Below, one piece after another: positions 1 to 64,000 of a stretch of 64,000 nt of DNA (position 1 is the first letter of the stretch; each line of letters begins with the position of its first letter). The stretch is taken from NCBI RefSeq assembly GCF_000021745.1, contig NC_011666.1, positions 2,755,001 through 2,819,000 of the forward strand. Reading direction: 5' to 3'. Below the pieces are notes generated by a model. It was not told where the DNA came from and ran no database searches. It worked only from the letters and a program-made list of their open reading frames with translations. The stretch is from Methylocella silvestris BL2. GTDB taxonomy: Bacteria > Pseudomonadota > Alphaproteobacteria > Rhizobiales > Beijerinckiaceae. Position numbers and translations under genes: made by a program.

Positions 1-296
1 AGTTTGACCGCGTCGGCCCCGGCCTTGCCGGTAAAGGCGTTGGCGTTGCCCGAATTGACGATAAGCGCGCGCGCCTTGCCGCCCGGCAGACGGGCGCGGC
101 ACCAGTCGACCGGCGCCGAAGGGCATTTCGACTTGGTGAAGACACCGGCGACCTCGGTGCCCTTGTCCATCAGGACGAGCATGACGTCGGTGCGGCCCTT
201 GTAGCGGATGCCGGCGGCGCCCGCCGCGAAGCGGACGCCCTCGATCGAGGGCAGGTCCGGATAGGTTTGCGGGGCGAGCGGCGAAAGGGCTGCCAT
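1..296 (-). CDS. argJ: ArgJ, ornithine/glutamate N-acetyltransferase (N-terminal part, cut by window edge)
   Basis: This is the first 98 or so codons of a gene that runs off the left edge. The translation begins [16 protein letters not shown] and continues with [19 protein letters not shown], then [19 protein letters not shown] and [19 protein letters not shown]. The last stretch is the conserved ArgJ segment upstream of the autocleavage site, which itself lies outside the window. ArgJ moves acetyl groups from N-acetylornithine to glutamate in the cyclic arginine pathway and acts in the cytoplasm. The ATG at 296 fits the family N-terminus. argJ next to a parvulin gene and secA is a familiar Rhizobiales neighbourhood, but here a hydrolase gene sits between them. 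Identity is certain at family level; mono- or bifunctional activity cannot be judged. Confidence 0.9.
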
Positions 297-411
297 CTGA
301 TGCGGTTTCCTCGAACGAGCAGAATCGCGCCCGGTTTGCAGACGCGAAGCCGCGCAGTCAAGCGAAAGCCTGTTCAGAGCCTCAAGCAGCGTTAAGCGAG
401 TTCCGTGGGGG

Positions 412-437
412 GCGATCCCGTCTGGCGACGGGATCGC
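412..437 (-). terminator. Hairpin downstream of the hydrolase gene
   Basis: An 11-bp perfect inverted repeat (GCGATCCCGTC, 4-nt loop, GACGGGATCGC) lies 10 bp past the stop of the hydrolase gene. There is no clear T-tract on the minus strand, so it may stabilise the 3' end or need help to terminate. Confidence 0.5.
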
Positions 438-447
438 GCTTTAACGA

Positions 448-1860
448 TCAGTGATGACCGTGGTCGTGACCATGATCGTGATCATCGTCGTCGTCATTAT
501 CGCAGTGGTTGCGAACGATCGGATTCTTAATGTTCTTGTCCGCCCAACTCATGATGAAGTCGAACAGCTCGAGATTGGTGAAGCCGATCATATTCATATG
601 GGTCTGGCCGTTGAACTTCGGGCTGATGAGTTCGGTGTCCAGCACCAGCGCCGGGCCGACCGAGCGGGTCTTGCTCGCATTGATGATGTCGCGCGCCTGG
701 CGGTTGCCGATCCGGGTCGCCAGAGGACGATAGTCGCCATTGACGAGCAGGAAGGGAATCTTGTCGAAATCCTTGCCGACGAGCCCAGCCTGTGTGAGTC
801 CGTCCGGATTGAAGCCCGCGCCTTCGGGAATGATCATGCCCTTCAGCATGGCGAGACACGCGCCCTTAGGCCCGCATTTCCCCCACGCGTCATCTTCTTT
901 GAGATAGCGGATCGTATGCAGAAGCGGGTTCGCCGCTTGTGAATGCCCCGAGAGGACGGCTCCCCCCAGACCTTCGATCAGATCGGCCAGAGCGCGCGGC
1001 CCGAACGTATTGAGCCCCGATACTGTGGTCGGCGTGCAGGCCGCGCATTGCGAGGTCGGCAGCGTCACTTCCGCGTTGGGAACCAGCTGCTTGTAATATT
1101 CAAGACCAAGATAAGTATTGTTCGCCGGGTTGGGGGCGGGTCCGATCGCTCCGACGCGCGACACCACTTTCAGGTCGACGGAGTTCGGACGCGGCGGGAT
1201 CGGGAACGCTGGCGGATATTTGCCATGCGCTTCCGACGGATTGGAGAAATCCTCTGGCGGGTCCGGGTCTCCCGGATCGCCATGCCGGATCAACTTGCCC
1301 GTGACGATATCCGAGCCGGCCGGAAGAAGGTGGCCGAACCAGGAGGTCCAGGCGCCATTGTCGGTGATGCGGCCCCAATTGGTCGGGATCAACGACAGAT
1401 TGTTTGTGCCGAGTCCTTCCTGGATGACGCTCTGGTCAAAGCCGGAGCGTCCGCGTCCGGGCTGGTCGACGATGAACATGGAAAGATTGTATTTGCGCAG
1501 GGCGTAGGGCAGCCAGCCCTCGCGCCCGTCCGGAGTCGCCTCGAGGCACGCCCCCGTATGCGATGATCCATGCATGATGATAAGCGGCCATTGCCGGCGC
1601 TTGTCGGGGATCTGGAACTGCACATACATCTGGCCGATCGTGATCTGCTGCGGCGCGCTGGGCGTCGAAGACGTCGCGAAATTCGTGACCTTGGGCACGC
1701 CGCCGACAAAGAAGCTCCCCTGATCACAGATGTTCAGCTTGCCCTTCACATAGGGGTTTTTCAGCGGATTTTGCCAGGCCGCCGCGCCCGTGACCGAGGC
1801 CGCCAGCACAGCTGCCGACAGAACAAAGCTTGATGTCGCGATCACACGATGATGTCGCAT
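448..1860 (-). CDS. Secreted alpha/beta hydrolase with His/Asp-rich C-terminal tail
   Basis: The 470-residue protein starts with a Sec signal peptide (about residues 1-28, ending GAAA). The alpha/beta hydrolase core has an oxyanion-type HGSSH at 97-101, a VDQPGRGRSG turn near 131-140 and a nucleophile elbow GHSQA at 305-309 (Ser307). Asp376 (VNGDYRP) and His421 (QTHMN) are plausible triad partners. The last 18 residues are almost entirely Asp, His and Gly and look like a metal-binding tail. Substrate is unknown; an esterase or lipase acting outside the cytoplasm is the safest reading. A strong ribosome site (AGGAGGG) precedes the ATG at 1860. The gene stands alone between argJ and the parvulin gene, a place where related genomes usually have no such gene, which suggests insertion. 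Confidence 0.8.
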   Translation of the reverse strand: MRHHRVIATSSFVLSAAVLAASVTGAAAWQNPLKNPYVKGKLNICDQGSFFVGGVPKVTNFATSSTPSAPQQITIGQMYVQFQIPDKRRQWPLIIMHGSSHTGACLEATPDGREGWLPYALRKYNLSMFIVDQPGRGRSGFDQSVIQEGLGTNNLSLIPTNWGRITDNGAWTSWFGHLLPAGSDIVTGKLIRHGDPGDPDPPEDFSNPSEAHGKYPPAFPIPPRPNSVDLKVVSRVGAIGPAPNPANNTYLGLEYYKQLVPNAEVTLPTSQCAACTPTTVSGLNTFGPRALADLIEGLGGAVLSGHSQAANPLLHTIRYLKEDDAWGKCGPKGACLAMLKGMIIPEGAGFNPDGLTQAGLVGKDFDKIPFLLVNGDYRPLATRIGNRQARDIINASKTRSVGPALVLDTELISPKFNGQTHMNMIGFTNLELFDFIMSWADKNIKNPIVRNHCDNDDDDDHDHGHDHGHH

Positions 1861-2631
1861 ATATCCCTCCTGGTTTTTTTTCTTTGACGACGTGCCGGGC
1901 GCGAGTTCGCCGGCGCGAAGACGCGAAGAGTCGCGTCATCGCGCGCCGGACGCCGCAACGGGTCCGTCGATCAGATCGACGCAAGGCAAGTGCAAATCTC
2001 CATTCGCGTAAGAACGCGCCCGTGATTCACAGTTACCGCTGCATCAGCGTTCGTTATCTTGAAGGTTTTACTTGGATAGCCCCTAGGGGCGCAGCGTTCC
2101 GAGCTTGCTAAGCTTGGACATGGCGTCTCCTCAATGTTTGCAACCCAATCGAATGGGCATTTTTATTGTCAGATGAGGGCGGCTGAAGTTTCATTCACGC
2201 CAAAGTGATTGTCAACTGAAAGTTGCCTTAATTTTCAATCTTAAGCTTGGCGTCGCGCGCCTTTCCAGCCGCGCCGATGGGTTGCTTGCGCCTGTGCGCA
2301 TGCCAGATCGATCAGAACGGCGCCGGGCATGTCCCATCGTATCGGTATAGTCGGCGACGCGCGCGACCGGATGGCCGCGCCGCTCAACGCGTCGGTTGCC
2401 TCGACCGGATGCGGCCTTCAGGTTTCAGATCGTTGGAGGGCGCCCCTAGGAGAGGCCCTGCGGCCAGTGCGGGGCGTTGATCGCCACTTGCGGCGACAGG
2501 CCAAAATCGACGATGCGCGCGACGATCGCTCGGCTGCGAGGCGAAATAGCGGGGTCGCGATCAATCTATCGGATTGTCGCGGCGCGACGATGCGTCCGCC
2601 ATCGCGACGCTCCCTTTAGTCTTTTATCCGT
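1861..2631. other. Intergenic region, no supported gene
   Basis: This 770-bp gap holds the leader and promoter of the hydrolase gene on the minus strand. A TTGACA-like -35 lies at 2215-2210 (minus) but its -10 is poor. Several short open frames on both strands are unsupported: none has a good ribosome site or a recognisable product. The stretch 2140-2240 is much richer in A+T than its surroundings. No RNA gene was recognised. Confidence 0.4.
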
Positions 2632-2660
2632 CTTGCCGGAGCGAGCATCGCTCCGGCAAG
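2632..2660 (-). terminator. Terminator-like hairpin after the parvulin gene
   Basis: A perfect 12-bp stem (CTTGCCGGAGCG / CGCTCCGGCAAG) with a 5-nt loop starts 18 bp after the parvulin stop codon. The following minus-strand sequence has only a weak T content, so termination strength is uncertain. Confidence 0.6.
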
Positions 2661-2677
2661 TCCTTTGGTCCTAAGCC

Positions 2678-3646
2678 TTATTTCTTCTTCCCTTCCGCCG
2701 GGGCCGGGGCGGGAGCCGCCGCATCGGCCGGCGACTCGGCGCCCTTGGCGTCGGGATCGACTTCGGGCTCGGCGCGCTCGATCTTGGCGTCCTTGCGGAG
2801 GCCCGCGACGAGCTCGCCCTGCGCCTTCTGCACGACATAGCGGCTGACCTGATCCTTGACCTCATCCAGCGCCGGGAAGGGCTTTTCGCGCTTGCCTTCA
2901 ACAAGGATGATGTGCCAGCCAAACGGGCTCTTGACCGGCGCGGACAATTGGCCGGGCTCAAGCTTGAACGCGGCCTCGGCGAATTCCGGCACCATCTTGT
3001 CCTTGGTGAACCAGCCGAGATCGCCGCCGTCGGCGCTGGTGTCCTTCGAGACCTCCTTGGCGACCTTGGCGAATTCCTCGCCCGCCTTGAGGCGCTTCAG
3101 CACCGCCTCCGCATCGGCGTCGGTTGCAACCAGAATATGGCGGGCGTGAACCTCGGTCTCGGGCTTTTGCGCCTTCAGCGCGTCGTCATAGGTCTTCTTG
3201 ATCGCCTCGTCGGTCAGCGCCGCCTTGGCGACCTGGCCGAGCAGCGTCTCCATCAGCAGCTTTTCGTGATAATAGGCGAGTTTCTTGGCGAACTCCGGCG
3301 TTGCGTCGAGCTTGTCGGCCTTCGCCTTCTGCGACACCAGGGCGCCGTCGATCAGAAAATCGACGACATAGGTGTCGCGCGCCTTGCCCTGGAGCTGCTG
3401 CGGCAGGCTGCCGGCCAGATCGTCCTTGGCGATCGCAAGATCATTTTCGGTGATCTCCTGCCCGTTGACGGTGGCGAGAACCTTTGGCTTCGCGCTGCTC
3501 GCCGCAGCGGAAGCGGCGGTCTTGGCGGCTTCGGACTTCCCGGCTTCAGACTTGGCGGTCTCGGCGGAAACAAGCGCGGGCGTCGCAAGAGCCAGCGCGC
3601 ATGCAAGGCCCGCGGCTGTGGCGCGCAAATGTGTTTTGGCAAACAT
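2678..3646 (-). CDS. Periplasmic parvulin-type peptidyl-prolyl isomerase
   Basis: The 322-residue protein has a signal peptide (residues 1-28, ending LVSA), an Ala/Lys-rich linker, a helical SurA-like N-domain (about 55-160) and one parvulin domain (about 165-252). The domain shows HARHILV (167-173), GGDLGWF (207-213) and PFGWHII (242-248), the core parvulin motifs. The C-terminus is an Ala/Pro-rich tail ending in lysines. It should assist folding of exported proteins by prolyl isomerisation in the periplasm. The frame is open far upstream to 4231, but the ATG at 3646 has a GGGAG ribosome site 8 nt ahead and directly gives the signal peptide, so I chose it. It is divergent from secA, a pairing that links export with folding. 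Confidence 0.9.
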   Translation of the reverse strand: MFAKTHLRATAAGLACALALATPALVSAETAKSEAGKSEAAKTAASAAASSAKPKVLATVNGQEITENDLAIAKDDLAGSLPQQLQGKARDTYVVDFLIDGALVSQKAKADKLDATPEFAKKLAYYHEKLLMETLLGQVAKAALTDEAIKKTYDDALKAQKPETEVHARHILVATDADAEAVLKRLKAGEEFAKVAKEVSKDTSADGGDLGWFTKDKMVPEFAEAAFKLEPGQLSAPVKSPFGWHIILVEGKREKPFPALDEVKDQVSRYVVQKAQGELVAGLRKDAKIERAEPEVDPDAKGAESPADAAAPAPAPAEGKKK

Positions 3647-4161
3647 TGAGATAGCTCCCGGAGGGTCGAGCAGGATGCGTCTCACGGACAGCATGGCTGC
3701 TCTATCTTGTTGATTTGAAATCGAGTTCGACTTTGCGGCCGGAACTTTCGGGTTGCAGGCGAAGGGTTGGCGTCGCGTCGCGCGGAGGGCCTTGAGTGCG
3801 CGCGGAGGGGAAAGATGCATGGCGGCGCGGGTTTGACAAGGTCCAACCGTAATCTTATCTCTCCGGAGCGGCCCGAAGGATGCGCTGCGGCTTGCCCGTC
3901 GCCGGCGCGGCCGGTCTGCGAATCCGTCGCCGCCGCGGGCCGTCATGGCGATCAAGCGCCTCCCGGGGCCCGCCGGAGGGGCCGCGCAAGCGAATTTCCC
4001 GCAAGGCTCGCTGCCCGAGGCGCCCCGTCGAGGCGAGACATGGTAAAAGCGCGGCGCGAGGCGACTGCATTCGCCGCGGTCGAAATCGAATTGAACGCGC
4101 GGCGGAGCGAGAATCAGGCTGAAGGCCGCTTCTCCCGTCCGCCAGGAAAGGTTGTTTGAAT
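3647..4161. other. Divergent intergenic region between the parvulin gene and secA
   Basis: This 515-bp stretch must hold the promoters of both the parvulin gene (minus) and secA (plus). I could not pick a convincing -35/-10 pair. The open frames in it on both strands are G+C-driven and lack support. No SecM-like regulator gene is visible. Confidence 0.4.
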
Positions 4162-7011
4162 ATGCTGGGCTCCTTCGCAAAGAAGATTTTCGGATCGGCG
4201 AATGAACGCCGGCTGAAGAGCTACCGGCCAAAAGTCGCGGCGATCAACGCGCTCGAGCCCGAATGGTTGAAGCTCAGCAATGAGGAGCTCGCCGCCAAGA
4301 CCGTCGCCTTCCGCGAGGAGCTCGCCCAAGGCAAAAGCCTCGACGACCTGCTGGTTCCGGCCTTCGCCACCGTGCGCGAGGCGGCCCGTCGCGTGCTCGG
4401 CCAGCGCCATTTCGACGTGCAGCTGATCGGCGGCATGGTGCTGCATGAAGGGGCCATCGCCGAGATGCGCACCGGCGAGGGCAAGACCCTTGTCGCGACG
4501 CTCGCGACCTATCTCAATGCGCTCGCCGGCAAGGGCGTCCATGTCATCACGGTGAACGACTATCTCGCCCGCCGCGACGCGGAATGGATGGGGCGCGTCT
4601 ATCAATTCCTGGGGCTGACCACGGGCATCATCGTGCATGGCGTCGATGATGGCGAGCGCGCGCGCTCCTACGCCGCCGACATCACTTACGGCACCAACAA
4701 TGAATTCGGCTTCGACTATCTCCGCGACAACATGAAGTATGAGCTGTCGCAGATGGTTCAGCGCGGCCATTCCTTCGCGATTGTCGATGAGGTGGATTCG
4801 ATTTTGATTGACGAGGCGCGCACGCCCTTGATCATTTCCGGCCCCTCCGACGACAAATCCGAACTCTATAATACGATCGACAAGGTCATGCCCCGGCTCC
4901 AGCCGGAGGATTTCGAGGTCGACGAGAAGCAGCGCTCGACCAATCTGACCGAGCGCGGCAACGAACATATCGAGGATCTTCTGCGCGCGGCGGGCGTCGA
5001 GATCGAAGGCTCCCTCTATGAGGCGGCCAATGTCACGATCGTCCATCACGTCAACCAGGCGCTGCGCGCGCACAAGCTGTTCCAGCGCGACAAGGACTAT
5101 ATCGTCCGCAACGGCGAAGTCGTCATCATCGATGAATTCACCGGCCGCATGATGCCGGGACGGCGCTATTCGGAAGGGCTGCATCAGGCGCTCGAAGCGA
5201 AAGAGCATGTCCAGGTTCAGCCGGAAAATGTGACGCTCGCCTCCATCACCTTCCAGAATTACTTCCGGCTTTATTCAAAGCTCGCCGGCATGACCGGCAC
5301 GGCTTCGACCGAGGCCGATGAATTCGCCGAAATCTACAAGCTCGACGTCGTCGATATTCCGACCAATCTGCCGGTCTGCCGGCTCGACGAGGATGACGAG
5401 GTCTATCGCTCGGCGGAAGAAAAGCTGCGCGCCATCGTCCGCGAGATCGAGGCGGCCAACGCCAAGATGCAGCCGATGCTGGTCGGCACCACCTCGATCG
5501 AAAAATCCGAGCAGCTCGCCGAGGCGATGAAAAGCCATGGCTACAAGCAGATCGACTTCGCCGAGCCGCGCGCGCTGGACAAGCTCTATGCGGCCGCCCG
5601 CGCCGAAAAGCCGTCAAAGCTGTTTGCGGTGCTGAACGCGCGCTTCCACGAGCAGGAAGCCTATATCGTCGCCGAGGCTGGCGTTCCCGGCGCGATCACG
5701 ATCGCCACCAACATGGCGGGCCGCGGCACCGACATCAAACTTGGCGGCAACGTCGACATGCGCGTCGCGCAGGAATGCGCCGATCTCGAACCGGGCGAGG
5801 CGCGCGACGCCAAGGATGCGCAGATCCGCGCCGAGGTCGATGACTTCAAGGCCAAGGCGATCGCCGCCGGCGGTCTCTATATTATCGGCACCGAGCGGCA
5901 CGAAAGCCGCCGCATCGACAATCAGCTGCGCGGCCGCGCCGGCCGCCAGGGCGATCCGGGTCGCTCGAAATTCTTCCTGTCGCTGAAGGACGATCTGATG
6001 CGCATTTTCGGCTCCGATCGCATGGAGTCGATGCTAGTGAAGCTCGGCCTCAAGGAGGACGAGGCGATCGTCCATTCCTGGATCAACAAGGCGCTCGAAA
6101 AGGCGCAGCAGAAGGTCGAAGCGCGCAACTTCGACATGCGCAAGAATATCCTCAAATACGACAACGTCATGAACGACCAGCGCAAGGTCGTGTTCGAGCA
6201 GCGTCGCGAGATGATGGCCAAGCCGTCGCTCGAAGAGATGATCGACGACATGCGCCAGGGCGTCGTCGACGATCTGATCGCGCGGCACATCCCGCGCGAC
6301 GCTTATCCCGAGGCCTGGGATTCCGAAGGGCTGCGGGAGGGCGTCAAGACGTCGCTGAATATCGACCTTCCGATCGTCGAATGGGCGAAGGAGGAAGGGA
6401 TCACCGAAGACGACATGCGCGAGCGGCTGCAGAAGGCGGCGGACGAGGCCTATGCCGCCCGCGTCGAACGCAATGGCGTCGACGTGACCCGATATGTCGA
6501 AAAGCAGATCGTGCTGCAGGCGCTCGACCATCTGTGGCGCGAGCATCTGCTGACGCTCGATCATCTGCGGCAGGTGGTCGGCTGGCGCGGCATGGCGCAG
6601 CGCGACCCGCTGAACGAATATAAGTCGGAAGCCTTCCAGCTGTTCGACGAGCTGATCGCGCAGCTGCGGGAAGCGACCACCGCGCAGCTGTCGCGCGTCG
6701 AGGTCGCCTTCGAGCCGCCGCCGGGCGAGAACGGCTTCTCCGGCGGGATGCAGGAGATCAGCGGGCCTCAGGGCGGATCGTCCGGCGGACCTATCTTTCA
6801 GGAGGCTTTGTCGGCCGCAGCCTTCGCCCCGCCGCCGCTCGCGCCGCTCGAATTTTCCGATGAGTCGGGCTCGACGGCGACGCTGGCGCGTCCGGCGCAA
6901 TCGGCCAGTCGCGACGAGCCGGCCGGCGGCTACGCCAAGGTCGGGCGCAACCAGCCCTGCCCCTGCGGCTCCGGCAAGAAATACAAGCACTGCCATGGCG
7001 CCTTGACCTGA
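4162..7011 (+). CDS. secA: Preprotein translocase ATPase SecA
   Basis: SecA is the motor that pushes unfolded preproteins through SecYEG using ATP. The 949-residue product has Walker A GEGKT (about 105-109), the DEAD-type box around [17 protein letters not shown], the preprotein cross-linking domain, the second nucleotide-binding fold with [14 protein letters not shown], and the [11 protein letters not shown] motif. The C-terminus has the SEC-C zinc motif [14 protein letters not shown] used for SecB and ribosome contact. The frame also opens at a TTG at 4156, but the ATG at 4162 has the better spacing to AGGAAAGG (4144-4151) and gives the usual MLGSFAKK start. Length is typical. It stands as a single gene here. 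Confidence 0.98.
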
Positions 7012-7148
7012 CGGCCGGCGCCGTCGCGGCGCACAAGGTTACCAACCGGTAACGATCGCGTGCGCCGACGCACAGCGAGCAGGGCAGGGCGAAAATAGTC
7101 TCTCCTCATCGGCGGCAGGAAGCGCGCCGCCCCAAAGGAGAGACGAAC

Positions 7149-7430
7149 ATGACCGTAGCCCGCAAAACACTCGCCGCCGGCCTCGCCGCCGCTACCTTGA
7201 GCCTCGGCCTCGCCGCGTCCGCGACGCCCGCCGCCGCCTGGGGCTATTATCATCCCTGGGGCTGGGGCGTTGGAGCCGCCGCCGCGGGCCTCGCCATCGG
7301 CGTCGCCGCTGCGGCCGCCGCCTCTTCGTCGCCCTATGGCTACGCTCCGGCCTGCTACTTCGAGCGCCAGCCCGTGGTCAACGCCTATGGCAATATCGTC
7401 GGCTACCGCCGCGTTCGCATTTGCGACTAA
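7149..7430 (+). CDS. Small secreted protein, Gly/Ala-rich, unknown function
   Basis: A 93-residue protein with a clear signal peptide (about 1-34, ending TPAAAWG). It continues with an aromatic GYYHPWGWG stretch, a hydrophobic Ala/Gly segment (about 45-65) that could insert in or cross a membrane, and a short C-terminal part with two cysteines (PACYFER and RICD). Similar small proteins with a YxHPWGWG start and a GYRRVRIC end are common in Hyphomicrobiales and have no assigned role. Translation is well supported by AAAGGAG 8 nt before the ATG and by a rho-independent terminator right after the stop. An inverted repeat (GTTACC-AACC-GGTAAC, 7038-7053) lies about 95 bp upstream. It is probably monocistronic. 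Confidence 0.75.
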   Translation: MTVARKTLAAGLAAATLSLGLAASATPAAAWGYYHPWGWGVGAAAAGLAIGVAAAAAASSSPYGYAPACYFERQPVVNAYGNIVGYRRVRICD

Positions 7431-7471
7431 AGATTTGATTGCATCATTTGCCCGCCAAAGCGGGCCTTAAG

Positions 7472-7502
7472 CCCCGGAGCGCCGCTTCCGGGGTTTTGTT
7501 TT
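7472..7502 (+). terminator. Rho-independent terminator
   Basis: Stem CCCCGGA / TCCGGGG with an 8-nt loop, followed by TTTTGTTTT. It ends the small secreted-protein gene and lies between two convergent genes. Confidence 0.85.
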
Positions 7503-7511
7503 GCGCTTCGT

Positions 7512-8534
7512 TCAGGACACGTCGGCCTGGCGGTCGAGACGCCGGCCGGCCGCCGCCGGCGCCGCCGCATTGGGCTCGGCGTGCAAAACCTCTTTCAGTT
7601 TGGAGCGCTCGAACAGGACGACGATCACCAGCGAAAACAGCAGGGGAATGATGAGATAAAACAGCCGGAAGATGAGAAGCGCGGCCAAAACCTCGATTTG
7701 CGGCGTCGCCGGCATCGCCTTGATGAAGAGAATCTCGAACACGCCAAGGCCGCCCGGCGCATTCGAGGCGAGGGCGACCGAGAAAGAGGCCAGGAACACG
7801 GCGAGCACCACGAGGAAACCGGGGTTACCTTGCTCGGGAAGCGCGAAATAAATGATGCCCGCCGCGCCGATCAGTTCGAGCGGCGCCGCGATCATCTGAC
7901 GGACGGCGATGTCGGGCCGCGGATATTCAATCCGAAAACCCCGAATGACGAGGGGCTTCAGCCCGAAAATCGAGCCGGCGAGATAGGTTGCGACGCAGCC
8001 GAGAAGAATGAGTCCGACGACAAAGGCCGTACTGGGATTGGTCAGCACGCCAGGCAGGAAACCGCTGAAGCGCGCCAAAAGATGCGGGTCGAGCACGAGG
8101 ACGAGCCCGCCCATCAGCATCGTTCCGAGCGCGAAGGTGAAGGAGCAGAGCGCGACGAGAACCGCCACCTGCGCGCCGCTGAGCCCCTTGGAATGATAGG
8201 CCCGATAGCGCACCATCGCGCCGGAAAACACTGTCGCGCCAATATTATGCGCCAGCGCATAGGTGGTGAAGGAGCAGAGCGCGATGAACAGCCACGAAAT
8301 ATGCGTGACGCCCAGATGGCGCAGCGCGATGCGGTCGTACCAGGCGAGCGCGGCATAGGCGAGAAGGGTCGAGCCGATCGCCAGCAAATAATGCGAGGGC
8401 GGGATGGCCTTGAGGGTGCGCCAGACTTCCGGCCCGATGTGCTGGCCGCGAAATTCCCGATAGAGCAGCCATATCGAGACGGCGACCGCGATCAGCCCGA
8501 TCGCGGGCCAGACGAAATCCAGGATTCGCTTCAT
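7512..8534 (-). CDS. YbhN/UPF0104 family integral membrane protein (LPG synthase TM-domain type)
   Basis: A 340-residue, strongly hydrophobic protein with about eight membrane segments. It matches the UPF0104 / lysylphosphatidylglycerol synthase transmembrane fold: a conserved NIGATVFSGAMVRYRAY stretch near residues 95-111, then GLSGAQVAVLVAL, and a late ASNAPGGLGVFE stretch. There is no C-terminal aminoacyl-transferase domain, so this is the stand-alone membrane form. Members have been linked to lipid handling in the inner membrane, but the reaction is not established for this type. It is convergent with the preceding small gene. The ATG at 8534 is a reasonable start; a partial intergenic repeat lies just upstream of it. 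Confidence 0.8.
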   Translation of the reverse strand: MKRILDFVWPAIGLIAVAVSIWLLYREFRGQHIGPEVWRTLKAIPPSHYLLAIGSTLLAYAALAWYDRIALRHLGVTHISWLFIALCSFTTYALAHNIGATVFSGAMVRYRAYHSKGLSGAQVAVLVALCSFTFALGTMLMGGLVLVLDPHLLARFSGFLPGVLTNPSTAFVVGLILLGCVATYLAGSIFGLKPLVIRGFRIEYPRPDIAVRQMIAAPLELIGAAGIIYFALPEQGNPGFLVVLAVFLASFSVALASNAPGGLGVFEILFIKAMPATPQIEVLAALLIFRLFYLIIPLLFSLVIVVLFERSKLKEVLHAEPNAAAPAAAGRRLDRQADVS

Positions 8535-8569
8535 GACGCTCCCGACGCGACCGCGGCTCCCGGTCAGTC

Positions 8570-8600
8570 TTAGAGCATGACGGCGAAAAGTGGAAACCTC
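8570..8600 (+). repeat. Partial copy of the GAGCATGA intergenic repeat
   Basis: TTAGAGCATGACGGCGAAAAGTGG resembles the end of the two-hairpin element found at 33568-33679. Only one end is present, so it looks like a decayed copy. Confidence 0.4.
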
Positions 8601-8675
8601 GCTTCGTCCGCAACCCTTGTTAATTGCCTTTGGGCGTAGGGCTAAGGCCGCAAGCGCGCTTAGCTCGCTTCGGCG

Positions 8676-9080
8676 TCAGGCGTGCGCCGCGCGCAAGCCG
8701 AGAGAATTTTCCTCGGGCGCGGCGATTAGCTCCGCGACAGCGGCGACGGCCCGGTCGCGGGCGTCGAACCCTTGCGCCTTTTCGAGCTCGGCGACGGCCT
8801 CCTCGAGCCGGGCGCGCGCATCCTCAAGCTGGGTCACCAGCTCCTGCGCCGAGCGGTTCAGATTGTCGCGGCGCGCACGGGCGGCGCGCGCATAGGTCGG
8901 ATAGGCGAAATGCGCGGTGTCGAAAATGCCGGCCCGCTGCTCCTCGATGTCGATTTCCTGTTCGAGCTCACGCGCGATCTTCGAGAATTCAGCGACCATC
9001 GAGTCGATCTGGGCGACGCGGCGGCGCTTTTCCTCGACCTGAAATGTCTTGAGGCGAAGGAGTGAGTCTTGCAGCTTCAT
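8676..9080 (-). CDS. FliJ-like coiled-coil protein
   Basis: A 134-residue, highly charged and almost wholly helical protein. It starts MKLQDSLLRLKTFQVEEKRR and has long heptad-like runs through residues 10-110. Length and pattern match FliJ, the small coiled-coil protein that binds FliI and helps load flagellar export substrates. The reading is by pattern, because FliJ proteins are poorly conserved. No other flagellar gene is in the window. A FliJ-type gene next to ctrA is seen in other Rhizobiales, which supports the call. The ATG at 9080 was chosen over a longer frame to 9389, which has no family support. It is divergent from ctrA, so the promoter region is shared. Confidence 0.65.
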   Translation of the reverse strand: MKLQDSLLRLKTFQVEEKRRRVAQIDSMVAEFSKIARELEQEIDIEEQRAGIFDTAHFAYPTYARAARARRDNLNRSAQELVTQLEDARARLEEAVAELEKAQGFDARDRAVAAVAELIAAPEENSLGLRAAHA

Positions 9081-9355
9081 GTTTGGTCCCAACCCCTGAA
9101 TGCGCTCTACGCCCTGGCGCGCCCGCTGCGCAGCTGACTGGCAGTCGGCAATTGGCCGACGGCGCCGATCCCGCACGGGCCCGGTGGACGGCTGTCCATT
9201 GCCCGGAGTGTGCAGCAGCAAAGTTGCCCATTCGTTACTCGCCGCCAAAGAAGCGCACGGGGTTGAAGCTGCGAAATTTCGCGGGGGACAGCGTTCGTCC
9301 TGGCGCAAGCTTGCCGAGGCGCGCTGTAGGGTAAAATGAAGAATTCGCACGGCGC

Positions 9356-9377
9356 GATTCGTTTTCGATTCGGATTC
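9356..9377. promoter_or_regulatory. Cluster of three GANTC (CcrM) sites upstream of ctrA
   Basis: GATTC occurs at 9356-9360, 9367-9371 and 9373-9377, three sites within 22 bp, about 220 bp before the ctrA start. GANTC is the target of the cell-cycle methyltransferase CcrM; methylation state and GcrA control a ctrA promoter in Caulobacter. TTAA half-sites follow at 9452, 9466 and 9493 but not at the 7-bp spacing of a full CtrA box. Confidence 0.6.
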
Positions 9378-9594
9378 CTGGCCGGACAATTTGCCGTCGA
9401 TGCAGCGAAATCACACTGCCGCCAAATCCGAATGGTGAAGGAATGTTTTTATTAACGAATGCCCGTTAAGGTTACGAAACTCGTACCGAAGGATTAACGC
9501 CAGCGGCTGGCAGGTCCGGGCAGGCAGGTCCGGCGGGCGGCCTCTGAACGATCTCGCGCCGGCAGGCGACCGACAGGGCAAGTGGGGACCTCAG

Positions 9595-10296
9595 ATGCGC
9601 GTTTTATTGATTGAAGACGATAGCGCCACCGCGCAGAGCATTGAGTTGATGTTGAAATCCGAGAATTTCAACGTCTACGCGACGGACCTCGGCGAAGAGG
9701 GAGCCGACCTCGGCAAGCTTTATGATTATGATATCATTTTGCTTGATCTGAACCTTCCCGACATGTCCGGCTATGAAGTCCTGCGGCGGCTGCGGGTCGG
9801 CAAGGTCAAAACGCCGATTCTGATTCTGTCGGGTTTTGCCGCCATCGAAGACAAGGTGAAGGGCCTCGGCTTCGGCGCCGACGATTATCTCACGAAGCCC
9901 TTCCACAAGGACGAGCTCGTCGCCCGCATTCACGCCATCGTACGGCGCTCGAAAGGCCACGCGCAATCGGTCATCGCGACGAGCGATCTCATCGTCAATC
10001 TCGACCAGAAGACCGTCGAGGTCGACGGCGCCCGCGTGCATCTGACCGGCAAGGAATATCAGATGCTTGAGCTCCTCTCCCTGCGCAAGGGGACGACGCT
10101 GACCAAGGAGATGTTCCTCAATCATCTTTATGGCGGCATGGACGAGCCCGAGCTGAAGATCATCGACGTGTTCATCTGCAAATTGCGCAAAAAGCTCGCC
10201 AACGCCAGCCGGGGCCGCAATTACATCGAAACGGTGTGGGGCCGCGGCTATGTGCTGCGCGAGCCGCTCGACGACGAAGAGCGAATCACGGCCTGA
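9595..10296 (+). CDS. ctrA: Cell-cycle master response regulator CtrA
   Basis: An OmpR-type response regulator of 233 residues. The receiver domain (about 1-120) begins MRVLLIEDD and has the phospho-acceptor Asp51 in [14 protein letters not shown] and the conserved Lys in LTKPF. The DNA-binding winged helix (about 125-228) contains the near-invariant [18 protein letters not shown] and [12 protein letters not shown] segments typical of CtrA. CtrA~P binds TTAA-N7-TTAAC, activates division and motility genes, and in Caulobacter blocks the replication origin. chpT, its phosphate donor, is convergent 240 bp downstream. Expression is probably tied to replication through the GANTC cluster upstream. 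Unlike the well-studied Caulobacter arrangement, this gene lies only about 6 kb from the putative origin. Confidence 0.98.
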
Positions 10297-10535
10297 AGAG
10301 GCGACGCGCTTACGCCGTATGAGCCGTCTGGCTGCGGCGCAGGCTTTGCGACGGATCGCTGGCGAACAAATGCCAAGGCGCCTGTTTCCCGAACGCCCGC
10401 TTGATGCTTCGAGGATGCGGGCGAGCATCCTTCAATCGCTTGGGATCACCCACGTTCAAGTTGGATCAACAAAAATCATCGTAGTGAGACGGCGAAACCG
10501 GAGCGATAGGGCGCCTGCGTTTTCGCCGGCTTCGC

Positions 10536-11219
10536 TCACGCGGCTTCGCTCTGCGCCGGAGCCGCGGGCGTCGCTTCGATCGCGACGAAATCCGCTCCCG
10601 TTTCCGCCTTGAGGCTCATACCCGCGGCTTGTGCGACGAGGGCGGCGTAATAGGGCTGGATTGCATGGGCGTCGATCGCCTCGGCTGGCGCGCCGGCAAG
10701 GATCGCCGCGGTCAAAGGGGCCAGCTTTGCATTTGTGCCTTGCGCTATGACCCGCAGCGCGATCGTCGGCTCAAGCGCACCCTCTTTGGCGTCCGCCGTA
10801 ATTGTTTCGACCGTGATCACGCCGCCGCGCGGAATGGCGGCCGAGGCGATCAGGCAGAGATTGAGAATCAGCTTGACCTTGTTTTTCGGGAGGAGAACGC
10901 GGGGCGCGCGCCAGTCGAGCTTGATCTTTGCATCGGAAAACAGGCCCCGCGCGACTTTTTCGGCGTCGCCCGTATCGATCGAGGCGCCCGCGGAGCCGGC
11001 CGCGCCGAAAGCGAGCCGGCAGAATTGCAGCCGCGCCGAGGCGTTTTCAGCGCTGGCGCGAATGAGCTGCAAAGCCTCGGCGCGCATGTCGGCGTCTTTT
11101 TCATCTTCCAGGATCTCGAGGCCGTTGACGATCGCCCCGACGGGGCTGATGACGTCATGGCAGACGCGGGAACAAAGAAGCGCGGCGAGATCGAGAGGAT
11201 CGAGTGCGATTTGCGTCAT
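10536..11219 (-). CDS. chpT: Histidine phosphotransferase ChpT
   Basis: A 227-residue protein with a dimerising helical-hairpin DHp-like domain. The phosphorylated histidine is His21 in SRVCHDVISPVGAI, and a degenerate GHKL ATPase-like C-domain follows (about 90-215). ChpT receives phosphate from CckA and passes it to CtrA and CpdR, so it acts on the protein of the neighbouring gene. The sequence fits ChpT rather than a generic kinase, as it has no sensor and no intact ATP-binding boxes. ctrA and chpT converge with 239 bp between them, in which I see no terminator and no credible gene. The ATG at 11219 is the start that leaves the DHp domain complete. Confidence 0.93.
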   Translation of the reverse strand: MTQIALDPLDLAALLCSRVCHDVISPVGAIVNGLEILEDEKDADMRAEALQLIRASAENASARLQFCRLAFGAAGSAGASIDTGDAEKVARGLFSDAKIKLDWRAPRVLLPKNKVKLILNLCLIASAAIPRGGVITVETITADAKEGALEPTIALRVIAQGTNAKLAPLTAAILAGAPAEAIDAHAIQPYYAALVAQAAGMSLKAETGADFVAIEATPAAPAQSEAA

Positions 11220-11398
11220 AAGAGCCTGTGTCGTTCAAGGTCGCGCGGCCGGCGCGCGGCGCGGCGAGTGTATGGGCGGAAGCTTACCAATTTATAGTCT
11301 GCGCTCGACTTGAGCGGCGGCAGCGCGGGCGCCAGTGTAAACCGATTCTTTCAGCCCGGCGCGCGAACACCAAATCGCCGATTTTGGCATATTATAAG

Positions 11399-11419
11399 AA
11401 CTGACGAATTCGCTCAGTT
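11399..11419. promoter_or_regulatory. Inverted repeat in the chpT / IrrE-type regulator intergenic region
   Basis: AACTGA and TCAGTT flank a CGAATTCGC centre, in an A+T-rich stretch of the 361-bp divergent region. It is a candidate operator; nothing in the sequence shows which protein binds it. The rest of the gap holds one GATTC (11344-11348) and no gene. Confidence 0.35.
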
Positions 11420-11562
11420 ATATATATAGTTCCGACATTCACATTAATTGACACGATCCGCCTGCCGCCGAGGATCGAATTGCGCAGCTAGGCGTTGTTG
11501 TTGCCCGAGCGGCGAAACCTCCGTCCTAACGGCGACTTAAATGCATTTTTTTAATCGTCAGA

Positions 11563-11578
11563 TGTAAAGAGATTTACA
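11563..11578. promoter_or_regulatory. Palindrome immediately before the regulator start codon
   Basis: TGTAAA-GAGA-TTTACA is a perfect 6-bp inverted repeat ending 2 bp before the ATG at 11581, in the position of the ribosome site. This placement suits autorepression by the encoded XRE protein. Confidence 0.45.
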
Positions 11579-11580
11579 AA

Positions 11581-13020
11581 ATGGGCGCCGAATCAGCACC
11601 GAGAAAGATTTTCGCCGGACCCCGATTGAAACGCCTGCGTCGCGAGCGGCGCCTCACGCAGGCCCGCATGGCCGACGAGCTCGACGTCTCGCCGAGCTAT
11701 CTGAATCTGATGGAGAGCAATCAGCGGCCGATCACCGCCCCGGTGCTGACGCGCCTGACGGAGGTCTATGGCCTCGACCCGCGCGATTTCGCGGAAATCG
11801 ATGGCGAGCATTCCGCCGACGACATCGAGCAAATCCTCGCCGATCCTCTGTTCCGCGACGCCACCGTGCCGCGGACGCAAATGCGCGAGGCGGCCGAAAA
11901 TGCGGCCGCGCTAGTCGCCGCTATGCTCAAGCTTTACCGCGCTTACGCCACCGCGCGCGAGGCGAGCGAAACGGCGGTCAGCCTCGACGTCAACCGCGGA
12001 GAGCCGCCGCCAGGCGAAGACACGATCGCAAGGGTCGGCGCGATCCTGCAGGAGGCGCGCAACCATTTCTTTGAAATCGACGCCGCGGCGGAATCGCTCG
12101 CGGCCAGCCTCCCGGTTGAGGCGCGCGGCCTCTATGCTTCGCTCGCCGATTATTTGCGCGCCCGCCACGGCGTCCGGGTGCGCCCGCTTCCGCTCGAAGC
12201 CATGGGCGACAGGCTGCGCTGGTACGATCACCACCGCAAGCAGCTGATGATTTCCGAGATCCTGGACCAGCCGGGCCGCACCTTTCAGGCGGCCTATCAG
12301 CTCGCGCTAACCGAATACAGCGAGCTTCTGGACACGGCCGCGGCGCGGCTCGCGCCCGGGGATGAAGCGGCGACGCGCAAATTGCTGCGGGTGACGCTGG
12401 CCAATTATTTCGCCGCCGCGGTGATGATGCCCTACGACCGATTTTATGAGGCGGCGGAGCTTACCGGCTATGACGTCGAGGTGCTGGCCGCGCGCTTTGG
12501 CGCGAGCTTCGAGCAGATCGCCCACCGGTTGACGACGTTGTCGCGCGAGACCGCCCGCGGCGTTCCCTTCTTCATGCTGCGCATCGACATTGCCGGCAAT
12601 GTGTCGAAGCGTCTGTCGCCGCGGCGCTTTCCCTTGGCCCAGTCGGGCGGCGCCTGCCCGCTGTGGAATATTCACGCGAGTTTCATCGAGCCAAACCGCA
12701 TTCTGACGCAGGTTGTCGAACTCACCGACGGCTCGCAATGGTTCTCGATTGCCCGCGCGACGCAACGCCCTGTCGCGGCCTGGGGAGCCACACAGCCGCG
12801 CTTTGCCATCGTGCTTGGCTGCGAGCTGAAATATGCGCGCCAGCTCATCTATGCCAAGAGCCTCGACCTCGACGCTCCCGAGCCGACGCCGATCGGCCTC
12901 GGCTGCCGCCAGTGCGAGCGCCAGAACTGCCCGCAACGCGCCGCGCCGCCAGCGCGCCGCCAGCTTGTCGTCGATGAATCGACGCGCAACGTGTCGCCGT
13001 TCCCATTCAAGGATATCTAG
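11581..13020 (+). CDS. XRE-family regulator with IrrE-like and DUF2083 domains (ScfR/RamB type)
   Basis: The 479-residue protein has an N-terminal helix-turn-helix (about 12-66, with LTQARMADELDVSPSYLNLMESNQRP). A middle IrrE/DUF955-like domain follows (about 180-330), and then a C-terminal DUF2083 region rich in cysteines (GCRQCERQNCPQRA near 440-453). In this family the C-domain senses short-chain acyl-CoA or a related metabolite and the protein controls acetate or propionate and glyoxylate genes. The segment that carries HEXXH in protease-active IrrE proteins reads AYQLALTEY here, so it is unlikely to be a peptidase. The ATG at 11581 is preceded by AAAGAG within a palindrome. The gene is convergent with rho and may regulate unlinked targets. 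Confidence 0.85.
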   Translation: MGAESAPRKIFAGPRLKRLRRERRLTQARMADELDVSPSYLNLMESNQRPITAPVLTRLTEVYGLDPRDFAEIDGEHSADDIEQILADPLFRDATVPRTQMREAAENAAALVAAMLKLYRAYATAREASETAVSLDVNRGEPPPGEDTIARVGAILQEARNHFFEIDAAAESLAASLPVEARGLYASLADYLRARHGVRVRPLPLEAMGDRLRWYDHHRKQLMISEILDQPGRTFQAAYQLALTEYSELLDTAAARLAPGDEAATRKLLRVTLANYFAAAVMMPYDRFYEAAELTGYDVEVLAARFGASFEQIAHRLTTLSRETARGVPFFMLRIDIAGNVSKRLSPRRFPLAQSGGACPLWNIHASFIEPNRILTQVVELTDGSQWFSIARATQRPVAAWGATQPRFAIVLGCELKYARQLIYAKSLDLDAPEPTPIGLGCRQCERQNCPQRAAPPARRQLVVDESTRNVSPFPFKDI

Positions 13021-13035
13021 GCGTTCGCGCGAGTT

Positions 13036-14304
13036 TTAGGTGTTCATCGCCTCGAAGAAGGTCGAATTGCCCTTCGGCGTTTCGCGTAGTTTTCCGAGCA
13101 AGAATTCGATGGCGTCGATGGTGCCCATCGGATTGAGGATGCGGCGCAGCACATACATCTTCTTGAGGATGTCGGGCGGCACAAGCAACTCTTCCTTGCG
13201 GGTGCCGGACCGGGTGATGTCGATCGAGGGGAAGACGCGCTTGTCGGCCACCTTGCGGTCGAGAATGATTTCCGAATTGCCGGTGCCCTTGAACTCTTCG
13301 AAAATCACTTCGTCCATGCGCGAGCCGGTGTCGATCAAAGCAGTGGCGATGATCGTCAGCGAGCCGCCTTCCTCGATATTGCGCGCGGCGCCGAAAAAGC
13401 GCTTCGGCCGCTGCAGCGCATTGGCGTCGACGCCGCCGGTCAGCACCTTGCCCGAGGACGGCACGACAGTGTTGTAGGCGCGCCCGAGCCGCGTGATCGA
13501 ATCGAGCAAAATCACCACGTCGCGGCCGTGCTCGACCAGGCGCTTGGCCTTTTCGATCACCATTTCGGCGACCTGAACATGGCGCACCGCCGGCTCGTCG
13601 AAGGTCGAGGAGACCACCTCGCCATGCACCGAGCGCTGCATGTCGGTGACTTCCTCCGGCCGCTCGTCGATCAGCAGCACGATCAGATAGCATTCGGGAT
13701 GATTGGCGGTGACCGACTGGGCGATATTCTGCAGCAGCACGGTCTTGCCGGTGCGGGGAGGCGCAACAATCAGCGCGCGCTGGCCCTTGCCGATCGGCGC
13801 GACGATATCGATGACGCGAGCGGAAAGATCCTTACGGGTCGGATCCTCCACCTCGAGCTTCAGGCGCTGATCGGGATAAAGCGGCGTCAGATTGTCGAAA
13901 TGGACCTTGTGCCGGACCTTTTCCGGATCCTCGAAATTGATCGTGTTGACCTTGAGCAGCGCGAAATAGCGCTCGCCCTCTTTCGGACTGCGGATCAGCC
14001 CCTCGACGGTGTCGCCGGTGCGAAGACCAAAACGGCGAATCTGCGAGGGCGACACATAGATGTCGTCGGGACCGGCAAGGTAATTGGCTTCCGGCGAGCG
14101 CAAAAATCCGAAGCCATCCTGCAAGACCTCGATGACGCCCTCGCCGATGATCTCGATCTCGCGGCTGGCCAATTGCTTCAAAATCGCAAACATCAACTCC
14201 TGCTTGCGCATGATGGAGGCGTTTTCGACTTCGTGCTCTTCAGCGAACCCAAGCAATTCGGTAGGCGACTTGAGCTTCAAGTCTTGCAGCTTAATTTCCC
14301 GCAT
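13036..14304 (-). CDS. rho: Transcription termination factor Rho
   Basis: A 422-residue protein of usual Rho length. The N-terminal RNA-binding part starts [20 protein letters not shown] and contains the cold-shock-like domain with [20 protein letters not shown]. The RecA-like motor has Walker A APPRTGKT and Walker [11 protein letters not shown], and the [20 protein letters not shown] loop. Rho is a hexameric RNA helicase that ends untranslated transcripts. It follows hemE-hemJ with a 245-bp leader, an order (hemE-hemJ-rho) common in alphaproteobacteria. The long leader with its own promoter-like sequence suggests separate control, as Rho often limits its own expression. Confidence 0.98.
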
Positions 14305-14492
14305 CGGGATGACGTCCTTGGAAGAAAGCGCGATCGATCTCGCGCAAAGGCAGGAAGGCTAGTGACTGGAGCCTGATCCCCAAACCGGCCGGTCCCTGAA
14401 ATTCTGGAGCCAACTGGGGCTTGAGGACCCGATCAGGCGGGACGCGTCAGCGTCGCTACCGACAGCCATTTGACCTGCAGGGGGGAACCCAT

Positions 14493-14521
14493 TCGATAAA
14501 ACACTTTGCCCGCTTTGACAA
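14493..14521 (-). promoter_or_regulatory. Candidate rho promoter
   Basis: On the minus strand TTGTCA (14521-14516) and TATCGA (14498-14493) are spaced 17 bp apart, about 190 bp before the rho start. The -35 is good, the -10 moderate. Confidence 0.4.
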
Positions 14522-14549
14522 GCAAGCCCGCCGCCGATTGCGCCCTTCG

Positions 14550-14975
14550 TCAGGGCTTCAGGACGACGAAGATCACGACGCCGATCATCAACAGCGTGGG
14601 GACTTCGTTGATTACGCGATAAAAACGAGCCGTGCGCCGGTTCGTTCCGGCGACGAAGGACCGGCGCGCGGCGTCGAAATAGAAATGCAGCGCGCTCATC
14701 AAGATAACCAGCGCAAGCTTTCCATGCAACCACCCCGCGGCCAGGAATTCGCCTTTGACGGCCAGCGTCAGCCCGGTCGCCCAGACGACGATCATCGCCG
14801 GCGTCATGATCGCGCGAATGAGACGCCGCTCCATGATTTCAAAGGTCTTGGCGAGTTCGGAGCCCTGCGCCGCTCCGGCGTGATAGACGAAAAGCCGCGG
14901 CAGATAGAGCATTCCGGCCATCCAGGAGATCACCGCGAGGATGTGGACGGCCTTGATCGCGAGGTAAAACGTCAC
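14550..14975 (-). CDS. hemJ: HemJ, protoporphyrinogen IX oxidase
   Basis: A 141-residue, four-helix membrane protein with the HemJ start (AIKAVHILAVISWMAGMLYLPRLFVYHA) and the late RFYRVINEVPTLLMIGVV segment. His10 in KAVHIL is the expected haem ligand, and the conserved Arg and Lys residues follow. HemJ oxidises protoporphyrinogen IX to protoporphyrin IX in the inner membrane, near the end of haem synthesis, and replaces HemG or HemY in most alphaproteobacteria. Its ATG overlaps the hemE stop by 4 bp, so the two are translationally coupled and in one operon. Identity is firm. Confidence 0.93.
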   Translation of the reverse strand: MTFYLAIKAVHILAVISWMAGMLYLPRLFVYHAGAAQGSELAKTFEIMERRLIRAIMTPAMIVVWATGLTLAVKGEFLAAGWLHGKLALVILMSALHFYFDAARRSFVAGTNRRTARFYRVINEVPTLLMIGVVIFVVLKP

Positions 14976-16036
14976 GCGCGCCCTCCTCGGCGCACCAGAT
15001 CGACCAAGGCTGCGACATTTTCGACCGGGGTCTGCGGCGTTACGCCATGGCCGAGGTTGAAAACATGCGGGCGGCCCCGGAACGCCTCGAGAATGCGCCG
15101 GGTCGCCGTCTGCAGCGCCGCGCCGCCGGCGATCAGCGCCAGCGGATCGAGGTTGCCCTGGGCGGCGCGCCCGGGGGACAGAGCGCTCGCCGCCCAGGCC
15201 GGATCGACGGCGCTGTCCAATCCGACGGCGTCGACGCCAGTCAGATCAGCGAAATTGACGAGCCGCGACCCGACGCCCTTCGGAAAGCCAATGATTTTGA
15301 CGTCGGGATGCCGGCTCTTGACGCCGGCGACGATTGCTTTGGTCGGCGCAAGGCACCAGCACTCGAATTCGCCGGCGGGAAGAACGCCGGCCCAGGTGTC
15401 GAAGATTTGGACCGCTTCGACGCCCGCGTCGATCTGCCGACAGAGATAGCGAATCGAAGCTTCGACCAGACGATCGGTCAATTGCTGGAACAGCTCCGGC
15501 TGGCGATAGGCGAGAAGACGGGCAGGCCCCTGATCCGGCGTGCCGCGCCCGGCGACCATATAGCTCGCGACGGTCCAGGGCGCGCCGCAAAAGCCGATCA
15601 GCGCTGTCTCGGGCGGCAACGCCTCGCGGATGCGGATAATCGTCTCGAACACGGGTTCGAGACGGCCTAAATCGATCTCGCTGTTCAGTTTTTCGAAAGC
15701 CTCCTCCGATTGAATTGGCTCCAGCCTTGGCCCTTCATTGGTCTCAAAACTCACTTTCTGGCCGAGGGCGTCCGGCACGACGAGAATATCGCTGAACAGA
15801 ATCGCCGCGTCGAAACCAAAGCGCCGGATCGGCTGCAAGGTCGCCTCGGCGGCGATTTTCGGGGAATAGCAGAAATCGAGAAAGCTCGGCGTCTTCGCGC
15901 GCAGCTCACGGTATTCGGGCAAATAGCGTCCAGCCTGCCGCATCAGCCAGATCGGCGGCGGAAATAGCGCCTCTCCGTCGAGGACGCGCAGGAATTTCTT
16001 TGCCGCGGGCGGAGCTGACAAGAGGCGGTCTTTCAT
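14972..16036 (-). CDS. hemE: Uroporphyrinogen decarboxylase HemE
   Basis: HemE removes four carboxyl groups from uroporphyrinogen III to give coproporphyrinogen III. The protein has the signature PPIWLMRQAGRYLPEYR near the N-terminus, the catalytic Asp in ILFSDILVVPDALG, GFCGAPWTVASYM, and FNLGHGVTPQTPVENV at the end. The start is uncertain. The ATG at 16036 gives 354 residues, the usual size; the ATG at 16075 adds 13, and neither has a good ribosome site. I favour 16036 because the upstream block is A+T-rich and lies in the putative origin. hemE bordering the chromosomal origin is the Caulobacter arrangement. It is the first gene of hemE-hemJ. Confidence 0.95.
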   Translation of the reverse strand: MKDRLLSAPPAAKKFLRVLDGEALFPPPIWLMRQAGRYLPEYRELRAKTPSFLDFCYSPKIAAEATLQPIRRFGFDAAILFSDILVVPDALGQKVSFETNEGPRLEPIQSEEAFEKLNSEIDLGRLEPVFETIIRIREALPPETALIGFCGAPWTVASYMVAGRGTPDQGPARLLAYRQPELFQQLTDRLVEASIRYLCRQIDAGVEAVQIFDTWAGVLPAGEFECWCLAPTKAIVAGVKSRHPDVKIIGFPKGVGSRLVNFADLTGVDAVGLDSAVDPAWAASALSPGRAAQGNLDPLALIAGGAALQTATRRILEAFRGRPHVFNLGHGVTPQTPVENVAALVDLVRRGGRA

Positions 16037-16175
16037 AAAAGAGAGAATCTTAGAGACTGGCTTATTCTTATTCATATTGGGGGGTCGATTAGTCTGCCGC
16101 AGCGCTTTCCACAATCGCTTTTGCGGCGGCAAACTTATCCCCTGAAATCACCTGACTGGATACGCTGCCCTGCCG

Positions 16176-16191
16176 TTAAGATTTCATTAAC
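16176..16191. promoter_or_regulatory. CtrA box 1
   Basis: TTAA-GATTTCA-TTAAC matches the full CtrA consensus TTAA-N7-TTAAC without mismatch. It lies in the hemE/ppsR gap, 140 bp from the hemE start. Confidence 0.75.
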
Positions 16192-16203
16192 GATTGGGCC
16201 GGA

Positions 16204-16219
16204 TTAACGCTTCTTTAAC
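16204..16219. promoter_or_regulatory. CtrA box 2
   Basis: TTAA-CGCTTCT-TTAAC, a second perfect match, 28 bp from the first in the same orientation (close to three helical turns), which would allow cooperative binding on one face of the helix. Confidence 0.75.
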
Positions 16220-16368
16220 ACTTTGCGGCCACCAAGGATGCGAACAGCGCGCGGCGTTGTTCACAGGCTTGTGACGATGGCGTCACCAGCCCCGGGCCTG
16301 TGCGTCTTTCTGTGATCTCTTGGCCGGAGCCTTACGGCGTTTGGCTGATATTCGGGCTTGCGATATGG

Positions 16369-16387
16369 TTATCCACTCTTATCCTCA
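16369..16387 (+). promoter_or_regulatory. Pair of DnaA boxes
   Basis: TTATCCACT (16369-16377) and TTATCCTCA (16379-16387) each differ from TTATCCACA at one base. They lie in the same orientation, 10 bp apart, as in origin DnaA arrays. Confidence 0.65.
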
Positions 16388-16437
16388 CTTATGAGCCCCG
16401 CCGATAAGAGGGCGAAAATGTCGTCGGGAGGCAGGCC

Positions 16438-17271
16438 ATGGGGCGCCATCACGTCAATCTGCATCTCATTTCCGATGCGACGGGCGAGACCCTGATCGCG
16501 GCGAGCCGCGCCGTTGCGGCCCAATATCATGGCGTCTGCGCCATCGAACATGTCTATCCGATGGTGCGCAGCCATGCCGAGCTCGAAAAGGCCATCGTCG
16601 AAATCGAAGCCGAGCCGGGGATCGTCCTTTTCACTTTGGTCGAGCAGGATCTCGCGCGCCGGCTGATGGAGGCTTGCGCTGCCATTGGCGCGCCGAGCCT
16701 TTCCATCCTCGCGCCGATCATGAGCCTGTTCGAATCCTATATCGGGACGGCCGTGACGCCGCGTCCGGGCGCCCAACATTCCCTCAACGCCGATTATTTC
16801 CGCCGCATGGACGCGCTGAATTACACGCTAACGCATGATGACGGACTGCAATCGGACAGCTATGAGGCGGCCGACGTCGTGCTGATGGGAGTCAGCCGCA
16901 CCTCGAAAACGCCGACGAGCATCTATCTCGCCAATCGCGGCGTCAAAACCGCCAATCTGCCGTTCGTGCCGGATTTGCCCCTGCCGAAATCGGTCGAGAA
17001 CTTGCGCAATCCGCTCATCGTCGGCCTGCTGGCCTCGCCGGAGCGGATCGTGCAGATCCGGGCGAATCGCCTTCTCACCATGAACGCCGACCCCGAATCG
17101 CCCTATGTCGACCGCAGGCTCGTTGCGGAAGAAGTGGCGCAGTCGAAAAAACTGTTCGATGCACGCGGCTGGCCGACCATTGACGTAACGCGGCGCTCGA
17201 TCGAGGAGACCGCGGCGGCGATCATCAGTCTGCACAAGCTGCACAAGATGAAATTCATCTCGGCTGCATGA
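16438..17271 (+). CDS. ppsR: PpsR-type kinase/pyrophosphorylase (DUF299)
   Basis: A 277-residue protein of the DUF299 family, which reversibly phosphorylates phosphoenolpyruvate synthase or pyruvate phosphate dikinase using ADP and phosphate. The start NLHLISDATGETL and the P-loop-like GVSRTSKTPTSIYLANRG (about 150-167) are family hallmarks. VRIQIR-type and VDVTRRSIEETAA segments follow near the C-terminus. A strong GGGAGG lies 7 nt before the ATG at 16438. It is the first gene of a tightly packed operon: the next three genes each overlap their neighbour by 1-4 bp. Position beside the origin gives it high gene dosage. Whether the target is PPDK or PEP synthase cannot be told. Confidence 0.92.
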   Translation: MGRHHVNLHLISDATGETLIAASRAVAAQYHGVCAIEHVYPMVRSHAELEKAIVEIEAEPGIVLFTLVEQDLARRLMEACAAIGAPSLSILAPIMSLFESYIGTAVTPRPGAQHSLNADYFRRMDALNYTLTHDDGLQSDSYEAADVVLMGVSRTSKTPTSIYLANRGVKTANLPFVPDLPLPKSVENLRNPLIVGLLASPERIVQIRANRLLTMNADPESPYVDRRLVAEEVAQSKKLFDARGWPTIDVTRRSIEETAAAIISLHKLHKMKFISAA

Positions 17272-17885
17272 GCGGACTCTGGCTTGGCGACGCGCCGCTG
17301 CTGCTCGCCTCGAAAAGCGCTTCGCGCGCCGCGTTGCTGCGGGCCGTCGGGATTCCATTTGAGGCGAGGGACTCCGCGCTCGACGAGCGCGCTGTCGAGA
17401 CCCCGCTGCTTCAAGGCGGGGCCGGGGCCGGCGAGATCGCGCAGACGCTCGCGCGTGAAAAAGCCCTCGCTGTCGCAGCGCGCGAGCCTGGACGGCTGAC
17501 GCTCGGCGCCGACCAGACCCTCGCCTGCAACGGCCGGCTGTTCACGAAAGCGGAAGACCTCGCGGGCGCGGCTGCGGCGCTCAACGCGCTGTCCGGACAA
17601 ACCCACGAGCTGCATTCGGCGCTATGCCTCGCCCGCGATCAAAAAATCCTGTTCGAGGCGTCGCGCATCGCGCGGATGACGATGCGGGCGCTATCGCCCG
17701 GCTTCATCGCGGCCTATCTTGACGCGACAGGCGAGGGCGCGCTGGGCAGCGTCGGCGCCTATCAGGTCGAGGGGCTGGGGATGCATTTGTTCGAACGGAT
17801 CGAGGGGGATTTCTCGGTCATTATGGGCCTGCCGCTGCTGCCGCTTCTGGCCTTCTTGCGCGAAGCGGGCCTTGCCGCGTCATGA
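17268..17885 (+). CDS. maf: Maf-family nucleotide pyrophosphatase
   Basis: A 205-residue Maf protein. It shows LLLASKSASRAALLRAVGIPFE at the start, the LGADQTLACNGRLFTKA segment with the catalytic Asp, and the SVGAYQVEGLG stretch. Maf proteins hydrolyse nucleoside triphosphates (modified or canonical pyrimidines) to monophosphates and PPi, cleaning the nucleotide pool or acting in septum control. The subtype (dTTP/UTP or 7-methyl-GTP) cannot be fixed by eye. It overlaps ppsR by 4 bp (ATGA) and aroE by 4 bp. Its place near oriC beside aroE, coaE and dnaQ is conserved among alphaproteobacteria. Confidence 0.92.
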   Translation: MSGLWLGDAPLLLASKSASRAALLRAVGIPFEARDSALDERAVETPLLQGGAGAGEIAQTLAREKALAVAAREPGRLTLGADQTLACNGRLFTKAEDLAGAAAALNALSGQTHELHSALCLARDQKILFEASRIARMTMRALSPGFIAAYLDATGEGALGSVGAYQVEGLGMHLFERIEGDFSVIMGLPLLPLLAFLREAGLAAS

Positions 17886-18724
17886 ATGCGGCCGCGCCTC
17901 GCGCTTTCGTCGTCGGCTGGCCGATCGCGCATTCGCGTTCGCCGATCATTCATAATTACTGGCTGCATCAGCTCGGTCTTGCCGGGCGTTATGAGGCGGT
18001 GGCCGTGGCGCCCCCCGATTTCGCCGATTTTGCGCAAAATCTCGCCGCGCGCGGCTTTGTCGGGGGCAATGTCACGCTGCCGCACAAGCAGAATGCGTTC
18101 GGGCTCGTCGCCGAGGCGACCCATTCGGCGCGACGGCTCGAGGCCGTCAACACGCTGTGGATCGAGGATGGCAGGCTCTACGGCGACAACACCGACTCGG
18201 AAGGATTCCTCTGCGCTCTCGATGAAGCTGCCCCGGGCTGGGAGGCGATCCCCGGCGAGGCCGTGGTGCTCGGCGCCGGCGGCGCGGCGCGCGCGATCGT
18301 CGCGGCGCTGATCGACCGCGGGCGCAGCGTCGTCCTCGCCAATCGAACGCGCGCAAGAGCGGAGGCGATCGCCGCCCATTTTGGCGATGCGCCGAAGGTG
18401 ATCGACTGGCGCGATCTGCCGGCCGCGCTCAAAACGGCGGGGCTTCTGGTCAATACGACGTCGCTCGGGATGAAAGGCCAGCCGCCGCTCGATCTTGACG
18501 TCGCGCTGCTGCCGCAAGACGCCGTCGTCCATGACATCGTCTATTTTCCGCTGGAGACGGCGCTTTTGCGCGCGGCGCGCGCCCGGGGCCTCAGAGTGGC
18601 GCCAGGGCTCGGCATGCTGCTGCATCAGGCGGCTCCGGCCTTCGCGCGCTGGTTCGCGACGCGCCCAAAAGTGACGCCGGAGCTGCGTCGCCTCGTCGAG
18701 GCCGATATTGAAAAAGCGCTTTGA
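17882..18724 (+). CDS. aroE: Shikimate dehydrogenase AroE
   Basis: AroE reduces 3-dehydroshikimate to shikimate with NADPH in aromatic amino-acid synthesis. The 280-residue protein has the substrate-binding GWPIAHSRSPIIHNYWL, the GNVTLPHK motif with the catalytic Lys, the NTDSEGF segment with its Asp, the NADP-binding GAGGAARAIVAAL and the LANRTRARAEAIA stretch. Length and motif order are standard. It is inside the ppsR-maf-aroE-coaE-dnaQ operon, with a 4-bp overlap to maf and a 1-bp overlap to coaE. Confidence 0.96.
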   Translation: MNAAAPRAFVVGWPIAHSRSPIIHNYWLHQLGLAGRYEAVAVAPPDFADFAQNLAARGFVGGNVTLPHKQNAFGLVAEATHSARRLEAVNTLWIEDGRLYGDNTDSEGFLCALDEAAPGWEAIPGEAVVLGAGGAARAIVAALIDRGRSVVLANRTRARAEAIAAHFGDAPKVIDWRDLPAALKTAGLLVNTTSLGMKGQPPLDLDVALLPQDAVVHDIVYFPLETALLRAARARGLRVAPGLGMLLHQAAPAFARWFATRPKVTPELRRLVEADIEKAL

Positions 18725-19329
18725 TGTATGTGCTTGGCCTGACAGGCTCGATCGGCATGGGCAAGACGACGACGGCGGGCATTTTCCGCAAGCTCGGCGT
18801 TCCCGTGCATGATTCGGATGCCGCCGTCCATGCGCTTTATGAGGGCGAAGCGGTCGCCGCCGTCGAGGCCGAATTTCCCGGCGTGACGCGCGAGGGGCGC
18901 ATCGACCGGACTTTGCTTGGGGCCAGGGTGCGCGACGATCCGGTCGCGATGAGGCGCCTCGAGGCGCTGGTGCATCCGATGGTGCGGCGCAAGCGCGAGG
19001 CGTTCTTGCGTGAGGCGGCGTCCGCCGGCCATAAGGTCGCCGTGCTCGACGTGCCGCTTCTGTTCGAAACGGGCGCAGACAAGGAGGTCGACGCCGCTGT
19101 GGTCGTGTCGGCGCCTGAAGCTGTGCAAAAGGCGCGCGTGATCGGCCGGCCGGGCATGACGGCGGAATGGCTTCAGGTCATAATGGAGCGTCAAATGCCG
19201 GACGCCGAAAAGCGCCGGCGGGCGCAATTCATCATCGATACCGGCCGCGGCCTCGTCGAGGCTGAAAATCAGGTGCGCGGCGTGCTGCGCGCCGTCGCCG
19301 CCACGGCGGCGGGCGCTGGCCGAAATTAA
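18724..19329 (+). CDS. coaE: Dephospho-CoA kinase CoaE
   Basis: CoaE adds the 3' phosphate in the last step of coenzyme A synthesis. The 201-residue protein starts MYVLGLTGSIGMGKTTTAG, a P-loop with Thr where Ser is usual, then HDSDAAVHALYEGEA, LVHPMV, and DVPLLFETGADKEVD. The ATG at 18724 overlaps the aroE TGA by one base (TGATG); a TTG three bases upstream is the only alternative. CoaA, the first committed enzyme of the same pathway, is also encoded in this window (27550-28626), in the his cluster. Confidence 0.95.
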   Translation: MYVLGLTGSIGMGKTTTAGIFRKLGVPVHDSDAAVHALYEGEAVAAVEAEFPGVTREGRIDRTLLGARVRDDPVAMRRLEALVHPMVRRKREAFLREAASAGHKVAVLDVPLLFETGADKEVDAAVVVSAPEAVQKARVIGRPGMTAEWLQVIMERQMPDAEKRRRAQFIIDTGRGLVEAENQVRGVLRAVAATAAGAGRN

Positions 19330-19346
19330 ATCGTTAAAGGCCCATC

Positions 19347-20054
19347 TTGCGCGAAATCGTCCTCGATACGGAAACGACCGGCCTCGATCCAAAGCAGGGC
19401 CACAGGATCGTCGAGATCGGCGCCGTCGAGCTTTTGAACTCCATTCCGACGGGGCAGTCCTTCCACGTCTATATCCACCCCGAGCGGGACATGCCCGACG
19501 AGGCGTTCCGGGTGCACGGCATCTCGCTCGAATTTCTGACCGGCAAGCCGCTGTTCGCCGAGATCGTCCCCGCGCTCATCGATTTTTTGGGCGAGGCGAA
19601 GATCATCGCCCATAACGCCGAATTCGATTTCCGCTTTCTCAACGCCGAGTTTTTGCGCGCGGAGGCCGAGCCGCTGGCCTGGGAGCGGGTGGTCGACACG
19701 CTGGCTTTGGCGCGGCGCAGGTTTCCGGGGGCCTCGAACAGCCTCGACGCGCTTTGCGCGCGCTTTGGCGTCGATACCTCGCGCCGCGTCAAACATGGCG
19801 CTTTGCTCGACGCCGAGATTCTGGCCGAGGTCTATGCCGAATTGTGCGGCGGCCGGCAGGCGGCGCTTGTCTTCGGCGGCGGCCTCGGCTCCGACGCCGC
19901 CACAGAGGCCGCGCTGATGCGCGAGCGCCCCGAGCCTTTGGCGCCGCAGCTCAGCCCGCAAGAAGTCGCCGCCCATGCCGCCTTTGTCGCCACCCTCGGC
20001 GAGAAGGCGATCTGGCAGGCCTATCTGTCGCCTCCCGCCGCTGCGGCGGAATAG
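19347..20054 (+). CDS. dnaQ: DNA polymerase III epsilon subunit (proofreading exonuclease)
   Basis: A 235-residue DEDDh exonuclease. Exo I is DTETTGLDP (residues 6-14), Exo II is [14 protein letters not shown] and Exo III-epsilon has His and Asp in HGALLDAE. It gives the 3'-5' proofreading activity of the replicase. The start is TTG at 19347, with AAAGG six bases ahead; no in-frame ATG fits the conserved N-terminus. A weak start may keep the level low. It closes the ppsR operon, 17 bp after coaE. secB, which follows dnaQ in some relatives, is not here. Confidence 0.95.
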
Positions 20055-20097
20055 GCTTTTTCCGACCGCGAGGGTGGCAACAACGGGTCCGGGCGCC

Positions 20098-20136
20098 CAT
20101 CGTTCGAGACGCCTCTCGGGCGCTGCTCAGGATGAG
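20098..20136 (+). repeat. Intergenic hairpin repeat, copy A
   Basis: CCATCGTTCGAGACGC and GCTCAGGATGAG match the ends of the copies at 33471-33514 and 38771-38820. It lies between convergent dnaQ and glcF. Confidence 0.6.
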
Positions 20137-20157
20137 AATGGCGTTTCGCCGGATCGC

Positions 20158-21456
20158 CTAAATCTCCGCCGGCTTGGGGCCGCCATAGGCGTAGTCGAGC
20201 CATTCGACCGTGTGCAGCACGGGCACGCCCGCGCCGGCGCCGATCTGCGTCATGCAGCCGATATTTCCGGTGGCTATGCCGTCCGGCGCCGTTTTCAGGA
20301 TGTTTTCGATTTTTCGCGCGCGCAATTGCTCGGCGATTTTGGGCTGCAGGATGTTGTAGGTGCCGGCCGAGCCGCAGCACAAATGCCCTTCGGGAACGTC
20401 GCGCACCTCGAAGCCGGCGGCCTTCAAAAGCTCTTTGGGCAGGCTCGTGATTTTTTGCCCATGCTGCATCGAGCAGGCCGAATGATAGGCGAGCGCGGGT
20501 TTTTGCGCGGCGAGGGGCGCCGGCAATTTGAGGCCGCCGAGAAATTCGGTGACGTCCTTGGCGAGGGCGGAGATTTTGGCGGCCTTGGCGGCGTAGGCTT
20601 CATCAAGGCGCAGCATGAAGCCGTAATCCTTGATGACCGTGCCGCAGCCTGACGCCGTGATCAAAATGGCGTCGAGGCCGCCTTTGTCGATCTCGGCAGT
20701 CCAGACGTCGATATTGTGCCTGGCCTGCGCCAGCGCCTCATGCTCCTGGCCGAGATGATGCACCAGCGCGCCGCAGCAGCCTTCCTCGGGCGGCTGCACG
20801 ATTTCGACGCCGAGCCGCGTCAGGAGCCGGATCGCGGCGTCATTGATCGCTGGCCGCAGCACTTTTTGCGCGCAGCCTGCCAGGATGGCGACGCGGGCGA
20901 TGGGTTTTTGCGCGGGGCTGACGCTGGCTTGCGGGAAATCCGTACGCTTTGGCAGGAATCGCGGCGCGAGCCGGAGCATGGCGTTGAGCCGATCCCCCGT
21001 CTGCCCGAATTTCGCCAGCAGCGGCGCTAACGGAGCGGCGAGCGCGGCTCCGCGCAGCGCCAGGCGAAAACGCTCGGGATAGGGCAGGACAAAGCCGAGC
21101 AGCGCGCGCAACGCGCGGTCGGCGAGCGGCCTTTTATAGGTTTCTTCGATGCGCACGCGCGCCTCGTCGACGAGATGCATGTAATTCACGCCCGACGGGC
21201 AGGTCGTCATGCAGGAGAGGCACGACAGGCAGCGGTCGATATGCTTGACCGTCTCGCTGTCGGCAGGGCGGCCATTCTCAAGCATTTCCTTGATGAGATA
21301 GATGCGGCCGCGCGGACTATCGAGCTCGTCGCCGAGCAAGGTGAAGGTCGGACAGGTCGCCGTGCAAAATCCGCAATGCACGCATTTGCGCAGGATCGCT
21401 TCCGAGACGGCAAGGCGAGGGTCGGCGAGCTGTTCCAGTGAAAAATGCGTCTGCAT
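20158..21456 (-). CDS. glcF: Glycolate oxidase iron-sulfur subunit GlcF
   Basis: A 432-residue protein with two 4Fe-4S motifs, CVHCGFCTATCP (near 25-36) and CLSCLSCMTTCPSG (near 75-88). Two CCG-type domains follow (GCCGALVHHLGQ and CCGSAGTYNILQP). It passes electrons from the GlcDE flavoproteins to the respiratory chain when glycolate is oxidised to glyoxylate. The frame is open further upstream, but the ATG at 21456 lies directly after the glcE stop and gives the family start. Cotranscribed with glcE. glcD, normally first in the operon, is absent from this locus. Confidence 0.93.
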   Translation of the reverse strand: MQTHFSLEQLADPRLAVSEAILRKCVHCGFCTATCPTFTLLGDELDSPRGRIYLIKEMLENGRPADSETVKHIDRCLSCLSCMTTCPSGVNYMHLVDEARVRIEETYKRPLADRALRALLGFVLPYPERFRLALRGAALAAPLAPLLAKFGQTGDRLNAMLRLAPRFLPKRTDFPQASVSPAQKPIARVAILAGCAQKVLRPAINDAAIRLLTRLGVEIVQPPEEGCCGALVHHLGQEHEALAQARHNIDVWTAEIDKGGLDAILITASGCGTVIKDYGFMLRLDEAYAAKAAKISALAKDVTEFLGGLKLPAPLAAQKPALAYHSACSMQHGQKITSLPKELLKAAGFEVRDVPEGHLCCGSAGTYNILQPKIAEQLRARKIENILKTAPDGIATGNIGCMTQIGAGAGVPVLHTVEWLDYAYGGPKPAEI

Positions 21457-21457
21457 G

Positions 21458-22663
21458 TCAAACCTGCGCCTGCATCCGGCCGCGCTCCAGAATGCCGTAA
21501 GGGTCAAATTGCGCCTTCAGCCGCTCGGAGAGGGCTTTCAGCGCGGGCGGCTGCGGCTGGAATACAGGGGTCGCAGCGCGCAGCTCGCTGGGCGCCCGGA
21601 TGAGGGTCGCATGTCCGCCGCCATGTACCATGACCGCGCCGCGGATCAGTTCGGCGCCGGCGTCGGGCGCGACGTCGGGGTCGAGCGCGACCCAGACGAG
21701 GCCGCCGGACCAGTCGAACATCGCCTCGCAGGGGAACGCCCGGCTGATGGTCGCGGCGACGCCGGGTCCGGCGGTAGGGGCGACCGAAATCTTCCAGATG
21801 ATTTTCTCGCGCGGCGCGGCGAGCGGGACGACGTCGCGGATCGCCCGCCAGATCGTCTGCGTCGCCTCTGCGCCGAGCCGCTCGGCCGCGCCAAATTCGC
21901 TGAGGGTCGCCTTGAGCCGGTCGAACCGCTCGTTGACCGAGGGGGCGAAGCCTTCGAGCCGCAGCAGCGTCGCGGAAGCGGCAAAACCGAGGCTTTGCGC
22001 GGCGAAAGGCGGCAAATGCGCCGCGCCGGAGACATCCGCGGGCGAACCCATGGCGGCGCAGAGCGCGGCGACGGCAGGCTTCGGAGCAAGTCCGTTGAGG
22101 ACCAGCGTCGCCGCTGTTTCGGCGCGCGGCAGGACTTTGAAATTCACTTCGGTGACGACGGCGAGCGTGCCGAAGGAGCCGGCAAGCCCGCGCGAGAGGT
22201 CATAACCGGTCACATTCTTGACGACCGTGCCGCCCGCCTTGAAAGCCTCGCCGCGGCCGTTGATCGCCTTGACGCCCAGCACATGGTCGCGCGCGGCGCC
22301 CGCCTTGACGCGGCGCGGCCCGGAGAGATTGGCCATCAGGCAGCCGCCGATCGAGCCGGCCCCCGCGCCGAACAGCGCGGAAAAGGATATTGGCTCGAAG
22401 GCGAGCTCCTGGCCGTTGGCGGCGAGCAGCGTCTCGATCGTCTCGATCGGGGTCGCGGCCTGCGCGCAGAGAACGAGTTCTTCGGGCTCATAGAATGTGA
22501 TGCCGGCGAGCTTTGAAAGGTCGAGCCGCCGCGCAGCGTTCCAGGGCGCGCCAAGCGCCGATTTCGAGCCGAGGCCGACAATGGACAGCGGCGCGCGCGC
22601 CTCGGCCGCTTCGCGCACGCTCGCGGCGGCTTCCTCGGGCGTTGTCGGCGTGAGGATGCTCAT
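21458..22663 (-). CDS. glcE: Glycolate oxidase FAD-binding subunit GlcE
   Basis: A 401-residue FAD-linked oxidase of the GlcE type. The FAD-binding PCMH domain shows LSIVGLGSKSALG, FGAGAGSIGGCLMANLSGPRR and VKNVTGYDLSRGLAGSFGTLAVVTEV. GlcE is shorter than GlcD and works with it and GlcF in the membrane-associated glycolate oxidase. The ATG at 22663 is preceded by AGGAAA. The 438 bp upstream hold no glcD, so the catalytic subunit must be elsewhere or be replaced by a GlcD-like protein. Glycolate metabolism would matter for a C1 or CO2-fixing organism, which is a guess. Confidence 0.92.
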   Translation of the reverse strand: MSILTPTTPEEAAASVREAAEARAPLSIVGLGSKSALGAPWNAARRLDLSKLAGITFYEPEELVLCAQAATPIETIETLLAANGQELAFEPISFSALFGAGAGSIGGCLMANLSGPRRVKAGAARDHVLGVKAINGRGEAFKAGGTVVKNVTGYDLSRGLAGSFGTLAVVTEVNFKVLPRAETAATLVLNGLAPKPAVAALCAAMGSPADVSGAAHLPPFAAQSLGFAASATLLRLEGFAPSVNERFDRLKATLSEFGAAERLGAEATQTIWRAIRDVVPLAAPREKIIWKISVAPTAGPGVAATISRAFPCEAMFDWSGGLVWVALDPDVAPDAGAELIRGAVMVHGGGHATLIRAPSELRAATPVFQPQPPALKALSERLKAQFDPYGILERGRMQAQV

Positions 22664-22902
22664 CGAGGCGGCGTTTCCTGTTCTCTTTGACCCGAGTCCT
22701 TCGCCGCGCCGATAAGCGAGCGCTGCGGGACGTCCCGTTTTAGAGCGCGATCGCTGTCTAGGGAAGCGCCCTCGCGGCGCGTCGTGCGCCCCGCTTGCGC
22801 AAAACAATCTTTCGACTGGCCCAAGCTGAGCTGGGCAAAGTTTAATCTGGGCGCTGGGCGCCCGCCCGTTATTTAATCAGATTAGATGGGACGGATCGTT
22901 GT

Positions 22903-22919
22903 TTTTAGAAATTCTAAAA
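22903..22919. promoter_or_regulatory. Candidate enhancer site (inverted repeat) upstream of the sigma-54 promoter
   Basis: TTTTAGA-AAT-TCTAAAA is a perfect 7-bp inverted repeat centred about 106 bp upstream of the predicted start of transcription. That is the usual place for an activator of sigma-54 RNA polymerase. Confidence 0.45.
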
Positions 22920-22990
22920 CTCGCGCCAGGGCCGCATTGATAGAGCGGATTTGAACAAATTATCGTGCGCCAGGGGCCCCCTACGACCAT

Positions 22991-23006
22991 TGGCATAACG
23001 CTTGCA
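22991..23006 (+). promoter_or_regulatory. Sigma-54 (RpoN) -24/-12 promoter
   Basis: TGGCATAACGCTTGCA keeps GG and GC at the required spacing and matches TGGCA-N6-TTGCW. Transcription should start near 23017, giving a leader of about 85 nt before the hydrolase ATG at 23102. Confidence 0.65.
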
Positions 23007-23101
23007 CCATGCAAGTTGCGCTGAAACTTGTAGCTGATCAGTAGACGATCAGGCCGGGGAGAAAGCGCACTTTCTCGACTAATTCTCGCAAGGAATCCTT
23101 G

Positions 23102-25414
23102 ATGATTTCCTCTACTCCCAAACGACGCGCCAGCACAGGCGCGGCGCCAACAGTGTTGCGTTCGTTTCTATCGCGTTCGCTTTTGACGACAACAGCGGGG
23201 CTTGCGCTTCTTTGTGCGACAGTCCCGCTCGCTGTCACCGCGCCGGCCTTCGCGGCCGAGGCGGTCGACCCGACCGCCATCGGCCCGCTCGCCGTCACCT
23301 ATGGCGATTATAAACTTCCAGCAGTAGTCGACCCGCTGGTCGACGACACCGTGGCGACCGAACTGTGGGCGCGTGTCTACCGCCCGGTGAAAATCAGCGG
23401 AAAGCATAATTTCATCATCATGCTGCACGGCAATCACTCCACGTGCGGCCACATGGTTGACGGCAGAGCGGGTCGCGTCGACGACAGCTCGCAATACACC
23501 ATCGACGGCACGTGCCCCGCAGGCTATGTTGTGGCCCCAAGCCATCTTGGCTACGCCTATGTCGCCGAACGGCTCGCCTCCTGGGGCTATATCGTCATCA
23601 GCCTGAACGTCAATCGCGGCATCAACGCCGCCTCGGGCACATCCGCGGATTCTGGCCTCAACATGCGTCGCGGCCGAATGGTGCTGCGCCATCTCCAGCA
23701 GCTGGCGAAATGGAACAACAGAGGTGGAGCGCCCAAGACCCTCGGCTTCAACATGATGGGCAAGCTCGACTTCGCCCATATTGGCCTCATGGGCCACTCG
23801 CGCGGCGGCGAAGGCGTGCTCGCCGCCTATAATCTCTACAACGATCCGGACAGCCCGTGGCCGAAGCTGATCGGTCCGAAGGCGCATTTCGACGCCATGT
23901 TCGAGCTCGCTCCGGTCGACGGGCAGACCAATCGCAGTTTCTACGCCTATAATGTCCCCTGGAGCGTGCTGCTGCCGATGTGCGACGGGGACGTCTCCAA
24001 TCTCGCCGGCGTCAAGGTATTCGACCGCACGCTGCGAAGCCTCGGCGAGACCGTGCCCTATCCGAAGGCGAGCTACACGGTGTGGGGCACCAACCATAAT
24101 TACTACAACACGGAATGGCAGACATCGGATTCAACAGGCTGCAACGGCGACGGCAACGTAGCGCTATTCGACCCCGCCCAGGCGGGATCGGCCAATCAGC
24201 GGACCGCCGGCCTTTACGCCATGATGGCGATGTTCCGCGGCCATCTCGGCAAGAAGCCGGACGCGAGCTTCGCCCAGCTTTTCAATCCGGACTACACGCT
24301 GCCTTTCCAGCTTTCGCGCATCACCACCATCACGCGCGGCTTCAGCAACTACGCTGTCGCACAACAGGCCTATCCGCTTTCGAGCACCGGCACGTTGAGC
24401 AACGCCACGGCGACTTATACCTCCCTCATCTCGCAGTTGTTGCCGAACCATGACCCGACCGTGGTGGCCGGCCTCGTGAACTGGCCGGCTGACCCGGCGA
24501 ACCCGGCGACGAGCTATTTCCAGGCTTCCTGGAGCCCGACCGGACAGTTCATCACGAAGCAGTACAAGACGGTGGAAATGCGCGTCTCGCTGCAATGCGC
24601 CGACGGAACGGTGATCACCGCCAGCGGCTGTTCGATAGGCCCCAACGCCGCGAATGCGAACGGGACGACAGACTTCAACATCGCCGCCGTTCTGAGCGAC
24701 GGAACGCTTTCGCAATCCGTGCCCCTTTCGAAATATGTCAGCGTTCGCGGACCGGTTGGCGGCCCGAGGACCAATCTGTTCCATCCGATCCTGCAGACGG
24801 TGCGGGTGCCGCTGGCCGATCTCGGCCTGCCGGCGGACGCCACGGTCAAGAAGGACTCGACCGGGCCGCTTCTGAAGGCGATAAGACTCACTTTCAACGC
24901 GCCCACCGCGCGTACGGGGGCGATTTATCTGACCGGCATTACCCTGACCGACCTCGTTGCGACGAAGGCGAGGGGATCCGCGCTGGTCGCCATGGAGAGC
25001 GAATCGATGGAGGAACCAGCTCCGCTAACGCCCGTCATGAACAATGGCGCTGTGATCACAGAGCCGCCGGCCGTCATCCTGCCCGCCGGCTCGGTATCCT
25101 CGGTAAGCTATACGCCGACGGTCACGAGCGCGTTCGCGCCCAAGACTCAGACGCCGCCGCCCGCGAAGAAAGTCCAGCTGACGCTGACGAGCCCTGTGCC
25201 CGTCGAAGTCAAGGACTCGCTTCTGACCCTCGACATCGGCGGCAAGACCTTTGTCGAAGGCGGCTATGGCCCGCATGGCGATCTCAAGACCGTCGTCTTC
25301 ACGGTCGATCCGACGGACTTCGCCGCTTTGCCGGATCAGGCTCAGATCTTGTTGAAGAACGGCAGCACGCACCAAAGCTATGGCGCGTTGAAGAAGGGCC
25401 TTCTGAAGAAGTAA
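23102..25414 (+). CDS. Large secreted alpha/beta hydrolase
   Basis: A 770-residue exported protein. The signal peptide is long (about 1-52, ending PAFAAE). The N-terminal hydrolase domain (about 65-400) contains IIMLHGNHSTCGHM, the nucleophile elbow GHSRGGEG and the VWGTNHNYYNTEW segment with a likely catalytic His. The C-terminal 350 residues are beta-rich (repeated LTGITLTDL and LTLTSPVPVEV-type strands) and may be carbohydrate- or surface-binding. Fold and GHSRG resemble lipase/PAF-acetylhydrolase-like proteins; the substrate is unknown. The ATG at 23102 has AAGGA seven bases ahead. Control by sigma-54 is predicted from the upstream sequence. It is monocistronic and divergent from glcE. 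Confidence 0.75.
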   Translation: MISSTPKRRASTGAAPTVLRSFLSRSLLTTTAGLALLCATVPLAVTAPAFAAEAVDPTAIGPLAVTYGDYKLPAVVDPLVDDTVATELWARVYRPVKISGKHNFIIMLHGNHSTCGHMVDGRAGRVDDSSQYTIDGTCPAGYVVAPSHLGYAYVAERLASWGYIVISLNVNRGINAASGTSADSGLNMRRGRMVLRHLQQLAKWNNRGGAPKTLGFNMMGKLDFAHIGLMGHSRGGEGVLAAYNLYNDPDSPWPKLIGPKAHFDAMFELAPVDGQTNRSFYAYNVPWSVLLPMCDGDVSNLAGVKVFDRTLRSLGETVPYPKASYTVWGTNHNYYNTEWQTSDSTGCNGDGNVALFDPAQAGSANQRTAGLYAMMAMFRGHLGKKPDASFAQLFNPDYTLPFQLSRITTITRGFSNYAVAQQAYPLSSTGTLSNATATYTSLISQLLPNHDPTVVAGLVNWPADPANPATSYFQASWSPTGQFITKQYKTVEMRVSLQCADGTVITASGCSIGPNAANANGTTDFNIAAVLSDGTLSQSVPLSKYVSVRGPVGGPRTNLFHPILQTVRVPLADLGLPADATVKKDSTGPLLKAIRLTFNAPTARTGAIYLTGITLTDLVATKARGSALVAMESESMEEPAPLTPVMNNGAVITEPPAVILPAGSVSSVSYTPTVTSAFAPKTQTPPPAKKVQLTLTSPVPVEVKDSLLTLDIGGKTFVEGGYGPHGDLKTVVFTVDPTDFAALPDQAQILLKNGSTHQSYGALKKGLLKK

Positions 25415-25416
25415 CG

Positions 25417-25453
25417 TAAAAAAGCGCATCCGGGAGAAGCCTCGGATGCGCTT
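25417..25453 (-). terminator. Terminator for the SRPBCC gene pair, possibly bidirectional
   Basis: An 11-bp perfect stem (AAGCGCATCCG / CGGATGCGCTT) is followed on the minus strand by a T-run (25423-25418). It ends the two minus-strand SRPBCC genes and may also serve the convergent hydrolase gene. Confidence 0.75.
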
Positions 25454-25511
25454 GTCGCCCTGAAGCAGGAAGGTAAACGCTCCTCCAACCAGCGGCGCCC
25501 TTCGCCGTTCT

Positions 25512-25988
25512 CTATTTCGCCTTGTCGGCGACGCCCTTCAGCCCCGCGTCATAGATTCCGGCGATCGAATCTTGCGCTTTGGCGTTGTCCGAGCCCCTGG
25601 CTTTCTTAAAAGTTCCCGTCCAGGTCAACAGAGAGCCGGAGCCCTTCGGTTTGACTTCGATCGTCGACCGATAGGCCGCGACCGGCAACGGGCTTTCGAG
25701 GATCGCATAGCTGTAGGCCATCGCCTTATCGTCGCGCTTGATCAACTCCTCGACGAGGACGCCGCCGTCCTTCAGGGTCAGCGTCCGGATCGGCCGCCCA
25801 TTCTTGCTCGAAAGCTCGCATTTCGCGATCGCCGGATGCCAGTCGGCGATGCCGCAGAAATCGCCGACCGCCGCCCACACTTTTGCCGGGGCGGCGGGGA
25901 TCTCCGTCGATTTCGTGACCGTGAGCGCCAGAGCAGGCGCGGCGGCGGCCGTCGCGAAACCGGCGGCGTAAAGCAGGGCTTTCGGCAT
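25512..25988 (-). CDS. Exported SRPBCC-family protein (paralogue 1)
   Basis: A 158-residue protein with a signal peptide (about 1-21, ending ALAL) and one START/polyketide-cyclase-like SRPBCC domain. Typical elements are EIPAAPAKVWAAVGDFCGIADWHPAI, TLTLKDGG, YAILESPLPV and LLTWTGTFK. SRPBCC domains make a deep hydrophobic pocket that binds lipids or other apolar ligands. Its periplasmic location recalls MxaD-type proteins linked to methanol dehydrogenase, but no mxa gene is nearby and the link is only structural. It lies 99 bp downstream of a close paralogue, with a shared terminator, and the two are probably one operon born by duplication. Confidence 0.82.
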   Translation of the reverse strand: MPKALLYAAGFATAAAAPALALTVTKSTEIPAAPAKVWAAVGDFCGIADWHPAIAKCELSSKNGRPIRTLTLKDGGVLVEELIKRDDKAMAYSYAILESPLPVAAYRSTIEVKPKGSGSLLTWTGTFKKARGSDNAKAQDSIAGIYDAGLKGVADKAK

Positions 25989-26087
25989 AGGGGCTCCTCG
26001 GGACGCGGCCTCGCAGCGAGCCGCTTGAACCGAAGCGACTGTGACGCTGCCGCTTAAAAGATCAAGGGTTCGCGCGGGCGAGCGGCG

Positions 26088-26561
26088 CTATTTTGTTTTG
26101 TCCGCAATCCCTTTCAGCCCGGCTTCATAAATGCCGCCAATCACCTCTGCCGCCTTGTCGTCGTCGACGCCCTTGGCTTTGAACGTGCCCGCCCAGGTCA
26201 CCTTGGAGCCGGACTCTGTCGGCTCGACTTCGATCGTCGAGACATAGTCCTCGACGGGAAGCGGGCTCTCGATGATGATGTAGCGATAGTTCAGATCGTC
26301 GTCGTCGCGATCTTGCAGCTGCTCAAAAATCGTTCCGCCGCCCTTGAGGGTGAGGGTGCGGAATTGAGCGCCGTCCTTCGTCGAAATCTCGCATTTCTCG
26401 ATTGCGGGATGCCAATCCGCGATGCCGCAGAAATCACCGATCGCCGACCAGACTGTCGCGGCGGGCACGTTGATTTCGGCGGACCGCGACACGTCGACGG
26501 CGAGCGCGGGAATAGCGCCAGCCGCCGTGAGCGCGGCGGCGAGAATGAGCGTCTTGACCAT
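26088..26561 (-). CDS. Exported SRPBCC-family protein (paralogue 2)
   Basis: A 157-residue paralogue of the following gene, with the same layout: signal peptide (about 1-21, ending PALA), then INVPAATVWSAIGDFCGIADWHPAIEKCEI, TLTLKGGG, IIIESPLPVEDY and VTWAGTFKAKG. The conserved FCGIADWHPAI shared by both copies would line the pocket mouth. The frame is open to 26693, but the ATG at 26561 has an excellent GGAGGAAA site and gives the signal peptide. The two copies differ at many positions, so the duplication is not recent. Function unknown. Confidence 0.82.
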   Translation of the reverse strand: MVKTLILAAALTAAGAIPALAVDVSRSAEINVPAATVWSAIGDFCGIADWHPAIEKCEISTKDGAQFRTLTLKGGGTIFEQLQDRDDDDLNYRYIIIESPLPVEDYVSTIEVEPTESGSKVTWAGTFKAKGVDDDKAAEVIGGIYEAGLKGIADKTK

Positions 26562-26727
26562 TTTGCGTTTCCTCCGGTTCCGGCCACGTTGCGGGCCGGT
26601 TGAACCCGAGCGGAAATGTGACCAGAGCTCGACCGCGGTCAAGTCATAAAAGGGAGAGCGCTCATATCGGGGCGGCGGCCCGTCCAACACCACGAAGCCG
26701 ATGCGAAGGCGTGGCCGACGAAATCTC

Positions 26728-26756
26728 TTGAACTATAATAGTGGCTATTATATATT
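26728..26756 (+). promoter_or_regulatory. Toxin-antitoxin promoter with operator in the spacer
   Basis: -35 TTGAAC (26728-26733) and -10 TATATT (26751-26756) are exactly 17 bp apart. The spacer is filled by a perfect inverted repeat TATAATAG-TGG-CTATTATA (26734-26752). A bound antitoxin would block RNA polymerase directly, giving autorepression. Confidence 0.7.
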
Positions 26757-26864
26757 GAATAGGTGGGCCCGTCGCAATCGGGCGCGCTTGTTTCTGCCGA
26801 AAAGGGCGAGAAGTCGTGGTTCAGCTATACAATCGGCTTCGAGCGCGACGCGGCAGAGACGAAA

Positions 26865-27233
26865 ATGAAAGCTTACAGAACGAGATCATTTCAGCGCGAA
26901 GCAAAAAATGACGGAGTATCGGACGAGGATTGTGCTGAGGCGTTACGCAGAGCCGAAAGAGGCCTCATCGATGCCGATCTCGGCGGCTGTTTGATCAAGC
27001 AAAGAATTCCAAGGGGGAATCGTGGCGCGGCGAAGGGCTCTAGCGCAATAATCTTTTATAAACGGGAAGAGATCGCGGTGTACCTGCATATCTTTCCCAA
27101 AAGCGGCAAAGCCAATCTGACGAGATCGGAGTTGGAAGCCTATCGGGCGTTCGCTCAGGAGTTGGAAAAGCTGACCGCCGAAAAATTCGAGGAGCTTGTC
27201 GCCAAAAAAGGATGGAGAGAGTTACAAATATGA
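26865..27233 (+). CDS. RelE/HigB-like toxin of a type II toxin-antitoxin system
   Basis: A 122-residue basic protein starting MKAYRTRSFQREAKNDGVSD. It has the RelE-like helix AEALRRAERGLIDADLGG, then CLIKQRIPRGNRGAAKG and AIIFYKREEIAVYLHIFPKSGKANLTRSEL. These match the HigB-type family in which the gene order is toxin first. Such toxins cut mRNA at the ribosome. The reading frame extends upstream to a GTG at 26763, right at the predicted transcription start, but the ATG at 26865 gives the family N-terminus. It overlaps the antitoxin gene by 4 bp (ATGA). Base composition is lower in G+C than the flanks, as expected for an acquired module. Confidence 0.85.
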   Translation: MKAYRTRSFQREAKNDGVSDEDCAEALRRAERGLIDADLGGCLIKQRIPRGNRGAAKGSSAIIFYKREEIAVYLHIFPKSGKANLTRSELEAYRAFAQELEKLTAEKFEELVAKKGWRELQI

Positions 27234-27553
27234 CCCAAACGAAGCGCTATCGCAGCGATGCGTTCCGGTCGCTTCATGAAGCGGCAGAAGATCTTCACGA
27301 CGTTGGCGTGATCGATAAAGCGACGATGCGGAGCTTCGATCTGAGCTGCCTGACGCCGGCGGAGCCTCTCGCTCCTGAAGCGATCAAGAAAATTCGTGAG
27401 AATTCGCATATGAGTCAGGCGACCTTCGCTTTGGCGCTCAATGTGAGTACGATTCTCATCAGTAAGTGGGAACGCGGCGAGGTGCGGCCGAGCGGGCCTT
27501 CGCTCAAGCTGCTTGCCCTTGCCGCTAAAAAGGGAATTGAGGCTATTCTCTAA
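27230..27553 (+). CDS. HigA-like XRE antitoxin
   Basis: A 107-residue protein. The N-terminal half ([21 protein letters not shown] and the following [12 protein letters not shown]) is of the kind that wraps the toxin. The C-terminal half is a helix-turn-helix, with [30 protein letters not shown]. It should neutralise the RelE-like toxin and repress the operon through the palindrome at 26734-26752. The ATG overlaps the toxin stop; GGAGAGAG lies upstream. Its TAA overlaps the last codon of the convergent coaA gene by 4 bp, leaving no room for a terminator between them. Confidence 0.87.
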
Positions 27554-28626
27554 AGCTTCCGCAGCTCGACTTCCTCGATGCTGTGGTTCGGCCCCTTGGT
27601 CAGCACCAGATTGGCGCGGGCGCGGGTCGGCAGCAGATTTTCGCGCAGGTTGCGCAGATTGATCTCGCGCCAGATGGTTCGCGCCGTCGCCTCCGCGTCT
27701 TCATTGGAAAGATCGGCGTATTTGCGAAAGTAGGACTGCGGATCGCGGAACGAGGTCTGCCGCAGCCGCATGAAGCGCTCGACGAACCAGAGTTCGAGAT
27801 CGGTTTCCTCGGCATGGAGATAGATCGAGAAATCGAAGAAATCCGAGACGAAAGGCAGTCCGCGCCCATCCTTGGCGGCGCGATTGGGCAACAGCACGTT
27901 CAGCCCCTCGACGATCAGAATGTCCGGCCGGTCGACGACAATGCTTTCGCCCGGCAAGACGTCATAGGTCAGATGCGAATAGACCGGCGCGCTGACGTGC
28001 CGCCGCCCCGCCTTGACGTCGGAGAGGAAGCGCAACAGAGCGGTTCCGTCGTAGCTTTCCGGAAAGCCCTTCTTCGTCATCAGCCCTTCGCTGACCAAAA
28101 CGGCGTTTGGATGCAGGAAGCCGTCCGTCGTGACGAGATCGACCTTTGGCGTGTTCGGCCAGCGCGACAGCAGGGCCTGCATGACGCGCGAGAGCGTCGA
28201 TTTTCCCGCGGAAACGGAGCCCGCGACGCCGATGATATAGGGCGTCTTGCCGCCTTCTGCGCCGAGAAAGCGCTGCGTCGCCTTATAAAGCCCCTGCGTC
28301 GCGGCGACGTAGAGGGCGAGCAGGCGGGACAGCGGGAGATAGATGGCGACGACCTCGTCGAGCGAAATCGGATCGTTGAGGCTTTTCAGCCGCGACAGAT
28401 CCTCGCGCGTCAGAGTCAGCGGCGTATCGGCGCGCAGAGCCGCCCATTCCTCGCGGCTGAAGCGATGATAGGGGGAAAGAACGCCGGCGGAGTCCGTGGC
28501 GCGCTGGTCCATGGCGTGGCCCTCCGGTCGATTCAAGGAAAGCGGCGGCGCATCGTCGAGCAAATCCAGCGGTTTGCCCGACAAGGCCGCGGCGGGCCGG
28601 CTGGTCAATCCGGCGGGCGCCGTCAT
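27550..28626 (-). CDS. coaA: Type I pantothenate kinase CoaA
   Basis: CoaA phosphorylates pantothenate, the committed step of coenzyme A synthesis. The 358-residue protein has the P-loop [26 protein letters not shown], the [17 protein letters not shown] lid, [13 protein letters not shown] and VEGLNVLLP. The ATG at 28626 overlaps the hisE TGA, which makes it the translationally coupled start; it adds about 38 residues to the core, and an internal ATG at 28513 is an alternative. coaA at the end of the his cluster is a known Rhizobiales arrangement. Its 3' end overlaps the antitoxin gene. Confidence 0.95.
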
Positions 28627-28961
28627 CGCGCCGCGCTCTTTGCGCCGGGGCGCGCCGCCTTCTCCTCATGCCCCGACTGGCTGGTCCGGCGCTCGAGCTC
28701 GGCCAGCGCCTCGTCGAGGGTCACGCCGCGTGAGGCGAGCAGGACAAGCAGATGATAGAGCACGTCGGCCGCCTCGGAGACGATCTCCGGGCGCTTGCCT
28801 TCGACCGCGGCGATGACGAGCTCGACCGCCTCCTCGCCGAATTTCTTCGCGGCGCGGCCGGGGCCGGCCTCAAGCAGCGATTTGGTGTAGGACGAAGACG
28901 CCGTGGATTGCGCCCGGGCGGAGATGATCGCGGCAAGGTCATCAAGGCTGAACGAATGCAT
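28623..28961 (-). CDS. hisE: Phosphoribosyl-ATP pyrophosphatase HisE
   Basis: A 112-residue MazG-like protein, with [29 protein letters not shown] and the [18 protein letters not shown] helix holding the acidic Mg-binding residues. It hydrolyses phosphoribosyl-ATP to phosphoribosyl-AMP in step two of histidine synthesis. HisI, which takes the next step, is not in the window. It is 25 bp downstream of hisF and coupled to coaA by an ATGA overlap. Confidence 0.95.
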
Positions 28962-28986
28962 CCATCTGTTCCGGCGCCGGAAAGCG

Positions 28987-29757
28987 TTACACTATTCCAT
29001 CCAGCCGCATCCGCAATCCGCAATTGGCCATATGGAGCTTGGCTTCGGCGATGGTGAATTCACCGAAATGGAAGATCGACGCCGCCAGCACCGCGCTCGC
29101 GCCGCCGTCGCGCACGCCCTCGACAAGATGATCCAAGGTCCCGACGCCGCCCGAGGCGATGACCGGCACGTTGACGGCGTCCGTCACCGCCTTGGTCAAG
29201 GGGATGTCGAAACCGGTTTTGGCGCCGTCGCGGTCCATCGAAGTCAGCAGGATCTCGCCGGCGCCGAGCGCGACGACTTCCCGCGCATAGTCCACGGCGT
29301 CAAGGCCTGTCGGCTTGCGTCCGCCATGGGTAAAAATCTCCCAGCGGCCCGGCCTGACCTGTTTGGCGTCGATCGCCACGACGACGCATTGGCTGCCGAA
29401 TTTTTCCGCCGCCTCGCGGACAAAATCGCGGTTCGCCACCGCCGCCGTCATGATCGAGGCTTTGTCCGCGCCGGCGAGCAGCAGCGCGCGGATGTCGTCC
29501 AGCGTGCGAACGCCGCCGCCGACGGTCAGCGGCATGAAGCAGGCCTCCGCCGTGCGGCGCACGACGTCGAGCAGGATCGGGCGATCGTCCGAACTCGCGG
29601 TAATGTCGAGGAAGCAGAGCTCGTCGGCGCCGGCGGCGTCATAGCGAATAGCGGCTTCGACCGGATCGCCGGCGTCGGTGAGATCGACGAAATTGACGCC
29701 CTTGACGACGCGGCCGTCCTTGACGTCGAGGCAGGGGATGATGCGGGATTTAAGCAT
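28987..29757 (-). CDS. hisF: Imidazole glycerol-phosphate synthase cyclase subunit HisF
   Basis: A 256-residue TIM barrel starting [20 protein letters not shown], with catalytic Asp11; the second Asp is in VVAIDAKQV (about residue 130). The late GGVGTLDHL phosphate loop is present. HisF makes imidazole glycerol phosphate and AICAR from PRFAR with ammonia from HisH. hisH and hisA lie upstream on the same strand, but a 1.7-kb foreign gene now separates hisA from hisF. hisF therefore depends on read-through or on the promoter of that gene. Confidence 0.97.
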
Positions 29758-29799
29758 GGGTCACGTCTTGATTGGATCTCCTGCCGCCAGTTCCGCGAT

Positions 29800-31455
29800 T
29801 CAGCGGGGAACGCGCGTCACGCCGCCCGGCCTCCACCGACATATGACGCCTTCGTTCCCCGCGCCAGTCGGCGCAAGGTTGCAGGCCCATGGAACCGGCG
29901 GCGCCGGGGGCGGCGATTGCGGGTGCGCGACTGCGAAAACCGCCTTATTTTTGTTCACCGAGATGTCGCAGGGCTTCGTGCCGCTGTTCGGGCCGCCATA
30001 TTGCGCCGAGTAGCCATAAATCGCGGGAAGCGTGTTGCAGACCGGAATTGGCCCGGCGGGCGTGATCGGCACGCTCGTGCCGCCCGGCGCGAAGACGACG
30101 CGATAAAGAGATGCGTTGCCGGCATAGGTCTGCGGATCGTTCGGCCAGGTGTAGGCCTTGTTCAACACGCCGTGGATCGTGTCGTCGCCGATACAGGCGG
30201 CGGGATCGGCCGCGACGTCGGTGCAATGGCCGAATGGCGGTTGCGTCGAGTAATATTTCTGATTGTTCTTGGGATCGACGTAGCCATAGGGGAAGGTGCA
30301 AATGTTCGACGGACAGGTCTGTTGCTTGATGAAGGCGCGGCCCTGGCAGGTGTGATCAAGCGCCGAGCCCGGATTGTTCCAGCACCCGCCGCCTTCCGGA
30401 CAGTCCTGATCCTTCTGGCAGGCCATGCCATATTTCGTGGAGTCGGCGAGGCAGAATGACTTCCAGCGGTAACATGTCGAATTATGGTTAGAATCGTCGC
30501 AAGACTGGTCCGGCGTCGTCGGGAAGGCGTAGCGTCCGCAGTTCGAAAAACAGGCGACCGTGGCGTCGCCGCCGACCGGCTTGCCCTTGTTGTTGATGAT
30601 GACAAAGCCATAAATTCCGCTCGTCAGGTCTGACCGCAGCAGGCGGAAAGCCGGGATGCAAAGGTTGTCCGCCCTTAAATCCATGCCGTGCTGGGTCAGG
30701 GGATAGTTTTCAGCGAGCCACTGAATATCGTGGCCGCCCTGCGCGTCAAAGGGATCGACGCTCGTTCCGCCGACCGGCTGAATGTCCATGGTCAGATTGA
30801 CGCCGTCGACCGCGCTGATGTCGGGCGAATCCTTGAAATAGCTGATCGTCCCGTCCGGGCTTGTGACGTGTTGATAGAAGGTCCATTCCGACACGGTCGT
30901 GCCGACTGAGGCTCCGAGCTTGGCCTTGCTGCAATCGTAGACGCCGGCGCAGCCGCCGGTTTCGCATTGGGCTCTGTCGCTTGAGATATCGTAGCGGCAC
31001 CCGGTGCGCGTCCAGAGCCTTGGGCCGGTTGCGCCCGCTCCGATCGTCGCCTCCCATTCAAGCGGAATGTCGATTGTCAGGACGTTGAGGTTATTGGCGG
31101 CGCCGAACGGCTTCATGACCCAGGTTTTTTCGCGGGGAAACACGGACGTGAGCGGAGCGCCCGGCTTGCCTGCCGCGTTGGCCGCGCCGAGGAGGGTCTG
31201 ATTGGAGCAGTTGACGAGTTGCACCACACGATGCGAGGGCGCAAACGGCGTCGGCGATGGAAGCTGCGCGAGGCAGCGATCAACGGCAGACCGCGCCTGC
31301 GGTGACTGGACCTCGGCGGCGATTGCCGCGCCGCCGAAGCGCGGCGATACGATGGCCCACCAACATAAACACAGGAACGGGGTCAGCATCACCGTAAAAA
31401 AAATGCGCGTTCCCCAGCCACGCGGCTTTGGCCGTTGAAAAGCGGCAAAATCCAT
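29800..31455 (-). CDS. Secreted thaumatin-like, Cys-rich protein inside the his cluster
   Basis: A 551-residue exported protein. An N-terminal hydrophobic segment (16-38) is a signal peptide or anchor. Residues 75-460 read as a thaumatin-like domain: HRVVQLVNCSNQTLLGAAN (like the family's opening strand), GPRLWTRTGCRYD, CETGGCAGVYDCSK (compare CxTGDCGGxxxC), TVSEWTFY, PDISAVDGVNLTMDIQP (compare DISxVDGFNxPM) and ASLYRVVFAP near the end. About two dozen cysteines lie outside the anchor, fitting many disulfides and a periplasmic or outside location. An insert of about 100 residues, rich in Cys, interrupts the core. Thaumatin-like proteins bind or cut beta-glucans and inhibit fungi; here the role is unknown. 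It has its own promoter and a purine-rich (GGGGGG) ribosome site. Confidence 0.7.
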   Translation of the reverse strand: MDFAAFQRPKPRGWGTRIFFTVMLTPFLCLCWWAIVSPRFGGAAIAAEVQSPQARSAVDRCLAQLPSPTPFAPSHRVVQLVNCSNQTLLGAANAAGKPGAPLTSVFPREKTWVMKPFGAANNLNVLTIDIPLEWEATIGAGATGPRLWTRTGCRYDISSDRAQCETGGCAGVYDCSKAKLGASVGTTVSEWTFYQHVTSPDGTISYFKDSPDISAVDGVNLTMDIQPVGGTSVDPFDAQGGHDIQWLAENYPLTQHGMDLRADNLCIPAFRLLRSDLTSGIYGFVIINNKGKPVGGDATVACFSNCGRYAFPTTPDQSCDDSNHNSTCYRWKSFCLADSTKYGMACQKDQDCPEGGGCWNNPGSALDHTCQGRAFIKQQTCPSNICTFPYGYVDPKNNQKYYSTQPPFGHCTDVAADPAACIGDDTIHGVLNKAYTWPNDPQTYAGNASLYRVVFAPGGTSVPITPAGPIPVCNTLPAIYGYSAQYGGPNSGTKPCDISVNKNKAVFAVAHPQSPPPAPPVPWACNLAPTGAGNEGVICRWRPGGVTRVPR

Positions 31456-31494
31456 ATGTCCCCCCTGATCGCTTTTTTCTAAAGGATTGTGAGC

Positions 31495-31523
31495 AATATT
31501 GCTGCGCTTAGCGCGACTGACAA
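31495..31523 (-). promoter_or_regulatory. Promoter of the thaumatin-like gene
   Basis: On the minus strand TTGTCA (31523-31518), a 17-bp spacer and AATATT (31500-31495). Transcription should begin near 31488, 33 nt before the ATG. It may also drive hisF-hisE-coaA. Confidence 0.55.
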
Positions 31524-31583
31524 GCTAAAGATCAAAGGCTTGCAAGGGACGGCGCCGCGGCGAATCGGCCGCAAGACACGTGC

Positions 31584-32324
31584 TTAGGCCGCGGTTTTGG
31601 CCCGCGCGATCAGCTCCAGCGCTGCGGCTGGATCAAGCCGACCGTCATAGAGCGCGCGGCCGGTGATCGCGCCTTCGAGTTTTGCGCAGTCCGGCTGCAA
31701 CAGCCGCTCGACATCCGCGAGCGAGGCGAGGCCGCCCGAGGCGATCACGGGGATTTTCAGCGCCCCGGCAAGCGCCAGCGTTCCCTCGATATTGAGGCCG
31801 GTCAGAAGGCCGTCGCGCGAAATATCGGTATAGATGATGGCGGCGACGCCGGCGTCCTCGAACCGCCGGCCGAGCTCTTCCGCGGTAATGTCGGAGGTTT
31901 CCGCCCAGCCTTCGACGGCGACGCGCCCGTCGCGCGCGTCGATCCCGACCGCAATCTTGCCCGGATGCAGCCTTGCAGCCTTGCGCGTAAATTCGGGGTC
32001 GCGCAGGGCCGCCGTGCCGATGATGATGCGCGAAACGCCCTTTTCGAGCCAGGCCTCGACGGTCGCAAGGTTGCGCACGCCGCCGCCGAGCTGCACGGGA
32101 ATTTTGACGCGCGCGAGCACGGCCTCGACGGCGGCGGCGTTCTGCGGCTTGCCGGCGAAGGCGCCGTCGAGATCGACCATATGCAGATAGGAAAAGCCCT
32201 GCCGCTCGAATCGCTCGGCCTGCGCCGCCGGGTCGTCGCCAAAAACAGTCGCCTGCGCCATGTCGCCCTGCACAAGACGAACGCAGCGGCCGCCCTTGAG
32301 GTCGATCGCCGGAAACAGGATCAT
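31584..32324 (-). CDS. hisA: Phosphoribosylformimino-AICAR ribotide isomerase HisA
   Basis: A 246-residue TIM barrel starting [21 protein letters not shown], with catalytic Asp8; the second Asp is in [15 protein letters not shown] (about 128). It isomerises ProFAR to PRFAR, the substrate of HisHF. The ATG at 32324 overlaps the hisH stop (ATGA) and has GAGGTGG six bases ahead. A GTG nine bases upstream is less likely. hisF, normally next, is displaced by the thaumatin-like gene. Confidence 0.97.
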
Positions 32325-32971
32325 GGCCGCCACCTCAGGAAATTGGCGATCAGCGCAAGGCCGAGGCTCTGGCTTTTTTCCGGATGGAATTGCGAGCCCA
32401 AAATATTGTCGCGCCCGATCAGCGCCGCGACTTTTCCGCCATAGTCGGTCGAGGCGATGACGCTTGCCGCCTGCGCCGGCCGGAATTCATAGGAATGCAC
32501 GAAATAGGCGTGCAGCCCGTTCTCTCCGGTCGGGATGTCCCGCAGCGCCGGATGCTCGCGGGCGGGAAGCAGCGTGTTCCAGCCCATGTGCGGAATGCGC
32601 AAGGACGCGTCGCCCGGCGCCATCGCGTCGACCTCGCCCTCGATCCAGCCAAGGCCCGCCGTTTCGCCATGTTCGAGGCCGCGCGTCGCCAGGAGCTGCA
32701 TGCCGACGCAGATGCCGAAGAAGGGCCGGCCTTTTTTCAGCACGGCTTCGTTCAGCGCCTCGACCATGCCGGAGATCTCATCGAGGCCGCGCCGGCAATC
32801 GGCGAAGGCGCCGACGCCCGGCAGCACGATCTGGTCGGCGCGCGAAATCTCGCCGGGATCCGGCGTGACGCGGATCGACGCCGTAATCCCCGCCTCGCGC
32901 GCGGCGCGCTCGAACGCCTTATGGGCGGAATGGAGATTGCCCGAGCCGTAATCGACGATGGCGATTTTCAA
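32321..32971 (-). CDS. hisH: Imidazole glycerol-phosphate synthase glutaminase subunit HisH
   Basis: A 216-residue class I glutamine amidotransferase. It has the [15 protein letters not shown] start, the nucleophile Cys88 in [11 protein letters not shown], and the His/Glu pair in SQFHPEKSQ. It feeds ammonia to HisF. The start is a TTG at 32971 whose last two bases are the first two of the TGA of the DUF2628 gene, so translation is coupled to it. There is no in-frame ATG that would keep the conserved N-terminus. Confidence 0.95.
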
Positions 32972-33444
32972 CGTCCGGCGCCTCGCCGGTCGGGCTCCGG
33001 CATGCTGCCGATCACCCCGGCGGCGGATCTTGCCGGCCCCGGCGCGGCGGCGGCGGCCGTCGCGGCTTCAGCGCTCGGGCCGATCTCGCGATAAAACGCC
33101 ATCTCCGCTTCTTCGAGCCGCGGCGCTGCGACGATCTCGGCAAGATCATAGCCTTGCCGCCAGAGGCGCCGCTCGATGAGGCGGTTGGCTTCGAGCCCGA
33201 GCCAGAAATGCATCAGGAAGAAGATAAACAGCACAGCGCCGGCCGAGAGCGTTGCGGCCGCAAAGAGGCCGATCACAACCAGCGCGGCGACAAGCCAGAG
33301 GGCGGCCGCGAGGAAAAAACCGCGCCAGACCAGGAACAGCGGGCCGAACAGAAAGGCCGAGCCGGAAAATCCCTCCCGCACGAAAGCCGCGTCCGCGGCC
33401 GCGCTCGCGCCTCCAACCGGCAGATGCACCGAATAGACGGCCAT
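32968..33444 (-). CDS. DUF2628 membrane protein
   Basis: A 158-residue protein with two or three membrane segments (about 30-85, with [31 protein letters not shown] and the following helix). The [29 protein letters not shown] part is typical of DUF2628 proteins. The C-terminal 30 residues are Ala/Pro-rich. This family is often found between hisB and hisH in Rhizobiales and has no known role; a link to histidine synthesis is not shown. It is translationally coupled to hisH. The 230 bp upstream hold two intergenic repeats. Confidence 0.85.
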
Positions 33445-33470
33445 AGGCAGTGTTCCTTGCTAGGTCGCCT

Positions 33471-33514
33471 CGTCCTTCGAGACGCGAGCTTTGCGCGCGC
33501 CCCGGGATGAGGCG
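33471..33514 (+). repeat. Intergenic hairpin repeat, copy B
   Basis: CGTCCTTCGAGACGCGAGC and GGGATGAGG match copies A (20098) and C (38771). It lies between hisB and the DUF2628 gene, inside the his operon. Confidence 0.55.
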
Positions 33515-33567
33515 GGGTACATTGTTTCAGCATCCGCTGATCCAAAAAGCCTTCAGCTTTTCGGGCA

Positions 33568-33679
33568 GATGCTCTGGAGCACGATGCGTTCATACTGAAT
33601 CGCATCATGCCCTCTAAGCTTTTGTTTCAACGCATGATCTTGGTCGAAAAAGTCTGCAACTTTTTCGGATCATGCTCTA
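33568..33679. repeat. Two-hairpin intergenic repeat
   Basis: The right half is a long hairpin: GCATGATC (33632-33639) pairs with GATCATGC (33668-33675), and inside it CGAAAAAGT pairs with ACTTTTTCG around a 5-nt loop. The left half (33580-33610) forms a second imperfect hairpin of GATGCG..CGCATC. The outer end touches the hisB stop codon. Elements with GAGCATGATCCGAAAAAG ends are scattered in Rhizobiales; a decayed copy lies at 8570. Confidence 0.7.
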
Positions 33680-34270
33680 GCCGGCGAGCGATCCCTTGGT
33701 CGAGGGGATGGCGCCTTTCTGGCGCGGATCCACCTCTATCGCAAGGCGCAGCGCCCGCGCGAGCGCCTTGAAGCATGATTCGGCAATATGGTGCGCGTTC
33801 TCGCCATACAAAGTCTCGATATGGACGGTGAGCCCGGCGTTCATGACGAAGGCCTGAAAGAATTCGCGCACCAGCTCCGTGTCGAACTCGCCGATCTTCG
33901 CGCGCCGGAACTCGGTCTTGAACACGAGGAACGGCCGGCCCGACACGTCGATCGCCGCCCGCGTCAGCGTCTCGTCCATCGGCAGCAGCGCGTTCGCGTA
34001 GCGTGCGATCCCGGCGCGGTCGCCAAGCGCCTGCCGCAGAGCCTGCCCCAGCGCGATGCCGGTATCTTCGACCGTGTGGTGCTGGTCGATATGCAGATCG
34101 CCCGTCGCCGCCACGGAAATGTCGATCAGGGAATGGCGCGCCAGCTGCTCCAGCATATGGTCGAAAAACCCGACGCCGGTCGAGACGGTCGCGGCTCCCG
34201 TCCCGTCGAGATCGACCGATACGGCGATCTCGGTTTCCTTGGTCTTGCGGGATATGGTTGCGGCGCGCAT
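33677..34270 (-). CDS. hisB: Imidazoleglycerol-phosphate dehydratase HisB
   Basis: A 197-residue monofunctional IGP dehydratase, with [42 protein letters not shown], and the second His-rich repeat [19 protein letters not shown]. These supply the Mn ligands. It dehydrates imidazole glycerol phosphate to imidazole acetol phosphate. There is no phosphatase domain. It is the first gene of the local his operon: hisB, DUF2628, hisH, hisA, thaumatin-like gene, hisF, hisE, coaA. The 72-bp gap to hemN probably holds the operon promoter. Confidence 0.97.
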
Positions 34271-34342
34271 TTTTTCGGGCTCGGTCTCTTGGGAGCAAGC
34301 CGCGTCTCTAGCAAGCCGCAGGCGAATTGGCTAGGTTCGCGA

Positions 34343-35698
34343 TCAGATCGCCAGCGAATGGCGGGCGCTCCCGCCGGGCGCGAGATAGGCGTCGAAGCGC
34401 GCGCAAATGTGGCGCACGAAGGGTTTTCCGCGCTCCGTCAGCCGGAAGCCGTCCGGCGCCCGCTCCACAAAGCCTTCGGCGTCGTCGCGGACAATCGCCT
34501 CGGCCTCGCGCAGGATCGGCTCCGCCGCGGCGCCAAAGCGCCTCTCAAGATCACCGGCTTCGAGCGAAAAGTCGCACATCAGCCGTTCGATGACATAGGC
34601 GCGCAGGCGATCATCCGGCGTCAGCGCGAAGCCGCGCACGGTCGCAAGCCCCTGCGCCTCGACGAGCGCGGCGTAGACGCCGACGGTCGGCGCGTTCTGC
34701 GCGAAGCCTTGCGGCAGCCGCCCGATCGCCGACGCGCCAAACCCGATCAGGGTCTCGCAGCCGTCCGCCGTATAGCCCTGAAAATTGCGGTTGAGCTTCC
34801 CGGCGGCGAGGCTGTCGCTCGGTTTGGCGAAATGATCGATGCCGAGGGCGACATAGCCCGCCCGGCGCAACCCGTCCGCCGCCGCCCGCGCCTGCGCAAA
34901 GCGTTCGAGCGGAGGCGGCAGGGCCGCCTCGTCGATCAGCCGCTGGTTGCGCATCCGGTGCGGCAGATGCGCATAGCCAAACAGCGCGATGCGGTCGGGC
35001 GACAGGCTCAAGACCTGATCGACCGTGCGGGACAGGCTCGCGACGCTTTGGCGCGGCAGACCATAGACGAGATCGATATTGACCGAGCCGACGCCTCTGG
35101 CGCGGAACAGATCGACCGCCTCCTTGGTCGCGGCGAAGCTCTGGATGCGGCCGATCGCCTCCTGCACGTCTTCGTCAAAGTCCTGCACGCCGAGCGAGAC
35201 GCGCGTGACGCCGGCGCGGACGAAAGCCGACGCCTTCTGCCCGCTCATCAGGCGCGGATCGATCTCGACGGCGAATTCCGCGCCGGGCTCTATCGCAAAA
35301 CAGCGGTTTAGCGCGCCGGTGAGACGTTCGATATCGGCGGGCGACAGGATATCGGGCGAACCGCCGCCCCAATGCAGATGGTCAAGGCGCATCTTGCCCG
35401 GCAACGCCGCGGCGGCCGCGTCGATTTCGGCCAAAAGCGTATCGACATAAGCGGCGACCGGCTCATAGCGCCGCGTCGCCTTGGTCGAACAGCCGCAATA
35501 CCAGCAAAGATCCGTGCAGAAGGGGATGTGCAGATAGGCCGAAACCGGCTCGCCGGGCGCCAGCGCGGCGAGCCATCCACGATAGACATCCTGATCGACG
35601 CCCGCGTGAAAATGATTGGCGGTCGGGTAGCTGGTGTAGCGCGGCAGAGCGGTCGCATGGCGCGCGACGACGTCCGGCGCAATCGGATCATGGGTCAT
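34343..35698 (-). CDS. hemN: Oxygen-independent coproporphyrinogen III dehydrogenase HemN
   Basis: A 451-residue radical-SAM enzyme. The 4Fe-4S cluster cysteines are Cys61, Cys65 and Cys68 in PFCTDLCWYCGC (the fourth Cys, at 70, is also typical of HemN). HWGGGSPDIL and RGVGSVNIDLVYGLPRQS follow, and the C-terminal HemN domain is complete. It turns coproporphyrinogen III into protoporphyrinogen IX without oxygen, linking to HemE and HemJ encoded at 14.5-16 kb. The 72 bp to hisB and the same orientation leave open whether it is cotranscribed. I see no clear FNR-type site upstream, though 35699-35825 was searched by eye only. Confidence 0.95.
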   Translation of the reverse strand: MTHDPIAPDVVARHATALPRYTSYPTANHFHAGVDQDVYRGWLAALAPGEPVSAYLHIPFCTDLCWYCGCSTKATRRYEPVAAYVDTLLAEIDAAAAALPGKMRLDHLHWGGGSPDILSPADIERLTGALNRCFAIEPGAEFAVEIDPRLMSGQKASAFVRAGVTRVSLGVQDFDEDVQEAIGRIQSFAATKEAVDLFRARGVGSVNIDLVYGLPRQSVASLSRTVDQVLSLSPDRIALFGYAHLPHRMRNQRLIDEAALPPPLERFAQARAAADGLRRAGYVALGIDHFAKPSDSLAAGKLNRNFQGYTADGCETLIGFGASAIGRLPQGFAQNAPTVGVYAALVEAQGLATVRGFALTPDDRLRAYVIERLMCDFSLEAGDLERRFGAAAEPILREAEAIVRDDAEGFVERAPDGFRLTERGKPFVRHICARFDAYLAPGGSARHSLAI

Positions 35699-35825
35699 GG
35701 CCGCGAAATCCTTCTAGCTTACGCGGGATAACGCCGCCTGCGGCGGGGCGCCATGTGCAGGATCAACCCCGCGTTGACCGGCATTTGGCTGCAGCCTAGG
35801 CTTCGGTGCGGAGCAGGCCGGAATC

Positions 35826-38156
35826 ATGGCGGACAGCGACAGGGAGGCCGAGAAGAAGGAGCTCGAGGCGCTGACCGCCGCGCTCAATCGCTCGGCCGAG
35901 CGCGTTCAGACGCTATGGCTGAGCTTTATCGTCTTCATGCTCTATCTCGCCATCGCCGCCGGTACGACGACGCATCGCATGCTGTTTCGGGGCGATCCGC
36001 TAAAACTGCCAGTGCTCAATATCGATCTGCCTTTGCTCGGCTTTTATACGCTGGCGCCAGTTCTGCTTGTTATATTTCAATTCTACGTGCTGCTTAATCT
36101 GATGCTGCTTGCCCGCACCGCTTCGTCGTTCGAGGCGGTGTTGCCGAAGGTCTTTCCACCGGCGATGCCGGGAAATGACAAATTTCGCATGCGCATTGAG
36201 AATGCGCTGTTCGCGCAACTTGTCGCGGGCGCGAAACTTGAGCGGCTAGGGCGCAACGCTTGGCTGCTCGGCTTTATGAGCTTCCTCACCGTAGCCGTCG
36301 CGCCAGCGGCGGCGCTGTTGCTGATCGAAATCCGGTTCCTGCCGTACCACCATGACGCCATCACATGGCTGCATCGCGGCTTGCTGTTGCTGTCGCTTGG
36401 CCTGTCCATCACGTTCTGGCCCGCCTATCGAAACGGTTTCGGCGAGCGCTGGGGTCCGGCGAGCGCGGTGGGATGGGCGGTTGGAGTGGCGGCGGCGAGC
36501 GTCGTGATGGCCTATGCGTCGCTCGTCGCAAATTTTCCGGGCGAGAAGCTCTACGCATGGACCGAGCCGACGCGACTGTGGCTCGGCGTCTATGAGGCGA
36601 GCTTCAGGACCATGAAGTGGCCCGAGTTCGCAGCGGCAGAGGAGAAAAGGAAAAAAGATAGATTTGGCATCGTCGCGCCATTCTTGGCTGCGCTCTGGCC
36701 AGCGAGCGCGTTGAGCCTGCGCAACGAGGATCTGATCGATGACTCGCGGCGCAAGCAGATCGCAGACCGTCGCACGACTAATGGCGAAGCGCATGAACCG
36801 AGCGCTGACGGGAGCGGCGCGGGAAAAAACTCGGCAGGCCAGACAAAATGGATCGAAAGCATAAATCTGCGCGACCGCAATCTCATTGCGGCCGATCTGA
36901 CCAATGCCGATGTGGAGCAGGCCGAGTTTTCCGGGGCCGATCTTTCTCGCTCATTGCTGTTGAGGACATGGACGCCAAGGGCACATTTCGCAAACAGCGA
37001 TACTAAGCCGGCGCAGCTAAAGGGCGCATCGCTCGCTGGGGCGCAGCTGCAGGGAGCGTCGCTCGATCGAGCGCTGCTGCAGGGAGCCGCGCTCAAAGAG
37101 GCGCAGCTGCAAGGCGCGTCGCTCGTTTTGGCGAATTTGCAAGGTGCGTCGCTCATTAACGCGCAGCTGCAGGGAGCATCGCTCGGGGTGGCGCAGCTGC
37201 AAGGCGCATCGCTCGTTAGGGCGCAGCTGCAGGGCGCGTCGCTCGACTGGGCACAGTTGCAGGGCGCGTCGCTCGCTGGGGCGCAGCTGCAGGGAGCGTC
37301 GCTCGATAGGGCGGAGCTGCAGGGCGCGTCGCTCGACTGGGCACAGTTGCAGGGCGCGTCGCTCTACCAGGCGCAGCTGCAGGGCGCGTCGCTCGATTGG
37401 GCGCATTTGCAGGGCGCCTCGCTCGAATGGGCACAGTTGCAGGGCGCGTCGCTCGCTGGGGCGCGGCTGCAGGGCGCGTTGCTCGATAGAGCAGGGCTGC
37501 AGGGCTCGTTGCTCGATGGGACGCAGCTGCAGGGCGCGTCGCTCGATAGGGCGCAGCTGCGGGGCGCGTCGCTCTCTGGTGCTCTGACTTGGCGTGCGGA
37601 TGTGCTTAACGCAAACGCCGGAGGAGCCCTAATCGCTTTGCCATTCTCGGGCCAATTTTTCGATTGCGAGAATATTCGGTTACAGATCCGGCGTCTCTAT
37701 CGAATATGCACAAAAGGTGAGAAAGACTTCAAATCCTTTATGCGAGTTTTCGACGCCGTCCCCGAGGGTGGCCTCAAAAAAAAGGCGACCCTGCGCCTCA
37801 CGAAAAGCCTGAAGGTCGAAGCTTTTCCGGACCAGGCACCGATCGTTAGAAAAATCGCCGCGCGCTGGACCGCGCTTGCAAAAACGCCGCTTCCGCCAGC
37901 GGATCTTCTGCAAGAATGGCCTGACATCGCCTGCGAAGAAATCGGCGCGCCCTATGTCGCGCGGGCGCTGCTCGGACGTCTGAGGGATTATCGTTTCAAG
38001 ACCGAAGCCGCCGCTAAAGCCGCTAGGGCCGATTTTTCCAGCGGTCTGCTCCGCAAGGCATACTGCCTCGGCGCTAAGGGCCTGACCGACGCTGAAAAAG
38101 CCGAGCTCCAATCCTTCATCGACGCCGCGAAGGTCCCAGCGTCGTCCGCGCCTTGA
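35826..38156 (+). CDS. Membrane-anchored pentapeptide-repeat protein
   Basis: A 776-residue protein in three parts. Residues 1-250 hold about five membrane helices (28-47, 69-95, then near 140, 175 and 215). Residues about 340-585 are pentapeptide repeats: first irregular (LRDRNLIAADLTNADVEQAEFSGADLS), then 19 near-identical 10-residue units AQLQGASLxx. The last 190 residues are a helical, charged domain without a known match. The A(D/Q)LxxASL pattern builds a right-handed quadrilateral beta-helix in the cytoplasm next to the membrane. Variable positions 9-10 of each unit (DR, DW, AG, VR and others) differ while the rest is nearly fixed. Function unknown; such proteins often act as scaffolds. 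Confidence 0.85.
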   Translation: MADSDREAEKKELEALTAALNRSAERVQTLWLSFIVFMLYLAIAAGTTTHRMLFRGDPLKLPVLNIDLPLLGFYTLAPVLLVIFQFYVLLNLMLLARTASSFEAVLPKVFPPAMPGNDKFRMRIENALFAQLVAGAKLERLGRNAWLLGFMSFLTVAVAPAAALLLIEIRFLPYHHDAITWLHRGLLLLSLGLSITFWPAYRNGFGERWGPASAVGWAVGVAAASVVMAYASLVANFPGEKLYAWTEPTRLWLGVYEASFRTMKWPEFAAAEEKRKKDRFGIVAPFLAALWPASALSLRNEDLIDDSRRKQIADRRTTNGEAHEPSADGSGAGKNSAGQTKWIESINLRDRNLIAADLTNADVEQAEFSGADLSRSLLLRTWTPRAHFANSDTKPAQLKGASLAGAQLQGASLDRALLQGAALKEAQLQGASLVLANLQGASLINAQLQGASLGVAQLQGASLVRAQLQGASLDWAQLQGASLAGAQLQGASLDRAELQGASLDWAQLQGASLYQAQLQGASLDWAHLQGASLEWAQLQGASLAGARLQGALLDRAGLQGSLLDGTQLQGASLDRAQLRGASLSGALTWRADVLNANAGGALIALPFSGQFFDCENIRLQIRRLYRICTKGEKDFKSFMRVFDAVPEGGLKKKATLRLTKSLKVEAFPDQAPIVRKIAARWTALAKTPLPPADLLQEWPDIACEEIGAPYVARALLGRLRDYRFKTEAAAKAARADFSSGLLRKAYCLGAKGLTDAEKAELQSFIDAAKVPASSAP
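37011..37580 (+). repeat. 19 tandem 30-bp repeats coding the pentapeptide region
   Basis: The unit is GCGCAGCTGCAGGGCGCGTC followed by GCTCGATNGG, repeated 19 times without a gap and always in frame. Copies differ mainly in the last six bases. Near-identity at synonymous positions suggests recent expansion or gene conversion, and the copy number should vary between strains. Confidence 0.95.
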
Positions 38157-38167
38157 CTCCCGCGGAG

Positions 38168-38545
38168 TCAAATCTCCCCCATGACATTCGAATCGCGGGC
38201 GACGCGCCAGCGGCCCTCGTCCTTGCGCAGGATGGTCAGCGTGTGGCCCCGCATACGCTTTTCTGCGCCGCCGGGCGGGGTCATCGTCACCCTGACTGCG
38301 TTTCGCATAAAAGCCCAATCGCCCAGAACCTTGATTTCGGCGATCTCATAGGAGCCGTCGACCGCGACGCCGCGCAGGAACTGCAGTCCCGCGGCGAAGG
38401 CGTTTTTGCCGAAGGGCGGCTGGCCGGTGACGCTGAAAATGGCGTCCTCCGCGATGAGGTCGAGGATTTTGACAAAATCCCCGGACTTGCTGGCGGAAAA
38501 CCAGCTTTCCACCAGATCGCGGATTTGGCGTTCGTCTTCGTGCAT
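38168..38545 (-). CDS. SnoaL/DUF4440-like protein (SgcJ/EcaC type)
   Basis: A 125-residue single-domain protein of the NTF2-like fold. It starts with RQIRDLVESWFSASKSGDFVKILDLIAEDAIF, the usual cone-forming helix pair, then GQPPFGKNAFAAG and the strands GHTLTILRKDEGRWRVARDSN. The SgcJ/EcaC subgroup has this length and the W-R-V-A-R-D ending. No signal peptide. Reaction unknown; members range from isomerases to binding proteins. It is convergent with the pentapeptide gene and stands alone. Confidence 0.8.
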   Translation of the reverse strand: MHEDERQIRDLVESWFSASKSGDFVKILDLIAEDAIFSVTGQPPFGKNAFAAGLQFLRGVAVDGSYEIAEIKVLGDWAFMRNAVRVTMTPPGGAEKRMRGHTLTILRKDEGRWRVARDSNVMGEI

Positions 38546-38770
38546 GGCGTTTTCCTGCAGGCGGTCTTGCCAGTCTATTCTAACGCTCTGCGGCCGACAC
38601 GTCCGCGCGCAAATCTCTTCCCTCCCCTTGTCGCTGCGCCGCCGATAACCTAGTTGGGAGTTGGAGACTGTTTGAGAATTCGCTTCCTCTGAAAGCCCTC
38701 ATGATGAGGAGATCGCGCAGCGGTCGTCTCGTCCTTCGACGGGCTCAGGACACGAGGGCGTGTCCTGGAC

Positions 38771-38820
38771 CCATCCTTCGAGACGCCATTTCTTGCGAAA
38801 TGGCTCCTCAGGATGAGGGG
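38771..38820 (+). repeat. Intergenic hairpin repeat, copy C
   Basis: CATCCT pairs with AGGATG, and inside GCCATTTC pairs with GAAATGGC around TTGC. It shares TTCGAGACGC and CTCAGGATGAG with copy A and part of these with copy B. It ends 50 bp before the hslV start. The 324 bp between 38546 and 38869 hold no other feature. Confidence 0.65.
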
Positions 38821-38869
38821 GTGCGGGTTCTTAAACAGTCTCTTGGCACCCTCCCGCCCTGGAAAACCC

Positions 38870-39436
38870 TTGACCGCTTCCGATTTCCCCGTCTGGCACG
38901 GCACGACCATCGTCCTCGTCAAGAAAGACGGGCGCACCGTCATCGGCGGCGACGGGCAGGTGTCGATCGGCCAGACCATCGTCAAGGGCAACGCCAAAAA
39001 GGTGCGCCGGCTCGCCAAGGGCGAGGTCATTGGCGGCTTCGCCGGGGCGACGGCCGACGCTTTCACTTTGTTCGAACGGCTCGAGGCCAAGCTCGAACAA
39101 TATCCCGGCCAGCTGATGCGCGCCTGCGTCGAGCTCGCCAAGGATTGGCGCACCGACCGCTATTTGCGCCGGCTCGAGGCGATGATGCTCGTCGCCGACG
39201 CCAAGGCCGCGCTGGTCCTGACCGGCAATGGCGACGTTTTGGAGCCCGAAGCGACCGAGCGCGGCTCGGTCATGGGCATCGGCTCCGGCGGAAATTACGC
39301 GCTCGCCGCGGCGCGGGCGCTGCTCGACACCGACCGGGACGCCGCGGCGATCGCCCGGCGCGCGCTCGAAATCGCCTCGGAAATCTGCGTTTATACCAAC
39401 CGAAGCGTGGTGATCGAGGAGATCGCCTCGAATTAG
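38870..39436 (+). CDS. hslV: ATP-dependent protease peptidase subunit HslV
   Basis: HslV forms the double hexamer that degrades proteins unfolded by HslU. After a short propeptide the mature N-terminus is [14 protein letters not shown], with the catalytic Thr at residue 12 of the precursor. [41 protein letters not shown] and [16 protein letters not shown] complete the family pattern. I chose the TTG at 38870 (188 residues, GGAAA ahead). An ATG at 38813 lies inside an intergenic repeat and would give a long, unlikely propeptide. hslU follows 75 bp downstream in the same operon. Confidence 0.95.
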
Positions 39437-39511
39437 GGCCGCCGCGCCCCGATCGCCCAACCCCCCGGCGACTTGGCGCGCAAGCCCGGCGTCTCCTATA
39501 TTGAAAAGAGC

Positions 39512-40825
<1,314 letters not shown>

Positions 40826-41434
40826 CTAACCCCTTGTCCGGGCGCGGTGCGCCGCCGCCTTGGCGCGGTTGCCGCAGACGGCCATACTGCACCAGCGTCG
40901 CGCATGTGACTTGGTTCGGTCTATGAACATGAGGCTGCACACCGCGCCTTCGCAGCGCCGCAGCAGGCTTAAATCCTCATTGCAAAGGAGATCGGCGATC
41001 GCCCACGCCAGCGGCTGCAGCAGCTGATCGTGACGGCTGAGCGCCGGGACGCGCTCGATCTGAAAGCGCGGCGCGCCGTCTGCGTTGGTCCCGATGACGA
41101 GGCGCGCGCGGCTCTCATCCTCCGCGAGCAGCTCGTTAAGAAAAGAAAGCTGATCCGCTTGAGGCAAGACGGAAAGATCGGACAGCAGCGCGCGCAGCTG
41201 CTCGCGCAGGTTTCGCGCTCGGGCCGCGATTGGATCGAGGCGGTGAATCCCCCCTTCGCGCATTTCCGCGCATGCGCCGGCGTCGATCGCGCCTGATTTT
41301 TCCAGCCAGACTAGAAAATCCGCGCCCGAGCCGAGCCATTCGATCCTGTCGGCCGTGATCGAGTTCAGAAAATCGATCGCCAGATGGCCGCCGATCAGAT
41401 GGGGCTCGGGCGGAATTTTAGGGGGCGCCGTCAT
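40826..41434 (-). CDS. CGNR zinc-finger regulator (ABATE domain)
   Basis: A 202-residue protein with an N-terminal ABATE/DUF1470 domain (HLIGGHLAIDFLNSI, WLGSGADFLVWLEKSG). At the C-terminus is a CGNR zinc finger, with two Cys in RRCEGAVCSLMFIDRTKSHARRWCSMAVCGNRAKA. Such proteins are DNA-binding regulators, often next to the genes they control. The ATG at 41434 has GGAG eight bases ahead; an ATG at 41464 is possible. It is divergent from an alpha/beta hydrolase gene, and the 136 bp between them carry a perfect palindrome, so autoregulation and control of the hydrolase are likely. Confidence 0.85.
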   Translation of the reverse strand: MTAPPKIPPEPHLIGGHLAIDFLNSITADRIEWLGSGADFLVWLEKSGAIDAGACAEMREGGIHRLDPIAARARNLREQLRALLSDLSVLPQADQLSFLNELLAEDESRARLVIGTNADGAPRFQIERVPALSRHDQLLQPLAWAIADLLCNEDLSLLRRCEGAVCSLMFIDRTKSHARRWCSMAVCGNRAKAAAHRARTRG

Positions 41435-41470
41435 GATCGGTCTCCAGCTGTCCGGCGCGGCCATGCGCCG

Positions 41471-41517
41471 TAACCGCTAAAGCGGTTATTGACAGGTTAT
41501 ATGCCCATAAGTAACCT
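41471..41517 (+). promoter_or_regulatory. Operator palindrome and promoter between the CGNR gene and the hydrolase gene
   Basis: TAACCGCT-AA-AGCGGTTA (41471-41488) is a perfect 18-bp palindrome. It directly abuts a consensus -35 TTGACA (41489-41494), and TAACCT (41512-41517) sits 17 bp later as -10. A second pair GGTTA / TAACC (41495-41499, 41512-41516) spans the promoter. Confidence 0.65.
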
Positions 41518-41570
41518 CTAAATAGCGGTATTTAAAGGTTATGGCCTATCTCGGTTTCTGGAGGAGCCTC

Positions 41571-42440
41571 ATGGCGCGCTTCAATTTCATCACCGTCGAC
41601 GATCACCGCCTGTTCTATCGCGAGGCGGGCGACCCGAAAAACCCCGCGATCCTGCTGCTGCATGGCTTTCCAAGCTCGTCGCATATGTTCCGCGATCTCA
41701 TCCCGCTGCTTGCGGAAAACTATCATGTGATCGCGCCGGATCTGCCGGGCTTCGGCTTTACCGAAGTTCGACGCGACCCGCCGTTCAAATTCAGTTTTGA
41801 CACTCTCGCCGAGGTCATCGCGGCCTTTACCGACGCTGTCGGGATCAGACGGCACGCCATTTACGTGTTCGACTATGGCGCCCCTGTCGGCTTTCGGCTG
41901 GCGCTTGCGCGGCCCGAACAAATTACAGCGATCATCTCGCAGAACGGCAACGCCTATGAGGAGGGCTTGAGCGAGGGCTGGAACCCGATCCAGGCCTATT
42001 GGCGTGAGCCGACCGCCGAGCATCGCGCGGCGCTCCGCGCCTTTCTCACGCTTGAGGCGACCAAATGGCAATATGTCCATGGCGTCGCGGACGAGGCCGC
42101 CGTTGCGCCGGAATCCTATACGCTCGACGCCGCCTTGATGGCTCGGCCAGGCAATGATGAAATCCAGCTCGATTTGTTTCTGGATTACGCCAGCAATGTC
42201 GCGCTCTATCCGGCGTTTCAGGACTATTTCAGGCGCGAGCGCCCGCCTTTGCTTGCAATTTGGGGCTGCAACGATCCCTTCTTCCTTCCAGCGGGAGCCG
42301 AGGCATATGTTAAGGACAATCCCAAAGCGGAGGTCCGCTTTCTTGATACGGGCCACTTCGCGCTGGAGACGCATTCGGCCGAGATCGCAGCGCGTATGAT
42401 AGATTTTCTCGACAGAAGCGCCGTCGCCGCCGCCGCATAG
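41571..42440 (+). CDS. Alpha/beta hydrolase, haloalkane dehalogenase / epoxide hydrolase-like
   Basis: A 289-residue cytoplasmic hydrolase. It has LLLHGFPSSSHMFRDLIPLL with the HG oxyanion motif, APDLPGFGFT, and a nucleophile elbow YVFDYGAPVGFRLA. The nucleophile is thus Asp rather than Ser, as in haloalkane dehalogenases and epoxide hydrolases. A cap domain follows, then IWGCNDPFF (acid) and DTGHFALETH (catalytic His). Substrate unknown. An excellent GGAGGAG site precedes the ATG at 41571; an in-frame ATG at 41541 has none. It is probably controlled by the divergent CGNR regulator. Confidence 0.85.
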   Translation: MARFNFITVDDHRLFYREAGDPKNPAILLLHGFPSSSHMFRDLIPLLAENYHVIAPDLPGFGFTEVRRDPPFKFSFDTLAEVIAAFTDAVGIRRHAIYVFDYGAPVGFRLALARPEQITAIISQNGNAYEEGLSEGWNPIQAYWREPTAEHRAALRAFLTLEATKWQYVHGVADEAAVAPESYTLDAALMARPGNDEIQLDLFLDYASNVALYPAFQDYFRRERPPLLAIWGCNDPFFLPAGAEAYVKDNPKAEVRFLDTGHFALETHSAEIAARMIDFLDRSAVAAAA

Positions 42441-42540
42441 GGCCAGACGCCCGACGTCAGCGTCTTTCGCTTGGCGCATTCCAGCCCTATCTTTCTTGCA
42501 AGCGCCGCCAGCACACGAGCGGCGCGGCAGGAGACTTGTC

Positions 42541-43407
42541 ATGAGGAAAATAGCCGGAGTGTTTGGCGCTCCGAAGCCGCATTGGGTGGGCGACGGCTTT
42601 CCGGTTCGCACGCTGTTCTCGCACGGAAGCTTTGGCGAGACGGTGAGCCCGTTCCTGCTGCTCGATTATGCCGGCCCCGCGCGTTTCCCGCCGGCGTCGA
42701 CGCCGCGCGGCGTCGGCGTGCATCCGCATAAGGGGTTCGAGACCGTCACGATCGTCTATAGCGGCGAAGTCGAGCATCGCGATTCGACCGGCGAGGGCGG
42801 CGTGATCGGCCCCGGCGACGCGCAATGGATGACCGCCGCCAGCGGTATTCTGCATCAGGAGCATCATTCGCAGGGTTTTACGCGCGATGGCGGCGAGCTT
42901 GAGATGATCCAGCTCTGGGTCAATCTCCCGGCCGCCGACAAAAACGCCCCGCCCGGCTATCAGACGCTGCTCGATCGGAACATTCCCTTTGTCGATCTGC
43001 CTGACGAGGCCGGCCGCGTGCGGGTCATCGCCGGCGATTTCCTGGGGACCAAAGGTCCTGCGCGCACTTTCACCCCGGTCAACCTGTGGGATGTTCGCTT
43101 GCGCCGCGGCGGCCGCGCGAGTTTTTCGGCGCCCGAGGGCCATACGCTCGCAATCGTCGTGCTCAAGGGCGCCGTGCTGATCAATGGCGAGACGATCGCT
43201 CGGGAGGCGCAGCTCGCCCTGTTCGAGCGCAAGGGCGGTTCGATCGCCATCGAGGCCAATAGCGACGCGGCGCTGCTGATCCTTTCCGGCGAGCCGATCG
43301 ACGAGCCGGTTTTCATGCAGGGACCGTTCGTGATGAACAGCCGCGAGGAAATCCGCCAGGCGATCGATGATTTCCAGCACGGAAGGTTCGGCCGGATCCC
43401 GGCTTGA
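42541..43407 (+). CDS. Pirin-family protein
   Basis: A 288-residue bicupin. The N-terminal cupin has FLLLDYAGPARFPP, the metal ligands in GVGVHPHKGFETVTIVYSGEVEHRDS and GDAQWMTAASGILHQEHH. The C-terminal pirin domain (about 180-280) follows. Some bacterial pirins have quercetinase activity and others regulate metabolism by protein contact; the sequence does not decide. The ATG at 42541 has AGGAG upstream. It follows the hydrolase gene by 100 bp on the same strand and may be cotranscribed. It converges on the MgtC-family gene with only 9 bp between. Confidence 0.9.
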   Translation: MRKIAGVFGAPKPHWVGDGFPVRTLFSHGSFGETVSPFLLLDYAGPARFPPASTPRGVGVHPHKGFETVTIVYSGEVEHRDSTGEGGVIGPGDAQWMTAASGILHQEHHSQGFTRDGGELEMIQLWVNLPAADKNAPPGYQTLLDRNIPFVDLPDEAGRVRVIAGDFLGTKGPARTFTPVNLWDVRLRRGGRASFSAPEGHTLAIVVLKGAVLINGETIAREAQLALFERKGGSIAIEANSDAALLILSGEPIDEPVFMQGPFVMNSREEIRQAIDDFQHGRFGRIPA

Positions 43408-43416
43408 CGGGGCGCT

Positions 43417-44133
43417 TCACCCCGTGGTGCTGCTCTCCCATGTCGCGTGGCGGACGCCGTCTTCTTTTTCCATGGCCGAAATGACGCCGTCGATCTCTTT
43501 CGGATCGATGGCGGTGCTGATCAGCGTGGCGACGATATCCACCGTCTCGCCGCCGCGGTCGGCGAGCTCCACGTCGCCGGCGGGATAATTGGCGGCTTCC
43601 AGTTTTTCGACGAGCTGGTCGCGCAGCGCCGGCGCGTTGTCGCGGCGCGCGGTCACCCGCACTTCGTAAGTTGCTTCCGCCTTTTGCTCGTCGATCGGGA
43701 TGCGGGCGATGGCGTTGACCAGCGGGCGCAGCAGCGTGTTGCCGGCGATGACGAACGCCGTGAGCAGCGCGCCCTCGGCGATCATGTCCGTGCCCGTGCA
43801 GGCGCCCACCGCCGCCGAGCACCAGAGCGTCGCGGCGGTATTGAGGCCGCGCACATTCATGCCCTCCTTCATGATCACGCCGGCGCCGAGAAAGCCGATG
43901 CCGGAGACCACATAGGAAATGACCCGGACCGCCTCCTCCGAGCCGGCGATCCGCTGCGCCAGATCGACGAAGGCGGCGGCGCCGACCGCGACCAGCACAT
44001 TGGTGCGCAGCCCCGCCGTGCGTTGCCGGTACTGCCGCTCGGCGCCGATCAGCGTTCCGAAGGCAAAGGCGGATGCAAGGCTCACCGCCGTGTCGGCGAG
44101 GGACCAGAGATCGAAGGTTTCGATGAAGCGCAC
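43417..44133 (-). CDS. MgtC/SapB family membrane protein
   Basis: The protein has five hydrophobic segments in its first 150 residues, with the MgtC hallmarks GTLIGAERQYRQRTAGLRTN, GIGFLGAGVIMKEG and GLNTAATLWCSAAVGA. A soluble C-terminal ACT-like domain (about 155-238) includes TYEVRVTARRDNAPALRDQL. MgtC proteins help survival in low Mg and inhibit or modulate the F-type ATPase in some pathogens; other members have no set role. I chose GTG 44133, giving 238 residues, as the conserved part starts there; the ATG at 44244 adds 37 unconserved residues. Neither has a good ribosome site. Confidence 0.85.
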   Translation of the reverse strand: MRFIETFDLWSLADTAVSLASAFAFGTLIGAERQYRQRTAGLRTNVLVAVGAAAFVDLAQRIAGSEEAVRVISYVVSGIGFLGAGVIMKEGMNVRGLNTAATLWCSAAVGACTGTDMIAEGALLTAFVIAGNTLLRPLVNAIARIPIDEQKAEATYEVRVTARRDNAPALRDQLVEKLEAANYPAGDVELADRGGETVDIVATLISTAIDPKEIDGVISAMEKEDGVRHATWESSTTG

Positions 44134-44302
44134 GGTCGACGTCCGAGATCGTCCGGCTTTGGCCGGCGGCGTCAGCCATAAGCGAGGCGGGAGCGAAACG
44201 CCAGCGTTCACGCTGGCTTTGTGGGGCCCGCCAAATTCATGCAAACGTCACCGTGGATCGCCAAACTCAAGCGTTGTCTTTCAAGAATTTCGGAGCCGCG
44301 CC

Positions 44303-45673
44303 ATGCGCTTCTTTGCGCCGCTGCTTTTTTGCGCGACAGCGCTGGCCTCGCTCGCCGCGGGACTTGAGCCCGGCGCCGCCGAGCCGCCGGCGAAGCCGGG
44401 CCTCGAGAAAATCGGGCACATCATTGTGCTCTATCTTGAGAACCGCAGCTTCGATCATCTCTACGGCCTGTTTCCCGGCGCCGACGGACTCGCCAACGCC
44501 AAGGACGCGCCGCCGCAGACCGATCTCGACGGCCGCCCGCTCGACAAGCTGCCGCCCGTCATGAACGTCAATCTGAGGCCTGCGGTGATCGACAATCGCT
44601 TTCCGGCCGATCTCGCCAATGCGCCGTTCCGCGCCGACGCCTTCGCCGGCCTCGATCAGACCACCGGCGATCTCGTGCATCGCTTTTACCAGCAGCAGGC
44701 GCAGATCCACGGCGGCAAGATGGATCGTTTCGCCGCCATTTCAGACGGCGGCGGCCTCACCATGAGCTATTACGACGGCTCATCGCTGCCGCTTTGGGAT
44801 TACGCCAGGCGCTATGTGTTGATGGATCATTTCTTCCACGCGGCGTTCGGCGGCTCGTTTCTCAATCACATGCTGCTTGTCTGCGCCTGCGCGCCCCGCT
44901 ACGAGGACGCCCCGGAGACGATCAGGATCAAGCTCAAGGAGGATGGCGCCCTCGCCAGGGATGGCGCGGTCACGCCGGACGGCTATGCCGTCAATACGAT
45001 CTTCACGAGTTTTACGCCCCATCCCTCGAGCGTCACCGATCCGACGCGGCTTCTGCCTCCCATCGACGCGCCGACCATTGGCGACCGCCTGAGCGAAAAG
45101 GGCGTCGACTGGGCGTGGTATTCCGGCGGCTGGAGCGAGGCGGTCGCGGGCAGGCCGCCGTCCTCCTTCCAGTTCCATCACCAGCCCTTCGCCTATTTCA
45201 AGGCTTATGGCGATGGGACGCCCGGACGCGCCGCGCATTTAAAGGATGGCGTCGACTTCATCGAGGCGATCAACTCGGGGACGTTGCCGCCAGTCGCCTT
45301 CTACAAGCCGATCGGCGTCAACAACGAACATCCGGGCTATACCAGCGTGCTCGCCGGCGACCGCCATGCCGCGGACATTATCCAGTTGATCGAGCGCAGC
45401 CCGATCTGGAGCGACAGTCTCATCATCGTCACCTATGATGAAAATGGCGGCTATTGGGATCACGTCGCTCCGCCCGTCGTCGATCGTTGGGGGCCCGGCA
45501 TGCGCGTGCCGACCATCCTTGTGTCGCCTTTCGCGAAAAAGGGCCTCATCGACCATACGGCCTATGACACGACGGCGATCCTGAAGCTGATCGAGACTCG
45601 GTTCGGGCTCGAACCCCTCGGCGAACGCGACGCCAGGGCGCAGGATCTGACGCAGGCGCTGGAGCTGCCCTGA
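44303..45673 (+). CDS. Exported phosphoesterase (AcpA / phospholipase C superfamily)
   Basis: A 456-residue protein with a signal peptide (about 1-26). It has the metal-binding ENRSFDHLYGLFPGADG start and MDHFFHAAFGGSFLNHMLLV. In the second half come VNNEHPGYTSVLAGDRHAADIIQLIE and YDENGGYWDHVAPP, the paired Asp/His metal ligands of this family, then ILVSPFAKKGLIDH. Such enzymes include acid phosphatases (AcpA) and phosphatidylcholine-specific phospholipase C, so the product probably frees phosphate in the periplasm. The ATG at 44303 follows GGAG and gives the signal peptide; the open frame further upstream overlaps the divergent MgtC-family gene and is not used. Confidence 0.88.
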   Translation: MRFFAPLLFCATALASLAAGLEPGAAEPPAKPGLEKIGHIIVLYLENRSFDHLYGLFPGADGLANAKDAPPQTDLDGRPLDKLPPVMNVNLRPAVIDNRFPADLANAPFRADAFAGLDQTTGDLVHRFYQQQAQIHGGKMDRFAAISDGGGLTMSYYDGSSLPLWDYARRYVLMDHFFHAAFGGSFLNHMLLVCACAPRYEDAPETIRIKLKEDGALARDGAVTPDGYAVNTIFTSFTPHPSSVTDPTRLLPPIDAPTIGDRLSEKGVDWAWYSGGWSEAVAGRPPSSFQFHHQPFAYFKAYGDGTPGRAAHLKDGVDFIEAINSGTLPPVAFYKPIGVNNEHPGYTSVLAGDRHAADIIQLIERSPIWSDSLIIVTYDENGGYWDHVAPPVVDRWGPGMRVPTILVSPFAKKGLIDHTAYDTTAILKLIETRFGLEPLGERDARAQDLTQALELP

Positions 45674-45679
45674 GACGTT

Positions 45680-46303
45680 TTACTGCGCGATCTTCGCGCG
45701 CAATTCCTTGAGTTCGACTTCGAGCTCCGTGATGCGCCGGTCGCGCTCGCCAAGGGCGGCGGCCACATCGGCGGCCTCGAACCGCTGCGGGATATGTTGC
45801 GGGCAATTGGCGTCCCAGGCCGAAACCGTAAAGAGGATCGCCTGTTCCCCGCGCGCGCGGTAGCCCTCCGGCATCAAGCGGGCCAGCCCAGCGGGGTCAT
45901 TTTCCACAACCCGCGCCTCGCCCCAGATCTTGACGCGCCGGCGCTGCGCATAGTCGATCAGGAACAATTGCGCTTTGGGATTTTCGGCGAGATTGCCAAG
46001 CGTCACATATTGGCGATTGCCGGCGAAATCGGCGAAGCCGATGGTCTTGTCGTCGAGCACGCGCAAGAACCCCGCCGGTCCGCCGCGATGCTGGATATAC
46101 GGCTGCCCGTCCCGGCTCGCCGTCGCAAGAAAAACGCTGATCTGCGCGCCGATGAAGGCGGCAAGATCGGGCGTGATCCGTGTTTCAAACGAGCCCTTCT
46201 CTTCGAGCCGCGCATAGGCCGCGCGCGAGCCTTTGCGCGCCTGCGCCGCCTTGACGGACGGCGTGAAGACGACGTCGCTCGAAAAACTCTGGGTCGCGCT
46301 CAT
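45680..46303 (-). CDS. Pyridoxamine 5'-phosphate oxidase-like flavin-binding protein
   Basis: A 207-residue split-barrel protein. The PNPOx-like fold is shown by FIGAQISVFLATASRDGQPYIQHRGGPAGFLRVLDDKTIGFADFAGNRQY and the following NPKAQLFLIDYAQRRRVKIWGEARVVE. The last 30 residues (ALGERDRRITELEVELKEL) form a coiled coil that could mediate assembly. Members reduce or bind flavins or F420-like cofactors; vitamin B6 synthesis is not implied. Two adjacent ATGs (46306, 46303) are possible, the second better spaced from GGAG. It is convergent with the phosphoesterase gene and 73 bp downstream of the AhpD-like gene. Confidence 0.82.
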   Translation of the reverse strand: MSATQSFSSDVVFTPSVKAAQARKGSRAAYARLEEKGSFETRITPDLAAFIGAQISVFLATASRDGQPYIQHRGGPAGFLRVLDDKTIGFADFAGNRQYVTLGNLAENPKAQLFLIDYAQRRRVKIWGEARVVENDPAGLARLMPEGYRARGEQAILFTVSAWDANCPQHIPQRFEAADVAAALGERDRRITELEVELKELRAKIAQ

Positions 46304-46376
46304 CATGGTCTCCGAAATTTGTCCTCACGAGATCAGGGGCGTCGGCCGCATGTTTGCTCGGGCCGACGCCTTGCAG

Positions 46377-46925
46377 CTAGGCCGCCTGCGCGCGAACGAC
46401 CGGAAAGTCGATGTCGGTCGTCAGCGCTTCGTTGAGATAATTGGTCAAGACATTCGCGGCGACGTGGAAGATGATCTCAATGATCTGCGCGTCATCGTAT
46501 CCGGCGTTTTTCACCGCGAGAAACGCGTCCTCGTCGATGTGGCCGCGCGCCTGCGCCACTTTGAGAGCGAAGCGCACCGCGGCGTCCGCCTTGGGATCAT
46601 TTGACCTGCCGGCGCGATTGGCCGCGACCTCCGCCTCGTCAAGCTTTGCGAGGTTGCGGCCGAGATAGCTGTGGGCCGAAAGGCAATAGTCGCATCCGTT
46701 GAATTCGGCGATGGCGAGCGCGATCCGCTCGCGCGTCGGCGCGGGCAAGGCCCCCTTGGAGAGCGCGCCGGAGAGGCCGAGGTAGGCCTCGAGCGCGGCG
46801 GGGCTTGTGGCGATGAGACGAAACAGATTGGGCGCAACGCCAAGCTGTTTCTTGACGGCCTCGAGTAGCGGGCGCGAGGCGGCCGGGGCGTCGTCGATTG
46901 TCGCGGGGGTTGGGATGCGGGACAT
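46377..46925 (-). CDS. Carboxymuconolactone decarboxylase / AhpD-like peroxidase-related protein
   Basis: A 182-residue protein of the AhpD-like fold. The redox motif is EFNGCDYCLSAHSYLG, with both cysteines and the following His. APNLFRLIATSPAALEAYLGLSGAL is the usual N-terminal helix pair. These proteins reduce peroxides or disulfides with the CxxC pair. It is divergent from a LysR-type gene (now broken), which would be expected to control it, and upstream of the flavin-binding protein gene on the same strand, with which it may form a small redox operon. Confidence 0.87.
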   Translation of the reverse strand: MSRIPTPATIDDAPAASRPLLEAVKKQLGVAPNLFRLIATSPAALEAYLGLSGALSKGALPAPTRERIALAIAEFNGCDYCLSAHSYLGRNLAKLDEAEVAANRAGRSNDPKADAAVRFALKVAQARGHIDEDAFLAVKNAGYDDAQIIEIIFHVAANVLTNYLNEALTTDIDFPVVRAQAA

Positions 46926-47040
46926 TGGCTTCTCCTGTCGCGAGAGGCCAGAAGCGGCCCCGCCTACAAAAGTAGCGCCTTCCCGATTTCAGCAGTAGAC
47001 GCTATGATTGAGAGATATCCTCCCGAAATATGGAAGCCTC

Positions 47041-47952
47041 TTGGACCGGCTCGAAACCATGGCGCTGCTGCTGAAAGCGATTGAGGCCGGCAGCCTTTCC
47101 GCCGCCAGCCGAAGCCTCGGAATGCCGCTCGCGACCCTCAGCCGGAACATCTCGGACCTTGAGGCGCATCTTGGCGCGCGCCTGCTGATCCGATAGGCGC
47201 GGCGGCTTGCGCTGACCGACGCCGGGCGATCCTATGCGCTTGCCTGCAAGCGCATCCTCGAAGAGGTGGAGGACGCCGAACGGGCCGCCGCCGGCGAATA
47301 TCGCGCGCCGAAAGGCGAACTCACGATAACGGCGCCGATCGTGTTCGGGCGGCTCCATGGCGCGCCGGTGGTCGCTGAATTCCTGAAAGCCTATCCTGAG
47401 ATCGACATCCGCCTCCTTCTCGGCGACCGCATCGTCAGCCTTGTCGAGGATCGCGTCGATCTGGCCATTCGCATCGGCGACCTGCCCGACAGCAGCCTCG
47501 TCGCCAGACGTGTCGGAGCCGTCCGCCGCGTCATCTGCGCCAGTCCGGCCTATTTCGCGGCGCGCGGCGCGCCGCTGCGGCCGGAGGATTTATCCGCTCA
47601 CGACTGCATCAGCTTCGAGGCGATGACGTCTTCGACGCAGTGGCGTTTTGGGACCGGCAAAGCGCGGCAAACCGTGCCGGTTCATTCGCGCTTTGTCGTC
47701 AATACCGCCGAGGCCGCGATCGACGCGGCGATCGCGGGCGTCGGCGTCGCCTGTGTCCTGTCCTATCAGGTGGCGCGGGCGCTTTCCGACGGATCGCTGG
47801 CCCTCGCGCTCGAGGATTTCGAGCCGCCGCCCTTGCCCGTCAATCTGATCCATGCGGGCGAGCATGTCGCGCCGCTGAAATTGCGCGCCTTCCTCGATTT
47901 CGCCGCGCCGCGCTTGCGCGACAGGCTGGCGCTCGCGGCTCCGCCGGCATGA
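47041..47952 (+). pseudogene. LysR-type regulator interrupted by one in-frame TAG
   Basis: The frame encodes a full LysR protein of about 300 residues except for a TAG at 47194-47196. The helix-turn-helix LKAIEAGSLSAASRSLGMPLATLSRNIS and EAHLGARLLIR come first. Then comes the stop, where family members have a Ser or Thr (RSTRRLALTDAG), then ARRLALTDAGRSY and an intact effector domain to 47952. There is no frameshift: one base (for instance TCG to TAG) would explain it. The start is probably TTG 47041 with GGAAG upstream. The cut falls in the wing of the DNA-binding domain, so neither piece should work as a regulator. Read-through or a sequencing error cannot be excluded. Confidence 0.8.
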
Positions 47953-48079
47953 TCGCCGCGGCGCTTCCTCCGCGATGCCGCGGCGCTTGTTCGGCAATGG
48001 CGCGGCGCTTGCCTTGTCGGCAAAAGCTTGCGATAGCGCGCGACCCTTCAAAAAAGCAGCGGCAAGGAGCCGGGTCGAT

Positions 48080-49114
48080 ATGGCGAAATTCCCGGAGCGC
48101 GTTTTTTCCGGCGTCCAGCCGACGGGAAATTTGCATCTTGGCAATTATCTCGGCGCGATCGTCAAATTCGTCGAGCTGCAGCGCACGCATGACTGCATCT
48201 ATTGCGTCGTCGATCTGCACGCGATCACCGTGCCGCAAAAGCCCGAGGAGCTGAAAGCCTCGATCCGCGAAGTGACGGCGGCCTTCATCGCCTCCGGCGT
48301 CGATCCGAAGCAGCACATCATCTTCAACCAGAGCCAGGTCGCCGAGCACGCCGAACTCGCCTGGGTGTTCAACTGCGTCGCCCGCATCGGCTGGCTGAAC
48401 CGCATGACGCAATTCAAGGAGAAGGCGGGCAAGGATCGCGAGAACGCCTCGGTCGGCCTTTACGCCTACCCCTGCCTGATGGCGGCCGATATTCTGCTCT
48501 ATCGCGCGACCCATGTGCCGGTCGGCGAGGACCAGAAGCAGCATCTTGAGCTCGCGCGCGACGTCGCCCAGAAATTCAATCTCGATTTTGCCGCCTCGAT
48601 CGCCGCCAACGGCTTCGGCGAAGCGTTTTTCCCGCTGCCGGAGCCGCTGATTCAGGGTCCGGCGACGCGCGTCATGAGCCTGCGCGATGGCGCCAAGAAA
48701 ATGTCGAAGTCGGATCCGTCTGATTATTCGCGCATCAACCTCTCGGACGACGCCGACGCCATCGCGCAAAAGGTGCGCAAGGCGAAGACCGACCCGGAGC
48801 CGCTGCCGTCGGAGGTCGAAGGGCTCGCCGCCCGGCCCGAGGCCGACAATCTCGTCGGCATTTTTGCAGCGCTGAACGGGCAGACCAAGCCGGAGGTTTT
48901 GAGCGCTTTCGGCGGCGGCCAGTTCTCGGCGTTCAAATCGGCGCTGGTCGATCTGGCGGTCGCGAAAATCGGCCCGATCGGCGCCGAGATGAAGCGGCTG
49001 ACGGCGGATGCGGCCTATATCGATAGCGTGCTTGCCGACGGCGCCGCGCGGGCGCGCGTCATCGCCAAGGACAATATGGCGGCGGTGAAGGATATTTTGG
49101 GGTTCGTGCGGTAG
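48080..49114 (+). CDS. trpS: Tryptophanyl-tRNA synthetase TrpS
   Basis: A 344-residue class I synthetase. The HIGH motif is in [16 protein letters not shown], the tryptophan-binding segment is [32 protein letters not shown], and KMSKS is in [14 protein letters not shown]. It charges tRNA-Trp. The ATG at 48080 has AAGGAG ten bases ahead; the open frame upstream is not supported. It is convergent with the GntP permease gene, 7 bp apart. Size and motif spacing are typical. Confidence 0.97.
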
Positions 49115-49121
49115 CGCGCCC

Positions 49122-50576
49122 TCAAAAACTTCCGACCAGCGAGCCTACGCCAATCACCGCGACGAGCGCCAAAATGGCGCTGACGACGGCGACCATGACG
49201 ATGTCGAGATAGCTCTCCTTGTGCGTCGTGCCGCAGACGGCCAGCATCGTCACCACCGCGCCATTGTGCGGCAGGCTGTCGAGCGTGCCCGAGCCAATCA
49301 CGGCCACCCGATGCAGAAGCTCGGGGTTGAGGCCGATGTCGGCGGCGAGCTTCATATAGGTCGGCCCGAGCGCGTCGAGCGCGATGGTGAGGCCGCCCGA
49401 GGCTGAGCCGGTCAGCGCCGCGAGAATATTCGTGGCGACAGCGAGCGACACCAGCGGGCCGCCCTCGATCGACAGCACCCACTCGCGCACCGCGGCGAAG
49501 GCCGGCGTCGCCGCGACGACCGCGCCGAAGCCGACGAGGCTGGCGACGCTGAAAATCGGCAGCACGGAGGCGTTGACCCCGGCGTCCATGGTCGCGCGCA
49601 AATTCGGCGCGGCGCGGAAATTGAGCGCAAGGACGGTCAGGATGGCGGCCGTTAGCGCCACAATGACCGACCAGACGCCGCCGACCGCCGAAAGGCTCGT
49701 CGGTCCCCAGCGATCCTGGCTGAGAAAGCTGACGTCGAGACGCGGCAGGATCACGAAAGACATGAGGAGATTGACGACCACGACGACGACAAGCGGCAGG
49801 GCGGCGAGAACGATCGGCGGCGCGCTCGCGGCGTGTTCGCCCTTCTGGATCTCCGCGGGGTCGAATTCGCGCGCCGTCGTCGCGCGCTCGCGGATGATTT
49901 CATCATTTGCGGCGTCATTGCCCGCGGCGGCGTCCTGCGGGCCAAATCCCTCGCCCGCGCGCCGCGCCCTGGCCTCAGCCCGTTTCAGCCACCAGAGGCC
50001 AAAGCCGAGCATGATGGCCGACGCCATGATGCCAAGGCCGGGCGCGGCGAAAGGCGTCGTGCCGAAGAAAGGCATCGGGATCGCGTTCTGGATCGCCGGC
50101 GTGCCGGGCATGGCGGACATCGTAAAGGTCGAGGTGCCAAGCGCGATGGCGGCCGGCATCAGCCGGCGCGGAATGCCGGCGGTGCGAAACAGAGCGAGCG
50201 CCATCGGCGCCAGCACGAAGAAGGCGACGAACAGGCTGACGCCGCCATAGGTGACGATGGCGCCGGCGAGCACCACCGAGAAGATGGCGCGCTCAGGTCC
50301 GAGCTTCGTCGTCATATATTGCGCGATCGCGGTGACCGAGCCTGAATCGTCCATCAGCTTGCCGAACAGGGCGCCCAGCAGGAACAGCGGAAAGAATTGC
50401 GCGACGAAATCGGCCGCCGATCCCATAAAAGTCTGCGTCCAGCTCGCCAGCAGCGGCTCGCCCGAGAAGACCGCGGCGACAAGCGCGGCGATCGGCGCGA
50501 GCAGCAGCACGCTCCAGCCGCGGAAGGCGAAGAAGATGAGCAGGGCGAGCCCGAGGAAGATGCCAAGAAGACCCAT
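49122..50576 (-). CDS. GntP-family permease
   Basis: A 484-residue, highly hydrophobic transporter with about 12 membrane segments. GntP features include the FFPLFLLGALFGKLMDDSGSVTAIAQYM segment, GGVSLFVAFFVLAPMALALFR, and the late ALTGSASGGLTIALDALG and GTLDSLPHNGAVVTMLAVCG. The family moves gluconate and related hydroxy acids by proton symport. The large hydrophilic loop near 200-240 (ARARRAGEGFGPQDAAAGNDA) is longer than in gluconate permeases. The true substrate is open; no sugar-acid catabolic gene adjoins it. The 298 bp upstream hold no gene. Confidence 0.88.
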   Translation of the reverse strand: MGLLGIFLGLALLIFFAFRGWSVLLLAPIAALVAAVFSGEPLLASWTQTFMGSAADFVAQFFPLFLLGALFGKLMDDSGSVTAIAQYMTTKLGPERAIFSVVLAGAIVTYGGVSLFVAFFVLAPMALALFRTAGIPRRLMPAAIALGTSTFTMSAMPGTPAIQNAIPMPFFGTTPFAAPGLGIMASAIMLGFGLWWLKRAEARARRAGEGFGPQDAAAGNDAANDEIIRERATTAREFDPAEIQKGEHAASAPPIVLAALPLVVVVVVNLLMSFVILPRLDVSFLSQDRWGPTSLSAVGGVWSVIVALTAAILTVLALNFRAAPNLRATMDAGVNASVLPIFSVASLVGFGAVVAATPAFAAVREWVLSIEGGPLVSLAVATNILAALTGSASGGLTIALDALGPTYMKLAADIGLNPELLHRVAVIGSGTLDSLPHNGAVVTMLAVCGTTHKESYLDIVMVAVVSAILALVAVIGVGSLVGSF

Positions 50577-50874
50577 GGCTCACACGCCTTTTTCGCAATG
50601 TTCGAGATCGGGGCGAAGATGGAGTTTTGGCCCACGCCAACCCGAGACGAAGGGGTGGGACGACGCAAGATTAGCTTGAGCTGTACTCAGTCGCGCGCCG
50701 GGAATCAAGGCAGCCGGCTGCGATCGTCAACCTCGAATGCGGCAGAATATCGTGAAGAAACAAACAGATAAGGCGGTTTCCCGATTGCGTGACGCGCTTG
50801 CGATCCCGCAACGGTGTGGCGCCGGCGCCTGAGGTCAGGCCGGGATTTTGGGCATGCGCGCGCGACGGGAAATC

Positions 50875-51225
50875 TCAATCCTTCGGGCAGTAGAGCCCAT
50901 AAAGCACGCCCAGCAGCGTCAGCGCTTTTGGATCGGAGACGGAATAGAAAATCCGCTTGCCCTCGCGGCGCGTCGCAACAAGCCCTTCCGTACGCAACAC
51001 GCCCAATTGCTGGCTAAGCGTCGGCTGGCGGATGTCGAGCAGCGCCTCGAGTTCGCCCACCGATTTCTCCCCGTCGGTCATCTGGCAAAGCAGCAGCAGC
51101 CGATCCTCGTTGGCGAGGACGCGAAGCAGCGACGTCGCTTCGGCGGCGGCCGCCCGCAGCGGGGCGACGTCGAGCGGCGCGGCCGGATCGCGCGTCATGG
51201 GCTGTTGCGTCGCTCGTTCATCCAT
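50875..51225 (-). CDS. ArsR-family regulator of the BigR/SqrR persulfide-sensor type
   Basis: A 116-residue winged-helix repressor (LRVLANEDRLLLLCQMTDGEKSVGELEALLDIRQPTLSQQLGVLRTEGLVATRREGKRIFYSV). Two cysteines stand out: Cys47 in LLLLCQM and Cys113 in GLYCPKD, 66 residues apart. That is the same spacing as the two sulfur-sensing cysteines of SqrR and BigR, which form a polysulfide bridge and release DNA. No metal-binding CVC motif of SmtB is present. The ATG at 51225 was chosen; an upstream frame to 51258 lies in the A+T-rich operator region. It is divergent from a DUF2892 gene, the same partner family seen in BigR operons. Confidence 0.82.
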   Translation of the reverse strand: MDERATQQPMTRDPAAPLDVAPLRAAAAEATSLLRVLANEDRLLLLCQMTDGEKSVGELEALLDIRQPTLSQQLGVLRTEGLVATRREGKRIFYSVSDPKALTLLGVLYGLYCPKD

Positions 51226-51239
51226 TATTATACCTACAA

Positions 51240-51276
51240 ATAATATATTTACAGACATTATGTTAATAGATATTAT
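51240..51276. promoter_or_regulatory. A+T-rich divergent operator region
   Basis: ATAATAT (51240-51246) and ATATTAT (51270-51276) form an inverted repeat in a stretch that is far richer in A+T than the rest. It lies between the ArsR-type gene and the DUF2892 operon and is the likely repressor site and promoter. Confidence 0.5.
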
Positions 51277-51352
51277 ATCTTCAAGTCGGCCGTTTAGCTA
51301 TCCGCAATTTCGTCGGGGAGCCGAAAAAGAACGCCGCCAAGGGGATGTCGTC

Positions 51353-51538
51353 ATGGATGTGAATGTTGGAACAATCGACCGGACAATCCGGATCGTCGGC
51401 GGCGCAGGGCTGATCGTCGCCACGCTCGCGGGATGGATCGGCCCGTGGGGCTGGATCGGCGTCGTCCCGCTCGCGACCGGCGTTTTTCGGTTCTGCCCGG
51501 CCTATCGGCTGTTCGGTTTCAGCAGCTGCGGGCGGTGA
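51353..51538 (+). CDS. DUF2892 (YgaP-like) membrane protein
   Basis: A 61-residue protein starting MDVNVGTIDRTIRIVGGAGL, with two membrane helices (about 13-31 and 35-50, LIVATLAGWIGPWGWIGVVPLATG) and the FCPAYRLFGFSSCGR ending. This is the typical DUF2892 domain found alone or fused to rhodanese in YgaP. Two cysteines near the end may be functional. Such genes are common in sulfide-responsive operons. AAGGGG precedes the ATG at 51353. It is 4 bp ahead of the AhpD-like gene and cotranscribed. Confidence 0.88.
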   Translation: MDVNVGTIDRTIRIVGGAGLIVATLAGWIGPWGWIGVVPLATGVFRFCPAYRLFGFSSCGR

Positions 51539-51542
51539 GGAG

Positions 51543-51899
51543 ATGAGCCTTTCCGCCGAAAACTATCGCGCTCTCACGCGAGGGGTCTCGAAGAACCTCG
51601 CGACGCTGCGCGCCGATCTGCCTGCCGTGATGAAGGGTTTTTCCGATCTCGCCCGGTCCGCGACCGAGGATGGTGCGCTCGACAAGAAAACCAAGGAGCT
51701 GATCGCGCTGGCGCTCGGGGTCGCTTCGCGCTGCGACGCCTGCATCGGCTTTCATGCCCAGACCCTCGTCAAGCTTGGCGCGACGAAGGCCGAAATTGAG
51801 GAAATGTTGGGGATGGCGATTTATATGGGCGGCGGTCCGTCGCTGATGTATGCCGCGAACGCGCTGGCGGCGTTCGAGGAGTTTTCTTTGGCGGCGTGA
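51543..51899 (+). CDS. AhpD-like carboxymuconolactone decarboxylase-family protein
   Basis: A 118-residue single-domain protein with KELIALALGVASRCDACIGFHAQTLVKLGATKAEIEEMLG, holding the redox CDAC pair and the proton-relay His. It should act as a disulfide reductase or peroxidase. It is second in a two-gene operon with the DUF2892 gene (GAGGAG ribosome site in the 4-bp gap). Under the divergent thiol-sensing repressor it may help deal with reactive sulfur or peroxide. Confidence 0.88.
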   Translation: MSLSAENYRALTRGVSKNLATLRADLPAVMKGFSDLARSATEDGALDKKTKELIALALGVASRCDACIGFHAQTLVKLGATKAEIEEMLGMAIYMGGGPSLMYAANALAAFEEFSLAA

Positions 51900-52222
51900 G
51901 GACGCGCCGCCGGAAGCCGATTGCGCTTTGCGCGACTGCCCTAGACGGATTCAGCTTTTTTGGCTATAAAAAATTAAAGGTGGACTGAGGCGGATCGGCA
52001 CAGGCGGAAATCTGGCTTTCGGCTACCAACCCGGTACCGGGAACGGCGAACTTCGCGCCAACGAAGTCGCCGACCCGGCAAAGGGTCAATTAGTTATTAT
52101 CATGTACCACCTCCCGACCGGCTTCACGGCCTTTATGCTCGGGGTTGAAATGCTCCTCTGGGGAGCGGCTATGAAGGCGCGGGCGTCTCCGGCGAGGGGT
52201 TAACCCGACGCTTCATTCCTGA
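51900..52222 (+). other. Intergenic stretch with an open frame of doubtful status
   Basis: About 320 bp between the AhpD-like gene and a terminator. A frame is open from 51970 to 52203 and would encode IGTGGNLAFGYQPGTGN and later YHLPTGFTAFMLGVEMLL, but only its last third starts with an ATG (52102, 33 residues) and no ribosome site precedes it. A 12-bp perfect palindrome CCCGGTACCGGG lies at 52030-52041. The stretch could be an RNA or a gene remnant; I recognise no family. Confidence 0.25.
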
Positions 52223-52245
52223 AAGGCGGCCTCTTTGGCCGCCTT
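52223..52245. terminator. Bidirectional terminator
   Basis: A perfect 9-bp stem AAGGCGGCC / GGCCGCCTT with a 5-nt loop. On the minus strand it begins inside the stop codon of the HARE-like gene and is followed by a short T-run. On the plus strand it is followed by AATTCTTT. Confidence 0.75.
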
Positions 52246-52879
52246 AATTCTTTGGGGCGAGAGGCCCTCTACCGTCCGGCGCCATGTTGGCCAAAGGCGG
52301 CGCGACGCGATGCTCATTTGAGATTCCGACCCGCTCCGTCCTGACCTCGGCCGGTTCATCTGGCTCAGCGAAGCCTTCAAATTCTTCCTCGACGTCTGGC
52401 TTCGCTTCAGATGGCGCGTTACGGTGGGATGGATTGTCTGTCCTCAAAGTCCATCCTGCACGACCATTGGATTGGAAGAGGGGGGACGTGGAGAGCATAG
52501 CGGAAAGAGTATTGCGGGGGTCCTTGCCGCCAATCTCAATGTTTGCAGCCCTCAGGCTCCGTAACAAGTCTGCGGTAGAGACGGGCTCCTCGAAAGTTTC
52601 GAGAACCTTCAAAACGCGGTCGTAGACAACTTGATTATTTGACCCCCGCCGGGCGACCGAGCCAAGTTGTTTCCACCCAGAAATAACAGCGCGGTTAATG
52701 ACCGCCGTTTCTTGAGACAAAGAAAGTGTGACGTTTCTCAGATCGGTGCCAACCGTGTTCTCGCGGGATTGCACCTGCATGAGCTCAACATAATGAGCGC
52801 GCGATTTTTCAAGCTTCACGAGCCTGTCTCGCAAATATCCAATCTCGTCGTCAAAGGCTTTTAGAATGCGGTCGTCCAT
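52244..52879 (-). CDS. Protein with coiled coil and HARE-like winged helix, unknown function
   Basis: A 211-residue protein. The first 45 residues form a coiled coil (LKAFDDEIGYLRDRLVKLEKS). Residues about 85-140 (DRVLKVLETFEEPVSTADLLRSLRAANIEIGG, then NTLSAMLSTSPLFQSNGRAGWTL) resemble a HARE-HTH or similar winged helix, in which the GG-K-DPRNTLS turn is typical. The C-terminal third is acidic and disordered. HARE domains occur in chromatin and restriction-linked proteins, where they may sense modified DNA. Its G+C content is clearly lower than that of its neighbours, and so is the 200 bp upstream, so it may be horizontally acquired. The ATG at 52879 is tentative; TTG 52903 is the alternative. 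Confidence 0.65.
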   Translation of the reverse strand: MDDRILKAFDDEIGYLRDRLVKLEKSRAHYVELMQVQSRENTVGTDLRNVTLSLSQETAVINRAVISGWKQLGSVARRGSNNQVVYDRVLKVLETFEEPVSTADLLRSLRAANIEIGGKDPRNTLSAMLSTSPLFQSNGRAGWTLRTDNPSHRNAPSEAKPDVEEEFEGFAEPDEPAEVRTERVGISNEHRVAPPLANMAPDGRGPLAPKN

Positions 52880-53075
52880 TGGCTCGCTCGATTCTCCTAT
52901 CAATCGGACTTAACCACAAGCGTTGGGAGTTGGCAAGTTTACAACGGACAAAATTAGAACAAACGAGTCTGTGCAAAACCAACAATTACCAAGTGTATGC
53001 AGTTGACAAACAAAATTGCGTTCGAATCGGAACTATTGACAAGGCCACCCGAGGGCCGCTGCCCTCCGAGGCGCT

Positions 53076-54152
53076 TCAATGCCGGTGGCGGTGATGCAAA
53101 TCCGGATAATGCGGGTGGGCATGGGTCAGCGGCGCGTGGCTATGCCAGTGCGAGTGCGGCTCGCTCATCGGCTCGTCATGGCCATGGCTATGATGCGCGT
53201 CATGGACATGGGCGTGCTCGTGCTCCAGCGGCTCATGGGTGTGCTCATGCGCGTGCCGCTCGGCCAGATGCAGCCACAGGCCAGCGCCCATCAGAAGTCC
53301 CGCGGCGACCAGTTTTGCCGTCAGAGGCTCGTGCAGCAGCAGGACGGCGAGCAGGGCGCCGATAAAGGGCGCCAAAGCGAAATAGGCCCCTGTCCGCGCC
53401 GCCCCAAGATGCCGCAGCGCCAGGATGAAAGCGACCAGGCTGACCCCAATGGCGAGAAAGCCGACCAAAGCGGCGGCGCCCATGAGTCCGGCCGAGCCCG
53501 GCTCCGCGCCGCGCCACAGCGCGAGGCCGATATTGGCGCCTCCCGCGGCGAAGCCCTTGATCATGGCGATCTGGACCGGATCCGCCGACGACAATTTTCG
53601 CGTGAGATTATTGTCGAGGCCCCAGGCGAGGCAGGCCCCGGCGATCAGCAGGGCCCCGCGATCGAGCCGGACGCTCCCGCCATTCCAGGACAAAAGCACC
53701 GCCCCGGCGAGAATCGCGAAGGCGCCAAGCAGCAGGCGCCTGTCGACATTCTCCCGGAACAGCGTCCAGGCGATCGCCAGCGTCGCGACGGATTCGAGAT
53801 TGAGCAACAAGGCGCCCGAGGCCGCGTCGGTCTGCGCCAGACCCAGCATCAGCGCCAGCGGCGCAAGAAACCCGCCGAAGAGCACAATGGCAATAAGCCA
53901 CGGCAGATCGGCGCCGCGCAAAGGGGCCTCACGCGTCGAGGCTCCGAATGACGCGCGCGCGATTTGGGTGATGGCGAGGCCCACGCCGGCGCCGAGATAG
54001 AGGACGCCGGCGAGCAGTTGCGGGTCGAGCGAGCCCAGCAGCAATTTGGACAGAGGCGTCAGCGCGCCAAACAGGAGCGCCGATAGAAGCGCGAGATGAA
54101 CGCCGGGCCACCTTTGTCCCAAATTTTTCGAAAGCATTGAAGATCTTGCCAT
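53076..54152 (-). CDS. EamA-family transporter with His-rich C-terminal tail
   Basis: The protein has ten membrane helices as two EamA repeats (drug/metabolite transporter superfamily). It starts with HLALLSALLFGALTPLSKLLLG; the second repeat includes GLDNNLTRKLSS and FALAPFIGALLAVLLLHEP. The last 60 residues are a soluble tail with many His-Xaa-His pairs (ERHAHEHTHEP, HEHAHVHDAHHSHGH, HSHWHSHAPLTHAHPH), a strong metal-chelating sequence. EamA proteins export or import small metabolites; the tail suggests Ni, Co or Zn binding, as storage or sensing. The start is unclear: ATG 54152 or 54137, both without good ribosome sites. Confidence 0.85.
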   Translation of the reverse strand: MARSSMLSKNLGQRWPGVHLALLSALLFGALTPLSKLLLGSLDPQLLAGVLYLGAGVGLAITQIARASFGASTREAPLRGADLPWLIAIVLFGGFLAPLALMLGLAQTDAASGALLLNLESVATLAIAWTLFRENVDRRLLLGAFAILAGAVLLSWNGGSVRLDRGALLIAGACLAWGLDNNLTRKLSSADPVQIAMIKGFAAGGANIGLALWRGAEPGSAGLMGAAALVGFLAIGVSLVAFILALRHLGAARTGAYFALAPFIGALLAVLLLHEPLTAKLVAAGLLMGAGLWLHLAERHAHEHTHEPLEHEHAHVHDAHHSHGHDEPMSEPHSHWHSHAPLTHAHPHYPDLHHRHRH

Positions 54153-54233
54153 GCGGCGCCGCCGCCGCATGGCCCTTTTGCCAGATGTTGAGGCCCGCGC
54201 CGCCTGAAGACGCCGGGCCGGCCGCCTGAGCCG

Positions 54234-54479
54234 TCAGTTATAGGTGCTCATGTCGTGCCCTTCGGCGCGCATCAACAGCTCGTTCAGATCTTCCATCGGC
54301 ACGATCGCCATCATCTGGCCGTTCATCTTGGCGAGCTTGATGGTGACGGATTTTCCGCTTTTCATTTTCATCGTGACTTCTTTTTCGAACTGAAGTCCCT
54401 CAAGACCGGCGGCGAAAGCCATCGGCGCAAAACTCATCGAGCAAGCCAGCGACAGAGCGATTAATCGATTGAGCTTCAT
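54234..54479 (-). CDS. Small exported protein, unknown function
   Basis: An 81-residue protein with a clear signal peptide (about 1-23, ending MAFA) and a short charged mature part: EKEVTMKMKSGKSVTIKLAKMNGQMMAIVPMEDL, rich in Met and Lys. No family is recognised. A strong GGGGAG site seven bases ahead of the ATG supports expression. It lies between the EamA transporter gene and pepF on the same strand, with 81 bp and 143 bp gaps. Methionine richness recalls periplasmic copper-binding proteins, but there is no firm motif. Confidence 0.65.
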   Translation of the reverse strand: MKLNRLIALSLACSMSFAPMAFAAGLEGLQFEKEVTMKMKSGKSVTIKLAKMNGQMMAIVPMEDLNELLMRAEGHDMSTYN

Positions 54480-54622
54480 GACCGTCTCCCCAAAAGCCGT
54501 CCGCAGCGCAGCCGGCGTCTGCGCAAGCCGCCGGCGACCGGCCGCCAGCGCAAAGGGTTAAACGCAGCAGCGGCCTCAAACGTTACGCGCGTCCCCCCAA
54601 TAAGGCTCGGCCGCCGCGGCGC

Positions 54623-56485
54623 TCACGCCTGCTCCTCCAGCGCTTCGAGCTCAGCGATCATCCCCTCGATCATGGAGAGGCCGATCTGCCAGAACGCCGG
54701 GTCGCGCGCGTCCAATCCGAACGGTTTTAGGAGCTCGCCATAAGGCTTCGAGCCGCCTGCCGACAGCAGGGCGAAATAGCGCTCGGCAAAACCCTCGCTC
54801 GCATTCTGATAGACGCCATAAAGCGAATTCACGAGGCAGTCGCCGAAGGCGTAGGCGTAAACATAAAAGGGCGAATGGATGAAGTGCGGGATGTAGGCCC
54901 AATAGGAGCGATAGTCGTCGGTGAATTCGATCGCCGGTCCGAGGCTTTCGCTCTGCTCCTCCATCCAGAAATCGCAGAGATTATCGGCCGTCAGCTCGCC
55001 CTTGCGGCGTTCGGTGTGGACCTTGCGCTCAAAGCTGTAGAAGGCGATCTGCCGCACCACCGTGTTCAGCATGTCTTCGACCTTGCCGGCCAGCATGGCG
55101 CGCCGTTCGGCCAGCGTCCCGGCCCGCGCCAGCAGCGCGCGGAAGGTCAGCATCTCGCCGAACACGGAAGCCGTTTCGGCGAGCGTCAGCGGCGTCGGGG
55201 CCATCAGCGCGCCATTATGGGCGGCGAGCACCTGATGCACGCCATGGCCGAGCTCATGGGCGAGCGTCATCACATCGCGCGGCTTGCCTTGATAGTTGAG
55301 CAGCACGAAGGGATGCGCCGAGGGCACGGTCGGATGCGCGAAGGCGCCGGGGCTCTTGCCGGGCCGCACCGGCGCGTCGATCCAGCGCTCGTCGAAGAAG
55401 CGCCGCGCGATGTCGGCCATCTTCGGCGAAAAATCGCCATAGGCGCCGAGCACGGCGTCGCGCGCGGCGTCCCATTTGTAGACGCGCGCGGGCGCGTCCG
55501 GCAGCGGCGCATTGCGGTCCCAGAATTTCAGCGCGGGCTTGCCGAACCATTTCGCTTTCAGCCGGTAGTAGCGATGCGACAGGCGCGGATAGGCGGCGCG
55601 AACCGCGCCAACCAGCGCGTCGACAACCTCGCGCTCCACCCGGTTCGAAAGGTGCCGCGAATCGGCGACGTCCTGAAAGCCGCGCCAGCGGTCGGAGATT
55701 TCCTTGTCCTTGGCCAGCGTGTTGGTGATCAGGGCGAACTGGCGCAGATTGTCCTTCAGCACCGAGCCGAGGATTTTCGCCGCCTTTTCCCGCGCCGCCT
55801 CGTTGGGATCCTGCAACAGATTGAGCACGGGCTCGATCGACAGCTCCTTGCCGTCGAGCGGAAAGCGCAGCGCGGTGATCGTCTCGTCGAACAGCCGGTT
55901 CCAGGCGGAATAGCTCGTGCTCGATTTCTCGTGGAACAGTTTTTCGAGCTCGTCGCTGAGCTGGTAGGGCTTTCCCTTGCGGACGTCCTCGATCCACGGG
56001 CGATAATGCGCGAGCGGTTCCTGGGCGAGGGCGGCGTCGAGCGCGCCGTCGTCGAGCCGATTCAGCTCCAGTTCGAAGAACAGGAGATCGGACGAGGCGT
56101 TGGTGATTTTTTCCTGCGCGTCGCCATAGAATTTCGCGCGGACGGGATCGGACGTGTCCCCCGCGTAGATGAGGCCGGCATAGGACATGATACGCCCCAA
56201 AAGCTCGTCGAGCGCCTCGTAATGTTTGACGGCCGCAGTGAGCGAAGCCCCGGACGAATCTGCGGCGAGCTCGGCGATGCGGCCCTTGAAAGCCTCAGCG
56301 AAGGCCTTGCACTCGGTTGCCGCTCTCGCAAGATCGCCGGCAAATTCGGGCGAATCCGGCGCCGGATAAAGGGCGGACAGATTCCACTCCGGCAGATCGC
56401 CAAGATCGACGGACGGATTTGCCGCGCTCTGGCGGGCCGCCGCCTCGGGGCCATGAAAAATGTCGGATCGGCCGGAAATGCGCAT
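54623..56485 (-). CDS. pepF: Oligoendopeptidase F (M3 family)
   Basis: A 620-residue M3B metallopeptidase. The zinc site is HELGHGVHQ in VMTLAHELGHGVHQVLAAHNG, followed by the third ligand Glu in LAETASVFGEML. The N-terminal helical domain (about 20-250) and the C-terminal SPFYVYAYAFGDCLVNSLYG segment are as in PepF. It cuts short oligopeptides in the cytoplasm. The ATG at 56485 gives the conserved beginning; the frame stays open 126 bp upstream without support. It stands alone. Confidence 0.92.
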   Translation of the reverse strand: MRISGRSDIFHGPEAAARQSAANPSVDLGDLPEWNLSALYPAPDSPEFAGDLARAATECKAFAEAFKGRIAELAADSSGASLTAAVKHYEALDELLGRIMSYAGLIYAGDTSDPVRAKFYGDAQEKITNASSDLLFFELELNRLDDGALDAALAQEPLAHYRPWIEDVRKGKPYQLSDELEKLFHEKSSTSYSAWNRLFDETITALRFPLDGKELSIEPVLNLLQDPNEAAREKAAKILGSVLKDNLRQFALITNTLAKDKEISDRWRGFQDVADSRHLSNRVEREVVDALVGAVRAAYPRLSHRYYRLKAKWFGKPALKFWDRNAPLPDAPARVYKWDAARDAVLGAYGDFSPKMADIARRFFDERWIDAPVRPGKSPGAFAHPTVPSAHPFVLLNYQGKPRDVMTLAHELGHGVHQVLAAHNGALMAPTPLTLAETASVFGEMLTFRALLARAGTLAERRAMLAGKVEDMLNTVVRQIAFYSFERKVHTERRKGELTADNLCDFWMEEQSESLGPAIEFTDDYRSYWAYIPHFIHSPFYVYAYAFGDCLVNSLYGVYQNASEGFAERYFALLSAGGSKPYGELLKPFGLDARDPAFWQIGLSMIEGMIAELEALEEQA

Positions 56486-56703
56486 GTCGGGATACCTCGA
56501 GGCGGGGACGAAACGCTTGCGCGCGTAAAACTCATATCGGAGCGCCGCCGCCGAGATCAACCGCGACGGCCTGGTCCGCCCTGTAACACGGCTGTCACGC
56601 GGCGGGGCCATAGCGGCGCTGCGCGGTTTTAGCCGGCGCCGGATTCGGCCGGCGTTCGGCGATCGGCCGGGCCCAAGCGAAACCGAACAAAACGGGGGAC
56701 TAA

Positions 56704-58251
56704 ATGCGATCCAGATTCAGGGCTTCGGCGTGCGGGCGCGCCGGGGCGGCTGCTTTGCGCCATATTGCCGCTTCATCCATTCTCGCCGTCCTCTGCGCCG
56801 GCGCGGCGAACGCCGGCGGCTCTGTCGATTTCAGCGGCGCCACCTACGTCAACAAGGGCCTCGTCGGCGTTGGCCGGGTTCCCTCCAACGCGCTGGACAA
56901 ATACAGCGAGACGCTCGGCGGCTTCGGCTCCGGCATGGCGCTCGATCTGCCCAGCTGGAAAAAGGACCGGCGCGGCTTTTACAGCGGACAGCTCTACATG
57001 CTGCCGGACCGCGGCTGGAACACGCAAGGCACGACCGACTTCCGCGGCCGGCTGCAACATTTCGAGATACGGCTGACGCCCTTTTATGGCGCGGCGACAG
57101 CGAGCCAGAATCAGCTCAGCCTCAATTACCGCTCGTCGACGCTGTTCCGCGGCGGCCTGACCACGGGCTTCGACGCGATCGGCGTGAAGCCGGCGGCGGG
57201 GCATTTCCCGGATCTGCCGGTCGGCCAGAACGGCAAACTCGCCATCGACGCCGAAGCGGTCGTGCGGCTGAACGACGGATCGTCCTGGATCAGCGACGAA
57301 TATGGCGCCTATGTCTATCATTTCGGCGCGAATGGCCGCCTCATCGACGCGCTCCGCCCGCCCGAAGCCTTCATCCCGAAGCGCAAGAATGCGGCCGGCG
57401 AGATTGTCGAGAATTTTTCAGCCAATAGCCCGCCGGTCGGCGTCACCTATAATCCGAGCCTCGGCAACCCGCTGATGGGGCGCCAGAACAATCAAGGCTT
57501 CGAAGGCCTTGCGATGAGCCCGGACCGCAAGACGCTGTTCGTGCTGCTGCAGAGCGCGCTCATCCAGGATCTCGATCCGAGCAAAATCAGCACGACGCGC
57601 CGCAACACCCGTCTGCTCGCCTATGATCTCAGCCGCGGCGCGCCGAAGCTGAAAGCCGAATATGTCGTGCAGCTGCCGCTCTATCAGGATCAGACGACAG
57701 CCAATCCGAAGCTTCTGACCGCGGCGCAGAGCGAGCTTTTCGCCCTGAACGATCACCAGTTTCTGGTTCTTGCGCGCGACAGCGGCGGCGGCTTTGCCGT
57801 CAGCAACCCGGGTTCGGTCTACCGCAGCGTCGATCTCATCGACATTTCCGGCGCGACGAATATCGCCGGCGGCCAATATGATGCGGCCGGCGGCTCAATC
57901 GCGCCGCTCGGCGTTCTCAGCGGCGCCATCACCCCGGTCGCCTATCAGAAATTCCTCGATATCAACGAGGCGGCCGAGCTCGCGAAATTCAACCTGCACA
58001 ACGGGCTGCCGAACGACGGCAACGATCTCTATGAGAAATGGGAAAGCATCGCCGTCGCTCCGGTCGGCGACGCCGCCGCGCCGAACGATTATTTCCTCTT
58101 CGTCGGCAGCGACAATGACTTCATCACCCAGAACGGCCGCATGGCCGGCGTCGCCTATCAGGACGCCTCGGGCTTCAACGTCGATACGCTGGTTCTCGTC
58201 TATCGCGTGACTTTGCCGACCTATGTCGCGCCGGGCCGGCCGCGGCGCTAA
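56704..58251 (+). CDS. Exported phytase-like (esterase-like) beta-propeller protein
   Basis: A 515-residue protein with a signal peptide (about 1-37, ending ANAGG). The rest fits the esterase-like activity of phytase family: GGFGSGMALDL, YMLPDRGWNTQG, DAEAVVRLNDGSSWISDEYGAYVYHF, NQGFEGLAMSPDRKTLFVLLQS, and YEKWESIAVAPVG. These are beta-propeller blades, with acidic residues for Ca. Such proteins may hydrolyse phosphate esters outside the cell. The ATG at 56704 gives the signal peptide. Together with the AcpA-like enzyme it suggests phosphate scavenging. A terminator follows. Confidence 0.85.
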   Translation: MRSRFRASACGRAGAAALRHIAASSILAVLCAGAANAGGSVDFSGATYVNKGLVGVGRVPSNALDKYSETLGGFGSGMALDLPSWKKDRRGFYSGQLYMLPDRGWNTQGTTDFRGRLQHFEIRLTPFYGAATASQNQLSLNYRSSTLFRGGLTTGFDAIGVKPAAGHFPDLPVGQNGKLAIDAEAVVRLNDGSSWISDEYGAYVYHFGANGRLIDALRPPEAFIPKRKNAAGEIVENFSANSPPVGVTYNPSLGNPLMGRQNNQGFEGLAMSPDRKTLFVLLQSALIQDLDPSKISTTRRNTRLLAYDLSRGAPKLKAEYVVQLPLYQDQTTANPKLLTAAQSELFALNDHQFLVLARDSGGGFAVSNPGSVYRSVDLIDISGATNIAGGQYDAAGGSIAPLGVLSGAITPVAYQKFLDINEAAELAKFNLHNGLPNDGNDLYEKWESIAVAPVGDAAAPNDYFLFVGSDNDFITQNGRMAGVAYQDASGFNVDTLVLVYRVTLPTYVAPGRPRR

Positions 58252-58265
58252 TAAACGCAAGATTC

Positions 58266-58287
58266 TGGCGCGCCATCGGGCGCGCCA
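58266..58287 (+). terminator. Terminator-like hairpin
   Basis: Perfect 9-bp stem TGGCGCGCC / GGCGCGCCA with an ATCG loop, 14 bp after the phytase-like stop. Only a short T-run (ATTTCCC) follows. Confidence 0.6.
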
Positions 58288-58314
58288 ATTTCCCGACAAC
58301 TCTTTCGCGCTTCG

Positions 58315-58330
58315 TTAACACCGCGTTTAC
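58315..58330 (+). promoter_or_regulatory. Near-consensus CtrA box upstream of the response regulator
   Basis: TTAA-CACCGCG-TTTAC has the correct 7-bp spacer and one mismatch to TTAA-N7-TTAAC. GANTC sites lie at 58343-58347 and 58402-58406. It is a candidate for cell-cycle control. Confidence 0.4.
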
Positions 58331-58437
58331 CGTAATCGGGGAGATTCATGCGCCAGGGGCGCGTTCGCCCCTTTTCAGCTGCGGACCGTTTCGGCGTTTT
58401 TGATTCGAGCGTCACGACGGCCCGCGCGCGAGGCCGC

Positions 58438-59964
58438 ATGTCCCCAAGAATTCTGATTGTCGACGACGATCCTCTCGAGCGCCAGCTGGCCGCCGAGATC
58501 ATTCGAAAATTCGGCTTTGCGACGGAAACCGCCGATAGCGGCGAGGCGGCGCTGGCGCGGCTGAAAAGCGCGGGCGCCGCGCCGGTCGATCTCCTGCTGC
58601 TCGATCTGGTGATGCCGGACCTCGACGGCCTTGGCGTCATCGCGCGCCTCAGGGCGCAGGCGTTTACGCCGCCGATCGTCGTGCAGACCACGGCCTCAGC
58701 GGTCGACGCGGCAGGCGCCGCGCTCGGCGCGGGAGCGCTCGATTTCGTCGTCAAGCCGGCGAGCCCCGAGCGGCTGAAGGCCGCGATCGGCAATGGCTTG
58801 CGCCTCGCCGCGCTGGAGGCTGAGCTGCGCCGCGCCGCCCGGCAGGCGTCCGGCCATTTCTCTTTTGCCGATTATTTTGGCGCGGGCGAAGAGATCGAGC
58901 GCGCGGTCCGCCTCGCCGAACGCGCCGCCAAGACCGCAATGCCGGTCCTGATCGAGGGCGAGGAAGGCGCCGGCAAGGAAACCATGGCGCGCGCGATCCA
59001 CGCCGCCTCCGACCGGCGCGGCCGGCCTTTCGTCACCTTGCGCTGCGCCGGCCTTGCGGCGGCGGATATGGAAACCCTGCTCTTCGGCGAAAGCGGCGCG
59101 GGGCCGGAGTCGCGGCGCCCCGGCAAAATCGCCGAGGCGCAGGGCGGCTCGCTCTATATCGCCGACATCTGCGAATTGTCGCAAAATCTCCAAGCCCGGC
59201 TGCTACGCCTCGTGCGCGACGGCGAGATCGATTTTTTGCGCGGGCCCCGTCCGGTCCGCGCCGATATCCGCCTCATCGCCTCGACGCGGCGCAATCTGAT
59301 CGAGCGCGTCAAGGCGCATCGCTTCCGCGAGGATCTTTACTACCGGCTGAACGTCTATCCGATTTTCGCGCCGCCGCTGCGCCGCCGCCGCGACGAGATC
59401 GAAGGGCTGGCCCGCGGCTTTTGCGCCCGCTTCGCCGCCGAGGCGGGGAAAATCCTGCGCGGTCCGAGCGCGGAGGCCGTCAGTCTGCTCTCCGCCTATG
59501 ACTGGCCGAAGAATATCCGGCAATTGGAGACCGCCATGTTCCGCGCCGTGGCTTTTGCCGAAGGCGCCGATCTGACGGTGATGGATTTTCCGCAGATCGC
59601 AGCGCAGGTCGGCGGATTCGATGTGCGGATCCCGCCGCTGCCGCTCGCAGCGCCCGAGCCGGCCGCGGCTCTTGCGCCGGAACGGCCGGCGGCGGAGATC
59701 CGCGACCCGAATGCGCTGGCGCTGATCGATCCGTCCGGCGACATGCGCCGTCTCGTCGAGCTTGAGGCCGAAGCGATCCGTTTCGCGCTCGGCCATTATC
59801 GCGGCCGCATGTCGAAAATGGCCAAGAAGCTCGGCATCGGCCGCTCGACGCTGTACCGGAAAATGAAGGAATATGGCTTCGCCGACGCGGCGCCGGAAGA
59901 GGCGGCGCCGGATCAGAGCGGGGATTTGCGGCAGGATCTGCAGCGAACGGACGCCGCTGCATGA
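58438..59964 (+). CDS. NtrC-like response regulator lacking the sigma-54 contact motif
   Basis: A 508-residue protein. The receiver domain (about 1-120) has Asp56 in LLLLDLVMPDLDG. The AAA+ domain (about 140-370) has Walker A EGEEGAGKETMARAIHAAS. Where activators carry GAFTGA it reads LFGESGAGPESRRPGKIAEA. The Walker B position reads GGSLYIADI in place of GGTLFLDEI. A Fis-type helix-turn-helix ends it (GRMSKMAKKLGIGRSTLYRKMKEYGF). Without GAFTGA it should not open sigma-54 promoters and may act on sigma-70 promoters, as some Rhizobiales and Rhodobacter NtrC-like proteins do. No partner kinase gene is adjacent. ATG 58438 gives the standard receiver start; an ATG at 58348 is possible. Confidence 0.85.
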   Translation: MSPRILIVDDDPLERQLAAEIIRKFGFATETADSGEAALARLKSAGAAPVDLLLLDLVMPDLDGLGVIARLRAQAFTPPIVVQTTASAVDAAGAALGAGALDFVVKPASPERLKAAIGNGLRLAALEAELRRAARQASGHFSFADYFGAGEEIERAVRLAERAAKTAMPVLIEGEEGAGKETMARAIHAASDRRGRPFVTLRCAGLAAADMETLLFGESGAGPESRRPGKIAEAQGGSLYIADICELSQNLQARLLRLVRDGEIDFLRGPRPVRADIRLIASTRRNLIERVKAHRFREDLYYRLNVYPIFAPPLRRRRDEIEGLARGFCARFAAEAGKILRGPSAEAVSLLSAYDWPKNIRQLETAMFRAVAFAEGADLTVMDFPQIAAQVGGFDVRIPPLPLAAPEPAAALAPERPAAEIRDPNALALIDPSGDMRRLVELEAEAIRFALGHYRGRMSKMAKKLGIGRSTLYRKMKEYGFADAAPEEAAPDQSGDLRQDLQRTDAAA

Positions 59965-60285
59965 ACGTGGCGCCGGCGCAACGAGGCGCGGAAATCACCG
60001 ATGAGCGGCCGGCGCACGGAGCCGCGCCAGCGCGCCGGCCATACGCTCAAGCCTTTGAGTCTAAATATGTTTATCCTTGGCCGGCGGGATTGCATTCGGC
60101 CGATGAACGCGTTGACGTCACGGAGGTTTGTAGCGAATCCGGCGCGCCATCGGAGCAAATGAGCGGCGAAAGCGGGTTTGAGCGGCGCCCGAACGCCCGC
60201 CGCACTGGCGGCGTGATTTTAGCGACCTATGTTTTCTATGGCTGGGATCAATCGTGCGATGAGCCGTGACGTTGCAAGGGTTTGT
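59965..60285 (+). other. Intergenic stretch before the L,D-transpeptidase gene
   Basis: About 320 bp. An open frame (59961-60269) overlaps the regulator stop as ATGA but has no ribosome site and an unremarkable, arginine-rich translation. The stretch 60055-60085 is A+T-rich and may hold the promoter of the next gene. Confidence 0.35.
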
Positions 60286-62175
60286 ATGAAAAGCGCCTCG
60301 GCGCAGGCGCTTTGCCTCGCGCTGCTTCTGGCGCTCGCCCCTGCCGGCGCGGTCAGAGCCGATCCCGCGAGCTCTGCGGCTCCGCAGGTTTCGCGGGCTG
60401 ACAAGAAGCTGTCGCCGCATCTTGCCGCTCTGTCCGATATAAAGAAAATCCCGCTGCCGCCGCTCCCGCCGGAGTCGCGGATTGGCGCGGCGCCCGCGAC
60501 CGCGCCGCAGCTTGCGCCGCAAGAGTCGCAGGCGGCGCTGCCCGAAGCCGCGGAATTTTCGGCGCAGGCTCCGACCGCGCCCATTCCGGCCGGCGCGCCG
60601 GAAGCAGCCCCAGCCGCCGCTCCTTCCGGCGCCGCCGATTCGCCGCTCGCGCCGAATGCCGCCGCGCCTGTCGGCGAGACCGGCGCCGCCATCCCGGACG
60701 CTGCCCCGCTGCCCCCGCTCAACGCCGCGATCAAGGCGGCGCTCGAGGCGCGCGGCGAGAAGGATCGTATCGACCGGGTCTCGGCTTCGCGCAGGCGCGA
60801 GCAGGACGCCGTCGCCGCCTTCTATGCGGCGCGCGATTTCGCGCCGCTTTGGTCGCATGAGGGAAATCCGATCGCCGAGGTCAGGCCGGCGTTGCAGCGG
60901 CTTCAACTTGCGGCCGAGGACGGGCTGTCGGTCAGGCCGCCGCGTTTTGCCGCGACCGGCTCCGACGAGGAGATCGCCGGCGCCGATATCGCGCTCAGCG
61001 CCGCGATCGTATCCTATGCGCGCCAAGCCTCAGGCGCTCGGGTCGATCCGCGCCAGATTTCGGCGCTGATCGGTTTGCGCCCGGAGGTCGCCGACCCGTC
61101 CGTTGCGCTGGCGACCGTCTCGACCGCCGGCCAGAACGCGGGAGCGGCGCTGCTCGCGTTCAATCCGCCGCAGCCGGCCTATCAGGCGCTCCGGGCAAAG
61201 CTCAACGAGACGCGGCGGGCGGCGGCGCCTGTCGCCCGCGCGGCGGCGATTCCGACGGGGCCGACCCTGAAAGTCGGGATGCGCGATCCACGCGTGCCGC
61301 TGATCCGCTCGCGGCTCAGCCTCGACGGGCGCGAGGGCGAGCCCGAAAATCTCGTCTATGACACGCAGGTCGCGAGCGCGGTCGCCGATTTCCAGAAGGC
61401 GAACGGCCTGCCCGGCTCCGGCCAGCTGAACGCGCGCACCATCGCCCTGCTCTCCGGCGGCGATCAATCCCGCGTCGAGGCCGAAATCCTCGCCAATATG
61501 GAGCGCTGGCGCTGGATGCCGCGCGACATGGGCGAGAGCCGAATCGAGGTCAATATCCCCGATTACGAGGTTTCCGTCATCGAAAACGGCGCCGTCATCT
61601 CGCAAAATCGCGTCGTCGTCGGCAAGGAGGACACGCCGACGCCGGTGTTCTCCAACACGATGCAGTTTCTGATCGTCAACCCGTATTGGACGGTGCCGCA
61701 GTCGATTATCCGCAAGGAAATGATGCCGAAGATCGCCGCCGATCCGAATTATCTGCATCGCATGGGCTATGAGGCGGTTTGGAAGAACGGCAAGCTCGGC
61801 GTGCGTCAACCGCCCGGCGAACGCAATGCGCTCGGGCGCATCAAATTCATGTTCCCCAATGATTACGCGGTCTATCTGCACGACACGCCGTCGCGCGCGC
61901 TGTTCGAGCAGCACAAGCGCGCCTTCAGCCACGGTTGCGTCAGGGTCGACGACCCATTCCGCTTCGCGCAGAGCGTGCTCGGCAAGGGCTGGAGCGAGGA
62001 ACGCGTGCAAAAGCTCATCGGCGGCAAGGAGCGCTATGTGCATTTGGCGAAGCCGCTGCCGATCCACCTCGAATATTTCACCGCCAAGGTCGACCCTTAC
62101 GGCCAGCTGCAATTGAGCGAAGACATCTATGGATTCTCCCGCAAGGTGAGGGCGGCGCTTGGGCTTGAGGGCTGA
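60286..62175 (+). CDS. L,D-transpeptidase (YcbB/LdtD type)
   Basis: A 629-residue exported protein. It has a signal peptide (about 1-26, ending AVRAD) and a long Ala/Pro-rich linker (about 60-160). An N-terminal scaffold (FYAARDFAPLWSHEGN) follows, with a peptidoglycan-binding domain (YDTQVASAVADFQKANGLPGSGQLNARTIALL) and the YkuD catalytic domain with NPYWTVPQSI and SHGCVRVDDP, in which Cys is the nucleophile. It makes 3-3 cross-links in peptidoglycan, important in polar-growing Rhizobiales. The Ala/Pro linker is longer than in E. coli LdtD and may span the periplasm. ATG 60286 has AAGGG ahead and gives the signal peptide; ATGs at 60229 and 60259 are weaker. Confidence 0.92.
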   Translation: MKSASAQALCLALLLALAPAGAVRADPASSAAPQVSRADKKLSPHLAALSDIKKIPLPPLPPESRIGAAPATAPQLAPQESQAALPEAAEFSAQAPTAPIPAGAPEAAPAAAPSGAADSPLAPNAAAPVGETGAAIPDAAPLPPLNAAIKAALEARGEKDRIDRVSASRRREQDAVAAFYAARDFAPLWSHEGNPIAEVRPALQRLQLAAEDGLSVRPPRFAATGSDEEIAGADIALSAAIVSYARQASGARVDPRQISALIGLRPEVADPSVALATVSTAGQNAGAALLAFNPPQPAYQALRAKLNETRRAAAPVARAAAIPTGPTLKVGMRDPRVPLIRSRLSLDGREGEPENLVYDTQVASAVADFQKANGLPGSGQLNARTIALLSGGDQSRVEAEILANMERWRWMPRDMGESRIEVNIPDYEVSVIENGAVISQNRVVVGKEDTPTPVFSNTMQFLIVNPYWTVPQSIIRKEMMPKIAADPNYLHRMGYEAVWKNGKLGVRQPPGERNALGRIKFMFPNDYAVYLHDTPSRALFEQHKRAFSHGCVRVDDPFRFAQSVLGKGWSEERVQKLIGGKERYVHLAKPLPIHLEYFTAKVDPYGQLQLSEDIYGFSRKVRAALGLEG

Positions 62176-62186
62176 TCCGGCGAAGG

Positions 62187-63044
62187 TCACTCGCTATTGG
62201 GGATGGCAAGGCGCATCAGGCGATCGACCAGGCGGTCGGGCGTCAGCGCGCGGGCGAGCGGCCCGAAGCGCGCGATCAAGCCGACGCTGTAGCGCGGGCG
62301 CGGATGCGGCGTCGTCGCCGCCTTGAAAATGATCTTTGCGACATGTTCGGCGCTCATGACGCCAAAGCCGCCCTTGGCGAGGAAGCCGTGCATGCGCCGG
62401 GCGAGGTTGCGTTTGAACGGCGCGTAGAGATCATCCCCTTCCAGTTCCGAGATTGATTTTAACAACCTCGCTTCGAATTGCGTCGCGATGGGCCCCGGCA
62501 GCACATTGACCACCTCGACGCCGAAGGGAGCGACTTCGGGGCGCAGCGCGTCGGCGAGCGCTTCAAGCGCGAATTTGCTGGCGTGATAGGCGCCGCCGCC
62601 CGCGACGCTGACGCGGCCGGCGACGGAACTGACATTGACGATCCGCCCCCCGCCGGCCCGCCTCATCCCGGGGAGGGCGAGCTGAGCCAGGCGCAGTCCG
62701 CCGAAGACATTTGTCTCGAATTGCCGTCGCAGGGCGTCCAGCGAAATATCCTCGAGCGGACCATACTGGCCATAGCCGGCGTTGTTCACGAGGACGCCGA
62801 TCGCGCCGAAATCCGCCTCCACCGCCTCGACCGCGGCGCGCCGCGCGTCGTCGTCGGTCACATCGAGCTGCAGCGTGCGGCAGCCGATGGCGCGAAGGTC
62901 CTCCATCGCGGAGAGCTGCCGCGCGGTCGCAAAGGTCTCGAAGCCGGCGCGCCGGAACAGGGCGGCGGCGGCGCGGCCGACCCCGCTTGAACAGCCGGTA
63001 ATCAGCACGGGGCCGCGGATCAAAAGAGGCGGGGAGCGGTTCAC
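62187..63044 (-). CDS. Short-chain dehydrogenase/reductase (SDR)
   Basis: A 285-residue classical SDR. The cofactor loop is TGCSSGVGRAAA, with LDVTDDDARRAAVEAVEA and NNAGYGQYGPLEDI after it. The catalytic Ser is in NVSSVAGRVS and the YxxxK pair in YHASKFALEAL. It should oxidise or reduce an unidentified alcohol, ketone or lipid. The GTG at 63044 has GAGGAGG eight bases ahead, better than any upstream ATG in the open frame to 63149. It is convergent with the L,D-transpeptidase gene. Confidence 0.88.
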   Translation of the reverse strand: MNRSPPLLIRGPVLITGCSSGVGRAAAALFRRAGFETFATARQLSAMEDLRAIGCRTLQLDVTDDDARRAAVEAVEADFGAIGVLVNNAGYGQYGPLEDISLDALRRQFETNVFGGLRLAQLALPGMRRAGGGRIVNVSSVAGRVSVAGGGAYHASKFALEALADALRPEVAPFGVEVVNVLPGPIATQFEARLLKSISELEGDDLYAPFKRNLARRMHGFLAKGGFGVMSAEHVAKIIFKAATTPHPRPRYSVGLIARFGPLARALTPDRLVDRLMRLAIPNSE

Positions 63045-63236
63045 TCTGTCGCGCCTCCTCAGCGCTCTGGGAAAGTCAAGGCGCCCGCTCACTCGCCTCG
63101 CGACCCTAACTTGACGCTCGCGGCCGTTTCCGGCACGAAACACCTTCAATGCCGGGCCCGCCAGGCTTTACCTTGGCTTCAGCCTTGCCGGGCGCAGGCC
63201 GCGGCAGACACGTCTCGGAGCTGAAAGACCTTTGCA

Positions 63237-63968
63237 ATGAACGATCTTCTGGCGCTAGCCGCGGACCCCTCTGCCTGGTTCGCGCTCGCCACCCTTATCG
63301 TCATGGAAGTCGTCCTTGGCATCGACAATCTCGTCTTCATCGCCATCGTTTCGCAAAAACTGCCCGAGCACCAGCGCTCGAAGGCGCGCCGCATCGGCAT
63401 CGGCCTGTCGCTGATCCTGCGGATCGCCCTGCTCTTCACCATTTCGACGATCATCCGCCTGACGACGCCGGTGATCAGCGTTCTCGGCCAGGGCTTCTCC
63501 TGGCGCGACATCATCCTGATCGCCGGCGGACTTTTCCTCGTCTACAAGGCCACGAGCGAAATCCATCAGGCCGTCGATCCAATGGAAGGCGGCGAGGAGA
63601 AGATCAAGCCGCCGACGAGCTTTTCCTCGGCGATCTTCCAGATCCTGCTCCTCGACCTTGTCTTTTCGCTCGATAGCATCATCACCGCGGTCGGCATGAC
63701 GGAGCATCTGCCGATCATGATCATCGCCGTGTTGACTGCTGTCGGCGCCATGCTTTTGGCCGCCGATCCGCTGGCGAATTTCATCCATCGCAACCCGACC
63801 ATCGTCATGCTGGCGCTGGGCTTCTTGCTGCTGATCGGCGCGACGCTGATCGCCGAAGGGTTCGGGTTTCATTTCCCGAAGGGCTACATCTATACAGCGA
63901 TGGCCTTCTCCGGTCTGGTCGAAGGGCTGAACATGTTTGCGCGCAAAAGGCGTTCGCCAAAGGCCTGA
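63237..63968 (+). CDS. TerC-family membrane protein
   Basis: A 243-residue protein with seven or so membrane helices. TerC hallmarks are [21 protein letters not shown] and [15 protein letters not shown], each with a conserved Asp in a membrane helix. Then come [36 protein letters not shown] and [10 protein letters not shown]. TerC proteins export Mn or link to tellurite resistance and to metal loading of exported enzymes. I looked for a yybP-ykoY Mn riboswitch in the 190 bp upstream and did not see one. It is complete within the window. Confidence 0.92.
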
Positions 63969-64000
63969 GGCGATGCCGGCTGCCGAAAGCGTGCAAAGCG

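Follow-up and report, generated by a model that had tools for sequence, protein, structure and literature searches.

Predicted CtrA boxes in the hemE–ppsR gap, the putative chromosomal origin of Methylocella silvestris, and their patchy conservation among relatives

In this study, we performed a computational analysis of the 401-bp gap between hemE and ppsR in Methylocella silvestris (16037-16437 of the 64-kb stretch of DNA analyzed here, hereafter the window) and of the corresponding gaps in its relatives. Convergent sequence evidence suggested that this gap is almost certainly the chromosomal replication origin. It holds two perfect TTAA-N7-TTAA motifs, predicted binding sites of the regulator CtrA, and the occurrence of this motif in the gap is beyond chance and conserved. 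We consider it probable that DnaA opens this origin through its boxes and an A+T-rich block and that CtrA~P on the two boxes holds initiation off. A predicted CtrA box at the origin is a widespread, patchy trait and no peculiarity of M. silvestris.

The window covers positions 2,755,001-2,819,000 of a single 4,305,430-bp contig, which was treated as a closed circle, and the gap lies at 2.771 Mb. The genome has a G+C content of about 63% and belongs to Hyphomicrobiales, Beijerinckiaceae in the NCBI taxonomy; M. silvestris TVC, the nearest named record found, shares 97% identity in PpsR and 100% in CtrA. The genes rho, hemJ and hemE lie left of the gap, and ppsR (DUF299), maf, aroE and coaE lie right of it. 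The borders are hemE (uroporphyrinogen decarboxylase; 14972..16036, minus strand; TIGR01464 over its cut-off) and ppsR, encoding a COG1806-type DUF299 kinase-pyrophosphorylase (16438..17271, plus strand; PF03618 and NF003742 over their cut-offs), both transcribed away from the gap. The A+T content of the gap is 46.9%, compared with 36.4% for the window.

GC skew was determined by sampling 40 stretches of 20 kb together with three pieces of the window (43 rows), and 20 further stretches were sampled near the candidate origin and terminus, giving 1.18 Mb with some overlap in addition to the window. Of the 19 rows between 0.645 and 2.58 Mb, 17 had a negative skew, and 21 of the remaining 24 rows had a positive one. 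The cumulative minimum was reached where the 2.74-2.75 Mb bin ends, about 20 kb from the gap. At about 1-3% per stretch, the skew is noisy and weak, though consistent, and this minimum is accurate only to some tens of kb. A skew minimum far from this locus, which the initial annotation had named as refuting an origin here, was looked for with this sampled skew and not found. A 22-base dif pattern had no match in the whole genome with up to 3 mismatches. When a 26-base consensus was scored in the sampled stretches of 500-685 kb, a dif-like site at 598,972 matched 22 of 26 positions, and the next best matched 17. The polarity of GGGNAGGG turns at this site: the sampled stretches of 500-600 kb hold 16 forward and 2 reverse copies, and those of 600-685 kb hold no forward and 17 reverse copies. 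No clear switch of this motif was seen at the origin itself, the rows of 2.755-3.44 Mb containing 4 forward copies and 8 reverse ones. Directly opposite the dif-like site lies position 2,751,700, which is 19.5 kb (0.45%) from the gap. With up to one mismatch, the only parS sites of the genome (GTTTCACGTGAAAC) start at a distance of 56 kb from the gap. Thus, the skew minimum, the dif antipode and parS back the location beside hemE that had been proposed for a Cori-like origin, and the features of a Cori-type origin are found together here, namely a gap between hemE and a COG1806/DUF299 gene, a skew switch with a position opposite the terminus, and a cluster of DnaA boxes.

The sole strong DnaA-domain match begins at base 854 of the contig (L049, G000:C1:854), 1.535 Mb from the origin and about 70% of the way from origin to terminus. 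According to excerpts of the respective papers, dnaA is usually near ori in Rhizobiales (PMC8116508), and the origin of a Methylocystis genome was predicted by Ori-Finder with hemE as an indicator gene and dnaA not nearby (PMC3794950); CtrA is not mentioned in the excerpted text of the latter.

Two putative DnaA boxes, each one mismatch from TTATCCACA, stand in tandem on the plus strand, TTATCCACT at 16369..16377 and TTATCCTCA at 16379..16387, and match the tandem pair of the initial annotation exactly. Among 2000 shuffles of the gap, 2 produced two or more one-mismatch sites, and a perfect TTATCCACA does not occur in the gap. The motif scan further gave four weak DnaA-like 9-mers with 2 mismatches, TTATTCATA (16068..16076), CTTTCCACA (16105..16113), TTATCCCCT (16135..16143) and TTGTTCACA (16257..16265), also on the plus strand. 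Allowing up to 2 mismatches, the gap has six DnaA-like 9-mers in total, all on one strand, against 0.79 expected on both strands; none of 2000 shuffles reached six. An inverted repeat had likewise been noted in the gap, and three candidates were found: CTCTTATC/GATAAGAG (16376..16410; arms at 16376 and 16403), which overlaps the DnaA box pair, TGAAATC/GATTTCA (arms at 16143 and 16180) and CACAGGC/GCCTGTG (arms at 16262 and 16296). The A+T-rich block reported at the hemE start was recovered as well, with 72% A+T over the 50 bp of 16029..16078, a composition reached by 49 of the 50-bp positions of the window and therefore unusual, not unique. This block is a candidate unwinding element and holds a GANTC site at 16045-16049. 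It may overlap N-terminal codons of hemE, because the start of this gene is ambiguous (ATG at 16036, an in-frame ATG at 16075, or TTG at 16132).

Two further motifs were observed in the hemE–ppsR gaps of relatives. GANTC sites cluster in the first 60 bp beside hemE, with 105 against 26 expected in 68 gaps of the family and 43 against 14 expected in 39 gaps of the order; they often lie within AGAATCT, and the window has one such site (16037-16096). This cluster is possibly a methylation-sensitive unwinding or promoter element. In addition, an 8-mer of the CCTGTTGA/ATCAACAG type is enriched in family and order gaps and is perhaps a variant DnaA site.

Both CtrA boxes described initially, 28 bp apart from start to start, were exact in sequence: box 1, TTAAGATTTCATTAAC, at 16176..16191 and box 2, TTAACGCTTCTTTAAC, at 16204..16219, each a perfect TTAA-N7-TTAAC on the plus strand. 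They are the only TTAA-N7-TTAA matches in the window, where 0.08 were expected, and 2 of the 16 in the whole 4.3-Mb contig. Shuffling of the gap gave at least one box in 6 of 2000 replicates and two boxes in none. The boxes overlap none of the DnaA-like 9-mers found in the gap with up to 2 mismatches; the nearest one-mismatch DnaA box is 150 bp away, and weak DnaA-like 9-mers lie at about 33-38 bp. A scan of the gap for the IHF consensus WATCAN5WTR gave no match.

CtrA and its phosphotransferase are both encoded in the window. The ctrA gene (9595..10296, plus strand; NF045991 equivalog, 418 bits over a cut-off of 350), whose product is the regulator expected to bind the boxes, starts 6.8 kb from the ppsR start, and the genome has no second CtrA match at E ≤ 1e-60; the CtrA receiver (residues 1-118) aligns to the solved CtrA 4qpj, the sole entry at E ≤ 1e-60. 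The chpT gene (10536..11219, minus strand; NF046018 equivalog, 281 bits over a cut-off of 240) encodes the phosphotransferase expected to act on CtrA. In the 300 bp upstream of ctrA, neither a perfect nor a one-mismatch CtrA box was found; three GANTC (CcrM-type) sites occur at 9356-9377, with starts within 18 bp of each other and 222-239 bp before ctrA. In the window's genome (9595-11219), and likewise in M. silvestris TVC (L219), about 5-7 kb separate the two genes from the origin; in the other congener, G076, ctrA lies about 608 kb from ppsR. A general placement of ctrA beside the origin in the family was considered and rejected, as ctrA was within 9 kb upstream of ppsR in 0 of 40 family genomes (L102-L141); the other 35 family loci had flanks too short for this check. 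Among 22 genomes, the distance between ctrA and ppsR was at least 165 kb in 19 with both genes on one contig and 6.8 kb only in two (G000 and G040), and the genes were on two contigs in one (G072). These distances suggest that a recent rearrangement moved ctrA to an early-copied position.

We read 13 of the 14 other perfect TTAA-N7-TTAA sites of the genome. One lies 47 bp before a MinC reading frame, one lies 8 bp before an FtsK reading frame as called from its first start codon, and one (L231) is inside a called OmpA frame; for the genes neighboring the remaining sites that were read, we know of no link to CtrA. The perfect box is not enriched genome-wide, with 16 copies against 32 of the reversed pattern AATT-N7-AATT. 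In Brucella, minC is described as a CtrA target in the excerpted text of PMC2877005.

The boxes are conserved in relatives. In our counts, family and order refer to groups as coded in the genome collection, and these codes cannot be translated into NCBI names. The family sample comprised 80 genomes, with ppsR in 75; all 75 loci were read, and hemE was upstream in 68 of them. Loci without hemE upstream of ppsR, which stand outside the box fractions, made up 7 of 75 in the family, 4 of 43 in the order, 2 of 29 in the class and 3 of 8 among named relatives. One genome with a weak match (G090) is likewise not part of the counts. A perfect TTAA-N7-TTAA was present in 46 of the 68 family gaps. Any other spacing between 1 and 20 occurred in 0-7 gaps, and 300 shuffles gave the box in a mean of 0.30 gaps (maximum 2). 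With one genome taken per genus, 23 of 35 genera had the box. The box started 200-300 bp before ppsR in 40 of 51 cases from the first 63 family gaps. Reading towards ppsR, its half-boxes were mostly extended to TTAAC, with C in 41 and 39 of 54 boxes, respectively, as a head-to-tail site would predict. Two boxes were present in 8 of 68 gaps, and the starts of paired boxes were 27-28 bp apart in the window's genome, its sister strain, L117 and L130. The top 14 enriched 7-mers of the family gaps comprised nine DnaA-box cores or extensions, four CtrA half-boxes and one CTGTTGA; for example, GTCCACA (a DnaA-box core or extension) occurred in 42 gaps against 2.4 expected, and CGTTAAC (a CtrA half-box) in 29 against 1.6. 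The perfect box was missing from 22 of the 68 gaps and 12 of the 35 genera, so the family as a whole cannot depend on control through it. Among those without it was G076, the other Methylocella species in the sample, which had a one-mismatch TTAGAGATTTATTAAC at -252. Counting one-mismatch boxes was tried on the 22 boxless gaps and set aside, the contrast being too small (9 hits at spacing 7 against 2-7 for spacings 3-13). Among the eight loci of named relatives, hemE was upstream in five, and one of these five (M. silvestris TVC, L219) had boxes.

Outside the family, the box became less frequent. The order sample, with one genome for each other family, gave 43 loci read and 39 gaps, 13 of which held the box, against at most 4 for other spacings and a shuffle mean of 0.81 (maximum 4). 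Families of other orders (29 loci read, 27 gaps; 8 of 38 class genomes had a match but no locus and stand outside the counts) had it in 2 gaps, with a shuffle mean of 0.13 and a maximum of 2. CtrA half-boxes were absent from the top 14 enriched 7-mers or 8-mers of the order and class gaps. The position was 228-270 bp before ppsR in 6 of the 13 other families with a box and elsewhere in 7. A box in the first member was the reason for re-sampling two families, which is a biased choice; with these first members counted, the box was found in 16 of 22 and 7 of 15 gaps, respectively. The seven boxes of the second family were all at -247 to -249. Of those in the first family, six were at -237 or -238, nine (all of one genus) at -165 to -189 and one at -288. 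Other spacings recurred in these sets as well (N19 in 7 and N8 in 6 of 22; N17 in 7 of 15), as the pairing of boxes would in part predict. A quick HemE+PpsR tree with 134 rows implied 27 changes in the presence of the box, compared with a shuffled mean of 44.5 (0 of 200 shuffles as low), and 14 within the family, compared with 18.6 (2 of 200 as low); one supported group of nine families had no box at all. Since the box was not clustered among the 39 other families (10 changes; 61 of 200 shuffles as low), the case for its ancestry within the order comes from the partly shared position only. The position shared by several families suggests common ancestry with repeated loss, of which the tree is no proof.

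Comparison with known origins places this gap closest to the Caulobacter type. In excerpts of PMC1914354, Cori of Caulobacter crescentus is described as a region of about 400 bp between hemE and a COG1806/DUF299 gene that carries TTAA-N7-TTAA CtrA sites and DnaA boxes; the Methylocella gap shares its gene borders, its length of about 400 bp, an A+T content above that of the genome and both kinds of site. In contrast, Cori has five footprinted CtrA sites, whereas Methylocella has two perfect boxes known as motifs, with no overlap with a DnaA-like 9-mer and no IHF consensus found, and its DnaA-domain gene and parS are 1.53 Mb and 56 kb away. The origins predicted for Rickettsia, Wolbachia and their kin in the same excerpts (PMC1914354) resemble it in the hemE border, the CtrA motifs and similar in-silico criteria; however, those predictions allowed a mismatch and concerned mostly A+T-rich genomes, whereas the present boxes are perfect, come from a genome with about 63% G+C and were compared with shuffles and other spacings. 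In Hyphomonas neptunium, a CtrA ChIP peak adjoins the origin (PMC7200025, in part); this species is a close relative of Caulobacter in which binding was shown, while the Methylocella sites are known from motifs. Sinorhizobium meliloti and Brucella abortus belong to the same order as Methylocella, and CtrA controls their cell cycle. The excerpts consulted report neither a CtrA motif nor CtrA binding at the S. meliloti origin, with CtrA linked to replication without origin sites (PMC4433202), and no binding of B. abortus CtrA to its own origin (PMC2877005). These two origins and the 26 of 39 other families without a perfect box partly uphold the initial view that such control is not general in Hyphomicrobiales, but the box in 46 of 68 gaps of its own family and 13 of 39 others shows that the trait reaches far beyond one organism. 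Titles of the matches listed among open-licence PMC papers included no report of CtrA boxes at Beijerinckiaceae origins.

In the mechanism that we consider probable, DnaA would bind the TTATCCAC-type boxes and open the A+T-rich block beside hemE, CtrA~P would bind the two TTAA-N7-TTAA boxes, which lie between the DnaA boxes and this block, and initiation would be held off until CtrA is removed or dephosphorylated. We infer recognition by CtrA from the exact motif and its conservation; repression of initiation by CtrA~P is proposed by analogy with Caulobacter, whose Cori supplies the model for such a block (PMC1914354 and PMC6169604, both in part). Because the CtrA boxes overlap no DnaA-like 9-mer found in the gap and the IHF consensus has no match there, interference with a DnaA filament, its oligomerisation or unwinding would be likelier than competition for one site.

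The boxes might instead be CtrA promoter elements for hemE or ppsR with no direct role in replication, which we regard as unlikely. In favor of this reading, CtrA acts as a transcription factor, hemE and ppsR are divergently oriented around the gap, and some of the perfect boxes elsewhere in the genome directly precede genes (minC and ftsK); on the other hand, the box stays at origin loci that have lost one of the two genes. Among four family loci without hemE that keep rho-hemJ-gap-ppsR-maf, it was present in L065 and L067 (two of three genera) and missing from the congeners L060 and L062, and among four without ppsR that keep rho-hemJ-hemE-gap-maf, it was present in the congeners L279 and L283 (one of two genera) and missing from the congeners L278 and L281. 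Such loci thus had the box in 4 of 8 cases, whereas relocated hemE or ppsR genes had it in 1 of 9: within 900 bp of 1 of 7 hemE genes away from their usual neighbors (L288, from a 78% complete genome where ppsR was not found), and near neither of the two ppsR genes without hemE, hemJ or rho nearby (L112 and L121), all small numbers. L074 was left out with its ppsR at a contig end; the hemE locus of the same genome (L284) has two boxes. Outside the family, one locus of the form rho-gap-ppsR (L198) had the box, and L145, L210 and L180 did not. Even with so few loci, several of them paired congeners, the box shows a tendency to stay with the origin locus rather than with hemE or ppsR. The promoter and origin roles are not exclusive.

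It is also improbable, slightly more so, that the gap is an origin to which CtrA can bind while the boxes are relics or minor modulators and CtrA acts indirectly, as proposed for Sinorhizobium. The patchiness of the box, which is present in 46 of 68 family gaps and in 13 of the 39 other families and changes state 27 times on the tree, would fit such a decay, as would the S. meliloti and B. abortus origins that CtrA does not bind in the excerpts cited above (PMC4433202, PMC2877005). However, eight exact bases at one exact spacing are kept in 23 of 35 genera, when shuffles predict 0.3 of 68 gaps, which implies selection on the box. Chance matches of an A+T-rich motif in an intergenic region that is no origin are very improbable and largely refuted: the weak GC skew, whose minimum is good to some tens of kb, leaves some room for them, but two boxes never arose in the 2000 shuffles, and the dif-like site, parS, synteny and conservation all agree. 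We retain the hemE–ppsR gap as the almost certain origin, at which CtrA~P probably holds initiation off.

The question whether the origin is directly silenced by CtrA outside the Caulobacter lineage has so far rested on few models, and the two from Hyphomicrobiales, S. meliloti and B. abortus, answer no to CtrA at the origin in the excerpts consulted. What is new here is a perfect, spacing-exact box in predicted origin gaps: in one family it was found in 46 of 68 genomes, in the rest of the order in 13 of 39 families, and in other orders of the class in 2 of 27. As a tentative reading, for which we see somewhat less than an even chance, direct control of the origin by CtrA may be an old trait of Hyphomicrobiales, with a box about 200-300 bp before ppsR in several families, lost in the rhizobial and Brucella models and acting without the overlap of DnaA boxes seen in Cori. 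This reading is weakened by the fact that only 6 of the 13 boxes of other families are at this kind of position and that the larger genus of one re-sampled family has its boxes elsewhere. If it is true, the view that CtrA does not touch the origin in Hyphomicrobiales would have been drawn from lineages that lost the box. A box in two thirds of one family's gaps and a third of the other families makes the question testable in many species, and species pairs with and without the box, together with loci in which the box is separated from hemE or ppsR, offer a natural resource for doing so.
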